From the NCBI GenBank assembly GCA_022566355.1, contig JADFJB010000015.1:1-50322 (forward strand): a stretch of 50,322 nucleotides of DNA, in the 5' to 3' direction. The position numbers and the translations under genes are program-made. This DNA is from a candidate division KSB1 bacterium. Its GTDB lineage: Bacteria > Zhuqueibacterota > JdFR-76 > DREG01. The notes beneath the pieces were generated by a model that saw only the letters and a list, made by a program, of their open reading frames with translations, was not told where the DNA came from and did not search any database. Shown piece after piece: positions 1-50,322 of the stretch (the stretch's first letter is position 1; every line of letters begins with the position of its first letter).

Positions 1-155
1 CAGGCAACCCGGTGGTCGCCGTGTCGCTCCAGAACCAGCAAGCGCAGACCGTTTTCGAAAATGTGCTCGCGAATCGGTAATTCATAAGGATCGTTTTGAG
101 CCTGGGTTTGCCACGCCAGGGTTAACGTCCAGGCCAGGATAACTAGAAAACGCAT
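1..155 (-). CDS. M16 family zinc peptidase, N-terminal fragment (runs off the window)
   Basis: The minus strand reads from an ATG at 155 off the left edge, giving 51 residues. They start with a hydrophobic signal peptide ending near 'TQAQ' (about residue 20) and continue with 'ENGLRLLVLERHG'. That phrase is the usual opening of the first M16 (insulinase/pitrilysin-like) domain, where 'xNGLxVxLxxR/K' precedes the HxxEH zinc site. A GGAGG ribosome binding site lies 4-5 bases before the ATG. The signal peptide points to an exported, probably periplasmic or envelope, peptidase. The zinc motif lies outside the window, so activity cannot be judged. Confidence 0.7.
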   Translation of the reverse strand, partial: MRFLVILAWTLTLAWQTQAQNDPYELPIREHIFENGLRLLVLERHGDHRVA

Positions 156-416
156 AAAGCCTCCATTGCATTATTTTGTGTTGCAGAATGGTATCAAAAT
201 ACCAGATGGGAATTTAATTTAATTTGTATAAATATTGGGTGTTTGTCAAGGGGAAAAACTCATGATTGAATTAGTATTTATCTAAAACTAAAATTAGAAC
301 CCTATTTTTGCCCACTGAATCAAAATATCAAAAAAAATAGTTTTAATATTTTAGGCGTGAAATGAAAATATTTCAAGTTCATATTTAGATTCCAATTTTA
401 TATAATTACTGTTTAA

Positions 417-1562
417 TTGATGATTTATAATTACCAAAATACCAGTCGCTATTTTGCCCAGGTAGCAGATGATATTAAGGACATTGCCGAAGAAGAACTT
501 CAATCTTTTGGCGCTGAGAATACAAAAACAGCATACCGGGGTATTTATTTTACCGCAACACAAAAAGCGCTTTATGCAATCAATTTTAATTGCAGGTTGA
601 TCAATCGTGTCCTAGCCCCATTAATTTCATTTGAATGTCACTCCGATCGATATTTATACAAAACATCATCACAAGTGCAATGGGAAGATTTTCTGGACTC
701 TTCGCAAACTTTCGCTGTATTTGCAACCGTGTCTCACAGCTCCATCAAACATTCTAAATTTGCCGCCCTCCGTTTGAAAGATGCGATTGTCGACAGATTC
801 CGGGAAAGCACTGGTGAACGCCCTTCCATAGACACAAAAAATCCGGATGTTTGGATTAACCTGCATATTGAAAACAATGAGGCGATAATTAGTTTGGATA
901 CTTCAGGTGGTTCTCTTCACAGGCGTGGCTACCGCAAAAATACAATTGAGGCACCCATGGTTGAGACGTTGGCGGCAGCTATAATAAAACATACGGAATG
1001 GAATGGAGACATGCCTCTCGTCGATCCCTTTTGTGGGTCCGGAACCTTGCTTTGTGAAGCCTATTTACAAGCGACGAAAACACCGGCCGCTTTTCTACGC
1101 AAAAAGTTCGGATTCGAAAAACTTCCCGATTTTGATTCTTCACTTTGGCAAAAGGTCAAAAAGGAAAGTTTGGGAAAAATAAAACCTTTATTGAAGGGAT
1201 TCATCTCAGGCAGCGATATCTCCGGAGAAGCTGTGAAAGCTTCCATCTATAATAGTTCGTTGATCGATCCCAATAAGGCTATCGAGATCAAACAAATAGA
1301 TGTTTTTAATATTCAGAAACTCGAAAATAAAATCATCGTCTGCAATCCTCCATATGGAATCCGGATGAGTAAAAATGAAGACCTATGCCATTTTTACAAA
1401 ACTTTTGGGGATTTTCTGAAGCAACGTTGTACCGGTTCCATCGCCTATATTTATTTCGGTGAGAGAAAATATATCAAAAATATTGGTTTAAAAGCTTCAT
1501 GGAAAATGCCGCTCTCCAATGGCGGGCTTGATGGGCGCCTGGTGAAGATTGATTTGTATTGA
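417..1562 (+). CDS. THUMP-domain class I SAM-dependent RNA methyltransferase (RlmL/TrmN-like)
   Basis: About 380 residues with the layout of the RlmL N-terminal-half/YpsC group: a THUMP-type RNA-binding region (about residues 50-165) followed by a Rossmann methyltransferase. Motif I reads 'DPFCGSGTLLCEA' (about 203-215) and the catalytic motif is 'NPPYG' (about 310-314), the NPPY class that methylates an exocyclic amino group. By family this would be N2-guanine methylation of 23S rRNA (m2G2445-type) or tRNA; the substrate cannot be told from sequence. The reading frame opens with TTG at 417 followed at once by ATG at 420, and the ATG is the likelier start. No strong ribosome binding site is visible. 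It is divergent from the M16 peptidase gene. Confidence 0.85.
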   Translation: MMIYNYQNTSRYFAQVADDIKDIAEEELQSFGAENTKTAYRGIYFTATQKALYAINFNCRLINRVLAPLISFECHSDRYLYKTSSQVQWEDFLDSSQTFAVFATVSHSSIKHSKFAALRLKDAIVDRFRESTGERPSIDTKNPDVWINLHIENNEAIISLDTSGGSLHRRGYRKNTIEAPMVETLAAAIIKHTEWNGDMPLVDPFCGSGTLLCEAYLQATKTPAAFLRKKFGFEKLPDFDSSLWQKVKKESLGKIKPLLKGFISGSDISGEAVKASIYNSSLIDPNKAIEIKQIDVFNIQKLENKIIVCNPPYGIRMSKNEDLCHFYKTFGDFLKQRCTGSIAYIYFGERKYIKNIGLKASWKMPLSNGGLDGRLVKIDLY

Positions 1563-1728
1563 AGGAAAGTCATGGTCACAACATTTCCAATTGCCTTTAA
1601 CCAATAGCATCTTTATCTTTAAAACGAACAAATAGATCATCAACAGGGGAATAAAATAATGCTTGGGTTTCAAATTTTGAAGATTATTAATAAATTATTG
1701 TTTTTAAATATAATCCCAGGGAGGATTA

Positions 1729-4700
1729 ATGAAACAGCTAAAATCTAACCATATCCGCTTTCGGCGCATATGGGTTGTGTTGATGTTCATAATATTTTTC
1801 ACTCATTGCAGCAAACGAGAAAAAGATGAATTGGCCTACCCGTTAAAAACCGCCAAAATGATCAGCCAGGTAACTGTCGGTTTGATTTCTTCACAAGATG
1901 CTATTCGGGTCCGATTTGTCGCAGAGATGGTCGAGGAGAACCTCGTGGGTGTTGTCATGCAAAAACAGGTCTTCGAGTTCGAGCCATCCATCGATGGAAT
2001 TACGGAATGGGAAGATCGACGCACCTTGAAATTCTCACCCAATGGGAAACTGCCATTACGCGCTGAATATGAAGGCAAACTGGATTTAGCGGTTCTTTTT
2101 CCGGAACATAAAGACGCAGATTTGCAACCTTTACAAATTCAATTTTCCGTTGCAGGCCGCGAGATTAATACCATATCCGCTGATTTTGAGCTGGTGAATC
2201 CAAACGATCCCAGTCGCCTGCTCTACAAGGGAGAAGTTTTGTTCACGGAAGAAATTGATATAGAAGCCGTGAACAGGGCATCGCAGTTAACAGTTGATAA
2301 GATAAACATCAAGCTCAGTTGGAGCCGTGGTAGCGGTAACAGTCATTTCCGCTTTGAAAGTGAGCTGGTGGAACGTGATACAAAAGAAAAAACATTGTTT
2401 TTCAAACTAAACAAAGTTCCCCTGGGAATTTCACAAGATTACGAAAAAGAAGCGAAACTTTTCCCACTTTCAAATTTGACAGTTATAGATTTTGGAAAAG
2501 TGGATTTGGGGCAACAACCTGCGATTGAAGTAAAATTCTCCGATGAGTTGGATCCAAACCAGGATATTACAGGATTGATTACCTTTGATCCGCCAATGGA
2601 AAGCAAACTTTCTAAATCCGGACAAACCATCACCATCCGAGGCAATTTCAATTACGGTGAAAGTTATACCCTAGTAGTTCATGCTGGAATCCGCAGTAAA
2701 TGGGGCACGACGATTATAAGTCAACTCACGAACACATTAGAATTCGAAGATTTAAAACCAGGAATGAAATTTTCCAGCGACGGCGTGTTTTTACCAACTG
2801 TGAATAACCGAACCCTTCGATTCCAAACGTTGAACCTGCGAACTGTTCATGTTGAAATCAAAAAAGTCTTTGAATCCAACTTGGGTCAATTCCTGCAATC
2901 TGAGAAATTGGGGGGTAGAAGTGATCGCAATGAATCTTTCAATGATTACTATGTCGAAAGAGTTGGTGTTATCGTGGCTAATGACACATTAGAAATAGGG
3001 GAGACAAAAAACATTTGGCTGCAACACGAACTGGATTTGCAACAGCTTATCAAACCGGATGAAAATGGCCTGCACTTGATCAAGCTGAGTTTTGATAAAA
3101 ACAGTATGGTCTATAATATGGATGACCAATCCACTCCCACAAGACGCAGACGCTATTTTGGCGAGAATTATTATACCAATCCGAACTCCCAAGGTTATCT
3201 TTATCGCTATGGACAAATTTACAAGCCCATTATTATCAGTGACATCGGACTGACTTACAAACAGGGGCATGAACAACAAATCGTATATGCCTCGAATATT
3301 AAAGACGCGACACCCTTAAGCGGTGTTTTGGTCAATCTGCGTACCTACCAGAATCAAATCATGCAAAGTGAGACAACCGATGGCCAGGGGCGCGCGATTT
3401 TCGATGTTCCTGCTAAGGATATTTTCTATGTCGAAGCCGAAAAAGACGGTCAGCATAGTTTGATCAAATTAAACGAGATGAGCTGGAATCTCTCCACATT
3501 TGATACCGGTGGCGAGACAATCCAACCCGGCGCTACCCGCGCTTTTATTTATAGCGATCGTGGTGTCTATCGACCGGGAGATACCATTTATCTATCAGTA
3601 ATCGCCCGTAATGACGATGATACCTTTCCTGAGAATCATCCGGTTACGTTGAAAGTTTACAATCCGAAAAACCAGATGGTGTATGAACAGATCAACCGGG
3701 AAAGCAAAGACGGATTTTACAGTTTCCGGATCGAAACCCATCCGGCTGATTTAACCGGCAACTGGCGGGCGCAAGTTACTGCCGGAATGAGCAAATTTAA
3801 TTATCCATTAAAGGTCGAGACAGTAGTGCCGTTTCGCCTCAAAGTGAACATAGATCCCGTAAAAGACCGACTTGCCTGGAATGATAAGGCTTTGAATCTA
3901 ATTGTGAAGAGCACTTATTTGTTTGGGAATCCGGCATCCAACCTTGAAGCTGAAGTTGAAGTTAATTTGAATGCAAGCACCAAACGGTTTTCAAAATATA
4001 GAAAATTCCAATTTTCAAATAGACAGATTGAATTCAAACCTATCAAACAAAATATCTTTAAAGGCAAATTGAATTCGGATGGCGAAAGTTCCGTTTCCTG
4101 GACTTTGCCGGATCTTTCATATTCTCCATCCGCAATCAATGCTATTGTAAAAGCAACGGTATTCGAAAAAGGTGGACGACCTAATTTCAACTTCAAAGAT
4201 ATTCCCATCGATCCTTTCGAATATTATGTTGGCATTCAAATTCCGGAGTTTGATTACGGCTATACCAGGGTTGGGGCGCCTATGGATGTTCCGATAATTC
4301 TGGTCGATCCGGGGGGGAATCCTGTTTCCGGGCGAAATTTACATTACAGGATTTACAAGAATACAAGTTACTGGTGGTGGGAATATGGTTCCCATTCCGA
4401 TTTTCGTTTTCGATTCAAAAGTAATACTCATACCAAATTATTAACAGAAGACGATTTGATCTCTCAGCACAATTCTGTGCACCTTCAATTTACTCCGGAA
4501 GATCGAGGTGAGTATCTTGTTGAGGTCACGGACGGATTGAATGGGCATACCGCAGCATTTTTCTTCAGCGCTTATCATTGGGGCTCGGCGCCGGCAAGTG
4601 TGGACAATGCAGGTGAATTGGTTCTAAAATCAGACAAGGACAAGTATGCACCCGGTGACATCGCTAGCGTTTCTTTCCCGACCCCAAAAGAGGGCCGCAT

Positions 4701-7302
4701 TTTGGTTTCAATTGAAAAATCATCCAGTATACTTGATTCTTACTGGCAAAATCCTAATCCTGAGGATTTCGAGACCACACTTGAAATACCTGTCACAGCG
4801 GAAATGCTGCCTAATGTTTATGTATCGGTATCGATTATCCAACCTCAAAGTCAAACCGAAAATGACCGGCCAATTAGAATGTATGGTGTTGTACCGCTGT
4901 TCGTCGAAGAGGAATCTACCCGGGAAACCCTTATCATAAACATGGCCGAAAACCTGAAGCCAAAAGAGTTATTTGACATCGATATTTCCACATCCGATGA
5001 GTCGGAAACCCAGTTTACCATTGCTGTTGTTGATGAGGGCTTGCTCGATCTTACCCATTTTCAAACCCCGGATCCCTGGCAGTTATTTTTTGCAAAACAA
5101 AGTTTAAATGTGAATTCCTACGACCTTTATTCTTATATCATCGGCATCAACAAAGGCGATGTTTTTAAAGTATTCTCAATCGGTGGTGATCTGGCTGCTA
5201 GATATCGAACTTCACAAATGGATGACGAGAAAGCAAAACGATTCGAGCCGGTTGCCCTGTTCAAAGGACCGCTCTCTACGGATGAAAATGGCAAGGCCTC
5301 GGTTCAATTCGAAATGCCGGATTATATCGGCTCTGTTCGAGTGATGGTCATTTCTGCGAAAGGCAGCAAGTATGGTCATGCCGATCAAACAGTACCGGTT
5401 AAAACAGACCTAATGGTATTGCCATCACTGCCGAGGTCTCTCGGCGTTGGCGATCAGATTGTCGTGCCAGTAACAGTTTTTGCAATGCGGGACAGTATCG
5501 GAACCGTAACCGTTTCAATAAATACCGAAGGGCCGGTGACTATCAGTGGAGTTTCTTCAAAGGCAATTCTACTCAATGAGGAAGGTGAAAAAGATCTGTT
5601 TTTTGACCTGTCTGCCAATATGGCAACGGGAATTGCCACGATAAATATATCTGTGGAGGGTCAAAATATTCGCAGTGAATTTCAAACAGAATTGGATATT
5701 CGGACCTCATCACCCAGGTTGTACGAATCAGCAGAAAAAGAGGTCGCGCGAGGAAGAACTGTTTCATTTATTATACCTGACAAAGGAATCCCCGGTAGCA
5801 ATCATGCCAGTATCAGTATTCGCCGGCGTCCCAAAATGAATTTTGCTAATCGTTTGCAATGGCTTATTCGATATCCGTATGGATGCATCGAGCAATCAAT
5901 TTCGGCGGTTTTTCCACAACTATATTTAAAAACGATCCTGGCTCAAACCCTGACTGAAAAGGATGAAATCGATCTTAACATCAATGAGGGAATCAAACGA
6001 TTACGGAGGTTTCAGCTTCCATCCGGGGGATTCACCTACTGGCCCGGAAGTACAAGTCCATCCAGTTGGGGGACCAATTACGCCGGCCATTTCCTGATTG
6101 AAGCCAAAAATTTGGGTTATAGTGTTCCAGCGGGTCTAATGAAAAATTGGCTGCGCTACCAAAAATCCCAGGCGCTGGTTACCAGGGACAATTTGATGAC
6201 CCGGGTGTACGGGGTTTATTTGCTGGCATTGGCAGGTGAACCGGCTATTGGTCCCATGAATCTGCTCAAGGAAAACAACTTGAAAGATATGAGAGATGTG
6301 GAGAAATGGCTGTTGGCCAGCGCTTATAAAATGGCCGGCATCGATCGGACTGCAACGCAAATACTCAGGGAAACAGGGAAGTCGGTGAGTGACTATAATG
6401 AATTCGGAGGCACCTACGGTTCCGGATGGCGGGATAGGGCGATCATCCTGGATCAACTCATTAATTTTCAAAGAATGGATGAAGCGGATGAGCTGGCACA
6501 ACAAATTGCCAGCGTGCTTTCGGCAAGAGATTGGTATTCAACCCAAACAACCGGGTTTATGCTCTTAGCCTTGGGCAAGTATCTTTATACAATTGAGGGC
6601 GAAGGTAGTGATATCCCCACTATGACTGGCGAATTTCGTCTTCCCAATGGTGAGACAATCGACTTTGATACACAGAATTTTGAATTTTCCCATACAATTA
6701 CCAGGGGTTTCGGAAACCAGGTTGAAGTGCGCCTGAACGATAATGCAACGATAACCAGGGCTTTTGTAACCCTGAGTTGGGATGGAGTTCCTCTAATTAG
6801 CGAAGCCAGGGACGAATCCAAAAATCTTGGATTACAGGTCACCTGGTTGGATGAAGACGGCATGAAAATCGATCCGAAGGCATTGCAGCAAGGCAGCTCA
6901 TTTTGGGCTCATTATGAAGTAGCAAATCCAAACAAGGTATCCATCGAGGAGCTTGCCCTGGTACAGTTGCTGCCGGCTGGCTGGGAAGTTGATAACATCC
7001 GACTCACTGGAGAAACCATGCCAAATTGGATGTCGAACTGGAATTTAAATTATGAAGAATATTTAGATATCCGGGACGATCGTGTCATGTGGTTCTTCGA
7101 TTTTCCCAGGAACATACGAAGCAGGAATCGCAGAAATCGCAGGAATCGAAATCAAACCCGTGAAGTTTTGGATTTTGTCCTTAAGATGAATGCTGTAACA
7201 ACCGGTCAATTCGTGCTGCCGCCAACCACAGTGGAAGCAATGTATAATAACCAGTATAAGGCTTTGCAGGCGGGACATGAGGTTGAGGTTTTGTCCAGGT
7301 GA
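1729..7302 (+). CDS. Alpha-2-macroglobulin family lipoprotein with thioester motif
   Basis: A 1,857-residue protein with a signal sequence ending in a Cys at residue 27 ('FFTHC', a loose lipobox), so probably a periplasmic lipoprotein. An MG2-type segment with 'YSDRGVYRPGDTIY' lies near residues 608-621, an A2M domain ('GPLSTDENGKASV') near 1180, and the thioester motif GCIEQ has its Cys at residue 1386, followed by an alpha-helical thioester domain. By family, bacterial A2Ms trap attacking proteases covalently through this thioester. Start choice is firm: AGGGAGG at 1717-1724, five bases before the ATG. The penicillin-binding protein 1C gene that often accompanies bacterial A2M genes is not adjacent here; the next gene is a broken DoxX gene. 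Confidence 0.93.
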   Translation: MKQLKSNHIRFRRIWVVLMFIIFFTHCSKREKDELAYPLKTAKMISQVTVGLISSQDAIRVRFVAEMVEENLVGVVMQKQVFEFEPSIDGITEWEDRRTLKFSPNGKLPLRAEYEGKLDLAVLFPEHKDADLQPLQIQFSVAGREINTISADFELVNPNDPSRLLYKGEVLFTEEIDIEAVNRASQLTVDKINIKLSWSRGSGNSHFRFESELVERDTKEKTLFFKLNKVPLGISQDYEKEAKLFPLSNLTVIDFGKVDLGQQPAIEVKFSDELDPNQDITGLITFDPPMESKLSKSGQTITIRGNFNYGESYTLVVHAGIRSKWGTTIISQLTNTLEFEDLKPGMKFSSDGVFLPTVNNRTLRFQTLNLRTVHVEIKKVFESNLGQFLQSEKLGGRSDRNESFNDYYVERVGVIVANDTLEIGETKNIWLQHELDLQQLIKPDENGLHLIKLSFDKNSMVYNMDDQSTPTRRRRYFGENYYTNPNSQGYLYRYGQIYKPIIISDIGLTYKQGHEQQIVYASNIKDATPLSGVLVNLRTYQNQIMQSETTDGQGRAIFDVPAKDIFYVEAEKDGQHSLIKLNEMSWNLSTFDTGGETIQPGATRAFIYSDRGVYRPGDTIYLSVIARNDDDTFPENHPVTLKVYNPKNQMVYEQINRESKDGFYSFRIETHPADLTGNWRAQVTAGMSKFNYPLKVETVVPFRLKVNIDPVKDRLAWNDKALNLIVKSTYLFGNPASNLEAEVEVNLNASTKRFSKYRKFQFSNRQIEFKPIKQNIFKGKLNSDGESSVSWTLPDLSYSPSAINAIVKATVFEKGGRPNFNFKDIPIDPFEYYVGIQIPEFDYGYTRVGAPMDVPIILVDPGGNPVSGRNLHYRIYKNTSYWWWEYGSHSDFRFRFKSNTHTKLLTEDDLISQHNSVHLQFTPEDRGEYLVEVTDGLNGHTAAFFFSAYHWGSAPASVDNAGELVLKSDKDKYAPGDIASVSFPTPKEGRILVSIEKSSSILDSYWQNPNPEDFETTLEIPVTAEMLPNVYVSVSIIQPQSQTENDRPIRMYGVVPLFVEEESTRETLIINMAENLKPKELFDIDISTSDESETQFTIAVVDEGLLDLTHFQTPDPWQLFFAKQSLNVNSYDLYSYIIGINKGDVFKVFSIGGDLAARYRTSQMDDEKAKRFEPVALFKGPLSTDENGKASVQFEMPDYIGSVRVMVISAKGSKYGHADQTVPVKTDLMVLPSLPRSLGVGDQIVVPVTVFAMRDSIGTVTVSINTEGPVTISGVSSKAILLNEEGEKDLFFDLSANMATGIATINISVEGQNIRSEFQTELDIRTSSPRLYESAEKEVARGRTVSFIIPDKGIPGSNHASISIRRRPKMNFANRLQWLIRYPYGCIEQSISAVFPQLYLKTILAQTLTEKDEIDLNINEGIKRLRRFQLPSGGFTYWPGSTSPSSWGTNYAGHFLIEAKNLGYSVPAGLMKNWLRYQKSQALVTRDNLMTRVYGVYLLALAGEPAIGPMNLLKENNLKDMRDVEKWLLASAYKMAGIDRTATQILRETGKSVSDYNEFGGTYGSGWRDRAIILDQLINFQRMDEADELAQQIASVLSARDWYSTQTTGFMLLALGKYLYTIEGEGSDIPTMTGEFRLPNGETIDFDTQNFEFSHTITRGFGNQVEVRLNDNATITRAFVTLSWDGVPLISEARDESKNLGLQVTWLDEDGMKIDPKALQQGSSFWAHYEVANPNKVSIEELALVQLLPAGWEVDNIRLTGETMPNWMSNWNLNYEEYLDIRDDRVMWFFDFPRNIRSRNRRNRRNRNQTREVLDFVLKMNAVTTGQFVLPPTTVEAMYNNQYKALQAGHEVEVLSR

Positions 7303-7308
7303 GACTTG

Positions 7309-7334
7309 AAACGGCAAACGGCAAACGGCAAACG
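7309..7334. repeat. Heptamer tandem repeat AAACGGC, copy 1
   Basis: Three units of AAACGGC followed by AAACGTGAAA, starting 7 bases after the A2M stop codon. The same array with two units recurs at 7782-7805, so the truncated DoxX gene lies between direct repeats. Confidence 0.85.
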
Positions 7335-7387
7335 TGAAATGGAGAATGGGAAAATAAATATATGAAGGAGTGAGATATTAATATTTT

Positions 7388-7451
7388 CTTTGTCACTTTG
7401 TGCCTTTGTGCCTTTGTGCCTTTGTGCCTTTGTGCCTTTGTGCCTTTGAAT
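7388..7451. repeat. Octamer tandem repeat CTTTGTGC (six perfect units)
   Basis: Six perfect CTTTGTGC units (7396-7443) flanked by one diverged unit on each side (CTTTGTCA and CTTTGAAT). The array ends inside the first possible ATG of the DoxX fragment, where the missing first membrane helix of DoxX would be expected. There are no spacers, so it is not a CRISPR. Confidence 0.9.
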
Positions 7452-7782
7452 GTTCACGTTGGTTGGTGGACCTGAAAGATGGACAAATGTGGGCGGCGCC
7501 ATGAAACGAATCGGTATAGATTTCATGCCGGTATTCTGGGGATTTATGGCTGCCATCACAGAATCGCTTGGCGGCCTTTTGCTGGCATTGGGGCTCTTTA
7601 CCAGGCCGGTTTGTCTTTTACTTGGCTTTACCATGTTGATGGCTACAATCTCACATTATGCCAGTGGCCGGGGAAACCCGGGAAATGCAGTAAAATTTTT
7701 GTTTGTTTTTGTCGGTTTGTTTATCATTGGACCCGGTAAATACAGCGTGGATGAGTGGTTAAGTAAGAAACGTCAAAAGTGA
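7450..7782 (+). pseudogene. DoxX family membrane protein, 5'-truncated
   Basis: 110 residues whose body matches DoxX: 'GGPERWTNVGGAMK' near the start (in complete members this follows the first helix), then three hydrophobic segments (about 27-47, 52-68 and 84-98) and a charged end. Complete members are about 130-150 residues with four helices. Here helix 1 is missing, and the sequence upstream of the ATG is the CTTTGTGC octamer array. No ribosome binding site fits the ATG at 7450. The gene was most likely cut at its 5' end when the repeats arose or expanded, and may not be expressed. If it were translated it would make a three-helix protein. Confidence 0.7.
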
Positions 7783-7805
7783 AACGGCAAACGGCAAACG
7801 TGAAA
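7782..7805. repeat. Heptamer tandem repeat AAACGGC, copy 2
   Basis: Two AAACGGC units then AAACGTGAAA, matching the array at 7309-7334. It starts at the DoxX stop codon and is followed by a further periodic stretch (CACGGAGGACCAGAGAACACAGAG, 7811-7834 approximately) built from AGA/ACA-type units. Confidence 0.8.
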
Positions 7806-7859
7806 AAAGCCACGGAGGACCAGAGAACACAGAGTTTTACTAAAATAATCAACGTGTAA

Positions 7860-7877
7860 CACGACATTTATGTCGTG
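7860..7877. promoter_or_regulatory. Perfect 18-bp palindrome upstream of the amidohydrolase gene
   Basis: CACGACAT-TT-ATGTCGTG: two perfect 8-base arms with a 2-base centre, ending 39 bases before the ATG at 7917. It could be an operator, a 5'-UTR hairpin or a dispersed palindromic repeat; it occurs once in this window. Confidence 0.5.
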
Positions 7878-7916
7878 ACTAAACAGTCATGGGATTTATT
7901 ATTTAAGAGCATAATC

Positions 7917-9656
7917 ATGAATAAGACTAGAATAACAGGAATCACATTCTGTATGACTTTTTTCCTGGTAGGTTTATTCCTAACATTACCTATCAAACCC
8001 TCCCCTGCCCAGGACTTCGATATTCTCATTCTAAATGGCCGGGTTTTGGATGGTTCCGGAAGCCCTGATTTCAAAGCGGACGTTGGCATTCGCGGTGACC
8101 ATATCGTTGCTGTTGGTGCTTTAAATAATGCCACTGCTAAACGAACTATCGACGCCAACGGACTATTTGTCGTGCCAGGTTTTATCGATATGCATTCCCA
8201 TGCAGACCGAGCGCTGGTTTCCGATGATGTCGAACGACGCAAAGCCCACAACCTGGTTGCACAAGGTATCACGACAGTGGTCGTCGGACCGGACGGCAGG
8301 AATCCGATGTGGCCAATTTCCAAAGAAATCGCAGCCTATCGAAAACTGGGAATAGCATTAAATGTTGTGCCCATGGTCGGCCATGGTACAGTACGTGGGC
8401 GAGTTATGGGGGATGATTATGAACGCCTGGCTACAGCCGAAGAAGTTGCCGAGATGAAGGAACTTGTCCGAGCAGGCATGCAGCAAGGGGCCTGGGGAAT
8501 TGGAGCAGCGCCTGAATACAGACCGGGACGTTTCAGCAACACGGAAGAAATAATCGAACTGGCAAAAGTCGTCTCTGAATTCAATGGCTTTTATTATGCG
8601 CATCAACGAAGTCAATCTCCCCTACCTCGATGGCAGACGCCCTCCATTGTGGACGGCTGGCGTTTGACTGGTACAGATGGTATGAAAGAAACGATTCGCA
8701 TTGGCAAAGAAGCGGGCATTCGGGTGGTCGGCAGCCATATAAAAGCCAAAGGACCAACAACATGGGGGCAATCTTCAATAGATATAATTATGATCGACCG
8801 TGCACGTAAAGATGGCGTGCAGGTTTATCTTGATCAATACCCTTACGAGACATTTGGTGGTGGACCGGTGAGCATCATCCCGCAATGGGGCTTTGCACCG
8901 CCGGGAACAGATCGCAGCGGTGGCATGGACGATCCTCAATGGCGTAATCGAGAATTATTTGTTGATTATAAAAAGAACCTACGGCAGAATTTAGCAAATC
9001 CTGAAACGAAGGATATCCTCATCAAAGATATTGAATACATTATCGATTTAAAAGGCGGCGCAGATCGTTTGATTATTATCCGTTCTCCAAATGAAGAGCA
9101 TCTATTTGGTAAAACCCTTGCAGAAGTCGCCAAAGAGCAAGGGAAATCGCCGGTGGAAAAACTCATCGATTTTGCCCTGTATAGCGATGAATCCCTTCGT
9201 TCTGGCGTGCTTTTTCGGCCTATTGCCGGTTCTGCATTTGATGTTGAGAATTATATGAAACAAGAATACACTGCAACCTGCACTGACGGTGGTGTATCGA
9301 TGAATTCCCGGCCAGGCCAGCATCCCCGCTATTACGGGGCATTCCCTCGTAAAATCGCTTATTATGTAAAGGAAAAAGGAATCATCACTTTGCCTTTTGC
9401 GATTCGTTCTTCGACCGGTTTGGCTGCACAAATCATTGGCTTGCCGGATCGCGGTTACATTCGCGCCAATTATAAAGCGGATATTGTCATTTTCGATTTT
9501 GATAAAATTAAGGATCGTGCAACCATCCTGAAACCGGATTTGTACCCACAAGGGATTGTATATGTTCTGTTAAATGGTGATTTTACAGTTGATGGTGGAA
9601 AAGGGACTGGTAGTCTCCCTGGAATGGTGTTGGTTCGAAATGAGGTTCTAGAGTAG
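7917..9656 (+). CDS. Exported N-acyl-D-amino-acid deacylase family amidohydrolase
   Basis: About 579 residues of the D-aminoacylase branch of the amidohydrolase superfamily (hydrolysis of N-acyl-D-amino acids or related amides). A signal peptide (about residues 1-31, ending 'PSPAQ') precedes a small beta domain, then the metal motif 'GFIDMHSHAD' (His93, His95). Further candidate metal ligands are the His of 'YYAHQRS' and of 'VVGSHIKAKG'. The C-terminal family block 'STGLAAQIIGLPDRGYI..NYKADIVIFD' is present in pieces. The frame is open upstream to a GTG at 7875, but the ATG at 7917 puts the signal peptide right at the N-terminus and is preferred. The exact substrate is unknown. A signal peptide suggests periplasmic action, perhaps on D-amino-acid-containing peptides. 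Confidence 0.85.
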   Translation: MNKTRITGITFCMTFFLVGLFLTLPIKPSPAQDFDILILNGRVLDGSGSPDFKADVGIRGDHIVAVGALNNATAKRTIDANGLFVVPGFIDMHSHADRALVSDDVERRKAHNLVAQGITTVVVGPDGRNPMWPISKEIAAYRKLGIALNVVPMVGHGTVRGRVMGDDYERLATAEEVAEMKELVRAGMQQGAWGIGAAPEYRPGRFSNTEEIIELAKVVSEFNGFYYAHQRSQSPLPRWQTPSIVDGWRLTGTDGMKETIRIGKEAGIRVVGSHIKAKGPTTWGQSSIDIIMIDRARKDGVQVYLDQYPYETFGGGPVSIIPQWGFAPPGTDRSGGMDDPQWRNRELFVDYKKNLRQNLANPETKDILIKDIEYIIDLKGGADRLIIIRSPNEEHLFGKTLAEVAKEQGKSPVEKLIDFALYSDESLRSGVLFRPIAGSAFDVENYMKQEYTATCTDGGVSMNSRPGQHPRYYGAFPRKIAYYVKEKGIITLPFAIRSSTGLAAQIIGLPDRGYIRANYKADIVIFDFDKIKDRATILKPDLYPQGIVYVLLNGDFTVDGGKGTGSLPGMVLVRNEVLE

Positions 9657-9728
9657 TTTTACTTATCGCTGGGAAGGACTATTTTGGTTTACGACATCAG
9701 AAACTAATTTAAAAAAGATCAGATTCGT

Positions 9729-10237
9729 ATGAAATTCCAATTCAATCAATCCATCGAAATTCTTAAACAAACCCCAGCTACACTAAATTCTCTGCTGGGT
9801 AATTTATCCGATGTTTGGCTTTATAACAATGATGGCCCGGATACCTGGAGCCCATTCGATGTATTAGGACATTTGATCCATGGCGAGGAGACGGATTGGA
9901 TCCCCCGGTTAAAGATCATGCTGGAACATGGTGAATCCAAACCCTTCGCCCCATTTGATCGATTTGCTTTTTCGAAAACATCTATGATCTTTTAGAAAAT
10001 TTTGCTAAATTACGAGAAGAGAATCTTGAATTTTTGACAGACTTAAGCCTGGGATCCAAAGAATGCTCTTTAAAAGGAACACATCCTGAATTGGGTCCGG
10101 TAACAATAGAACAATTGATAGCAACCTGGGCGGTTCATGATTTAGGCCATATCCGCCAAATCGCACGAACCATGGCGAAACAATATAAAGATGCGGTTGG
10201 ACCCTGGAAAGCAAATGTGTCGATTTTGAATGAATAG
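9729..10237 (+). pseudogene. DinB-like metalloenzyme gene with a single-base frameshift
   Basis: Two frames join into one DinB/YfiT-like four-helix protein of about 170 residues. The first part (9729-9995) carries 'TWSPFDVLGHLIHGEE' and the second (to 10237) carries 'AVHDLGHIRQIARTMA', with the His residues that bind the metal in this family. The break is at the run of four A at 9975-9978: adding one A restores 'SKNIYDLLENFAKL' across the junction. By family such proteins are thiol-dependent S-transferases or remain of unknown role. It may be a real inactivation or a one-base homopolymer sequencing error. Confidence 0.8.
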
Positions 10238-10255
10238 AATTCAATCCATCAATTA

Positions 10256-11188
10256 GTGAGTCATTCGGTGAAAAAAATAATTCCTTTTAGCAGGATATTA
10301 AACCTTTTTGTTAGTGTAGCATTCATTCTCTCTTGTGATTCAGGATCAAGCAATCATCCATATTTTAGTTCAGATCCAATTCTTCAAGCCAAAATCTTTG
10401 CTTCCGGAATTGTTTCTACCGAGTTACCGGAATTTGCCACCACCTTTTCGCCTGATGGCAAAACCGTTTACTTTAACCAGGCTTCAGCTGACCGCAGCAA
10501 ATTGTTCATCCTCCAATCCAACTATTCAGACGGTAAATGGACCGAACCTGTGAATCTACCCTTTTCTGATGGCACCTATCGCGATGTCGATCCATTCGTT
10601 TCACCGGATGGCGAGCGGTTGTATTTTAGCTCCAACAGACCTGTTACAGGCACAGAGCCTAAACCTGATTTTGACACCTGGTATGTCACTCGCAGAGGAG
10701 ATGGCTGGAGCGAACCCATCAATCCCGGATCGCCTTTAAATAGAGACGCTAATGAAATATTTGTATCCATTACAAGGAATGGTACCATTTATTTCAGTTC
10801 CTTTGATTCTAACGGCAGCAGTAATCTATATAAATCTGTAAATGTGGATGGAAATTATACGCATCCTGAAAAGATCGAGATACCAATCGATGGAGTGGAT
10901 AATATTGGCAATCCCTGTATTTCTCCTGATGAAAGTTTCCTGGTTTTTGTTGCGACTTCTCAGGATGGATCTGGTAATTCAGACTTGTATATCAGCCGTT
11001 TTCGTGATGACAAATGGGGTAAAGCAAAAAAGTTAGGTGATTTCATCAATTCACAATTCTCCGATTTCGCGCCAAGCCTGAGCCCTGACGGAAATTATTT
11101 ATTTTTCACTTCGGAACGGCCAGGAATTGTAGGCGAAACCGAGCAAGGCCGACCTCCTAGCGACATTTACCAGGTTGAATTGCCATAA
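10256..11188 (+). CDS. Lipoprotein with WD40-like PD40 (TolB-type) beta-propeller repeats
   Basis: 310 residues. The frame opens with GTG at 10256; a second in-frame GTG at 10268 is equally possible. A signal sequence ends in 'FILSC' (Cys27), a good lipobox. After it come at least four PD40 blades with the pattern 'SPDG..(V/L)YF(S/N)', for example 'FSPDGKTVYFNQ', 'VSPDGERLYFSSNRP' and 'LSPDGNYLFFTSERPG'. By family these propellers are binding scaffolds in the periplasm. No partner gene is evident. It lies 18 bases after the broken DinB gene and 31 bases before the SAM hydrolase gene, so the three could share a transcript. Confidence 0.8.
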   Translation: MSHSVKKIIPFSRILNLFVSVAFILSCDSGSSNHPYFSSDPILQAKIFASGIVSTELPEFATTFSPDGKTVYFNQASADRSKLFILQSNYSDGKWTEPVNLPFSDGTYRDVDPFVSPDGERLYFSSNRPVTGTEPKPDFDTWYVTRRGDGWSEPINPGSPLNRDANEIFVSITRNGTIYFSSFDSNGSSNLYKSVNVDGNYTHPEKIEIPIDGVDNIGNPCISPDESFLVFVATSQDGSGNSDLYISRFRDDKWGKAKKLGDFINSQFSDFAPSLSPDGNYLFFTSERPGIVGETEQGRPPSDIYQVELP

Positions 11189-11219
11189 ATTAAAGTGTGA
11201 ATCAAACCCAAGGAGTTGT

Positions 11220-12128
11220 ATGATTAAATTTTTCTTAAGATTGATATTTGTATTTACACTTTTCCCTGTCACTATTTCTGCGCAAAATGCTTTGGTTTTT
11301 CAAACCGATTTTGGTGTCAAAGATGGGGCGGTCGCGGTGATGAAAGGGGTGGCCTATTCCGTTTCTCCGGACTTAAATATATTTGACCTGACCCATGAAA
11401 TCCCGCCGTTTAATGTTTGGGAAGCAGCCTACCGATTAGACCAAACCGCCAGGTACTGGCCGGCCGGAACTGTCTTTGTTTCAGTTGTGGATCCCGGAGT
11501 GGGCAGTGAGCGAAAATCAGTTGTACTGAAAACAAGTTCCGGGCATTATTTTGTCTCTCCGGATAATGGCACATTGACCTTCGTGGCTAATTCATTAGGG
11601 ATCGCAGCGGTTCGAGAAATTGATGAAGCCATAAACAGAAGGAAATCTTCCGAAGAATCTTACACCTTCCATGGCCGGGATGTTTACGCTTATACAGGCG
11701 CAAGGCTGGCTGCCAACATTATTGGTTATGAAGAGGTTGGACCGGTCTTACCGGCCCAAGTATTCAGCATCCCCTACCAGAAAGCAAAATTTGAAAACGG
11801 CATTGTCGTGGGTAATATTCCAATACTGGATGTCAATTTTGGCAACATCTGGACTAATATAGACAAACAAATATTTAACGGACTCAAGGCAACAAAAGGC
11901 GACAAAATCCGGGTAAAAATATCTCGTGGCGAGAAAGTTATATTTGAAGAAAAAATCCCTTTTGTAAACACCTTTGCAGATGTTCCCATCGGAGTTTCAC
12001 TAATCTACTTTAATAGTCTGAATAAAATTGCTTTAGCGATTAACCAGGGGAATTTTGCGCAAAGTTACAAGATTGGTTCCGGCTCGGAGTGGAATATTCA
12101 ATTAGGGGGCGACCGCAAATTACACTGA
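11220..12128 (+). CDS. S-adenosyl-L-methionine hydrolase (adenosine-forming) family protein with signal peptide
   Basis: 302 residues of the SAM hydroxide adenosyltransferase (DUF62) family, which splits SAM into adenosine and methionine. Visible are 'TDFG' (Asp30), 'FDLTHEIPP' (55-63), 'VVDPGVGSER' with Asp91 and Arg98 seven residues apart, 'SPDNG', and 'TFHGRD' with His151. The Asp-Arg-His set is the hydrolase triad and argues against the halogenating relatives. The N-terminus 'MIKFFLRLIFVFTLFPVTISAQ' (in two parts: positively charged start, hydrophobic core, cleavage near SAQ) is a signal peptide, which is unusual for an enzyme of a cytosolic cofactor. Start 11220 is chosen because AGGAG at 11211-11215 sits just before it. 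The last codons lie inside a 9-bp periodic repeat. Confidence 0.87.
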   Translation: MIKFFLRLIFVFTLFPVTISAQNALVFQTDFGVKDGAVAVMKGVAYSVSPDLNIFDLTHEIPPFNVWEAAYRLDQTARYWPAGTVFVSVVDPGVGSERKSVVLKTSSGHYFVSPDNGTLTFVANSLGIAAVREIDEAINRRKSSEESYTFHGRDVYAYTGARLAANIIGYEEVGPVLPAQVFSIPYQKAKFENGIVVGNIPILDVNFGNIWTNIDKQIFNGLKATKGDKIRVKISRGEKVIFEEKIPFVNTFADVPIGVSLIYFNSLNKIALAINQGNFAQSYKIGSGSEWNIQLGGDRKLH

Positions 12129-12148
12129 TTACACAGATATCACAGATT
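12112..12148 (+). repeat. 'GACCGCA-ATTA' periodic repeat at the 3' end of the SAM hydrolase gene
   Basis: GCGACCGCAAATT followed by three 9-base units (ACACTGATT, ACACAGATA, TCACAGATT). The stop codon of the SAM hydrolase gene lies inside it. A related element in the opposite orientation forms the 3' end of the ABC transporter gene at 26880-26936. Confidence 0.6.
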
Positions 12149-12250
12149 AATTAGAATTGAACTCAGTGTCATTTCTTTAATTACTCTTCACTTTTAAATA
12201 CAGAAAACCAGAAAAAATGGACTTGATTTTTTGTTCATCGATCTTTTCCC

Positions 12251-12284
12251 TTGACTTTTAATAAAAAGCTATGTAAGTATAGCT
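12251..12284 (+). promoter_or_regulatory. Putative sigma70-type promoter with overlapping inverted repeat, upstream of the integrase remnant
   Basis: TTGACT (12251-12256), 17 bases, then TAAGTA (12274-12279) makes a fair -35/-10 pair ending 34 bases before the integrase ATG. AGCTAT-GTAAGT-ATAGCT (12267-12284) is an inverted repeat across the -10, so it could be an operator. This is pattern matching only. Confidence 0.4.
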
Positions 12285-12313
12285 ATTCAAAATAAATAAA
12301 CTTTTGGGGCTCT

Positions 12314-12719
12314 ATGAGCACGGTGGACCACACAATTTCAGAATCTAAAAAGCCAAAATTGCTGGATCAGGTTCAGGTTGCGAGACCGACCAGGCATTAT
12401 AGTACTAAAACCGAGCAGGAATTTTAATTTGGCTGGCAGTGGATATTTCCTGCCCCGAATATTTCTACAGATTCCCGAAGCGGCGTGAGGCGACGGCATC
12501 ACCAGGGAAACTGGATGATCAACGCGCACTAAAAGAAGCTCGTTTGAAAACGGGAATTTATAAACCTGTTAGCTGCCGTACTTTGAGGCATTCATTTGCT
12601 ACGCACTTACTAGAAGATGGTTACTTGGGCACAAAAACCTGGATACCACCATGGTTTACACACATGTTTTGAACCAGGGTGGTAGAGGTGTTCGCAGCCC
12701 GGTGGATCGTATAAAATAA
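12314..12719 (+). pseudogene. Integron integrase (IntI-type tyrosine recombinase), heavily deleted
   Basis: The first 37 codons end at a TAA (12425) and read like an IntI start: 'PKLLDQV' then '[11 protein letters not shown]'. The sequence then jumps straight to the C-terminal catalytic region: 'RRRHHQGNW' (from 'SGVRRRHH'), '[21 protein letters not shown]' in frame at 12439-12630, then, after another shift, 'YTHVLNQGG' and '[10 protein letters not shown]' to a TAA at 12719. The core-binding half and the 'ELLGH' stretch are missing. The HxxR box (LRHSF) and the final Tyr (in 'VYTHVL') survive, but in different frames, so the gene is dead. The '[10 protein letters not shown]' ending is characteristic of integron integrases rather than XerC/D. 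Its presence implies a past integron or integron-like locus. Confidence 0.75.
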
Positions 12720-12893
12720 TTTCGGCTAGGCATCAGGTCGGTTTAGACAAGTCCTCTATACTGGAAAAAGAAAAGAAAATAAATGTGTTTAACTATTTGT
12801 TTTTATAGAATTAAATTCACAAATTACCATTTTGGAGCGACTCGTTTCATACCTATGTTATCCTCTTTAAAAATCGACAACACATAATTAATA

Positions 12894-13208
12894 TTGAAAC
12901 CTGATACGTTATCAGTTACAGTTAAGAATTATGATTGTCAAATTAAACACAAAGGGCTCAAAAAGCTTTTCGAGTCAGGAAGTATTGCAGGTATTCAACC
13001 GGAATCCGCAAATAGGCTTCGTAAGATTCTTGCACTTCTTGAAACCGCTGAATCTCCTGATGATATGGATTTACCCGGATTAGGTTTACATCCCCTGAAA
13101 GGAAATCGAGAAGGGACGTGGTCTGTATCTGTTAGCGGTAATTGGAGGATAACTTTTCAATTTCAAAATTCCAATGTAACCGATGTCAACTATGAAGATT
13201 ATCATTAA
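12894..13208 (+). CDS. higB: HigB-like toxin (RelE/ParE superfamily mRNA interferase)
   Basis: The core 'KHKGLKKLFESG' to 'HPLKGNREGTWSVSVSGNWRI' and 'NYEDYH' at the C-terminus is the full-length HigB/'killer protein' pattern of about 92 residues. By family it is a ribosome-dependent mRNase neutralised by HigA. The start is unclear: the frame opens with TTG at 12894, about 17-20 residues before the usual beginning, and no in-frame ATG occurs before the conserved core. An ATG at 12935 is out of frame by one, so a small 5' indel is possible. The stop overlaps the ribosome binding site of higA, the usual toxin-first higBA layout. It lies downstream of the integrase remnant, a common place for toxin-antitoxin cassettes. 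Confidence 0.83.
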   Translation: MKPDTLSVTVKNYDCQIKHKGLKKLFESGSIAGIQPESANRLRKILALLETAESPDDMDLPGLGLHPLKGNREGTWSVSVSGNWRITFQFQNSNVTDVNYEDYH

Positions 13209-13217
13209 GGAGGTTTC

Positions 13218-13505
13218 ATGAGAATGCACAATCCCCCCCATCCAGGAGAAATCATTCGTGAGTTTTGTCTGGATACTCTTAATATGACAGTGACCGATGC
13301 AGCGAAATCTTTAGGAGTAACGCGCAAAACATTATCCGCATTATTAAATGGTCGAGCAGGAATTACTCCGGAAATGTCTTTACGCTTATCTAAAGTTTTT
13401 GGTCGGACCCCGGAGGGATGGCTGAAACTCCAACTCCAATATGACCTATGGAAAATACAAGACAGGGTGGATCTGAGTGGCCTTCGACGAATTGAAGCTG
13501 CATAA
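13218..13505 (+). CDS. higA: HigA-like antitoxin (XRE-family helix-turn-helix)
   Basis: 95 residues starting '[13 protein letters not shown]', the standard opening of HigA antitoxins, then a helix-turn-helix ('[33 protein letters not shown]' spread over about residues 25-57) and the family tail '[12 protein letters not shown]'. It binds HigB and, by family, represses the higBA promoter. AAGGAGG at 13207-13213, four bases before the ATG, fixes the start. It lies 9 bases downstream of higB. The pair looks intact, in contrast with the broken genes on both sides. Confidence 0.9.
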
Positions 13506-13523
13506 ATTTAGGATAATCGGGTA

Positions 13524-13546
13524 AGGGCGGGTTTCACTCCCGCCCT
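13524..13546 (+). terminator. GC-rich hairpin after higBA
   Basis: AGGGCGGG-TTTCACT-CCCGCCCT, an 8-bp perfect stem 18 bases past the higA stop codon. It lacks a T-tract, so it may be a palindromic repeat (related in look to the GGCGGGA..TCCCGCC palindromes at 14.9-15.0 kb) rather than an intrinsic terminator. Confidence 0.45.
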
Positions 13547-13848
13547 CCACTTCTCGAACCCGAACCATAAGCTTCTGGTTGGGATCAAGCATAAATATTT
13601 CCTTCATAGTCATGCCATAAAAACAGTTGCATCTCACATTATATCAATTTACATACTTGTTAATACATCCGAATAGTAATTTCAACGAGGTTTCTTTTTC
13701 ATTGGAGCCGAACAAATATCGCAATAGTGTAACTCAATCATCTTCGTACTTGTAAAATCCTTGATCAAGTGAAAATTAAGATAATGACTGTTCAGAAAAG
13801 ACCTACCCCAATGAGCATTATGTAGTTTAAACATTCTACTCAATAATC
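13547..13848. other. Intergenic stretch with a possible zinc-ribbon gene remnant
   Basis: About 300 bases without a full gene. On the minus strand 13741-13682 encodes 'MIELHYCDICSAPMKKKPR' and stops. The CxxC with a following 'AP/KPMKK' resembles the start of small zinc-ribbon proteins, so it may be a truncated remnant. A short hairpin (AACCA...TGGTT) lies near 13563-13581. Nothing else is supportable. Confidence 0.25.
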
Positions 13849-14584
13849 ATGTTTTTATTATTAACTTTGATAGGTTTATTGGCAGGTATTCTTATTGGCA
13901 CGATTGGAATCGGAGGTGTTATTCTTGTGCCCTTGCTCAGTTTCGTGTTGGGGATCGATCTGCATATCGCCATGTCGGCAAGCAGCTTGAGTTTTTTGTT
14001 TCCAGGCATCGTTGGTACACTCACTTATGCCAATAAAAGATCAATTGTCTGGGAAAAAGTGTTGTGGTTAAGTGTTGGGATTATTCCGGCAGCGCTACTC
14101 GGGGCGCTTGTAAATACCAATCTCAATACGGACGTACTGGTCTTGATCGTGGCTGGATTGATCGCCTTTTCCGGGATAAATGTGTTTATCAATCGTCAGA
14201 ATGAATCCGGAGTAATACCCGATTTCAGAAAACCGTTGTTGATTATTATAGGCGCTTTGGTTGGCTTCGGTTCATCCTTAACCGGGGACGGGAGGGCCGG
14301 TTCTTTTGGTGCCAATACTGATAACACTGCATTACCCGGCGTTAAAATCAATCGGCATCAGTCAGGCTATTCAACTGCCGATTGCGGTCTTTGCAGTGAT
14401 TGGTTTTTGGCTCTATGGTCAGATCGACCTGGGATTGGGGTTGCACTTGGGAATCGCCCAAGCGGCCGGTGTATATATTGGCGCACAAATTGCGCATCGT
14501 TTGCCAATTGTTCAGCTGAGACGCTTGGTGGCCATAGCATTAATCGGAGTTGGCGCGATGATGATCTGGCAGATTGTTGTTTAG
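13849..14584 (+). pseudogene. Sulfite exporter TauE/SafE family permease with a frameshift
   Basis: The first part (from ATG 13849) is a multi-helix membrane protein with 'GLLAGILIGTIGIGGVILVPLL' split over residues 7-28, a TauE/SafE N-terminal repeat. Near 14288-14293 the frame shifts; removing one G from 'GACGGGAGGG' restores 'LTGDGGPVLLVPILI', the expected second-repeat motif. The frame then runs to a TAG at 14584 with three or four more helices and 'AAGVYIGAQIAHRLP'. The intact protein would have about 245 residues. By family it would export anions such as sulfite or organosulfonates. Without the repair, the first frame continues as non-membrane sequence to 14700. Confidence 0.82.
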
Positions 14585-14826
14585 TGCCTGAGAAGTCTAA
14601 TTCTGCCAAACTCGATAAAAGCATTCGAGCACAAGCTTTTTGGCAAAACATGAAATCACAAATCGCAAAAGCCAAATGGGCGTCGTCTTTACTCGGTTGA
14701 TAAGAAAGGCTGTGAACTTTTCGAGTCACCACAATTAAATTGCCATTCAAATGTTTTTAATAATTATATTAAATTTGTTATCCCATGAGGTAAAAAACTG
14801 AGGACACCGAAAAAAGCAAAGAGTTA

Positions 14827-14928
14827 ATGATGATAGGTAGAACCGTTTCACATCATAAGATTTTGGGAAAGCTTGGCGAAGGCGGGAACCTGTCCCGCAC
14901 ATTAAACTCCTTGGAAACCAAAATATGA
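14827..14928 (+). pseudogene. Ser/Thr kinase N-terminal fragment 1
   Basis: A 33-codon frame beginning 'MMIGRTVSHHKILGKLGEGGN', the opening of a Pkn-type kinase up to the glycine-rich loop (GEGGMG in intact members). Directly after GGCGGGA the sequence departs from the kinase and forms GCGGGA-ACCTG-TCCCGC, a short perfect inverted repeat. The stop overlaps the ATG of fragment 2 (ATGA). Confidence 0.7.
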
Positions 14929-15038
14929 TTGGACAAAATATACCTCATTACGAAATTCTTGAAAAACTTGGCGAAGGCGGGAACTTCCCGACGAATCGGG
15001 ACAAGTCGTCCCGCACAAACTTTCTTTGGCTGATATAA
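14925..15038 (+). pseudogene. Ser/Thr kinase N-terminal fragment 2
   Basis: A 37-codon frame starting 'MIGQNIPHYEILEKLGEGGNF'. It too leaves the kinase sequence exactly at the glycine-rich loop, with nested palindromes (TCCCGA-CGAA-TCGGGA inside GCGGGA...TCCCGC). The tail 'CCCGCACA.AAACT..CTTTGG' resembles the tails after fragment 1 and after the fragment at 17401. It ends three bases before the next kinase ATG. Confidence 0.7.
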
Positions 15039-15040
15039 CA

Positions 15041-16435
15041 ATGATAGGAAATACAATTTTACATTACAAAATCCTCGAAAAGCTTGGATGAAGGCGGGAT
15101 GGGCGTCGTTTACAAGGCTGAGGACACCAAGCTCAAACGCGACGTCGCCGTCAAATTCCTGCCGCGCCAGATTGCGGCGAGCGAGGAAGATCGTAAACGT
15201 TTCAAAATTGAAGCGCAGGCTGCGGCTGCATTGAACCACCCGAACATCGCCACGATCCATGCTATCGAAGAAATTGAAGGTGACATGTTCATCGTCATGG
15301 AATACATTGAGGGAAGTGAATTGAAAGATGTTGTAGGGGCGAAGCATTCAAGAGTACATGCAGATACAATTTCAAAAATAAATGAGCAGAATGCTTCGTC
15401 CCTACAGTTGGAAAATATTGTCACCTACGCCATACAAATCGCTTCCGGCCTGCAAACCGCGCACGAAAAAGGCATCACACATCGCGACATCAAATCCGCC
15501 AACATTATGATCACCGACAAAGGCCAGGTCAAGATCATGGATTTCGGGTTGGCTAAGATTGCTGGCGGGGCTCAGTTAACCAAAGTCCAATCCACCCTCG
15601 GCACGGCTGCCTACATGTCACCGGAGCAAGCACGGGGCGAGGAGGTAGATCAGCGCAGTGACATCTGGTCATTCGGCGTGGTTTTGTATGAGATGCTTAC
15701 CAGCCAACTGCCTTTTAAAGGCGACTACGAACAGGCGGTGATTTATTCCATTTTGAATGAAGATCCGCAGCCGGTTGCGGAATTGCGCAACGATTTTCCG
15801 GAAGATCTCGAAAGCATCGTCAATAAATGTTTGCAGAAAGAAGCCAAAGACCGGTACCAGAATACCGAAGACCTGCTGACCGATTTACAGAAAATTGCCG
15901 TAGGCGCAGGTTCGAAATCTGGAAAAGTAGAGGCACATCGCAATGCACCTCTATGGAAACGGACATTTTTATATGGCGGAATTGCCGCCCTGATTCTATT
16001 ATCCCTTGGCGGCTTTTTACTCTTTGGGCCTGAAGATGAAGCGCCCAAGGAACGCGTACCTATTGCAGTCGTAGATTTTGTCAACCAGACCAATGAGCCT
16101 GAGCTCGACGGTCTTTCCGGCATGTTGATTACCCCACTCGAACAATCCAGAAGACTGGACGTCATGTCGCGTACGCGCATGTACGACGAGTTCAAACAAA
16201 TGGACAGGCCCGAGCTGACTTTTGTCGATGAAACGACAGGCCGTGAAATTGCCAAACGAGCAAATTTGAGCGCCCTGGCGGTGGCGACGATTCGGAAATT
16301 CGGGCAGCTTTACACCGTCGATTTCAAGGTCATTGACCCGCAAACCGGCGACCGAATTTTCTCCACCAAAGTGGAGGGCAATGGCCAGGAAAGTATCCCC
16401 GGCCTGCTCGACCAGCTCTCCGACAAGACCCGGAT
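15041..16435 (+). pseudogene. Ser/Thr protein kinase (Pkn type), frameshifted front, fused to a second kinase's tail
   Basis: The ATG at 15041 starts 'MIGNTILHYKILEKLG', then one extra base near 15086 breaks the frame. From 15084 the correct frame gives 'DEGGMGVVYKAEDT', the ATP lysine in 'VAVKFLP', 'THRDIKSANIM' (catalytic HRD), 'MDFGLA' (DFG) and 'AAYMSPEQARG' (APE), so the catalytic core is complete. A membrane helix follows (about residues 305-323 of the frame from 15084), then a periplasmic region ('IAVVDFVNQTNEPELDGL' to 'GLLDQLSDKTR'). In intact relatives this continues into TPR-type sequence; here it switches near 16435 to a different, out-of-frame sequence. A 25-codon palindromic insert sits after 'SELKDV'. 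Confidence 0.75.
15333..15405. repeat. 73-bp palindromic insert inside the kinase reading frame
   Basis: GTAGGGGCGAAGCATTC (15333-15349) and GAATGCTTCGTCCCTAC (15389-15405) are inverted repeats matching at 16 of 17 positions, with a 39-base centre. It adds about 25 residues between 'ELKDV' and 'LENIVTYA', a place where kinases of this kind have a short loop, and keeps the frame open. Confidence 0.8.
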
Positions 16436-17398
16436 AATCTTGCTTACCGTTACGGTTTTTCTCAGGAAGGCTCTTTATTCTTTGTCAAAAGTGTGCAAGA
16501 GGGCGGAAACAACCTGGTCTGGGTAGATCGTAATGGCATAGAAACTGAAGTCCCGGCAGCGTCTCACCTTTATTGGGACCCTCGGGTTTCTCCGGATGGC
16601 CGCCGCGTTGCGGTGAATGCGCGGGATGCCGGCAATGACATATGGGTCTATGACCTTAGTCGTGGCTCGCTGTCCCGATTGACGCATGATCCAGGCGAAG
16701 ACGAGACCGCATTCTGGTCGTCTAATGGACGGTGGATAGCCTTCTCCTCATCTCGGGCTGGATAACCTCGCAGTATCTACAGAAAACTTTCTGATGGCAG
16801 CGGCGAGGAAGAACTACTTTGGACCGGCGACCATCACATGCACGTGGACTCCTGGTCAGCCGACGGCAAATCGATTATCTTAACTGATGACGCTCCAACA
16901 ACATTGCAAGATTTGTGGGTCCTTAACCTGGAGGGCGAACCCTCTACGCAGCCGTTGTTGCGGACGCCTTACAGAGAAAGCAACGGTAGAATCTCTCCGG
17001 ATGGCCGTTGGATTGCCTACGAATCGGATGAATCGGGGCAATGGGAAATATACATTCAGGCTTTTCCGGGATTGGGTAAAAAGGTACTTGTGTCGACACG
17101 GGGCGGAAACCAGGCGATATGGAGTCACGATGGCAGCGAGCTATTCTATCGTGGTGAAGGCAGCATCATGGCTGTCAAAGTTCAGTCTGGCGAAACGCTT
17201 TCCGTCACACCCCCAAAGCCCCTGTTTCGAGACCAATACGCACTTAGAACTCAAAATCATCACATCTCTTTTTCAGTATCAAAAGACGGTAAACAGTTCC
17301 TGATGCTAAAGGGAGAACCGCAGACGCATATAACTCATCTGGAAGTCGTGAATAATTGGTTTGATGAGGTGAAGAGAAAAGCGCCTACAGGCAAATGA
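16436..17398 (+). pseudogene. C-terminal TolB-like propeller of a second Ser/Thr kinase, with an in-frame stop
   Basis: In a frame shifted from the upstream kinase the sequence reads 'YGFSQEGSLFFVKSVQEGG' and 'LVWVDRNG', then PD40 propeller blades ('RVSPDGRRVAV', 'DIWVYDLSRGSLSRLT', 'RISPDGRWIAYESDES'), ending in 'NWFDEVKRKAPTGK'. This is the usual sensor half of another subfamily of the same kinases. A TAA at 16763-16765 interrupts the frame after 'SSSRAG'; translation resumes in the same frame ('PRSIYRKLSDGSGEE'), so it is a nonsense change rather than an indel. Its own kinase domain is absent, so it is the rear end of a gene whose front was deleted or recombined away. Confidence 0.78.
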
Positions 17399-17400
17399 AT

Positions 17401-17577
17401 ATGATTGGACAAAAAATACTTCATTTACCCCGTGGGATAAGACAGTCAGAGCTTTTGGGTTCCAACGCCCCAAGGTTAAGTAAAAAAGTCGATATTCGAG
17501 TTCAGACAAATTTGTTACCCAACAGGGTAAACAAAATCCACGAAAAGCTTGGCGAAGACGGTACCTACCCTGCATAA
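17401..17577 (+). pseudogene. Ser/Thr kinase N-terminal fragment 3, with an internal insert
   Basis: Starts 'MIGQKILHL' three bases after the propeller stop codon, then about 40 codons of unrelated sequence containing short palindromes (for example TTACCC-AACA-GGGTAA), then 'NKIHEKLGEDG' and a stop. So the kinase opening was split between 'ILH' and 'KI.EKLGE', and again cut at the glycine-rich loop. Confidence 0.6.
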
Positions 17578-17599
17578 ACTTACTTTGGATTATTTCACC

Positions 17600-17700
17600 A
17601 TGATAGGAAATACAATTCCATTCATGCCATTGAAGAACAGGATTATGAAATGTTCATTGTGATGGAATACATCGAAGGAAAGGAATTAAAAATAGCCTAG
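17600..17700 (+). pseudogene. Ser/Thr kinase fragment 4 with internal deletion
   Basis: 'MIGNTI' is joined out of frame to 'HAIEEQDYEMFIVMEYIEGKELKIA' (17623-17697; shown here in its two parts 'HAIEEQDYEMF' and 'IVMEYIEGKELKIA'), which matches the chimeric kinase region 'HAIEEIEGDMFIVMEYIEG'. The whole ATP-binding lobe between is gone. It ends at a TAG followed by a GC-rich palindrome. Confidence 0.65.
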
Positions 17701-17702
17701 GG

Positions 17703-17727
17703 GTACGGGGGCGCACCATGCCCCTAC
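17703..17727. repeat. GC-rich palindrome directly after kinase fragment 4
   Basis: GTACGGGGGC-GCACCAT-GCCCCTAC, an inverted repeat of the same GTAGGGGC/GCCCCTAC type as the insert at 15333-15405, and at the equivalent position of the kinase gene. A second small hairpin, CCTTA-GCGT-TAAGG, follows directly. Confidence 0.6.
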
Positions 17728-17749
17728 CTTAGCGTTAAGGTATTTTATT

Positions 17750-17867
17750 ATGGCAATAATCCTCAACAGGATCAGGATCGAGGAGAAAATGTTGATCGAA
17801 GAATTCGGGAGATGCTGTACCTGAAGTATAGGGAAGCTCGAACAAGCTGATTTCATTCATCTATTGA
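17750..17867 (+). pseudogene. Remnant of an isoprenylcysteine-carboxyl-methyltransferase-like C-terminus
   Basis: Reading across frames gives 'NRIRIEEKMLIEEFGDA', 'LKYREARTS' and 'KLISFIY' followed by a stop. This resembles the C-terminal end of ICMT/PEMT-type membrane methyltransferases ('..EE.ML...FG..Y..Y...T..LIP..'). At least two indels separate the pieces. It is too short for certainty; it may equally be a chance likeness. Confidence 0.4.
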
Positions 17868-18340
17868 GATAAAAAACACGCACCAAGACTTGGATACAGT
17901 GGGGACAGCGAGGCGGCAATAAATTGAACTTAGACAACTTTAAGGGAGGAGACTGTAGTGGTCGATTGCAGCTGAAAACCAAGCGTCATTAAATTGAAAT
18001 TTCATTCTTGCTTTTGGGGAAAAGTATTTTATATTAGTTTTAAAAACCCCCAGGATATAAATTCTACACCATAAATTGACTGGTTTTATATTTTGCAAAC
18101 ACAGTATAAACCGCTTTTTTTGCGTTTTATATGGTTTCTTCAACGGACTATAAGTTTTGATAACTATAATGTTTTAACATTTGTTTTCACAGGTCTAGTT
18201 AATAGTTCTACAGCACATTTTACCAAATCGGTAATCATGATTGTCGGCCCGCCCAAGATTCCAGGACGCGAAGTGGCGACCTTATACAAAGTCCGCGAAA
18301 TCCTGTGCATACGGACGGCGTGAAGCGCAAAAGGAGACCC
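17868..18340. other. Non-coding stretch with the left edge of the GC-rich operon
   Basis: No gene is supportable. The base composition changes sharply near 18240: AT-rich before, GC-rich after (from 'GTCGGCCCGCCC'). This marks the left limit of the segment carrying the catabolic operon. The end of a truncated frame ('IMIVGPPKIPGREVATLYKVREIL', about 18234-18305) may be the relic of a gene cut at the junction. Confidence 0.4.
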
Positions 18341-19482
18341 ATGTATACAAGGCAAGTATTTCAAACCAGGTTGGCAAAACGATACTGTCACACAGATGAC
18401 AGCGTTTGCCGAAGAACACCGAAACTACCTGGATGAGTGTACACGGACGACTCGTTTTCCCCGCGACTTGTACCTGGAAATGGGCGGGCGGGGTTGGGTC
18501 GGGCCGATGACGTCGACGAAATATGGCGGATTGGGCGCAGGTGTGCCTGAATACTGTCTCATCGAAGAAGAGGTGGGCAGGCTGGGGTTGGTCTCGCCGC
18601 AAATCTCGATTCAGGGTCAGCTTTGGCTGAAGATATGGGGCAGCAACGAGCAGAAACGACGCTACCTGAAGGGGATGGCTGATGGAAAAATCATCTTTTG
18701 TGAAGCCATCTCGGAGCCGGACGTTGGCTCCTCGCTGAAGTTAATGCAAACCACCGCCCAGCGCGATGGTGGGGATTGGGTTTTGAACGGGCGCAAAACC
18801 CATATCAACCTGGGTCATCAGGCCGACGTAATGATTGTATACGCGATGGCAGAGCAAGGAATAACATCCTTTTTGGTGGACGCTAATGAGAATGGCATCA
18901 CTACGAAACAGACCTCCCCCATCGGCTTGCGTTTGATTCCCACCGCCGACGTCGCCTTCGAGTCCGTGCGCGTGCCCGATGCTGCCCGATTAGGAGAACC
19001 AGGCCAGGGCATTAAGACTTTGCTCTCAACATTCAACGTCAGCCGTCTAGGCAACGCCTCAGAGTTGATTGGCTTTGGCCGGCGGGCGCTTGGCGGAGGC
19101 GATAACGTATGCACGAGAGCGGCAGGTGGGCGAAGGAGTGGTAACCGATTTCCAGGGTATCCAATGGACCGTTGCCGACGCTTACAGCAAGCTGTATGCG
19201 TCCTCACTGGCCCGAGACCAGGCGGCACGATTGGCGGATTTGGATCAAGACCATGCCCTCGAAACAACGTTAGCCAAAAAGTTGGCCATAGACGCTGCCG
19301 AATACGCTGTCAACGAATCCTTTGGCCTCGTTGGCGGTTATGGTTTGTATGAGAGTACTCCGTTTCAACAAATCCTCAGCGATATGAAGGTGCTGCGAGT
19401 GGCAGGTGGTTCCCTGGAAATCCTGCGCAACTATATCGCCCGCCGCGTGCTTCGATCTGATGATTACGAGGGACTGGCATGA
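18341..19482 (+). pseudogene. Acyl-CoA dehydrogenase with frameshift(s)
   Basis: An acyl-CoA dehydrogenase of about 375 residues. The middle domain ('FCEAISEPDVGSSLKLMQTTA', in halves; 'GRKTHINLGHQADVMIVYA') and the C-terminal helical domain ('GLVGGYGLYESTPFQQILSDMK') are clear. One extra G in 'CTTGGCGG' (19090-19095) breaks the frame; removing it joins 'RRAL' to 'AEAITYARERQVG'. A good ribosome binding site (AAAGGAG, 18329-18335) precedes an ATG at 18341, but that ATG is one base out of frame with 'GKYFKPGWQNDTV' and 'MTAFAEEHRNY', so a second small indel near 18350 is likely; otherwise the start is the ATG at 18396. By family it is an FAD enzyme introducing an alpha-beta double bond into an acyl-CoA. 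First gene of the GC-rich operon. Confidence 0.8.
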
Positions 19483-20987
19483 AAAACCTGGCCCAACTGA
19501 TTCTTGACCGTGCAGAGCGACGACCGGATGCGCTTTTTGGCGTCGTCGAGCATCCTATAATGTTGGCCGACGTTGTAGCGATTGCCCGGGAGAGCGTCAG
19601 CAAGTTCGCCGTCGCCGGTCTGGTTACGGGAATGAGGGTGGCGGTGATAGGCTCCACGAGCACCAGCTACCTGGTGGCGTGGACAACACTGCAACTGGCC
19701 GGCGTAGAGACGGCGATGATAAACCCCACGCTGCCCGATGATTTGATTCGGCAGATGCTGTCCAATCTGCAGGTGGATGGGGTGGTTTGGGTTGGTCGGA
19801 CGCCTCAGGCTAGCATTCAACCGAACGCTTGCCACATAGACGCCACCCACTTAGCCCAGCATCAACTGTTGCTATACGATCAGGAAGCCAAAACTATCGT
19901 CTCTTTAGAGGCGGACGGGGAGGAGACGGCTCTGGGTGGTCTATCCCGAGACGCAACGGATATTGCAGGTTATATGCACACCTCGGGTACCACCGGGCTG
20001 CCCAAATTCTGTGCCCAGTCCCAGCGTTACTTTCTCAGCCTGGGGCGCTTTATCGCCGATTCTATGGCGCTCTCACCGTCAGACACGGTCTTTGCGCCGC
20101 TGTCCATGTTCCACATCAATCCATTGGGCTATGGCGTGGTGGGTGGGCTAGTGGGTGGTGCGAATGTGCTGGGAACGACTCGCTTTTCCGTCCGTCGTTT
20201 TTGGTCAATGGTCAAGGATAACAACGTGACGGTCGTCTTTTTGCACGCCCCGCCCGTAGAGATATTAAAAAAATCGACCACGCCCGAGGATGCCGCCGGT
20301 CACAAGATTCGCTGTGTTTTTTTCGCCGACCAGGACTTTATGAGCAAATTTCAAATACCGCTGGGCTATTCTTGCTACGGCTCCACCGAGGCCGGCGGGT
20401 TGTGTCACATCTGGAGCTGGCGTCTGGGCGAGCTTTGTCCCCACCCCGAGGGGATGTCGCGCTATGCCGGCATCCCGCGCCACGACGTCGAATGGAATTT
20501 GAGCGACGACGGCGAAATCCTGATGCGCGGAAAACAAGACCATATCCTGTCCTCCGGCTATCAGACGGCCGACGGCCTGGTTCCGCTGATGGCTGAGGAT
20601 GGCTGGTTTCATACAGGTGACCTCGGTCGACGGGACGAACATGGTCGTTTGATTTTCATCGAGCGCCAGGCTGAGTCTATTCGAGTCAAGGGAGAGTATG
20701 TATCTATCCCCTATGTCGAAGGCGTGTTTGCTGAAATCGAGGAAATTGTCGAGTTAGCGCTGTGGCGGGAGAACAGCGTCCTGGTGGACCACCGCGTCGT
20801 GTTATACGTCGTCGTACCAGAGGCGCTGCCGAAAGAAAAATTGCTTGCGAGAGCGCAGACTTTACCCCCCTTTATGCGGCCCTCGTTGGTTGTGCGGGTT
20901 GAATCTCTGCCGCGCATTGCCGGGGTAGGCAAGGTGAGCCGTTGTCAACTTGGCAAGACTAAGGTCTGTGAGAAATTTGAGCTTTAA
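19479..20987 (+). CDS. AMP-dependent acyl-CoA synthetase / carboxylate-CoA ligase
   Basis: 502 residues of the ANL adenylating family. The P-loop motif is 'HTSGTTGLPK', the A5 motif 'YGSTEAGG', the A7 motif 'GWFHTGDLGR' (Asp for ribose binding), and the C-terminal catalytic Lys sits in 'GVGKVSR'. It activates a carboxylic acid with ATP and CoA; the acid is not predictable. The ATG overlaps the dehydrogenase stop codon (ATGA), so the two are translationally coupled. The frame is intact although both neighbours in the operon are broken, and the base composition matches the rest of this GC-rich block. Confidence 0.9.
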   Translation: MKNLAQLILDRAERRPDALFGVVEHPIMLADVVAIARESVSKFAVAGLVTGMRVAVIGSTSTSYLVAWTTLQLAGVETAMINPTLPDDLIRQMLSNLQVDGVVWVGRTPQASIQPNACHIDATHLAQHQLLLYDQEAKTIVSLEADGEETALGGLSRDATDIAGYMHTSGTTGLPKFCAQSQRYFLSLGRFIADSMALSPSDTVFAPLSMFHINPLGYGVVGGLVGGANVLGTTRFSVRRFWSMVKDNNVTVVFLHAPPVEILKKSTTPEDAAGHKIRCVFFADQDFMSKFQIPLGYSCYGSTEAGGLCHIWSWRLGELCPHPEGMSRYAGIPRHDVEWNLSDDGEILMRGKQDHILSSGYQTADGLVPLMAEDGWFHTGDLGRRDEHGRLIFIERQAESIRVKGEYVSIPYVEGVFAEIEEIVELALWRENSVLVDHRVVLYVVVPEALPKEKLLARAQTLPPFMRPSLVVRVESLPRIAGVGKVSRCQLGKTKVCEKFEL

Positions 20988-21001
20988 ACGGAGGAGGCTA
21001 T

Positions 21002-21805
21002 ATGGACTATCAAGATATTCAGGTTGAGATCTCTGACCGCGTCGCTATCATCTCGCTGCAAAAGCCAGAATCCGGCAATACGATTTCCGACGCCCGAATA
21101 ATTGAGGAATTAGAGACCGCTATCGGTGCTATGCAGGCTTCCAACGATGTATCGGTTCTTATCCTGACCGGTAGCGGCAAGATTTTTAGTGCAGGTGGGA
21201 ACGTGAAGGCCATGCGCGACCACAGCGGCATGTTTAACGGCGAACCCATTGAAGTGTATGAGAATTATCGCGGAGGCGTGCAACGCATTACCCGGCTAAT
21301 GGCACAACTGGATCTGGTTACTCTGGCGGCCGTTAACGGCACGGCGATTGGAGCCGGTTGCGACCTGGCTCTGATGTGCGATTTACGTATCGCTGCCCGC
21401 AGCGCCCGTTTTGGGCAGGGTTTTGTCAATTTGGGCATCATCCCCGGCGACGGTGGAGCCTGGTTTTTGGCGCGGACTGTGCCGCGTCACATTGCGGCGG
21501 ACCTCATCTTTTCGGGGCGGTTGGTCGGCGCAGAGGAAGCGCTGCAGATGGGTTTGGTCAATGAAGTGGTAGACGACGAGCAACTGCTGCCCCGCGCGCG
21601 GGAAATCGCCGCCGTCATCGCGGGCAAACCGCCTCTGGCATTAAAACTGAGCAAACGGCTGCTCAACAAAGCATATGAACAGTCCCTGCCCGACTATTTG
21701 GACACATGCGCCGCCTATCAATCGCTGCTGCACCCCACGGCCGACCATCGGGAAGCGCTGGCGGCGTTCTTTGAGAAACGCCCTGGGAAGTATCAAGGAA
21801 AATGA
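21002..21805 (+). CDS. Enoyl-CoA hydratase/isomerase (crotonase) family protein
   Basis: 267 residues. The oxyanion-hole sequences are present: 'SAGGNVKAM' and 'IGAGCDLALMCDLRIA'. At the two usual catalytic glutamate positions this protein has Gly ('FGQGFVNLG') and Asp ('IIPGDGGAWFL'), so it is not a standard hydratase; the PGDGG form is known in other crotonases (isomerases, hydrolases, hydratase-lyases). The ribosome binding site GGAGGAG ends about six bases before the ATG, and the stop codon overlaps the next start (ATGATGA). Its reaction is best thought of as acting on the alpha-beta unsaturated CoA ester made by the dehydrogenase. Confidence 0.88.
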   Translation: MDYQDIQVEISDRVAIISLQKPESGNTISDARIIEELETAIGAMQASNDVSVLILTGSGKIFSAGGNVKAMRDHSGMFNGEPIEVYENYRGGVQRITRLMAQLDLVTLAAVNGTAIGAGCDLALMCDLRIAARSARFGQGFVNLGIIPGDGGAWFLARTVPRHIAADLIFSGRLVGAEEALQMGLVNEVVDDEQLLPRAREIAAVIAGKPPLALKLSKRLLNKAYEQSLPDYLDTCAAYQSLLHPTADHREALAAFFEKRPGKYQGK

Positions 21806-22618
21806 TGACAGGTATCGTTGACGTGCACGTTCACGCGGCCCCCAGCTTATTGCCCAGGCGCTACACAGACCCCGAGATGGCTCGGATTGCAAAAGCGGCA
21901 GGCGTTGTGCGATGGGTGTTAAAAGCCCACCATGGTTCCTCCGTCGAGCGGGCGGCGTTGGCCGGACCGGAGACGGTGGGCGGGGTCGTGTTGAATTCCC
22001 CCGTCCGGCGGGGCAAATCCCGATGCCGTTGCCGTGGCAGCCTCACTGGGGGGACGCATGGTGTGGATGCCGACAATATCCGCCGCCGCCCACATCGCGG
22101 CGCAAAGCCAGGCTGCATTGAGCGTTCATCGCAAACTCGCATTTTCACCAGTACCCGTTTGCGATGACGACAAGTTGGGCTCTGAATGGCTCCCGGTGTT
22201 GGACCTCATCGCCGACCACGACCTGGTACTCGGTTCCGGGCACGTCAGCATGGATGAAACCCTTTGTCTTTTTAAGACGGCGGTCTCCAGGGGGGTGAAG
22301 CGCTTGCTCATTAACCATCCCCTGATGCCCTTTTTGGGCTGGCGAGATGAGCATGGTGACGAGTTCTCCCGACTTGGAGCGCGAATCGAAATCGGCGTCC
22401 TGGCAGACCATCTGTCCGAGACCGAGATTTCACCCACCGAATACCTGGCATCCCACTATCCTAACGAACTGTTGCTGTTCGGCAGCGACCTGGGCCACAC
22501 CTCATTTCCAGACTACCATGCCGGGATAAAAGATTGGATAGAACGAGTGGAACCGATCGTTGGCGAGAGACAGTTGGAAAAAATTATGACCAGGAATGGT
22601 CAGGAGTTACTCGGCTAA
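21802..22618 (+). pseudogene. DUF6282 family metal-dependent-hydrolase-like protein with a frameshift
   Basis: Starts 'GIVDVHVHAAPSLLPRRYTD' with an HxH motif, then 'LKAHHGSS', and after the shift 'GANPDAVAVAASLGGRMVWMPT', 'SGHVSMDE', 'LLINHPLM' and 'LFGSDLGHTSFPDY'. These His and Asp residues are placed as in amidohydrolase-like TIM barrels, and the N-terminal phrases match the uncharacterised DUF6282 family as I remember it. The break is one extra C in 'GTCCGG' (22003-22008): removing it restores 'NSPVGGANPDA'. The intact protein would have about 271 residues. Both gene junctions overlap (start with the crotonase, stop with the next ATG). Confidence 0.75.
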
Positions 22619-23682
22619 TGATTCGACTGGCAATTTTACCGGGGGACGGCATCGGAAGCGAGGTGCTGGCAGGTCCTATTGAAATATTAGAGAGGCTCGC
22701 TGTAGATGGTCGGGTGGAAATCACCGGTCCCTGGCCCGTGGGTGCTTCGGCTTATCTGGAGACCGGCGAAGGTCTGCCCGCCGCGACCCTGGTGGCGTGC
22801 GAGGCCGCCGACGCTATTCTTTTCGGCGCTGTTGGCGACCACCCCGGCTTTGATGCCCGGGAGTATCGGCCCGAACTGGCTCTGCTGCGCTTGCGAGAGC
22901 ATTTCGACCTAAGAATAAGTATTCGCCAAATCTGGCGCGGGGAACAACCGCCCCTCACTATTGTGCGTAATATATTAGGAGGGGCTTATGGGACTGCCGA
23001 GACCCGTCAAGAGAGCGATGGCCGTCAGCCCGCAACGGACCAAATTCGCTTGACGCCGGAACAAATCCAAGAGGTCGTCGAAATCGCGTGCGACTATGTG
23101 ACTGAAACAGGTGGTTTGGTCTCTGTGGACAAGGCAAATCTGTTGGCGACCAGTAGGCTTTGGCGTAGGATTGCAACACAAGTGACCGAGGAACGGGCAC
23201 TGGCCTGTCGCCACGTCTACGTGGACCAATGCGCCTACGAGATGGGAAAACGTGGATTAAAAGAGTCTGTGCTGGTGACTGAAGGACTTTTTGGCGACAT
23301 TCTGAGCGACCTAGCCGCCGCCCAAGCCGGCTCTATCGCGTTGTGCAGTTCGGCCAGTGTTAACCCTCATGTATCCAAAAATGGTTGTTGTGTCGGTTTG
23401 TTCGAACCGCTACACGGTACAGCACCCGACATAGCCGGAAAGGGCATCGCGAATCCAACAGGGGGCTACCTGGCGCTGGCCGCTGCCTTCGAATGGTTCC
23501 CCCCGACGGCCGAGTTTGCCAACCTGCTGCGTAAAGCATTAACACAGGCGCTGGAGGATGGGCCGGTGCCCCGGGATATTGCCGCTCGGGGTGCAACCGT
23601 CGCCACCACGGCCGAATTTGCCCAACACGTAAACGCTGTGTTTTTCGACTTGATGTATGAGGAAAAAATGCCAACGATTTGA
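22618..23682 (+). CDS. Isopropylmalate/isocitrate-dehydrogenase family enzyme (LeuB-like)
   Basis: 354 residues starting 'MIRLAILPGDGIGSEV', with the NAD-dependent beta-decarboxylating dehydrogenase signatures: 'LLRLREHFDLRISIR' (substrate-arginine region), 'SVDKANLLATSRLWRR', 'HVYVDQCAYEM', 'LFGDILSDLAA' (metal Asp residues) and 'LFEPLHGTAPDIAGKGIANP'. It oxidises and decarboxylates a 2-hydroxy acid of the malate type. No leuA, leuC or leuD gene is near, and its partners are acyl-CoA enzymes, so leucine synthesis is unlikely; a substituted malate from a catabolic route fits better. The start at 22618 overlaps the stop of the preceding gene by one base. Confidence 0.88.
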   Translation: MIRLAILPGDGIGSEVLAGPIEILERLAVDGRVEITGPWPVGASAYLETGEGLPAATLVACEAADAILFGAVGDHPGFDAREYRPELALLRLREHFDLRISIRQIWRGEQPPLTIVRNILGGAYGTAETRQESDGRQPATDQIRLTPEQIQEVVEIACDYVTETGGLVSVDKANLLATSRLWRRIATQVTEERALACRHVYVDQCAYEMGKRGLKESVLVTEGLFGDILSDLAAAQAGSIALCSSASVNPHVSKNGCCVGLFEPLHGTAPDIAGKGIANPTGGYLALAAAFEWFPPTAEFANLLRKALTQALEDGPVPRDIAARGATVATTAEFAQHVNAVFFDLMYEEKMPTI

Positions 23683-23730
23683 GAACACTTTTCGACGAAT
23701 TGGCCGCGGCTACTTGGCTGACACTAATAC

Positions 23731-23788
23731 TTAGTATCTGAACGAAACTCTTTGCCCATACAAATGATAAGTTTTCGGTCAAACACTA
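23731..23788. mobile_element. Short inverted-repeat (MITE-like) element, deleted copy
   Basis: TAGTATCTGAACGAAACT (23732-23749) and AGTTTTCGGTCAAACACTA (23770-23788) are imperfect terminal inverted repeats around only about 20 bases. They match the ends of the longer element at 44982-45183. It lies 48 bases after the LeuB-like stop codon, where the GC-rich composition ends. Confidence 0.65.
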
Positions 23789-24056
23789 CTTAGGGCTCCA
23801 TTTTAATAACGAATTGGAATAGAGTATCATTTTGTAATTAAAGTCGTTGATTTTTTTATAAACTTTGTATTGCAAAGTTCTTGTTATTATAGTATATTCT
23901 GCCGTAAATAGTTATTGGAGTCAGTGTGGTTTGCAAGTCATATACATGTTGCGTTAAAATTGTTAATGTTATAACACCCCGTTTTTGCGGGTATTGTTAA
24001 TATAGTTAAGTAGCTTTTTTTATAATAGTGATATTGAAAATGAGAAGGAAAAACTT
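23789..24056. other. AT-rich intergenic region before creD
   Basis: Together with the element at 23731-23788 this makes a gap of 374 bases. Besides the promoter-like sequences described separately it contains TGTTATAACACCC at 23967-23979, an identical 13-mer to 25430-25442 just after creD. No gene is seen. Confidence 0.5.
23861..23898 (+). promoter_or_regulatory. Putative promoter with operator-like inverted repeat upstream of creD
   Basis: TTGCAA (23870-23875), exactly 17 bases, then TATATT (23893-23898) makes a good sigma70-type pair about 160 bases before the creD ATG. AACTTTG-TATTG-CAAAGTT (23861-23879) is a perfect 7-base inverted repeat over the -35. Further down, 23974-23991 (ACACCCCG..GCGGGT) can form an imperfect hairpin in the leader. 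Confidence 0.5.
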
Positions 24057-25385
24057 ATGCTTGGCAAATGGATGAAACAGTCAATTGGTGCGAGACTACT
24101 CATAATTGGATTTTTAATTATCGTTTTTTTTATACCTGCTGCCATGATTCAATCTCTAATTCGTGAAAGACAGGAAAGGCGTGATGGAGCCATAAATGAA
24201 GTGAGTGCCAAATGGGGTCAAGAACAAACCTTAACAGGACCCATATTATCTGTTCCTTATAATTATCATTTTAAAAACGAAAAGGGAGAGATTGTAACAA
24301 CAGTCATGTATGCACATTTTTTGCCTGAGAATTTGCATATCTCCGGAAAAATTTTCCCTGAGGTCAGGAATCGAGGTATATATGAGGTAGTACTCTATCA
24401 TGCCGATTTGCATTTTGAAGGAATTTTTAGATACCCCAATCTTAGTGATTTAAAAGTACCTCAAAAAGACATTATTTGGCAAGACACATTTATTTCAGTA
24501 GGTATAACGGATATGAAGGGGATAAAGGATTTAGTTACTCTCAATATAAATGATACTCAATTATTAGCCAATTCAGGAATTGAAACAAATGACGTGCTGG
24601 AATCTGGTATCAGCAGGATTATTGATATTCTACAATCGAATCAAAATGTTGTATTTTCTTTCGATCTTAAATTAAATGGCAGCAGCGGCTTGCTGTTCAC
24701 TCCAATTGGAAAAGAAACCAGTGTTGAAATTAGTTCAGAATGGTCAAATCCAAGTTTTATAGGTGAATTCCTTCCTGAATCGAGAGAAATAGATAATGAT
24801 GGGTTTAATGCAAAGTGGAAAATATTTCACTTAAACAGAAATTATCCGCAAAAATGGCTCGGCGACAAATATAAGATTCAATCATCTTCTTTTGGTGTTA
24901 GTCTATTGCTTCCTGTCGATGAATATCAAAAAAATATGAGAACAGCTAAATATTCGTTCATGTTTATCGGCCTTACATTTCTTTCGTTTTTTATGATAGA
25001 ATTATTAAATAGAAAAATTATACATCCTATTCAATATCTATTAATAGGATTTTCATTACTTGTATTTTATACACTTCTGCTATCGTTTTCTGAACATATG
25101 TTATTTAAATATGCTTATTTCCTGGCAAGTATTGCTACTGTTTCCTTGATTTCCACATACACAAAGAGCGTATTAAAAAGCAATCTTCACACAAGTATAA
25201 TTTTGGGGATACTCGTTCTTCTTTACGGCTACTTATACATCGTTCTACAACTGCAAGATTTTGCATTGTTAATGGGTGGCATTGGACTGTTTGTTATATT
25301 AGCTGTGGTGATGTATCTGACCAGAAAGATTGATTGGTTTTCAGGAGTAAATCCTGAAGAAAATATCGAAAAAAAGGCAACTTAA
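24057..25385 (+). CDS. creD: CreD-like inner membrane protein
   Basis: 442 residues with an N-terminal membrane helix (about 13-31), a large extracytoplasmic region with 'RRDGAINEVSAKWGQEQTLTGPIL' (in pieces; the CreD signature 'E.. .WG..Q...GP.L'), 'GLLFTPIGKET', 'SSFGVSLLLPVDEYQ', and five to six C-terminal helices. CreD responds to the CreBC system in E. coli and affects envelope stress and beta-lactam tolerance; its biochemistry is unknown. AGAAGGA eight to fourteen bases before the ATG fixes the start. No creBC genes are in the window. It is AT-rich like the host genome and unlike the operon before it. Confidence 0.85.
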   Translation: MLGKWMKQSIGARLLIIGFLIIVFFIPAAMIQSLIRERQERRDGAINEVSAKWGQEQTLTGPILSVPYNYHFKNEKGEIVTTVMYAHFLPENLHISGKIFPEVRNRGIYEVVLYHADLHFEGIFRYPNLSDLKVPQKDIIWQDTFISVGITDMKGIKDLVTLNINDTQLLANSGIETNDVLESGISRIIDILQSNQNVVFSFDLKLNGSSGLLFTPIGKETSVEISSEWSNPSFIGEFLPESREIDNDGFNAKWKIFHLNRNYPQKWLGDKYKIQSSSFGVSLLLPVDEYQKNMRTAKYSFMFIGLTFLSFFMIELLNRKIIHPIQYLLIGFSLLVFYTLLLSFSEHMLFKYAYFLASIATVSLISTYTKSVLKSNLHTSIILGILVLLYGYLYIVLQLQDFALLMGGIGLFVILAVVMYLTRKIDWFSGVNPEENIEKKAT

Positions 25386-25744
25386 GTGAAAGGTCGCAGC
25401 AAGAGGATACTAGTTTTCATCATTATGAGTGTTATAACACCCTATTTTGGAGGTACTCCAAGGAACGTCCCATCGATAAAGCAACCGAGCGCTTTCCTTC
25501 CACTGGTAATGTCGCTCGCCGCACTAGCCATGGTGCTTGGTCACGCTGCAATATACAGCATTTTCCCGAGGCCGATGAGGGGTCGGCTGCCCAAATCTTT
25601 CAGCTACTCATGGTGGGACAGACACCAGTGGTGGTATTCTTCGCAATCAAATGGCTGCCACAAGCTCCACGACAGACGCTGAAGGTACTTGCACTGCAAG
25701 CTGGCGCGTATCTGGCAGCAATTGTCGCCCTGTTTCTAACTTAA
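25386..25744 (+). pseudogene. Small multi-helix membrane protein gene with a frameshift
   Basis: The first frame gives 'KQPSAFLPLVMSLAALAMVLGHAAIYSIF' in pieces (one helix), then shifts near 25570-25575. In the other frame the protein continues 'DEGSAAQIFQLLMVGQTPVVVFFAIKWLP' (in pieces) and 'TLKVLALQAGAYLAAIVALFLT' with two more helices and a TAA at 25744. The continuity of hydrophobic segments and the 'DEGSAAQIFQLL' phrase support one three-helix protein of roughly 100-120 residues of unknown function. The frame opens with GTG directly after the creD stop, but the true start is unclear. Confidence 0.6.
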
Positions 25745-25763
25745 AGTCTTCTATTTTAACAGT

Positions 25764-25810
25764 TGAATAAAATTGCTTTTGCGATTAACCAGGGGAATTT
25801 TGCACAAAGT
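25764..25810 (+). pseudogene. 47-bp orphan copy of the SAM hydrolase 3' region
   Basis: Matches 12019-12065 at 45 of 47 positions (differences at the 17th and 41st bases). In the gene this stretch codes for the conserved 'NKIALAINQGNFAQS' end of the SAM hydrolase. Sequence on either side does not match, so it is a fragment left by duplication or recombination. Confidence 0.8.
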
Positions 25811-26109
25811 AACATTTATAAAAAAGTTTCATTTTAAATAAATGTTCTATGGCTACGCTCAATGGCCTCCTGTGCAATATTTTTTGCTTGATATTATAAT
25901 AAAATGTTTTACATTAATGCAAAAAATATAAATTATGCACAATAAATCAAGCGGTTTAATATGGCACATTCCCTATATAATATGATTACTTTGATTTTTA
26001 TACGGCTTTTCAGAGGACACCAATGACGACTTCTAAAGATTTAAAGTTTCACTGGCACTGATTGGCAGTACCAGTGAGCCCCTTTTTAGACCGCAGGAAG
26101 GAGCGTACT
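25811..26109. other. AT-rich intergenic region with a strong hairpin
   Basis: No gene seen. CACTGG-C-ACTG-ATTGG-CAGT-A-CCAGTG (26050-26076) is an inverted repeat with two symmetrical mismatched bases, 33 bases before the next start codon. It could be an operator or a 5'-leader hairpin. Confidence 0.45.
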
Positions 26110-26802
26110 ATGGATGAAACTACCCAATCCACGGGGCGACAAGAAGATAGGCTGATTCGCATTGGCGGCCTTGCAGTCCTAGTGGCTCTCGCGATTCACA
26201 TTTTTGTTAACGGATTCCTCAAGAAATTTCCGCCCGAGAATCCATCGCTGCCAGAACTTAAAGACTATCTGACAGTTGAAGCCAGCACTTGGGCAATTGT
26301 TCACGGGCTAAAATATTTGGCGCTCGTTGGCCTTGTCGTCTTCGCAGCAGCGGTGTATTCGAGAACTTGCCGCAGCCGCAGGGCACTAGGGGCCGGTTGG
26401 GGAGTCGTTGGTTTGCTTGGGACTGCGATACACGTGACGAACGCAATGATTGCGAATGGCATTGAAATCATGGCCTTCTATGATTTCACTCTTCTTTCTG
26501 AAGAGGCGAGTCTGTTTTGGTTGCTGTTCCGCACCGTTCGAGTTCTATTCACGGCTGAGATTGTCGCTTGGGGTGTGGTTATCTTCGGATTTAGCATGGC
26601 AGGATTTCAGTCATCAACGCTTCCGCGTTGGATTTCATCGTTAGGATTTTTTAGTGCCACGGCATGCATGGTCTCTGGTGTCTTTGTTGTCTCTGTCCTC
26701 ACTGAAGGTTGGGCCACAATACTCATAGACGTGGCTTCGATTACGGGCCTAGCCTGGTTCTCATGTGTCGGAGTCTACATGTTGATGCAGGGAGAGTCGT
26801 AG
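26110..26802 (+). CDS. Unrecognised multi-pass membrane protein
   Basis: 230 residues with five or six hydrophobic segments (about 18-36, 61-83, 95-115, 137-165, 173-192 and 198-224). A short polar loop 'KKFPPENPSLPELKDYLTVE' follows helix 1. I do not recognise the family; the shape resembles DUF4386-type small integral membrane proteins, but no diagnostic motif can be claimed. The start is the ATG at 26110 because AAGGAG (26097-26102) precedes it; the frame is open further back to a TTG at 26062. The gene is richer in GC than creD and the ABC genes around it, which suggests separate acquisition. Confidence 0.65.
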   Translation: MDETTQSTGRQEDRLIRIGGLAVLVALAIHIFVNGFLKKFPPENPSLPELKDYLTVEASTWAIVHGLKYLALVGLVVFAAAVYSRTCRSRRALGAGWGVVGLLGTAIHVTNAMIANGIEIMAFYDFTLLSEEASLFWLLFRTVRVLFTAEIVAWGVVIFGFSMAGFQSSTLPRWISSLGFFSATACMVSGVFVVSVLTEGWATILIDVASITGLAWFSCVGVYMLMQGES

Positions 26803-26879
26803 GATGCTCGTCATGAACACTCATTTCGATATCTCACGGAATGCCGAGCGTACACAAAGCGCGCTCCATTATGCTGATT

Positions 26880-26936
26880 TCACAGATTGTAAATAACCAA
26901 ATCTGCAAAATCCTTTAATCCTATTAATCTGCGGTC
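26880..26936 (-). repeat. 'GACCGCAGATTA' repeat at the 3' end of the ABC transporter gene
   Basis: On the minus strand TGACCGCAGATTAATAGG is followed by spaced CAGATT-type units to about 26880. It supplies the last codons ('LTAD', stop) of the ABC gene and matches the element that ends the SAM hydrolase gene (GCGACCGCAAATTACAC at 12112). Confidence 0.55.
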
Positions 26937-28750
26937 AGGCTTACCCCACTCTCTTTTAGACGGATATGATCCTCATACTGGATCTTATACAATTTGTTGT
27001 AAATGCCTTCCAGTTTCATTAATTCGGAATGACTGCCCATTTCTTTGATATGGCCTTTATGCAGAACAATGATTTGATCGGCTTTCTGAATCGTTGATAA
27101 ACGATGTGCAATAACAATTGATGTTCGATCGGCAAGTAGCTTGTCCAGCGCCTTCTGAATCAAACTTTCCGTGTGCGGATCCACGCTGGCAGTCGCTTCA
27201 TCAAGAATTAATATTTCCGGATCGAAAGCCAGTGCCCGGGCGAATGCCAGCAATTGTTTCTGCCCTGTGGAAATTAAGCTGCCTCGTTCACGTATATCCG
27301 TATCATACCCGTCACTCAATTGTTGTATGAATTCTTCAGCAGCAACCTGGTTTGCAGCAATTTGTATCTGTTCATTAGAAAAATCCTCTCCTAATCGAAT
27401 ATTTTGGGCCACAGTTCCGGCAAATATAAAAATATCCTGCTGAACGATAGCAATTCGATTGCGGAGATTTTCCAACGATAAATCCTTTATATCAACACCA
27501 TCAATGCATATCTTGCCCTTTTGCGGATCGTAAAATCGACACAACAAATTGATGATGGAAGTCTTGCCCGCCCCGGTGTGGCCAACGATTGCAATTTTTT
27601 GTCCTTTTTTAATTTCAAAAGAAATATTCTCCAGAACGTAATTTTCTTCATCGTAAGCAAAGGTAACCGAGTTGAATTCTATTTTTTTATTCATCGCAGC
27701 TAATTCAACCGGGGAACTTGCTGATAAAACCGTTGGTTTTTCATCTAATATTTTAAAAATTCTCTCGGCAGATGCCATCGCTCCCTGGAGAATATTGTAT
27801 TTTTCGGCAAGATCGCTAATGGGTCTAAAAAATTGTTGGGCATATTGAATAAATGCGACGAGAACACCAAGTGTTATGGAAGCGCTGGCTGTTTTCCAAC
27901 CACCATAAGCAATCGTTGTTCCCATTGCCAGGTATCCGATAAACTCAACAATGGGGTAAAATAACGAGAAATAAAAAATTGTTTTTATATAAGCATCCAG
28001 GTGAGCTTGATTCAACCTGGAAAATTGACGAAAGTTTTTATCCTCCCGAGAAAACAACTGGACAATATACATACCGCTAATATTTTCTTGCAAATAAGCG
28101 TTAATTCTCGCTATTCGTTTACGAATATTTCGAAAACTCTCCCGTACTTTTTTTCTGAACAAAAATGTAACGAAAATGAGTAGAGGAATAACACTGAATG
28201 TAATGAGCGCCAGCTTCATATTAATTGTCAGCATTACGATGACAATGCCAATTAATGTGAATAAATCTCCAAAAATCGCAACTACTCCGGATGTTAGCAC
28301 TTCATTCAAAGATTCAACATCGGTAGTAACCCGGGTAACCAACCGCCCTACCGGATTGCGATCATAAAAGCGAATAGAAAGATTTTGCAAATGAGTAATC
28401 AAATGTTTGCGAATATCAAACATAAGATGCTGACCAATCCATTGCATTAGATAAGTTTGTCCGTAAATGACAAAGAATTGTAACACTAATATCGCCATGA
28501 AATAAAGCATGATATCCAATAATCCGGAATAATTACCCGGAAGGATATAATTATCAATTGCAATTTTGGTAAAGTAAGGACCGACCAAACGAGTTGCCGC
28601 AGATAGTAGAAGCAGAATCACAGCCAGAACCATATGCAGCTTGTAAGGTTGTAGATAGACCATTAAACGCTTCATTAAGCGACTGTCGTATACTTTCCCT
28701 GTAATTTCGTCTTCGGCTATTGAAAAGCCTTTTGCACCACCCTTACGCAA
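26924..28750 (-). CDS. ABC exporter half-transporter, catalytic-Glu subunit (BmrD/YheH-like)
   Basis: 608 residues: six-helix exporter membrane domain (about 35-330) then an ATPase domain. Walker A is 'GHTGAGKTS', the signature is the degenerate 'ISTGQKQ' and Walker B is 'ILILDEATASVD' with the catalytic Glu. The STGQ signature with an intact Glu is the pattern of one subunit of heterodimeric exporters such as BmrCD and TM287/288. It starts with TTG at 28750 and overlaps the stop of the partner gene by eight bases, which fits strict co-translation. The likely role is export of drugs or lipophilic compounds. Its last codons lie in a dispersed repeat. Confidence 0.9.
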   Translation of the reverse strand: MRKGGAKGFSIAEDEITGKVYDSRLMKRLMVYLQPYKLHMVLAVILLLLSAATRLVGPYFTKIAIDNYILPGNYSGLLDIMLYFMAILVLQFFVIYGQTYLMQWIGQHLMFDIRKHLITHLQNLSIRFYDRNPVGRLVTRVTTDVESLNEVLTSGVVAIFGDLFTLIGIVIVMLTINMKLALITFSVIPLLIFVTFLFRKKVRESFRNIRKRIARINAYLQENISGMYIVQLFSREDKNFRQFSRLNQAHLDAYIKTIFYFSLFYPIVEFIGYLAMGTTIAYGGWKTASASITLGVLVAFIQYAQQFFRPISDLAEKYNILQGAMASAERIFKILDEKPTVLSASSPVELAAMNKKIEFNSVTFAYDEENYVLENISFEIKKGQKIAIVGHTGAGKTSIINLLCRFYDPQKGKICIDGVDIKDLSLENLRNRIAIVQQDIFIFAGTVAQNIRLGEDFSNEQIQIAANQVAAEEFIQQLSDGYDTDIRERGSLISTGQKQLLAFARALAFDPEILILDEATASVDPHTESLIQKALDKLLADRTSIVIAHRLSTIQKADQIIVLHKGHIKEMGSHSELMKLEGIYNKLYKIQYEDHIRLKESGVSLTAD

Positions 28751-30488
28751 TTCTTTCTAATTCCTCCTCAATCAATTGTTTGTAATAAAGATCCGCATAT
28801 TTTCCATCCAGTGCTAAAAGGGATTTATGATCTCCACTTTCGATAATCCTACCCTCATCCAGTACTAAAATTAAGTCCGAATCTGTTAAAGTAGTCACCC
28901 GATGGGATACGATGATTTTAGTAACACCGAAAAATTGAGTCTTGAGATTATTCAGAATTTTTCTCTCGGTAATTGTGTCCACAGCTGAAAGAGCATCATC
29001 CAAAATTAATATTTTTGGACGACCCAACGCAGCCCTGGCAATGGCAACTCTTTGTTTCTGTCCACCGGAGAGATTAATACCACGCTCACCCAGCAATGTA
29101 TCGTATTGGTCTGTGAACGTATCAATTTCATGTGCGATATGAACAGATTTAGCTATTTCCTCTAATTCTCTACTTGTCTTTTCGCCATTGCCAAAAGCAA
29201 TATTAGCTGCAATGGTTTCGGAAAAAAGGAAATCTTCCTGGGGCACTAATCCTATATTTTCTCGCAGGATGTTAAGAGGAACGCTTCGGATTTCGTGATC
29301 ACCAAAAAGAATTTTGCCTTTTCCCGGATCGTATAATCGTGCAATTAAATTAACAAGTGTTGATTTCCCGGAACCGGTGCCGCCAACTATGGCAACGAGA
29401 GAACCTTCCTTTATCTTGAAATGAATATCACTTATGGCATCATTTTCGCTGTTTTCGTATTTGAAGGATACATGTTGAAACGAAATTGAACCGGGTATTG
29501 TGGTAATTTGTTGATTGGTTTCTTCTGTATCTTTTATCCCGGGTTCTTCTGCCATAATTCTATTTATCCTGACTAAAGATGCAGCGCCCATTTGAAAGAT
29601 ATTCATTACCCAACCAATTGCTATCATCGGCCATATCAAGGAAGTCAGATAAGTATAAAACGCAACAAACTCTCCCAAAGTAATCTGTTGAGATATGACA
29701 CTCCTTCCGCCAAAATAAATTATGATTGCGAATGCAGATCCCGTCAGCAAGGTAATACTCGCGAACATCAATCCTCTCCATTTGGAGAGTTGCAGATTGT
29801 TTCTCAAATATTCCTGATTAATTTTATTAAATTGTTTGATTTGATATTTTTCCTGGCGATATGCCTTGATCACCCGAATCCCGGAAAAATTTTCTTCTAC
29901 TTTTGCCGTAACATCTGAGAAAATTGATTGAACACGATCAGATAAGCGAAACATTTTTTTTACAATGCGATTGACTGCAAATGCAACAATCGGAAATGGT
30001 GTGAGAGCAATTAAAGTTAGCTTTAAGTCGATGCTAATCATCATGATTACTGCGAAAGTCGTAAATAAGATAGTAAATGAGGAATACATGATTCCCGGTC
30101 CCAAAACATTCCTCACCGCATTGATATCATTAGTGCCACGGGCCATGATATCCCCGGTACGGCTTCGGTGGTAGAATTCAAGAGAAAGCTTTTGCAGGTG
30201 AGAAAAATAATCATTCCTGATATCATACTCAATTTTCCTGGAGATTTCGATTAGGACTTTTCTTTTATAAAAAAGAAAAATACTGGCCAGAGTGGCAACG
30301 GAGATGAATTTGAGTATTGAATTGTAAAAAGATTGATCAGCCCCGACCTCATTCAGAATATCGATAGGATCTTTTAGTAAGTATGGAACTGCAGCTGAAG
30401 TAATTGCGTGCATTAAAAGGACAAAAAAGCCAAAAGCGTATTCCTTCTTATATTTTTGCAGATATTTCTTAAGCTTAAATAATACCAA
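28743..30488 (-). CDS. ABC exporter half-transporter, degenerate-site subunit (BmrC/YheI-like)
   Basis: 581 residues: exporter membrane domain (about 15-310) plus ATPase domain. Walker A 'GGTGSGKST', canonical signature 'LSGGQKQR', but Walker B is 'ILILDDALSAVD', with Asp in place of the catalytic Glu. Paired with the downstream subunit this gives one competent and one degenerate ATP site, the hallmark of asymmetric heterodimers. The start is TTG at 30488, with AAAGGA upstream on the minus strand; no ATG is available near the N-terminus. First gene of a two-gene operon. Confidence 0.9.
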   Translation of the reverse strand: MVLFKLKKYLQKYKKEYAFGFFVLLMHAITSAAVPYLLKDPIDILNEVGADQSFYNSILKFISVATLASIFLFYKRKVLIEISRKIEYDIRNDYFSHLQKLSLEFYHRSRTGDIMARGTNDINAVRNVLGPGIMYSSFTILFTTFAVIMMISIDLKLTLIALTPFPIVAFAVNRIVKKMFRLSDRVQSIFSDVTAKVEENFSGIRVIKAYRQEKYQIKQFNKINQEYLRNNLQLSKWRGLMFASITLLTGSAFAIIIYFGGRSVISQQITLGEFVAFYTYLTSLIWPMIAIGWVMNIFQMGAASLVRINRIMAEEPGIKDTEETNQQITTIPGSISFQHVSFKYENSENDAISDIHFKIKEGSLVAIVGGTGSGKSTLVNLIARLYDPGKGKILFGDHEIRSVPLNILRENIGLVPQEDFLFSETIAANIAFGNGEKTSRELEEIAKSVHIAHEIDTFTDQYDTLLGERGINLSGGQKQRVAIARAALGRPKILILDDALSAVDTITERKILNNLKTQFFGVTKIIVSHRVTTLTDSDLILVLDEGRIIESGDHKSLLALDGKYADLYYKQLIEEELERIA

Positions 30489-30902
30489 TAAAAGTAGGTC
30501 CTTTTTCGTAATGTCACATGGTTTTGATTATCAATATCGAACAGAGTTTTTCATGAAAATCATTGATTTAATATTTATTATTTACAGTATTGGTTTTTCC
30601 CAAAATTATCCATCAATATTTTTGTTGTGAATGAAATACTTCTTTAATCTTAATGAATAATTTTCTTAATTTGGAATTTATAACATTGCCCTTGACTTTT
30701 AAAAATGCCTGGCTAGGAGATTTTACTAAAAACCCCTTGATTAAATTCTATTTTCCCCTTATGTTATGATCGATAATGAATCCAATTATTAATTTTTTCC
30801 CTTTTTCATTTTTCACACCTTTATTTCTCAAGTCACGTTTTCCTAGAAACGGAATTGTACTAATATTTAGCAAATCACATTTCATCTATTGAGGGAGAAA
30901 GA
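30489..30902. other. Divergent intergenic region between the ABC exporter operon and manC
   Basis: 414 AT-rich bases that must hold both promoters. CCCTTGACTTTTAA at 30689-30702 matches the -35 region of the integrase promoter, but no good -10 follows at the right distance. No gene or structured RNA was recognised. Confidence 0.45.
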
Positions 30903-31973
30903 ATGTTTATTGTAATTATGGCGGGGGGAAGCGGAAAGAGGTTTTGGCCTAAAAGTAAAGAAGCGAAACCCAAACAATTTTTACCCATACTCGATTCAAA
31001 AACCATGATCCAATCAACAGTGGAACGGTTAATTCCGCTTGTAGACTCTGATGATATTTATTATGTATTAAATTACCAGCAAAAAGATGTTCTACTGGAG
31101 CAAATAAGCAATATTCCGGATAAAAATATAATCCTGGAACCTACCGGAAAAAATACAGCGCCATGCATTGGATTAGCGGCGATCCACTTAAAACAAAAGA
31201 ATCCCGATGACGTTATGATAGTTCTCCCAGCAGATCATTTCATTAAGGATGAAGAAAGATTTCGAGAATCGTTGTTAATCGCTGAAAAGATAGCGATTGA
31301 ATATGATTCTTTGGTGACATTAGGAATAAAACCCGACTACCCAGCGACCGGGTACGGATATATTCAATGCAACGAAAAGATCAAAGAGGTTTCCGGGGTT
31401 TCGATTTATAAAGTTAAAACTTTTGCAGAAAAACCACAATATGAAACTGCCAAACAATTTTTGCAAAGCGGCGATTTTTTATGGAACAGCGGCATATTCA
31501 TTTGGAAAGTTTCTACTATACTAAAAGTAATTCAAAATTTATTACCGGAACTCTACTCTTCAATGGAAAAATTAGAGACCCACATAAATTCGAACAATTA
31601 TTACACACATCTTGAAAAGATTTACCGCCAAATAAGAAGTATTTCAATTGATTATGGTGTAATGGAATATGCAAAAAATGTATCCGTTCTTAAATGCGAA
31701 TTTGGCTGGAATGATGTTGGTAGTTGGGATGAAGTTTACAATCTTTCGCCCAAAGATAAAAACGGGAATACAATCATTGAAAATGGATTAACAATGGATT
31801 GTAAAAACTGCTATATAGATTCTGATTCCGATTTAATCGCCGTTTTAGGGGTTGATGACCTGGTTGTGGTAAAATCGGAAAATTCAATCCTGATTTGCAA
31901 AAAAGACAAAACTCAAGACGTTAAAGAATTGGTAGATAAAATAAAACGCAAAGAACTCGATCAATATTTGTAG
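30903..31973 (+). CDS. manC: Mannose-1-phosphate guanylyltransferase
   Basis: 356 residues of the nucleotidyltransferase-only type (no isomerase domain). The N-terminal pyrophosphorylase signature 'GGSGKRFWPKSKEAKPKQFL' (9-28) binds GTP; 'FAEKPQYETA' and 'FGWNDVGSWDEVY' are the family's sugar-binding motifs. It makes GDP-mannose from GTP and mannose-1-phosphate for surface glycans. GGGAGAAAG just before the ATG supports the start. It is followed at 7 bases by a small orphan gene and then by ptsN-like and zinc-ribbon genes on the same strand, which look like one transcript. Confidence 0.92.
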   Translation: MFIVIMAGGSGKRFWPKSKEAKPKQFLPILDSKTMIQSTVERLIPLVDSDDIYYVLNYQQKDVLLEQISNIPDKNIILEPTGKNTAPCIGLAAIHLKQKNPDDVMIVLPADHFIKDEERFRESLLIAEKIAIEYDSLVTLGIKPDYPATGYGYIQCNEKIKEVSGVSIYKVKTFAEKPQYETAKQFLQSGDFLWNSGIFIWKVSTILKVIQNLLPELYSSMEKLETHINSNNYYTHLEKIYRQIRSISIDYGVMEYAKNVSVLKCEFGWNDVGSWDEVYNLSPKDKNGNTIIENGLTMDCKNCYIDSDSDLIAVLGVDDLVVVKSENSILICKKDKTQDVKELVDKIKRKELDQYL

Positions 31974-31980
31974 GGTTAAT

Positions 31981-32247
31981 ATGCGTCGATCAAAAAATCA
32001 AAAACAAATTCTACTGCAAGAATTGGAAGAACTTCTGGAAAGGCTTACAATTCCCTTGCGTTATGAAAAAGGAAATTTTAAAGGCGGGCTCTGTTTTTAC
32101 AATGAAAAGGCCTATTTCATTATAAATAAGAATTTATCACTCGATCAAAAATTACAAATATTTAGGAATGATTTACTGCACGTTAATCTTGAAGATTTGT
32201 TTATTCGGCCTGTAATCCGAGAATTTTTGAGTAATCCACACTTTTAA
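31981..32247 (+). CDS. Small conserved-looking protein of unknown function
   Basis: 88 residues, no membrane helix or known motif. The N-terminus is a likely amphipathic helix ('QILLQELEELLERL'), the middle is beta-like with 'GGLCFYNEKAYFIINKNLSLDQKLQIF' (in pieces), and the end reads 'LFIRPVIREFL'. The spacing (7 bases after manC, 14 before the EIIA gene) and its codon use argue that it is a real gene. I do not recognise the family. Confidence 0.7.
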   Translation: MRRSKNQKQILLQELEELLERLTIPLRYEKGNFKGGLCFYNEKAYFIINKNLSLDQKLQIFRNDLLHVNLEDLFIRPVIREFLSNPHF

Positions 32248-32261
32248 CAAAAGGAAGTTGA

Positions 32262-32726
32262 ATGAACATAGATGAGTTTCTTGGCTATTTTAAAGAAGAA
32301 TTTTTTATTAAAGATTTAAAATCGAAATCAAAAAATGATATATTAGAGGAAATGGTCAACCATATTGCTGACCAAAGCACTCTAAAAGATAGTACATTGA
32401 TTTTGGAAATGTTAAAAAGAAGGGAAGAAATCGGCAGTACTGGAATAGGGCATGGAATTGCCATTCCGCATGGGCGAACTATCTCAGTACCAGATTTGAT
32501 AACTGTTTATGGAAAGTCTGCTAATAGCATTGAATTTGATGCGATCGACAAAAAGCCAGTGAACATGGTATTTATGATTATTGCACCCCCCCAGGAACAA
32601 TCAAATACTTATCTCCCGTTTTTAGGCAAATTGGTTGATATTTTGAATTCAAAAAAAGTACGGAAAGAATTAATCAATGCAAACACTTTTGAGGAATTCA
32701 CACTAGCTCTTGCAGGAGGGTTTTAA
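32262..32726 (+). CDS. PTS EIIA component of the fructose/nitrogen type (PtsN-like)
   Basis: 154 residues with the EIIA-Ntr/Fru active-site block 'STGIGHGIAIPHGR' (60-72); His70 is the phosphorylated residue by family comparison. No EIIB or EIIC permease gene is adjacent, so it is more likely a regulatory EIIA (nitrogen PTS-like) than a sugar importer. AAAGGAAG precedes the ATG at 32262. The stop codon overlaps the ATG of the zinc-ribbon gene (TAATGG), consistent with translational coupling. Confidence 0.88.
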   Translation: MNIDEFLGYFKEEFFIKDLKSKSKNDILEEMVNHIADQSTLKDSTLILEMLKRREEIGSTGIGHGIAIPHGRTISVPDLITVYGKSANSIEFDAIDKKPVNMVFMIIAPPQEQSNTYLPFLGKLVDILNSKKVRKELINANTFEEFTLALAGGF

Positions 32727-33061
32727 TGGACGACAAACAACTTCGCTGTCTTGTGGCTCTTCAGGACATCGACAACATGATTTTAGAAAGTGAAAATGAA
32801 AAAAAGCTGGGATTTAAAACAAAAGGCATTAACAAGCTACAAAAGATAAGAGAAGAAGTTGGCCAACAAATTAACCCTTCCATGTTAAGAGCCTATGAAA
32901 GACTACACAAAAAATATCGCCGTGGAGTAGTCCCTGTCAAAAATAATGTTTGCTTAGGCTGCTTTGTAAAACTTCCAACCTCGATAACAACCAGAGGTAA
33001 GGAGAATATTGTTGTTTTTTCTTGTGAAAATTGTGGCCGGATTCTTTATTGGCTCGATTAA
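32726..33061 (+). CDS. C4-type zinc-ribbon protein
   Basis: 111 residues. The first two thirds are helical and charged ('ENEKKLGFKTKGINKLQKIREEV' in pieces), and the end carries two CxxC pairs, 'CLGC' and 'CENC', in the zf-RING_7 / C4 zinc-ribbon arrangement, with 'GRILYW' closing the protein as in that family. Longer members have an extended coiled coil and are thought to act with RNA or ribosomes; this one has a shortened coiled coil. It converges on the GNAT-like gene with four bases between the stop codons, with no terminator visible. Confidence 0.78.
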   Translation: MDDKQLRCLVALQDIDNMILESENEKKLGFKTKGINKLQKIREEVGQQINPSMLRAYERLHKKYRRGVVPVKNNVCLGCFVKLPTSITTRGKENIVVFSCENCGRILYWLD

Positions 33062-33065
33062 GAAA

Positions 33066-34187
33066 TCAGAATTCTTTGTCAAAGATTCGATAAGTTTTGT
33101 AAATTTTAGAACCAATTTTTTCCAATGTGTGACGCATAGGATAGTTGTCTTCCAAAATCCAGGAGAATTCTCCTCGTGACATTCCAATGTTTACACCTCT
33201 GGAATATGTTTCTAAATAAAAAAGTGAGTCTATACCACTTTTCCTGAATTTCTTTCGAATCCCCAAAATTATCACCCGGATCATATCAATTTTACGGGAA
33301 TACCAAAGTATTTTAGGAAGTCCGAAAGGTATTAGCCTGCCATTAATTTTAGCAAGCGCCTGGTTTAAATCCGGCAAAGACAAAGAGAATCCAACAGGTT
33401 GATCGTTAATAAACGCAAACAAGGCAAGTTCAGGTATGATTATCGGCTTCAGTTCTTTGGCCATATGATCCATTTCCGCATCTGTCATGGGCACAAAACC
33501 CCAATTTTTTTCCCATGCTTCATTATAAACATCTTTCACTATATTTACATCCCGTTTGAAATGTTTCATATCAATAGAGCGCAATTCAATGTTATATTTT
33601 TTCTTGATAATACTGACGACCCGCTTAATTTTTCCCAATTCTATATTAGTTTTACTTAAATAATAAGCCAACAGGTCTTTAGATTTTTGTAATCCGAATG
33701 ATTCAAAAAGTTGCGAGTAATATGATGGATTGTATGTCATCATCACAACCGGAGGTGAATCAAACGCATCCACAAGCAAGCCACATGTATCGTTTATCGA
33801 TGGATTAACCGGTCCCCGCATTCGAACCATCCCCTTTTCACGAATCCATGATTCTGCAGCTTCAAACAAAGCTTTGGAAATATTGGGATCATTGCGAGAT
33901 TCGAAAAATCCAAAGAATCCGGTATTTTCCTGGTGAAAATTATTGTGATTGTCGTTTATTATTGCAGCAATTCTACCAACAATTTCATTACTTTTGTACG
34001 CTAGGAAGCATTGGATTTGGGCATGTTGATAAAAGGGATTCTTATTGGTGTCTAATAACTTCTTTTGATCCATAATTAGAGGCGCGACCCAATTTGAATC
34101 GTCTTTGTAAATATCCCAGGGTAATAAGATAAACTTCCTTTTATCAACCTTGCTACTGACGGGCTTTACGATTATACTTTCTGGCAT
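33066..34187 (-). CDS. GNAT-like N-acyltransferase, candidate bacterial ceramide synthase
   Basis: 373 residues with GNAT-fold features: 'FLAYKSNEIVGRIAAIINDNHN' (in parts; beta strands 2-4 with the 'VGRIAA' acyl-CoA-proximal strand), 'FGFFESRNDP', 'MRGPVNPSINDTCGLLVD', and a second GNAT-like half ('PELALFAFINDQPVGFSLSLPDLN' in pieces). Proteins of this size and type are found beside spt genes, and the Caulobacter ceramide synthase bCerS is a GNAT-type acyltransferase. Here the gene is 82 bases downstream of spt on the same strand. N-acylation of the sphingoid base is therefore the best guess; it is inferred from context. Confidence 0.65.
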   Translation of the reverse strand: MPESIIVKPVSSKVDKRKFILLPWDIYKDDSNWVAPLIMDQKKLLDTNKNPFYQHAQIQCFLAYKSNEIVGRIAAIINDNHNNFHQENTGFFGFFESRNDPNISKALFEAAESWIREKGMVRMRGPVNPSINDTCGLLVDAFDSPPVVMMTYNPSYYSQLFESFGLQKSKDLLAYYLSKTNIELGKIKRVVSIIKKKYNIELRSIDMKHFKRDVNIVKDVYNEAWEKNWGFVPMTDAEMDHMAKELKPIIIPELALFAFINDQPVGFSLSLPDLNQALAKINGRLIPFGLPKILWYSRKIDMIRVIILGIRKKFRKSGIDSLFYLETYSRGVNIGMSRGEFSWILEDNYPMRHTLEKIGSKIYKTYRIFDKEF

Positions 34188-34269
34188 TATCGGAATTGGT
34201 TTAACGTGAATAAGATATTAATTAAACTGGAATTTTCTTACTTGCTATACGCTAGTCAGGTAACACTGT

Positions 34270-35481
34270 TTACGAAACATTAGTCATATCAAGTTCTTTA
34301 ATTATGCCAAGTTGTGAACCAATTTGAGAAAATACTTCGAGTACTTGATGCAATTCATCTTTTGTGTGTGTTGCCATATAACTTGTCCTAAGAAGCGCCT
34401 TTCCAGAGGGTACCGCCGGGCTAACAACCGGATTTACAAAAATACCATTGTCAAAAAGTAACCGCCAAAAAGCGAATGTGTTGGCGTCATCGCCAATAAT
34501 TACCGGAATGATAGGGGTTTCAGTATTTCCAATATTGAATCCAAGTCGTGTAAATCCCTCTTTCATTATTTTGACATTTTCCCAGAGTCTTTCACGTCTT
34601 TCGGGTTCAGATTCAATAATATCCAGCGCTGCAATGGTTGCAGCTACAGCAGCCGGAGGCATACTAGCTGAATAAATAAGGGCACGCGAGTGGTGTTTAA
34701 TATAATCCAAAACCAGTTTATCACCTGCTACAAATCCACCAATTGATGCAAAAGATTTGCTGAATGTACCTGTGATTAAATCAACTTCATCATCCAGGCC
34801 GAAATGAGAAGCCGTTCCTCGACCTGATTCCCCAAAAACACCTATGGAATGAGCATCATCCACCATAATTCTTGCATCATATTTTTTGGCTAATTTACAG
34901 ATGCGAGGCAAGTCAACGATATCACCGCCCATGCTAAAGACCCCATCCGTTACAATTAATTTTCCGACATTCGAATTGGCTATATTAGCCAGTATTCTCT
35001 CCAGATCAGTCATATCATTATGTTTATACTTAAGTATTTTACTGAACGACAATCGGCAGCCTTCTAAAAGACTGGCATGGTTTTCTCTATCAAATACGAT
35101 CGTATCACGTTTGCTGCCAAGGGGGGAGATCACACCTAAATTGGTTTGAAAACCGGTTGAAAAAATTAGTGCAGCCTCTCTCCGCATAAATTTTGCAAGC
35201 CTGTCCTCAAGCTCTTCATGGATATCAAGCGTTCCATTTAGAAACCGGGATCCGGTACAACCACTTCCATATTTTTCTACTGCCTTAATCGATGCCTCGA
35301 TGACATGTTCATGTTGGGTTAAACCTAAGTAATTATTCGATCCGATCATGATTAAATGTTTACCATTTATTTCCACTGTATTAGCGGCACCTGAGTTAAT
35401 AGGCTGAAAGTAAGGATAATAGCCTTCTTTTCTCGCTTTCCTGGCATCAAGATAATTAAAACACTTGCTGAAAATATCCAA
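34270..35481 (-). CDS. spt: Serine palmitoyltransferase (alpha-oxoamine synthase)
   Basis: 403 residues of the PLP-dependent alpha-oxoamine synthase family. Close agreement with bacterial serine palmitoyltransferase (Sphingobacterium type) rather than BioF or Kbl is visible in 'SNNYLGLT', 'GCTGSRFLNGTLDIHEELE', 'VNPVVSPAVPSGKALLR' and 'SYMATHTKDEL'. Key residues: stacking His135 ('ENHAS'), Asp208 and His211 ('VDDAHS'), and the PLP Lys242 ('GTFSKSF'). It condenses serine with an acyl-CoA to 3-ketosphinganine, the first step of sphingolipid synthesis. It starts with TTG at 35481, six bases after AGGAG. No biotin or threonine-degradation gene is nearby. Confidence 0.87.
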   Translation of the reverse strand: MDIFSKCFNYLDARKARKEGYYPYFQPINSGAANTVEINGKHLIMIGSNNYLGLTQHEHVIEASIKAVEKYGSGCTGSRFLNGTLDIHEELEDRLAKFMRREAALIFSTGFQTNLGVISPLGSKRDTIVFDRENHASLLEGCRLSFSKILKYKHNDMTDLERILANIANSNVGKLIVTDGVFSMGGDIVDLPRICKLAKKYDARIMVDDAHSIGVFGESGRGTASHFGLDDEVDLITGTFSKSFASIGGFVAGDKLVLDYIKHHSRALIYSASMPPAAVAATIAALDIIESEPERRERLWENVKIMKEGFTRLGFNIGNTETPIIPVIIGDDANTFAFWRLLFDNGIFVNPVVSPAVPSGKALLRTSYMATHTKDELHQVLEVFSQIGSQLGIIKELDMTNVS

Positions 35482-35629
35482 GGCTATCTCCTGAGATTAA
35501 GGATAATATTTTCGAAAAAATAAATTGCATAAATTTAACAAAATGATAACTTAAAATCAACTCACAAATCACGTATATCATTATGTACAGTAGATAGTCC
35601 ATGGCAAGGTTACAAAATTAATACTTATT

Positions 35630-36616
35630 ATGTCGAGTTTAACAATAGGATTAACTGGCGCCAATGGTTTTGTAGGAAGCCATATTGCTGAATCCTGCCT
35701 TAAAGAAGAATTTCAACTAACTTGCTTATTAAGAAAAACAAGTGATACAACTTTCATACGTGATTTGATTTATACCAGAGTAACAGGTGACATTAACGAT
35801 GAGAATGCACTTTCCAGGTTTGTCCGAAATCAAAATATAATAATTCATAATGCCGGTTTGACAAAGGCCAAAAATGAATCGGAATATATGGAGGTCAATG
35901 CCAATGGCACAAAAAATATACTAAATGCGATCCTCCAATTTAATCCAAAAATTCGACGATTTATCCTAATCAGTAGTCAGGCTGCAGTAGGTCCAACATC
36001 ATCTAGCGAACCATTAGATGAGTCCATTCCCAAAAGACCCATAACCGCTTATGGCAGGAGTAAAGCGCGTGCAGAAGAAATATGTCAGGAATATTCTAAT
36101 AAAATCCCAATAACGATTATTCGTCCACCGGCGATTTTTGGCCCCCGGGAAAAAGATATTTATGAATACTTTAGAATCATTAACAAAGGTATTCAACCTG
36201 TAATCGGTCAGGAAAATACATTTAGTGTGGTTTCTATTCAAAACCTCGTAAAGGGAATCTTAATATCGATTCATAAACAAAATAAAAATCTTGAGTGCTA
36301 TTTCATAACGGATGAAGGAGATTACACATGGGACCAGTTCTCCTCAATGATTGCTGATCAGCTTAATAAAAAGCCAATAAAAATAAAAATCCCGAATTGG
36401 ATAGTTATTATTATGGTCGGTATAAATGAAGTCTATAGCAAGATATTTAAGAAAGCTGTGTTACTGAATAAGGAGAAATTAAAGGAAATGAAGCAAACTC
36501 GTTGGGTGGTAAGCAGTCAAAAAGCAACCAAAGAATTGGGGTATAGACCCGTATTAACGACTAAACAGGCGATTGCAATAACTGTAGATTGGTATAAGGA
36601 GAATGGATGGCTATAA
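35630..36616 (+). CDS. NAD(P)-dependent epimerase/dehydratase-like reductase, candidate ceramide reductase (CerR-like)
   Basis: 328 residues of the extended short-chain dehydrogenase family. The nucleotide loop is 'GLTGANGFVGSHIAE' (7-21), and the catalytic Tyr and Lys are in 'TAYGRSKARAEE'. 'RPPAIFGPREKDIYEYF' follows, as in the atypical extended SDRs. In Caulobacter an enzyme of this kind (CerR) is encoded near spt and reduces the ceramide precursor. It is divergent from spt (148-base shared upstream region), which supports common regulation and the same role here. Family membership is certain; the ceramide role is inference. It converges on the next gene with 18 bases between. Confidence 0.7.
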   Translation: MSSLTIGLTGANGFVGSHIAESCLKEEFQLTCLLRKTSDTTFIRDLIYTRVTGDINDENALSRFVRNQNIIIHNAGLTKAKNESEYMEVNANGTKNILNAILQFNPKIRRFILISSQAAVGPTSSSEPLDESIPKRPITAYGRSKARAEEICQEYSNKIPITIIRPPAIFGPREKDIYEYFRIINKGIQPVIGQENTFSVVSIQNLVKGILISIHKQNKNLECYFITDEGDYTWDQFSSMIADQLNKKPIKIKIPNWIVIIMVGINEVYSKIFKKAVLLNKEKLKEMKQTRWVVSSQKATKELGYRPVLTTKQAIAITVDWYKENGWL

Positions 36617-36634
36617 ATATTACAATAAACTTTA

Positions 36635-37477
36635 CTAAGAACCCGATAATACAATATTAAGTTTTTTATTAATTCTTTTTACCTCAGATTCACTTCCGAC
36701 TTCATCATTTCTAAGTTGATAAGATTTAACAAGTAATATCTGCAATATTTTTTCTTTATCTACTTTGGTTCTGTAGAGGTAAACTTTGTTCCTTCTGTTT
36801 AAACCACTCATTTCAATTTGAAATACATTGAATGGCGTTATAAATGAAAACAAATTTTGAGGAGAAATTATCTTTCTTTCAACCATCCCCAAATTTACCA
36901 TCCTACTCAATTGCCGGCCAAAGTTTTCAGCTGTAACTAAGTATGTTGAATCAAGAGAAGCATATAACTTCAGGTTTGTTGCCGTTGATTCTCCCCAAAG
37001 CTTCTTTAGAACTTCTAGCTGCAAATTACTTGGGATCAAATTATAGCGGAAGCCTTGTTTTTTTTCCCAATCGGAAGTTTTTTGAAATTGTGATAAAATC
37101 TGTGCAGGAGAAATCAACAAATTCTGACTGCCACCGCCTGATCTTAAGTCTAACGACTTTTCCAACTTCGATTTATAAAGCTCAGGAAAGATAGGATATA
37201 ACGCTTCATACTGCTTTAAATAAAGTGCCTTGGTATTAAATTTCAAACCAAGGTCTGATTGATTCTGCATGGTTTTCAATAAATCAAATTTGGCCAGGTA
37301 CAATCTGTATAATAAATTTTCGTAACTAGATTGTATGATAACCGAATCTTGTTCGGATTGATTAGTTCCAGGGATAATATCCTGAGAGTATAAACTTGTG
37401 ACAATAAAACTCTGATGACACAAAATGATCAAACAGAATAAGAGGTATGTCTGAATAGATGTGAGGTAATTTTTCAT
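36635..37477 (-). CDS. Exported protein of unknown function
   Basis: 280 residues. A signal peptide (about 1-32: 'LLFCLIILCHQSF' core, cleavage near 'SLYSQ') is followed by a helical, mostly hydrophilic protein with no recognised domain. One segment, 'GFRYNLIPSNLQLEVLKKLWGES', and a positively charged C-terminus ('EVKRINKKLN') stand out. The gene is separate from its neighbours in the same direction (139 bases from the YbjQ gene). I do not recognise it. Confidence 0.65.
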   Translation of the reverse strand: MKNYLTSIQTYLLFCLIILCHQSFIVTSLYSQDIIPGTNQSEQDSVIIQSSYENLLYRLYLAKFDLLKTMQNQSDLGLKFNTKALYLKQYEALYPIFPELYKSKLEKSLDLRSGGGSQNLLISPAQILSQFQKTSDWEKKQGFRYNLIPSNLQLEVLKKLWGESTATNLKLYASLDSTYLVTAENFGRQLSRMVNLGMVERKIISPQNLFSFITPFNVFQIEMSGLNRRNKVYLYRTKVDKEKILQILLVKSYQLRNDEVGSESEVKRINKKLNIVLSGS

Positions 37478-37616
37478 TAAGATAGTTTCAGGTTCTTATA
37501 CCTTTATTAGATTTAGAACGCAAACGATTTATATGAAAATATTATATTTTATACCACTATCTACCAAGAAAGATTCTCACAAACCTTATTAATATCTCAT
37601 AAAGGGAAATACCCCC

Positions 37617-37931
37617 TTACTCTACCACAACTGCAGTACCATATACCATTATCTCAGAAGCACTTGACATCATATAACTCGTTGCAAAGCGAATTCCAAC
37701 AATTGCGTTTGCACCTAATTCTCTGGCTTGTTCAAACATGCGATCCAGCGATTGCTCACGGGCCTCAGCCATCATTTTTGTATAATCTTCGATTTCTCCA
37801 CCGATTATATTTTTGAAGACAGCCGCAATGTCCCTACCAATATGACGAGCACGTATTGTATTCCCTTGCACTAACCCTAAATGTTTGACAATCTTTTTAG
37901 TGTCAATTGAATGTGTGGTAGAACAAATCAT
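37617..37931 (-). CDS. YbjQ/UPF0145 family protein
   Basis: 104 residues, the full length of the YbjQ (heavy-metal-binding-domain-like) family: 'GLVQGNTIRARHIGRDI', 'EDYTKMMAEAREQSLDRM', 'GANAIVGIRFATSYM' and 'EIMVYGTAVVVE'. The fold is a pentameric small ring; the role is unknown. AAGGAGG eight bases before the ATG, and the ATG overlaps the stop of the upstream membrane-protein gene (four bases), so it is the third gene of the sigma-factor operon. Confidence 0.9.
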   Translation of the reverse strand: MICSTTHSIDTKKIVKHLGLVQGNTIRARHIGRDIAAVFKNIIGGEIEDYTKMMAEAREQSLDRMFEQARELGANAIVGIRFATSYMMSSASEIMVYGTAVVVE

Positions 37932-38392
37932 TTCAACACCTCCTTATATCGTTCATTTCGCCATAGGAATAGCTTTTCTCTAATTATTGAAATAAATAAC
38001 AAGACCATTCCTAGCATCACTACATAAATACCGAATTTTATCAAAAGTGGAATTTCGGTGGCTTCCCAAATATTAATAATTAAGGCATATAGTCCATATG
38101 TCAATAGTACTGATGCTCCTATTCCAAAAAGTAGCCAAGCAAAGTTACGCTCAATTCTATTATAAATACTTTGCCAATAAGTTAGCCAAATTTCTTGATC
38201 AGGTTCTTTTAATTTCATGGTTTGCGTCACCTCCTTTAATATCAAGAATTCTTTATATTCTTTCTGTAAATCCGGATATTTATTGATGAGGGTGTCTAAC
38301 TCTATTTTTTCTTCAGTAGTAAATTCTCCATCGACTAACGCCATCATTAGGAGCCGACACTTTTCTTTTTCATCAATATTTTTTTCATTCAT
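37928..38392 (-). CDS. Putative anti-sigma factor (two-helix membrane protein)
   Basis: 154 residues. A cytoplasmic-looking N-terminus ('LLMMALVDGEFTTEEKIELDTLINKYPDLQKEYKEF' spread over 14-49) resembles the start of anti-sigma factors, without the usual zinc-binding HxxxCxxC. Two membrane helices follow (about 84-107 and 118-138). The ATG overlaps the stop of the ECF sigma gene (ATGA), the classic sigma/anti-sigma arrangement, and this is the main support for the call. It lacks any sizeable periplasmic domain, so any signal would be sensed in the membrane or cytoplasm. Confidence 0.65.
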   Translation of the reverse strand: MNEKNIDEKEKCRLLMMALVDGEFTTEEKIELDTLINKYPDLQKEYKEFLILKEVTQTMKLKEPDQEIWLTYWQSIYNRIERNFAWLLFGIGASVLLTYGLYALIINIWEATEIPLLIKFGIYVVMLGMVLLFISIIREKLFLWRNERYKEVLK

Positions 38393-38970
38393 AGTTTACC
38401 GCGCATTTCTTCTGCTAATTTTTTTCTGGCATAATATAATCTAGACATGACTGTCCCAACCGGGCAATTAAGCAACTCTGCAATTTCTTGATAACTATTG
38501 TTTTGGAATTCTCTTAAAATTATAATTTCCCTATCCATTTCCGATAAGTTATAAATTGCGCTCCAAAGATACTCTTTTAACTCCTTTTGTTCATAAACTT
38601 CATCCGGACGGCCAAGTTTGTCATCACTCATATAGGTAATTTCATGTTCTGGTAATTCGGAGAAACTATAAGCCGTTTTCTTACGGTTTCTCAATAAATT
38701 GAAACAAAGATTGCGTAGAATTTGATAATACCAGGTAAAAAATTGCTTCCCGGACTCAAAACGTTTTATTGCCCGGAAAGCTCTTACAAATGCTTCTTGA
38801 GACATATCTAATGCATCTTCATGAGATCCGACAAATCCCAGTGCAACATAATAAGCTCGCTGCATATATCTTTTCACTATTATACCAAAAGCCTGTTTGT
38901 TCCCTGACTTAGTAAGAGATATAAGTCTTTGATCATCAAGTTTTTCAAAGACCGTATTTTCAGTTGTCAA
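38389..38970 (-). CDS. ECF-type RNA polymerase sigma factor
   Basis: 193 residues with sigma region 2 ('RAYYVALGFVGSHEDALDMSQEAFVRAF', in pieces; about 33-60) and region 4 ('SYQEIAELLNCPVGTVMSRLYYARKKL', in pieces; about 157-184). It directs RNA polymerase to a stress or envelope regulon, controlled by the overlapping membrane gene. The start is uncertain: the frame opens at TTG 38970, but AAAAGGA lies further upstream and fits a CTG at 38982 better. First gene of a three-gene operon with the putative anti-sigma factor and YbjQ. Confidence 0.9.
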   Translation of the reverse strand: MTTENTVFEKLDDQRLISLTKSGNKQAFGIIVKRYMQRAYYVALGFVGSHEDALDMSQEAFVRAFRAIKRFESGKQFFTWYYQILRNLCFNLLRNRKKTAYSFSELPEHEITYMSDDKLGRPDEVYEQKELKEYLWSAIYNLSEMDREIIILREFQNNSYQEIAELLNCPVGTVMSRLYYARKKLAEEMRGKL

Positions 38971-39195
38971 ATTTGATACCAGCTCAATTTCCTTTTATTC
39001 AATGGTTTTTTAATAGCCTCATTAAATTAACGAATTAGACGAATTTTGACAAGGCCTATTCAATCAAAAACAAAAATGAGTTTGATAAACAGTAGAAAAC
39101 TTTTCCAGATGAAAAAATGGTATTAAACGAAATACACACAAATGACGAATATAAAACTATAATGATCTTGTATTGGATAAAAAGAGGAAGTGGCG

Positions 39196-39756
39196 ATGTT
39201 TAGGGAAAATAAAGATCCTAATGAAATGCTGACAAGTTTTTTTACCCGTTGGCTAACAGAAGCTTTTTCAGATGTTCAAATATTTGATAGAAATGCTGTT
39301 TTATACATAGCAGAAATATTGGGTCATTTTGCCAATTCTGAAATACTCCATAAAATTCAGAATTTACAACAATTGAAATCAAATACTATTGTCGAAATGC
39401 TAATCCAGGCCGAGGACAAAAGTCAACCATCAGAACCGGGCTTTGATCCATTTGGAGAAAGAAATATCCGTAAACATGTAGCAGATTATACATTGTTTAT
39501 GACCGGCATTTTCAGAGAATATATTGAAAAAATCGGAATTTTAGATTTATACTTTCACGAAGGTAGGAATTCTTACAAGCAAGTATACGAATTTGATAAA
39601 AGTATTTCAAAACCCAAAGCCGGCATTTTCGAACAACTTCATACAAATTTCGAACAATATTCCAGCGGCATAAATTACATGAAAAAAGTTTATTTTGATG
39701 CTAAAATGCCTGTTAATACCCCTCGGGACATCCTTAAAACCATTTACCTCAATTAG
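39196..39756 (+). CDS. Protein of unknown function, soluble
   Basis: 186 residues, mostly helical, no signal peptide or membrane segment. Features include 'SFFTRWLTEAFSD', 'DYTLFMTGIFREYIEKIGILDLYFHEGRNSY' (in pieces) and a C-terminal 'NTPRDILKTIYLN'. I do not recognise the family. The ATG at 39196 is preferred over an in-frame GTG at 39190, because GAGGAAG lies just before it. It is divergent from the sigma-factor operon. Confidence 0.65.
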   Translation: MFRENKDPNEMLTSFFTRWLTEAFSDVQIFDRNAVLYIAEILGHFANSEILHKIQNLQQLKSNTIVEMLIQAEDKSQPSEPGFDPFGERNIRKHVADYTLFMTGIFREYIEKIGILDLYFHEGRNSYKQVYEFDKSISKPKAGIFEQLHTNFEQYSSGINYMKKVYFDAKMPVNTPRDILKTIYLN

Positions 39757-39764
39757 ATTTTTAA

Positions 39765-39784
39765 AATAGGATAAAAATCCTATT
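39765..39784. terminator. Bidirectional terminator-like hairpin
   Basis: AATAGGAT-AAAA-ATCCTATT, a perfect 8-bp stem between the convergent genes ending at 39756 and 39780. It overlaps the bshA stop codon. The stem is AT-rich and weak, with T/A-rich flanks on the bshA side. Confidence 0.5.
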
Positions 39785-40904
39785 CCTTACCTGACAGAAT
39801 TCTTTCATAGTACTGCAGGTAATGTGAAATGTGAGTTTTTGAGGAAAATTTTTCTATGACAACCTTTCGAGCATTTCGACTAAATTGTTGATGTAATTCC
39901 GTATTTTCGAGTAAGCGAATGGCACTTTCCGCCATGGCTTCGATATCTCCCACCCGATGAAGAAATCCTGTCTTTCCATGTTCAACCACTTCGGGGATTC
40001 CTTCGACATTTGTTCCGACTACCGGGACTCCACAACTCATAGCCTCTAAAGCAACCAGACCAAAACTTTCTTTTTCACTCGTGAGCAAAAACAAACAGGC
40101 ATCTGCCAAAATGCTTTCTACATAATCCTGGTTTCCTAGAAAGTGAACTTTGTCTTGGACGCCTAACTGTATGGCAACATCATTTGCCGCATTGCGATCT
40201 TGTCCTTCCCCGACAAGGAGTAATACGGATGGTATTTTCTTCTGAATCATAGCAAAGGTACGAATCACATCCGGCAATCGTTTTAGTGGACGAAAATTTG
40301 ATATATGGACTATTATTTTTTCCTTATTTGGAGTGTAACATTGGCAATGATTTTCCGAATTGGGCGAAAATCTTTCAGTATCCACAAAGTTATAGATGAC
40401 TTCGATTGGATGTTGAATCTTAAATTGTTCTATTGTTTTTTCCTTTAGGAAATTAGAAACTACCGTTATTCCATCGCTAGCTTCGATACTGAATTTAACA
40501 AGATCATAATATGAACTGTCAGTTCCCACTAAAGTGATATCTGTTCCATGAAGGGTTGTTATTATTTTAGGTTCATTAGGCATTAGCATTTGCTTGGCCA
40601 CATAGGCGGAAAATGCATGTGGAATTGCATAATGCGAGTGAACAATATCCAATTTTGCTGATTTCGCAACTTCCGCAATTTTATTGATCAATCCAAGCTC
40701 ATAAGGTGGATGCTTGAATAAAGGATAAGATATCAAATTCACTTCATGGAAAAATAGATTTGGATGGAATTGTCTGAGTCTGAATGGGACTGAATAACTT
40801 ATAATGTGAACATGGTGGTCTTCGTTCGCAAGTGCAATTCCTAATTCTGTGGCCAATACTCCACTTCCACCATGGGTAGGGTAACAACAAATACCAATAT
40901 TCAT
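39780..40904 (-). CDS. bshA: N-acetyl-alpha-D-glucosaminyl L-malate synthase (bacillithiol step 1)
   Basis: 374 residues of GT4 glycosyltransferase with the BshA-type opening 'MNIGICCYPTHGGSGVLATELG' (in pieces), 'LDIVHSHYAIPHA', 'TTLHGTDITLVGTD', 'VIYNFVDTERF' and the donor-site loop 'ESFGLVALEAMSCGVPVVGTN' (in pieces). These match BshA closely. It joins UDP-GlcNAc and L-malate, the first step to bacillithiol, a low-molecular-weight thiol. No bshB or bshC is in the window. DinB-like proteins include bacillithiol S-transferases, so the broken DinB gene at 9.7 kb may once have used this thiol (inference). Confidence 0.9.
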   Translation of the reverse strand: MNIGICCYPTHGGSGVLATELGIALANEDHHVHIISYSVPFRLRQFHPNLFFHEVNLISYPLFKHPPYELGLINKIAEVAKSAKLDIVHSHYAIPHAFSAYVAKQMLMPNEPKIITTLHGTDITLVGTDSSYYDLVKFSIEASDGITVVSNFLKEKTIEQFKIQHPIEVIYNFVDTERFSPNSENHCQCYTPNKEKIIVHISNFRPLKRLPDVIRTFAMIQKKIPSVLLLVGEGQDRNAANDVAIQLGVQDKVHFLGNQDYVESILADACLFLLTSEKESFGLVALEAMSCGVPVVGTNVEGIPEVVEHGKTGFLHRVGDIEAMAESAIRLLENTELHQQFSRNARKVVIEKFSSKTHISHYLQYYERILSGKE

Positions 40905-40963
40905 TACATCCTCATAATTTTGCTGATTAATTTTATTAAAATAACTTATGAAACCATATTCAA

Positions 40964-41818
40964 TTATAGTCCAAACAAATAAACAGAGCCACCAATAATT
41001 ATGCTCAAAATAAATTTGTACAGTTTGATTAAAGACGCATCTCGAATAGAGTAAGACACAAGCGGTAAAATGCCATGCCCTTCCTGGCTTATTGTATTGG
41101 CAAGCAAAACGGAAAACGGGATAGTACTATCCGCAAAAAGAAAAACAAAAATGAATTGAGGTCCGGAATCAGGAATAAGACCGATTAATGATGCCAGGAA
41201 TAAAACCCAAAGCTTATTCTCCCTCACAAACAAATCGACATCCCAGAAATGAAAAGCAAAATTAAGGAATAAAAATGCACCCAACATCCAGATAAAAATT
41301 CTGAATAGATGTCTTTTTACGATATGATGCCAAATATGATCGAAAAAATAATGTTTAACACTTCTTTCATCTTCATGTACTTCTTGTAGTTGGCATTCAG
41401 TTTGAATTGGCAATTTCAAACGAGTAATGATCCATTGAATTAACCCGCCGCCCAATAACCCGATAATAATCAAACAAAAAAATAAAACCAGGGCAGCATA
41501 AGGGAATTTGACGATCATAACTAAAGCAGCATCACCACTTGAAGCGATCAAAGCAGTAGTCAAAGCGCCAATTCCAACAATCCCATGGATATACATAGAT
41601 ACAGACATAAAGCCGCCAAAACAACCGGGAATTACGCCAAGCATTGAAGTAAATACGTATGGCCTCCATGCTTTCTTTTGAATCATATTATGCAAGGTTC
41701 CCCGGGAGCGAATATTAATCAAATCCAAAACAACCATCATTAAAAATATATATAGGCTGATTTCCAGGCTTTCTCGCAGTGATTTTGTTATGATCTCTAT
41801 CATCTGTCTAATTTTCAA
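40964..41818 (-). CDS. Putative multi-pass heavy-metal exporter (ArsP_2-like)
   Basis: 284 residues with about eight hydrophobic segments. Conserved-looking phrases are 'GVIPGCFGGFMSVSMYIHG', 'GALTTALIASSGDAALVMI' and 'LIPDSGPQFIFV', in two related halves, as in the putative 10-TM metal exporter family (ArsP_2). The His-rich stretch in the loop ('HYFFDHIWHHIVKRHLF') could bind metal. The frame opens at TTG 41818; an in-frame ATG five codons on is an alternative. It runs in the same direction as FmdB (181 bases upstream) and bshA (60 bases downstream). The substrate is unknown. Confidence 0.7.
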   Translation of the reverse strand: MKIRQMIEIITKSLRESLEISLYIFLMMVVLDLINIRSRGTLHNMIQKKAWRPYVFTSMLGVIPGCFGGFMSVSMYIHGIVGIGALTTALIASSGDAALVMIVKFPYAALVLFFCLIIIGLLGGGLIQWIITRLKLPIQTECQLQEVHEDERSVKHYFFDHIWHHIVKRHLFRIFIWMLGAFLFLNFAFHFWDVDLFVRENKLWVLFLASLIGLIPDSGPQFIFVFLFADSTIPFSVLLANTISQEGHGILPLVSYSIRDASLIKLYKFILSIIIGGSVYLFGL

Positions 41819-41998
41819 ATGATTGGTTGACTAAAAGCTTATGAATTATATGAATTTCGATATCAAGTTGCAAGGAGGCCGCGGCTAAGCGTAGGCATAG
41901 GATAAAATTCCTTGATCCTAACAACTTTGAATAGAAACGAAATTTCCGAATTAATTAATTTGAAACTGGTGGGTGTAAATATTTGATCAATCGGTAAA

Positions 41999-42211
41999 TT
42001 AATTACAACCGCAACTGCCGCCACAGCATCCTTGCGAACCATTACCAGCAACGCTGGCTGACTCATAAGATGTAGAAGCAAATGTTGAAAAAAGCTTCTT
42101 CGTCTCTTTTGATCTGCACTTCGGACATTCAACCGAATCCAAGCCGGAAGATGTGTGAAATATCTCGAATTCTTTTTGGCATTCTACACATTTATATTCA
42201 TAAATAGGCAT
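41999..42211 (-). CDS. FmdB family zinc-ribbon protein
   Basis: 70 residues with the FmdB opening 'MPIYEYKCVECQKEFE' and the two CxxC pairs 'CVEC' and 'CPKC'. It ends in a glycine-cysteine tail 'GCCGGSCGCN', adding four cysteines beyond the ribbon, which is frequent in this family and may bind metal. Function is unknown (named as a putative regulator of formamidase/amidase genes). Divergent from the cytochrome gene across 264 bases. Confidence 0.9.
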   Translation of the reverse strand: MPIYEYKCVECQKEFEIFHTSSGLDSVECPKCRSKETKKLFSTFASTSYESASVAGNGSQGCCGGSCGCN

Positions 42212-42475
42212 ATCAATAATCCATAATCTTATAGCTTTTAATTTCCAATTTTTCTCAAAGGAGTAACAAATGTATTGTCATAAAATGCTAACTATCCGAG
42301 GCCAGAATCAAGATAAAAACCAGTATAATTAATTTTCCTTATTTTCGTAAGTCAATAAGTCTACTAATTTTATTGTTTTAAAACAAGAAATTAACTATTA
42401 TTTTTTTTTACATATGAAGATGAGTGACGAGAATCCTGTAAGATCAAGTTAATACAAAACAAGTCAAATTAGGAA

Positions 42476-44806
42476 ATGAAAAAAAATAGAATACGGCACA
42501 AAAAATCCAAAGAGTTAGTTCAGTCTAAAAAAGTTCAACCCCGGGAAGTAAAACCAAAGGTTAAACTAACTAATCTAAAAAAAACGACAATAATCGTCGG
42601 TGTGATTATCATAATCGTTATTTCTGCTTTTTTAATTTCTGACTTTTCTAATTTAAAAAGATTAATCACAGGTGAATTTGGCAATTCAATTGCCGGTTTA
42701 GATGATTTAAATTATTTTCCAGATCCGCAAAAAACTTCAAAAACAAAAGGACCCAGGTTTGAAGATTTTACCGGAGCAGAGTCTTGTATGAAATGCCACA
42801 AGGAACAGTATAATTTATGGTATAATTCCACTCATGGTAAAGCGGGAGGAACGCCAGATAAAGTAAAAATCATTAGCTCATTTGATACAACCTTAACCTA
42901 TGGTGACGCAATCGTTACTCCTTCCAACGAACAAGACCATAAATTCACGATAGAACTAAGCAACGGTCAGAGAATAGAATATAATATTGATGCAGTAATC
43001 GGTGGTGGTCATATGGTAGGAGGAGGTACCCAAAGCTATTTTTCAAAATTCCCGGATGGCAGCTACAGATTCCTTCCGTTCGATTTTAGCAAGCAGGAAG
43101 ACCTCTGGTTCAGCCAGATCAGGAGAAATAACAATTGGTTTCCGGTCAATGGCGAGCTCTTTCTTGCTGAATTGAGTGACTGGCCACCACAGCGCATTCT
43201 GGGAACCGAAAACAGCTTCACTAATTGTCAAAATTGCCATGGCAGCCAAATTATGGTAAACTACAATCTGAAAAAGAAAAAATATGAAACAAAGTTCACA
43301 AGCCTCAAAATCAATTGCGAATCTTGCCACGGTCCCGGTAAAAGGCATATTGACTTGATGAATTCAAAAACTGCGAATGAGCTTGAAGATATCGGATTGG
43401 AATCTTTGAAAACCATCACAAAGGACGAGTCCTTAAACATTTGTTTTCAGTGCCATGCCGTCAAAGATCCCATCAAACCAAATTATTTACCGGGAAAAGC
43501 CCTGGAGGAATATTACTCATTAAAACTGCCTATCCTTGCGTCAAATCCTTATTTTGAAGATGGGCGTGTACGGCGTTTTGCATACCAACAGAATCATTTA
43601 TTCAGCGATTGCTATCTCAATGGTTCGATGACATGTGTGGATTGCCATAGTCCACATTCTAATCAGTATCGTGACATAAATGGTCAAAAGCTTATCGGAA
43701 AATTCGCTAATGGCCAGTGTTTATCCTGCCATCCAAGCAAAACAGAAAAACAAGAGGCTCACTCACGACACAAGCCTGACTCAAAAGGAAATTTGTGTGT
43801 TACTTGCCATATGCCTTTTCTTCAGCATAAAAATGTTGGCGAGCATATTACTTTTACGAGATCGGATCATACAATACCTATTCCGAGGCCTTCTTTTGAT
43901 AATAGTATAGGTATTGAAGATGCATGTCATCAATGTCATAAGGATAAAAGTATCGATTGGCTTCAAGCAAAGGTAGATGAGTGGTATGGCGAGCTAAAAC
44001 CTCACAAAGAATCTATTGCAAATTTATTCGATTTGGATACAATTAACGACCGAAAAAAAGGTGCTGAAAAGCTGCTATTTGTAAATGGGAATCACCGAAT
44101 GGCACAAACTATCGGCCTTAGTTATTTTGTAAAAACATTTCTTTCTCCCGATATGCCGCACCTTGAGAATGAAATTATTGATAGACTCAAGAAATTGGTT
44201 GATAATAAGGATTTGGATATTAAATCTCTTGCATTAATGATTCTGCATATGACGAGCGGTTTTAAACCGGAAATACGAAATTATCTAAAAGATCAATTAA
44301 AAAATCAAACTGGGCAAGAGCATGCTGTTAGGGCTCGTTGGGCATTAGCTATGGATTACCTCGGATCCGTGTATGCTCAAAAAAACCAATTTGACAAAGC
44401 CATCCAAATGCATAAAAAAGCGTTGGAAATTACCCCGGATGATCCCTTTATTTGGGTGAACCTGGGCAATTCTTACGGCAACAGGGGATTACTAAACAGA
44501 GCAATCAACTGTTTTATTAAGGCGTCAGAAATTAAACCCGATTATGAAACCGCTTTAATTAACCTGGGATCCGCTTATCAACGAAAGGGGAAAAAAGAAA
44601 AAGCATTTGATGCATTTCAAAAAGCAACCGATGTTAAACCAGTGAATCCTGAAACTCATATTTCTTTAGCCCGGGCTTATCTGAACTCAGGAGATATGGA
44701 ATCTGCAATCGAAAAATTAAAATTGGGGTTGGAACTCATTCCAAATGATCCAACAATTATTGATTTTCTAAATAACCTGGTAGCAAATCGTTTAAATGTA
44801 AATTAA
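42476..44806 (+). CDS. Octahaem cytochrome c with C-terminal TPR repeats
   Basis: 776 residues. A Lys/Arg-rich cytoplasmic start is followed by one membrane helix (about 36-56), which acts as an uncleaved export anchor. The exported part has eight CxxCH haem sites: CMKCH (first, about residue 104), CQNCH, CESCH, CFQCH, CVDCH, CLSCH, CVTCH and CHQCH. From about 630 there are four tetratricopeptide repeats ('AIQMHKKALEITPDDPFIWVNLG' type). The cytochrome part belongs to the c554/DmsE-like multihaem group. It probably carries electrons in the periplasm, with the TPRs holding a partner. AGGAA lies directly before the ATG. It is monocistronic in appearance. Confidence 0.9.
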   Translation: MKKNRIRHKKSKELVQSKKVQPREVKPKVKLTNLKKTTIIVGVIIIIVISAFLISDFSNLKRLITGEFGNSIAGLDDLNYFPDPQKTSKTKGPRFEDFTGAESCMKCHKEQYNLWYNSTHGKAGGTPDKVKIISSFDTTLTYGDAIVTPSNEQDHKFTIELSNGQRIEYNIDAVIGGGHMVGGGTQSYFSKFPDGSYRFLPFDFSKQEDLWFSQIRRNNNWFPVNGELFLAELSDWPPQRILGTENSFTNCQNCHGSQIMVNYNLKKKKYETKFTSLKINCESCHGPGKRHIDLMNSKTANELEDIGLESLKTITKDESLNICFQCHAVKDPIKPNYLPGKALEEYYSLKLPILASNPYFEDGRVRRFAYQQNHLFSDCYLNGSMTCVDCHSPHSNQYRDINGQKLIGKFANGQCLSCHPSKTEKQEAHSRHKPDSKGNLCVTCHMPFLQHKNVGEHITFTRSDHTIPIPRPSFDNSIGIEDACHQCHKDKSIDWLQAKVDEWYGELKPHKESIANLFDLDTINDRKKGAEKLLFVNGNHRMAQTIGLSYFVKTFLSPDMPHLENEIIDRLKKLVDNKDLDIKSLALMILHMTSGFKPEIRNYLKDQLKNQTGQEHAVRARWALAMDYLGSVYAQKNQFDKAIQMHKKALEITPDDPFIWVNLGNSYGNRGLLNRAINCFIKASEIKPDYETALINLGSAYQRKGKKEKAFDAFQKATDVKPVNPETHISLARAYLNSGDMESAIEKLKLGLELIPNDPTIIDFLNNLVANRLNVN

Positions 44807-44981
44807 CCTGGATAATTCATGAATCATATTTTTAAGCTTAAAACTTCCAATTATGTCATCCCGTCGCTCGACGGGATCCATTTCCATACATATGAAAAAG
44901 CAGAATGTTAATCATGAGAATAGGGTGAAATGATCTTTTATCAGATAACAGTTATAAGGTTTATGAATAGGTCAGGTTAAT
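44807..44981. other. Intergenic region between cytochrome gene and inverted-repeat element
   Basis: With the element at 44982-45183 it forms a 385-base gap between convergent genes. Apart from the hairpin at 44858-44877 nothing is seen. Confidence 0.5.
44858..44877 (+). terminator. Strong hairpin downstream of the cytochrome gene
   Basis: ATCCCGTCG-CT-CGACGGGAT, a perfect 9-bp stem 52 bases after the stop codon. It has no T-tract, and the TGTCATCCCG...CGGGATCC form resembles the sequence inside the inverted-repeat element at 45120-45145, so it may be a repeat rather than a terminator. Confidence 0.5.
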
Positions 44982-45183
44982 GAGTGTCTGAACGAAAATT
45001 CATCATTTGTCATTTCGACAAAGCCCTTGGGCTGCGTTCAGGATAAACTCCACAAGGAAAAATCTTTTCTTTAAAAACATGTTAAGACATCAGAATTATA
45101 GAAACTTATAAGATATCTCTCCCGTCTAGCGGGATCGAAATGACAGTATGTGGCATACGCAAGGAGTTTTCGCTCAAACACTA
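44982..45183. mobile_element. MITE-like inverted-repeat element, about 200 bp
   Basis: The ends AGTGTCTGAACGAAAATT (44983-45000) and AGTTTTCGCTCAAACACTA (45165-45183) are imperfect terminal inverted repeats of each other. Inside is a second inverted repeat, TGTCATTTCGA (45008-45018) and TCGAAATGACA (45135-45145), plus the small hairpin TCCCG-TCTAG-CGGGA. It has no coding capacity. A short relative with the same ends is at 23731-23788. It ends nine bases from the stop codon of the lipoprotein gene. Confidence 0.7.
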
Positions 45184-45191
45184 ATTATTCG

Positions 45192-46073
45192 TTAGTCTTT
45201 TTTTGGATAATCAAGGACTCGAAAATCGCCACCCACTCGCCTGTAAGGTATTTTCAAAAAATTCTTTCCGATAACTTCAGCGTCGACCGCAATCGTCTTA
45301 ATTAATTCTTGTGGTAAATTATCGTGCTCTATCAAAAAATACGGAATGACTTCATAAGCCCCAAGAGGTAAAAATAATTCTCTAAAGTTAGTACCATTAA
45401 GTTGAAAAATCATCCGACGGCTTTCAGGCTCAGTTCCAATAACATCGTATGCCCTGGTTGATGCACCAATATCCGGAATATCAACAAAAATTTCTTGAGT
45501 TTCCCGATTCCTTAATAGGACTGCACCCAACAAACCTCCAATTGATTTGGGGTAAATTACAGTCACTGAATCGAAAGTTGCTTGTAGAGTGACTTGCACA
45601 TCAATCTGTCCCTCATACCAATTAGGCACCCATTGCGGTTCTACCAAAGTCAATATATCCAAAATCTTATGCATTTGAATTGTATGTGTTAAAGAACCCT
45701 GATTATTTAAGTCTCCCTCGCCATATAAAAACAATCCATTTCTTACAGGTATGCTGACAGTTTTTATTTCATAATTAGCTACATAAAAATAAAGTTTAAA
45801 TATCCCATTTAAACTTGATGTAGATTCACTTAATTCTTTTGGTATCTCAATACTAAAAACCCCCGACTCATCAGTTCTGGTGCTTAAATCAAAACCTTCT
45901 AACCAAACAAATATATTATCATCAGGCGATGTGTTCAATAAATCTACTGATCCTCTAATAATTCTAGGTTCGGGTGCTATATCAGCCTCAAAGGGTGACT
46001 TCGTACAACTTAATTGATAGCTAAAAACTAACCCAATGATCAAAACCCCTAGAAATAGTCTATCAAATTTCAT
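45192..46073 (-). CDS. Lipoprotein of an unrecognised family, copy B
   Basis: 293 residues with a lipoprotein signal ('SYQLSC', Cys23) followed by an acidic linker and a carboxypeptidase-regulatory-like beta domain ('NIFVWLEGFDLSTRTDESGVFSIEIP' in pieces, about 53-80). It shares with the neighbouring gene the blocks 'NGIFKLYFYVANY', 'GDLNNQG', 'YPKSIGG' and 'VIPYFLIEHDNLPQELI', and the ending 'NFLKIPYRRVGGDF'. So the two are ancient tandem duplicates. It is last in the minus-strand run behind the TonB-dependent receptor, which suggests a surface or outer-membrane partner role. Function unknown. Confidence 0.8.
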   Translation of the reverse strand: MKFDRLFLGVLIIGLVFSYQLSCTKSPFEADIAPEPRIIRGSVDLLNTSPDDNIFVWLEGFDLSTRTDESGVFSIEIPKELSESTSSLNGIFKLYFYVANYEIKTVSIPVRNGLFLYGEGDLNNQGSLTHTIQMHKILDILTLVEPQWVPNWYEGQIDVQVTLQATFDSVTVIYPKSIGGLLGAVLLRNRETQEIFVDIPDIGASTRAYDVIGTEPESRRMIFQLNGTNFRELFLPLGAYEVIPYFLIEHDNLPQELIKTIAVDAEVIGKNFLKIPYRRVGGDFRVLDYPKKD

Positions 46074-46115
46074 AACAACACCTATAAATGTTATTGCTTA
46101 TAATCGGTAAATCTA

Positions 46116-46973
46116 CTACAATTCCTGAATAATTACAAACATGCCTCCTTCTCTTTTGAAGGGTATTTTAAGAAAGTTCGGGCCAAATGTTTCAGCTGCT
46201 GAATCAATACTCGCAATTAATTCCACCGGTAATTCATCCTGAATAATTAAAAAATAAGGTATAATTTGATAAGTACCATTGGGTAGTAACCCTGATGAAA
46301 GGGTAAATCCATATTTCAAGATTTCTTCCTCATTCCCAATTTTATGGTTTGATAACACAAAACTATTATTATTATTTAATACAATCGGATTAACTTGACC
46401 ATCGCGACTAAAAATGATTGCACTACGCGATCCCTCTATTGATTTTGGTAAAACCACTTGTACCGAATCTTGCATTGCTTGAAGAGTTACTAAAACCTGG
46501 ATAGGACCTTCATAATTTCTGTCAACAGTATCCGGGTTTACATCAGTTTTAATTCTAAGTAACTTTACTAAAGATTTGGTTCCAACTAACTTGCCTTTAT
46601 TATCTAAATCGCCCCTGGATAATATAAATTTTCCTTTATTCACAACAAGACTTGATGAAGATAATTTATAATTAGCAACATAATAAAATAGTCTGAAAAT
46701 CCCATTTTCTAATGAGTTTGACTGCGGCAATATGAGTTTAAACTCTCCATTTCCATCAGTAAAAGTATTTAATTGAGTATCTTCAAGCCAAATATAAACT
46801 CCACCTGGATTTTCATTTTCCGATAGTTTTACAATTCCTTCTACCGTCTCGGATGAATTCTCTTTAATTTCTTCACCAAATGGGCTGTCCGAACAACTTA
46901 AAATCCAAATAGCCATCCATAGAAAAAGCAAAAAATATGTTTTATGATATTTTCGATTCATGGTTTGTGACAT
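46116..46973 (-). CDS. Lipoprotein of an unrecognised family, copy A
   Basis: 285 residues, lipobox 'IWILSC' (Cys27). The layout is the same as in the downstream copy: an Ig/carboxypeptidase-regulatory-like domain with 'GGVYIWLEDTQLNTFTDGNGEFKLILP' (in pieces), then 'NGIFRLFYYVANY', 'GDLDNKG', 'LPKSIEG', 'IIPYFLIIQDELPVELI' and 'NFLKIPFKREGGMF'. Sequence between these blocks is widely diverged, so the duplication is not recent. It sits 42 bases before copy B and 92 bases after the receptor gene. The pairing of receptor and lipoproteins recalls SusC/SusD systems, but these are not SusD-like in size or sequence. Confidence 0.8.
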   Translation of the reverse strand: MSQTMNRKYHKTYFLLFLWMAIWILSCSDSPFGEEIKENSSETVEGIVKLSENENPGGVYIWLEDTQLNTFTDGNGEFKLILPQSNSLENGIFRLFYYVANYKLSSSSLVVNKGKFILSRGDLDNKGKLVGTKSLVKLLRIKTDVNPDTVDRNYEGPIQVLVTLQAMQDSVQVVLPKSIEGSRSAIIFSRDGQVNPIVLNNNNSFVLSNHKIGNEEEILKYGFTLSSGLLPNGTYQIIPYFLIIQDELPVELIASIDSAAETFGPNFLKIPFKREGGMFVIIQEL

Positions 46974-47065
46974 ATTCTAACAAAATCTGCCTATAATAAG
47001 GACTAATTCTTTGGAATGTTTTTTAAGTTTATCAATAGCATTTAAGAAGTTTTTTATGAAAAAAC

Positions 47066-49384
47066 CTAATATTGCATTCCCATCGTGACATAGAAGCGCC
47101 GATCACGAATTGCCAATCCTTCTAAAATAACATCTTCACTATTCAATAAATTCCGGCCACTTGCATTAACAAACAACTTCAATTTGGCAATTTCAAATTG
47201 TTTACTCAAATGCAGATCTAAGTTTGAATTTGAGGGTAAAGCGATTTCACCAAATCCCGGTTGATTTGGATCAGCAGGTTGAGCGCTGGTCGATAGCCGC
47301 AACCACCCAATTTGTTCCCCCTCTTTAAACCAATGCAATTGAAAAGAATAGCCCATATGGTCTATAATTAAATTAAAAGTGTGTTTAAAATCCGATTTAA
47401 ATGGAAAAGCTGCCTTTTCAGAAATCTTATATTTAGATAAACCGTACTGCAATGTAATTTTCTTTTTATACATGTAAACACTGGCTTCAGCCTCAAGACC
47501 TGAAATATCTGCATTTTTAACGTTATCATAAAAAGTAACTGGAATTCCCGGTGTTACTGACAATCGAAATTTATTTTCATAATTATTACTGAAATAATTA
47601 CCGGATATATTCCAGCCATAGATAACCGGCAAACCTCGAAATTCTCTTGCCACATTGAATCCCACTTCAATACTCCGATTTTTTTCCGGTTCAAGGCTTG
47701 GTTGAAACCTAGCTGAAGTTAAGGACAGGGGTGAACTGATCTGTTGAAAAAGTGTCGGAAATTTGACATTAGAACCAACATTTAAATAACTATCAAAAGA
47801 CAGAAAATCTTCATATCCGGACAAAGCGATAGAAAATTTAAAAACATTTTCATTCCATTTATTTCCATTAAATTGACCGATTTCATCTTCTTGTGAATTG
47901 TCTTCTCCTCTAAATATCGGGTTCTCTTGTTCATCTCTTACACGATCGTGTCGAAAACTTACATCCATATTAAAAGTTTTGAGGAAACCAGATTTTAATT
48001 CGTCATGTAATTTTAGAATCGATACAAATCCATGATGTTGTCTTTTTAGATCTGCAGATTCCAGGCCAATCTGCTGCAAATTCGGGGAATCGATTTTATC
48101 TGTAAAATCGAGATTAGCGATTCGAAATTGATAGGCAGAAAGAAATTCAACCAGACCAAATTTAGTTCCCTTCTCAATATCGAAATAGATTGACTGATCA
48201 TCTATGGAGCGCTCTAATTCTCCTTGAACAAATAGAACCTGGTTTTCATCAAGTTTACGATAGGATGCAGAGATATCGAGTCCTTTTAATTTCCCGGTTT
48301 GTTGCGTATATTTTAATGAACCCATTTGATGATTGTTGTCCAGAAACTCACTATCTCGTAAATTTTCATAATCGAGAGAACTTGAAATCCACATAAAACT
48401 CAATAAGCTTGCTGGTCTACCATCTGCATGCTCTGCAAAGCTGTAACTTAAGTTTGCTGTGTGGTGCGTTGATTTATTCTCAAGACCACTATCATCATCC
48501 CCTTCACGATCAACAAATTCCCTTTTGGCGCCGCCTTGTTTAAAACTGTAGCCTCCTTGCAAATTATTGTATTTTTGATACAGATGTAACCCCCAATTGC
48601 CGGACCGATATGTTCCCAACCGTTGCTGAAACCTGATTGTATAATCTTGTTGGATTTTAGGTACAATATTAATAACCCCGGAAAAAGCTTCCGGCCCATA
48701 AAGGGCTGTATTGCTGCCTTTTATAATTTCAAAACGATCTATGTCCTCAAGATCAATGAGAGATAAATCGAAAATGTTATCATAATTGCTATTCATTTTA
48801 ATGCCATTATAAAGAACAATCACTTCATCCGAATTGCCGCCACGAATTGAAATTGTTTTCCTGCCGCTGAGTTCTTCTTCAACCTGGATACTATGATCAG
48901 TCCGTAATAAATCACCAGCATCTACATAACCACGGATTTCGAACGCTTTAGAATTCATAATAGCTATGGGTTGCGGTAAATCCTTGGCAATTTCCAATCC
49001 CCTGGGTCCTTCCTCTTCAATTGCTACTCCCTGTAGTTGAATGACCCTGGGCTGTAAATAAACGAACTTTAGGGTTGTAAGGGAATCCATTGATAAAATT
49101 ACTTTATTGTATGCAATGTGTTGGAAAATGATGTTGCTTTTTGAATATTGTAAAGATATTGTAAGAGTAAATTTACCGGCATGATTACTGGTAGTGCCAA
49201 CTTGAGTACCTTCTATAGTAATATTAACTCTGCTAACTTCTTTATATGTATTTTCATCGCGAATCTGACCGGAAATAGTAATATTCTGTAAATTGACTTT
49301 CCGGTTAATTTGAGATAAAGAAATTGAAGTTAGAAGAAAAACAGAACTTATTACAAACAGGAGTGGTGATAATTTAGATTGCAT
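47066..49384 (-). CDS. TonB-dependent outer membrane receptor
   Basis: 772 residues: signal peptide (1-25, ending 'SLSQ'), a carboxypeptidase-regulatory-like domain ('ISGQIRDENTYKEVSRVNITIEGT' in pieces, about 37-115), a plug domain with 'SIRGGNSDEVIVLYNGIKMN' and 'FEIIKGSNTALYGPEAFSGVINIVP' (in pieces), then a barrel of repeated amphipathic strands ending in 'RRFYVTMGMQY', a typical C-terminal aromatic. It imports a large or scarce substrate using TonB energy; the substrate cannot be told. It is followed by the twin lipoproteins and preceded at 47 bases by the GWxTD gene. Confidence 0.92.
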   Translation of the reverse strand: MQSKLSPLLFVISSVFLLTSISLSQINRKVNLQNITISGQIRDENTYKEVSRVNITIEGTQVGTTSNHAGKFTLTISLQYSKSNIIFQHIAYNKVILSMDSLTTLKFVYLQPRVIQLQGVAIEEEGPRGLEIAKDLPQPIAIMNSKAFEIRGYVDAGDLLRTDHSIQVEEELSGRKTISIRGGNSDEVIVLYNGIKMNSNYDNIFDLSLIDLEDIDRFEIIKGSNTALYGPEAFSGVINIVPKIQQDYTIRFQQRLGTYRSGNWGLHLYQKYNNLQGGYSFKQGGAKREFVDREGDDDSGLENKSTHHTANLSYSFAEHADGRPASLLSFMWISSSLDYENLRDSEFLDNNHQMGSLKYTQQTGKLKGLDISASYRKLDENQVLFVQGELERSIDDQSIYFDIEKGTKFGLVEFLSAYQFRIANLDFTDKIDSPNLQQIGLESADLKRQHHGFVSILKLHDELKSGFLKTFNMDVSFRHDRVRDEQENPIFRGEDNSQEDEIGQFNGNKWNENVFKFSIALSGYEDFLSFDSYLNVGSNVKFPTLFQQISSPLSLTSARFQPSLEPEKNRSIEVGFNVAREFRGLPVIYGWNISGNYFSNNYENKFRLSVTPGIPVTFYDNVKNADISGLEAEASVYMYKKKITLQYGLSKYKISEKAAFPFKSDFKHTFNLIIDHMGYSFQLHWFKEGEQIGWLRLSTSAQPADPNQPGFGEIALPSNSNLDLHLSKQFEIAKLKLFVNASGRNLLNSEDVILEGLAIRDRRFYVTMGMQY

Positions 49385-49431
49385 AACTTACCTCTAAACT
49401 TTGTTGGAGTTAAAACTTACACGTAAATTCA

Positions 49432-50322
49432 CTATTGAAGATAACGCCGCCAGCCATCATCCATGAATTCGCCACGTTTGGTCGAATGCACCAACTCTAA
49501 TCCACTGTACCCGCGATCAACAAAGACAAATTCCACACCACTCTCGATCTTGAAATATCGCCAAACTTCGTAGGGTTTGCTGTCAGATTCGCTGGGAATG
49601 CGTTCAATTTCGTCCGGTTGGGCATAGATTAAGAATATCCGCCCCCGGTCCGTTTGCCAGCCGTCCTTGCCCATGGAGCGGTACCTCGCGTTGGCGCCCT
49701 CCACGCGTGCCAGGTATTCGTTTCGCATAATCGGAGGAAATTCACCGCGTCCTTCAGCGGTCCTAAGCCAAAATTCATACATAAACTTACTCTTTGCTCC
49801 AACTGATTCTAACTGCTTGAACATTTCCATCTCCAATTCCGTAGCGACATAACGAGCCACTTCAAACTCATGATTCAACTGTTCATCGGATAAACTGTCA
49901 AAACTTGCTTTGCTGTGAGCCAGGGGATCCAATAAGGCATGCAAATGGGGATTGTAGATGAAAAAGTATTTATCGGTCTTGATGACTTCGTTTCCACTGC
50001 TATCCAAAAGTGAAAACCGAAAGTTGTATTTCCCAGACTGGTATGCAGTAACTGGGGTTGTACCAACTTCGATTGAATCCTTATGCTTGAAAGTCCTCTG
50101 TTTGGTTTTTTTCCGTATCGACCTGCCTTCTGAGTCAAATATTTCAGTACTCACAGTATAGGCGTGCATCGGCTTTGCATTGTAAATTTCAATATAATGA
50201 GTTACGACCGGAACCGTCGTTGCACCAAATATCAAAATGGGATACGGTACGACCTCTAGCGTGTTTTTATAGAACAGGTTATGCTTGTTAGGGGAGGAAT
50301 CGACCGGTTTGCACAACGCAAG
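49432..50322 (-). CDS. GWxTD-domain protein, C-terminal part (runs off the window)
   Basis: About 296 residues up to the right edge with no start in view. The C-terminal GWxTD domain is clear: 'RYRSMGKDGWQTDRGRIFLIYAQPDEI' (in pieces), then 'PYEVWRYFKIESGVEFVFVDRG'. Before it lies a beta-rich domain with 'VVTHYIEIYNAKPMHAYTV'. GWxTD proteins occur in FCB-group and Acidobacteria genomes as exported proteins of unknown role, often next to outer-membrane genes, as here. The codon use near 49.4-50.3 kb is somewhat richer in GC than that of the receptor gene. Confidence 0.85.
   Translation of the reverse strand, partial: LALCKPVDSSPNKHNLFYKNTLEVVPYPILIFGATTVPVVTHYIEIYNAKPMHAYTVSTEIFDSEGRSIRKKTKQRTFKHKDSIEVGTTPVTAYQSGKYNFRFSLLDSSGNEVIKTDKYFFIYNPHLHALLDPLAHSKASFDSLSDEQLNHEFEVARYVATELEMEMFKQLESVGAKSKFMYEFWLRTAEGRGEFPPIMRNEYLARVEGANARYRSMGKDGWQTDRGRIFLIYAQPDEIERIPSESDSKPYEVWRYFKIESGVEFVFVDRGYSGLELVHSTKRGEFMDDGWRRYLQ

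Follow-up and report, generated by a model that had tools for sequence, protein, structure and literature searches.

In this study, we report a gene set in which a CoA ligase, an acyl-CoA dehydrogenase (ACD) lacking its usual catalytic glutamate, a predicted metal-type DUF6282 protein and a putative LeuB-like oxidative decarboxylase form, as judged from sequence comparison, one conserved operon. We give roughly even credence to its being a catabolic module that has spread laterally and acts on a substituted diacid of the malonate or succinate type, and the best reading is that the module runs through a step from a hydroxyacid to a 2-oxoacid. The copy analysed here lies in a window of 50,322 nucleotides from a candidate division KSB1 bacterium and comprises five genes; the module is probably no longer functional as a whole in this genome, because two of the five are frame-broken.

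The five genes are located on the forward strand at positions 18,342-23,682, in the order ACD (18,342-19,482), adenylate-forming acyl-CoA ligase (19,479-20,987; intact, 502 aa), crotonase-fold protein (21,002-21,805), DUF6282 (21,802-22,618) and LeuB-like beta-decarboxylating dehydrogenase (22,618-23,682; intact, 354 aa), and all five families were identified by Pfam (Acyl-CoA_dh, AMP-binding, ECH_1, DUF6282 and Iso_dh). Coupling is tight: the ligase ATG overlaps the ACD stop and the DUF6282 ATG the crotonase stop (4 nt each), the LeuB-like gene shares a single nucleotide with the stop of DUF6282, and a gap of 14 nt separates ligase and crotonase. The GC content of the five genes is 0.55-0.57 (GC3 0.58-0.65), against 0.41 for the whole window and 0.33-0.50 for the surroundings, with 0.33 in the gene downstream of the operon and 0.49-0.50 in the closest upstream kinase remnant. 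An earlier note on this DNA had described an operon of these genes, joined mostly by overlapping stop and start codons and richer in GC than both flanks; that description was confirmed, with corrections, given below, on two frame changes and on the crotonase residues.

The N-terminal, middle and C-terminal domains of the ACD (PF02771, PF02770 and PF00441) are all present, over two frames. The first two (Pfam span 18,342-19,100) are read from 18,396 or slightly upstream and the third (Pfam span 19,069-19,479) is read in a different frame at 19,069-19,482, the frame changing at about 19,090; identity to the intact Pseudonocardia copy was 57% and 58%. The DUF6282 gene changes frame at about 22,010. 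The ligase, crotonase and LeuB-like reading frames are open in the window, and full-length ACD and DUF6282 homologues in other genomes are intact. The block is foreign-looking in this genome, and the earlier suggestion that it was imported fits both its GC content and the ligase, for which no comparable gene was found among 98 relatives of the window genome. No convincing insertion-site repeats were found flanking the block, and no single donor was named from the ligase and LeuB trees because the window branch stands alone, without strong support, in both. That the block here is acquired debris, a decaying import without function, comes only a little short of an even chance. The two frame changes, a TauE-like gene (also frameshifted) and kinase copies cut short, both immediately upstream, and the open frames of the remaining long genes of the window favour it; against it, three of the five frames are intact, the ACD and DUF6282 frame changes could be assembly errors, and it is silent on function in other hosts. 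It is compatible with the best explanation, which treats the module as such.

Relatives of the ligase, the gene that marks this operon most specifically, were found in genome contigs using a two-row alignment query; a single-sequence scan of genome contigs gave none. The order ACD-ligase-DUF6282-LeuB was present in 13 Acidimicrobiia loci (one with its ACD truncated at the contig end) and in a Dormibacterota locus (L031). All five families occurred in Virgisporangium (L024) in another order, ECH-ligase-DUF6282-LeuB-ACD, and 4-nt gene overlaps recurred in the operons of relatives. Co-occurrence in other genomes, whose absence was the main refutation named by the earlier note, is conserved across phyla, and the four genes are the core set, shared by several unrelated bacterial groups. 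ACD-ligase-DUF6282 without LeuB was found in Pseudonocardia, Amycolatopsis and two further loci (L021 and L036). In Variovorax (L023 and L025) and Cupriavidus (L066), 2-Hacid_dh and Amidohydro_2 genes adjoin the ligase, and TctC polycarboxylate-binding proteins occur in the L025 and L066 clusters. Because the partners of this ligase and an ACD in these loci are Amidohydro_2 and D-2-hydroxyacid dehydrogenase, the roles of DUF6282 and LeuB look replaceable by these in Proteobacteria. Such swapping of hydroxyacid-dehydrogenase and amidohydrolase families between lineages had escaped the earlier note. The genes beside LeuB are of 2-oxo-acid type, being OCD/mu-crystallin in Acidimicrobiia operons and FAA_hydrolase and DHDPS-family genes in Dormibacterota. 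One operon (L030) encloses a protein of the Glyoxalase_4 family, which includes methylmalonyl-CoA epimerases, and molybdenum-hydroxylase genes lie near some relatives. Literature searches returned nothing relevant on this gene combination.

In the window ACD, the YEG active-site motif is replaced by AGG, and the positions equivalent to MCAD 376 and IVD 254 are occupied by Gly and Ser, with no Glu. The catalytic Glu is also missing from the ACDs of other operon copies, those of Pseudonocardia, Amycolatopsis and some Proteobacteria having GGG for YEG. Its loss had previously been overlooked. The ACDs of L023, L024, L025 and L032 have only 30-33% identity to the core type. Base-free ACDs with GGG or AGG are known, for example benzylmalonyl-CoA dehydrogenase (PMC8360864); the missing Glu is no proof of decarboxylation, since carnitine- and pimelate-type ACDs also have GG motifs (PMC8360864).

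In the proposed module, the ligase would form the CoA ester of a diacid, and the base-less ACD would oxidise this ester, perhaps expelling the alpha-carboxyl group rather than a proton, by analogy with benzylmalonyl-CoA dehydrogenase. DUF6282 may catalyse ring opening or water addition, and the LeuB-like enzyme would act on a malate bearing a hydrophobic substituent at position 3, oxidising and decarboxylating it; the resulting 2-oxo acid could be passed to lineage-specific 2-oxo-acid enzymes. The loci that lack LeuB, the low identity of some ACDs to the core type, the GG motifs of other ACD types and the distant DUF6282 fold matches count against this reading. A so far undescribed version in which a substituted malonic acid, or a related polycarboxylic one, undergoes CoA activation and is processed by a decarboxylating base-less ACD, a DUF6282 hydratase or lactonase and a LeuB-derived decarboxylase, the last two swappable with Amidohydro_2 and D-2-hydroxyacid dehydrogenase in Proteobacteria, is possible though doubtful.

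The two halves of DUF6282 (PF19799) scored 63 and 98.9 bits, passing the gathering cut-off of 26.8. A structure model of an intact homologue (pLDDT 91) has eight barrel strands and a metal-ligand pattern in which HxH follows beta1, a His follows each of beta5 and beta6, and an Asp follows beta8; H8, H10, H146, H171 and D228 are near-invariant and lie after the matching strands of this model. Foldseek matches were 4mup, 4d8l and 2dvt, all distant (TM about 0.5-0.66, 12-18% identity), the best being the Agrobacterium Atu3138 structure (galactarolactone isomerase) and 2-pyrone-4,6-dicarboxylate hydrolase. DUF6282 is thus predicted to adopt the barrel fold of the amidohydrolase superfamily and to carry its canonical metal ligands, so that its proposal as a hydrolase candidate holds at superfamily level. 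Literature searches gave no relevant mention of DUF6282. The two best folds, together with the TctC receptors and the molybdenum-hydroxylase genes that accompany some relatives, are consistent with a route in which DUF6282 (or Amidohydro_2) acts first, as a lactonase or related hydrolase, giving a hydroxy-diacid that is oxidised by LeuB (or D-2-hydroxyacid dehydrogenase) before the ligase, ACD and crotonase break down the chain. However, superfamily fold similarity predicts chemistry poorly and no constant ring-forming or ring-cleaving partner was found among the relatives, and this order is entertained only tentatively.

The crotonase-fold protein matches PF00378 and is nearest to subfamily PRK09245 (317.7 bits, under the 354 cut-off). 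The Glu144/Glu164 pair of enoyl-CoA hydratase is absent: Asp aligns with rat ECH Glu144 and Phe with Glu164, and the Gly that the earlier note had placed, with Asp, at the catalytic glutamates lies directly before the Phe. Crotonase is missing from the Acidimicrobiia operons, which does not support its earlier reading as an essential member; it lies outside the core and is probably an accessory added by some lineages. A crotonase-centred reading was dropped because most operons have no crotonase. A linear route had been proposed, in which a substituted succinate-type acid is activated with CoA, desaturated, hydrated by crotonase, freed by DUF6282 as a substituted malate and oxidatively decarboxylated by LeuB. 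Gene content and the conserved LeuB pocket and catalytic residues agree with it, as does the D-2-hydroxyacid dehydrogenase that takes this position in Proteobacteria, which would suit a hydroxyacid of the malate type. It is nevertheless unlikely given the crotonase results, the retention of Glu by methylsuccinyl- and benzylsuccinyl-CoA dehydrogenases (GEG and VEG; PMC8360864) but not by these ACDs, and the nearest DUF6282 folds, lactone isomerase/hydrolase and decarboxylase, which include no thioesterase for the final release.

The LeuB-like protein retains aligned equivalents of R94, R104, R132, Y139, K185, D217, D241 and D245 and the pocket residues E87/L90/L91, in T. thermophilus numbering, and its cofactor motif is APDI (NAD-type), with APRH or similar in relatives. 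In the LeuB tree the operon clade is separate (support 100/100, branch 2.88). All eight other hosts checked (8/8) have an additional LeuB above the NCBIfam cut-off. LeuC was not found in this genome, in which the matches inspected for a leucine LeuB (C7 and C78) looked isocitrate-dehydrogenase-like, one being split between frames; plasmids gave only general LeuB/IDH relatives, all below 60% identity. From the separate clade, the true LeuB in those hosts and the missing LeuC, we infer that the protein is not a leucine LeuB, which sustains its earlier placement outside leucine synthesis. Ordinary leucine or branched-chain metabolism with a stray 3-isopropylmalate dehydrogenase is highly improbable on the same grounds, even though TIGR00169 leuB is the top NCBIfam match, since the score is 203 bits against a cut-off of 353.2 (184 bits, likewise under it, in one relative).

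The proposed module places the unexplained family DUF6282 in a predicted fold class and in a metabolic setting that recurs, and it sets apart a family of LeuB-derived paralogues that does not belong to leucine synthesis; its substrate could be found by gene removal in the cultured carriers Virgisporangium, Amycolatopsis and Variovorax. Compared with leucine LeuB (TIGR00169/PRK03437), the operon protein has the same fold, catalytic residues and hydrophobic pocket positions (87/90/91), whereas it falls under the curated cut-off and away from leuA/leuC/leuD, and its hosts carry their true LeuB at another locus. DUF6282 shares the predicted barrel and metal ligands of LigI lactonase, Atu3138 and dihydroxybenzoate decarboxylase, but at 12-18% identity. 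Benzylmalonyl-CoA dehydrogenase IaaF of the indoleacetate (iaa) operon is an ACD with GGG for YEG, where the window ACD has AGG and some relatives have GGG; both operons have a CoA ligase, and one relative here adds an epimerase-family gene. The annotated neighbours of one relative (L004) included no recognisable mutase, hydantoinase or further iaa gene, and to our knowledge the described iaa route has neither a LeuB-like enzyme nor DUF6282. The 3-sulfinopropionyl-CoA desulfinase has the common ACD fold with AGG for YEG, but it eliminates sulfite, and nothing here points to a sulfur substrate. With the ethylmalonyl-CoA pathway (methylsuccinyl-CoA dehydrogenase and mesaconyl-CoA hydratase) the module shares the logic of converting a diacid-CoA to an unsaturated diacid-CoA, but that pathway has no ligase, LeuB or amidohydrolase, and its dehydrogenase, Mcd, has an N-terminal extension and retains the Glu (PMC5798300).

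All five families of the block at 18,342-23,682 (+) of the window were detected with Pfam: an acyl-CoA dehydrogenase (ACD), an adenylate-forming acyl-CoA ligase, a crotonase, a DUF6282 protein and a LeuB-like beta-decarboxylating dehydrogenase. These families, their tight junctions and the GC excess of the block (0.55-0.57 per gene; 0.41 over the window, 0.33 in the gene that follows) agreed with the earlier note. The contrast also marks the coding of all five genes, whose GC3 was 0.58-0.65, compared with about 0.3-0.5 for most genes elsewhere. Since, in addition, a search of 98 other genomes, mainly of the same phylum, gave no ligase relative at E 1e-40, and DUF6282 is single-copy in the source genome, import of the block, as first proposed, is likely. 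No donor can be named, because in the trees both the ligase and the LeuB-like protein of the window stand on branches of their own, with at most about 55% identity to any relative.

Scanning of a two-row ligase alignment against about 85,000 species genomes returned 31 loci, which revealed a real and conserved catabolic module, apparently undescribed, in keeping with the initial remark that the gene set matches no described pathway. The co-occurrence elsewhere that had been proposed as a check was found: gene calls and comparison identified the order ACD-ligase-DUF6282-LeuB in 13 Acidimicrobiia loci (one, at a contig edge, with only the ACD end) and in the Dormibacterota genome L031. Virgisporangium L024 carries crotonase-ligase-DUF6282-LeuB-ACD, with an ACD that shares just 33% identity with the core type; the ligase is followed directly by LeuB in locus L016, and Nocardia L029 has ligase-LeuB. 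ACD-ligase-DUF6282 without LeuB was present in Amycolatopsis L035, Pseudonocardia plasmid L004, Acrocarpospora L030 and loci L021 and L036. DUF6282 adjoined the ligase in 19 of the 31 loci, and in a broad sample of 388 genomes just 18 had any DUF6282 at E 1e-10, so that chance co-occurrence is not credible; 4-nt gene overlaps recur in the operons across phyla. Upstream of ACD, Acidimicrobiia loci L009-L022 and L034 have in common genes for an amidohydrolase, a cupin, a double-AAA protein and a distant gamma-glutamyltranspeptidase. The operons of L004, L035 and L036 have molybdenum-hydroxylase genes of the xanthine dehydrogenase type nearby, and two of the three loci also carry FAH and metallo-beta-lactamase genes. 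DUF6282 and LeuB are both missing from three Rhodoferax loci (L026, L027, L028), in which an ACD and a ligase of the same types are accompanied by a crotonase, a GMC oxidoreductase and an MFS transporter.

Four of the five proposed members were thus conserved; the crotonase was not, being absent from the Acidimicrobiia operons. It is nearest to the PRK09245 subfamily and has Asp and Phe at Glu144 and Glu164 (rat numbering), so both glutamates are indeed replaced, though not by the Gly and Asp originally named. The change is a subfamily trait, since 7mcm, the closest relative of solved structure, likewise carries Asp at the Glu144 position and lacks Glu at the Glu164 position.

Alignment of the LeuB-like protein showed that the residues assigned to malate binding and oxidation in 3-isopropylmalate dehydrogenase were all retained, as was a hydrophobic pocket. 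The protein scored 203 bits against a LeuB cut-off of 353, and operon copies formed one clade (100/100 support, branch 2.88 changes per column). A true LeuB over the cut-off was additionally present in 8/8 hosts checked, and LeuC was not found in the source genome, where an aconitase-like frame of 908 residues gave the best match (87 bits); the leucine context weighed in the earlier note is thus not the one observed. The type is rare: of 396 genomes sampled from the phylum to which L024 belongs, two have it, and in the second carrier (G757, contig L093) it is the sole recognised operon member. Directly after LeuB lies an OCD/mu-crystallin gene in Acidimicrobiia (overlapping it in L009, L018 and L019) and an HpaG-like FAA_hydrolase gene in L031, where two DHDPS-family genes lie upstream; these 2-oxo-acid-type genes agree with a predicted 2-oxo acid product.

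The AlphaFold2 model of the L031 DUF6282 protein (pLDDT 91) contains eight barrel strands, with putative metal ligands H8 and H10 after strand 1, H146 after strand 5, H171 after strand 6 and D228 after strand 8, all near-invariant. Searching PDB with the Pseudonocardia sequence gave no match; best Foldseek matches included Atu3138 (4mup), 2-pyrone-4,6-dicarboxylate hydrolase (4d8l) and 2,6-dihydroxybenzoate decarboxylase (2dvt). Barrel, ligand placement and matches place the modelled protein in the amidohydrolase superfamily, an assignment of class and not of reaction. In Variovorax L023, locus L025 and Cupriavidus plasmid L066, a D-2-hydroxyacid dehydrogenase and an Amidohydro_2 protein are encoded together with an ACD and the same ligase, with TctC polycarboxylate-binding proteins in the cluster (L025, L066) or nearby (one, L023). 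In Acrocarpospora L030 a 2-hydroxyacid dehydrogenase gene is divergent from ACD and a Glyoxalase_4 protein, of a family that includes methylmalonyl-CoA epimerases, is encoded within the operon; in L021 a DUF1932 protein gene overlaps ACD. From gene position we infer that two roles, those of the amidohydrolase-superfamily enzyme and of the hydroxyacid dehydrogenase, are taken by different families in different lineages, families that may or may not be equivalent in function.

In the window, ACD and DUF6282 are each split over two frames, and full-length homologues in relatives are intact. A TauE/SafE-like permease gene (13849-14750) appears frameshifted, and 14830-17800 holds several tandem truncated copies of a Ser/Thr kinase gene start and a longer kinase split over frames. 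With the remaining long genes open, the stretch around the block looks locally decayed, though assembly error could underlie the frame changes, and the complete module probably does not work in the source genome. Elsewhere in that genome, an isocitrate-dehydrogenase-like gene (contig C7, 30423-31404) is also in two frames.

Conversion of a diacid to its CoA thioester, oxidation by an ACD lacking the catalytic base, action of the amidohydrolase-superfamily enzyme and conversion of a hydroxyacid to a 2-oxo acid, listed without a fixed sequence of steps, would form a coherent if partial logic. The usual YEG motif is AGG in the operon ACDs, or GGG in those from Pseudonocardia, Amycolatopsis and some Proteobacteria; in the alignment none of them has Glu at the isovaleryl-CoA dehydrogenase position. 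Benzylmalonyl-CoA dehydrogenase has GGG, with loss of the alpha-carboxyl proposed in place of proton abstraction (Schuhle et al. 2021, PMC8360864), and sulfinopropionyl-CoA desulfinase has AGG (PMC8360864). An alpha-carboxylated ACD substrate is an attractive possibility by analogy with the former, weakened by the SGG and YGG motifs that enzymes of the carnitine and pimelate types show (PMC8360864). Described methylsuccinyl and benzylsuccinyl types, unlike the operon ACDs, retain the catalytic Glu (PMC8360864).
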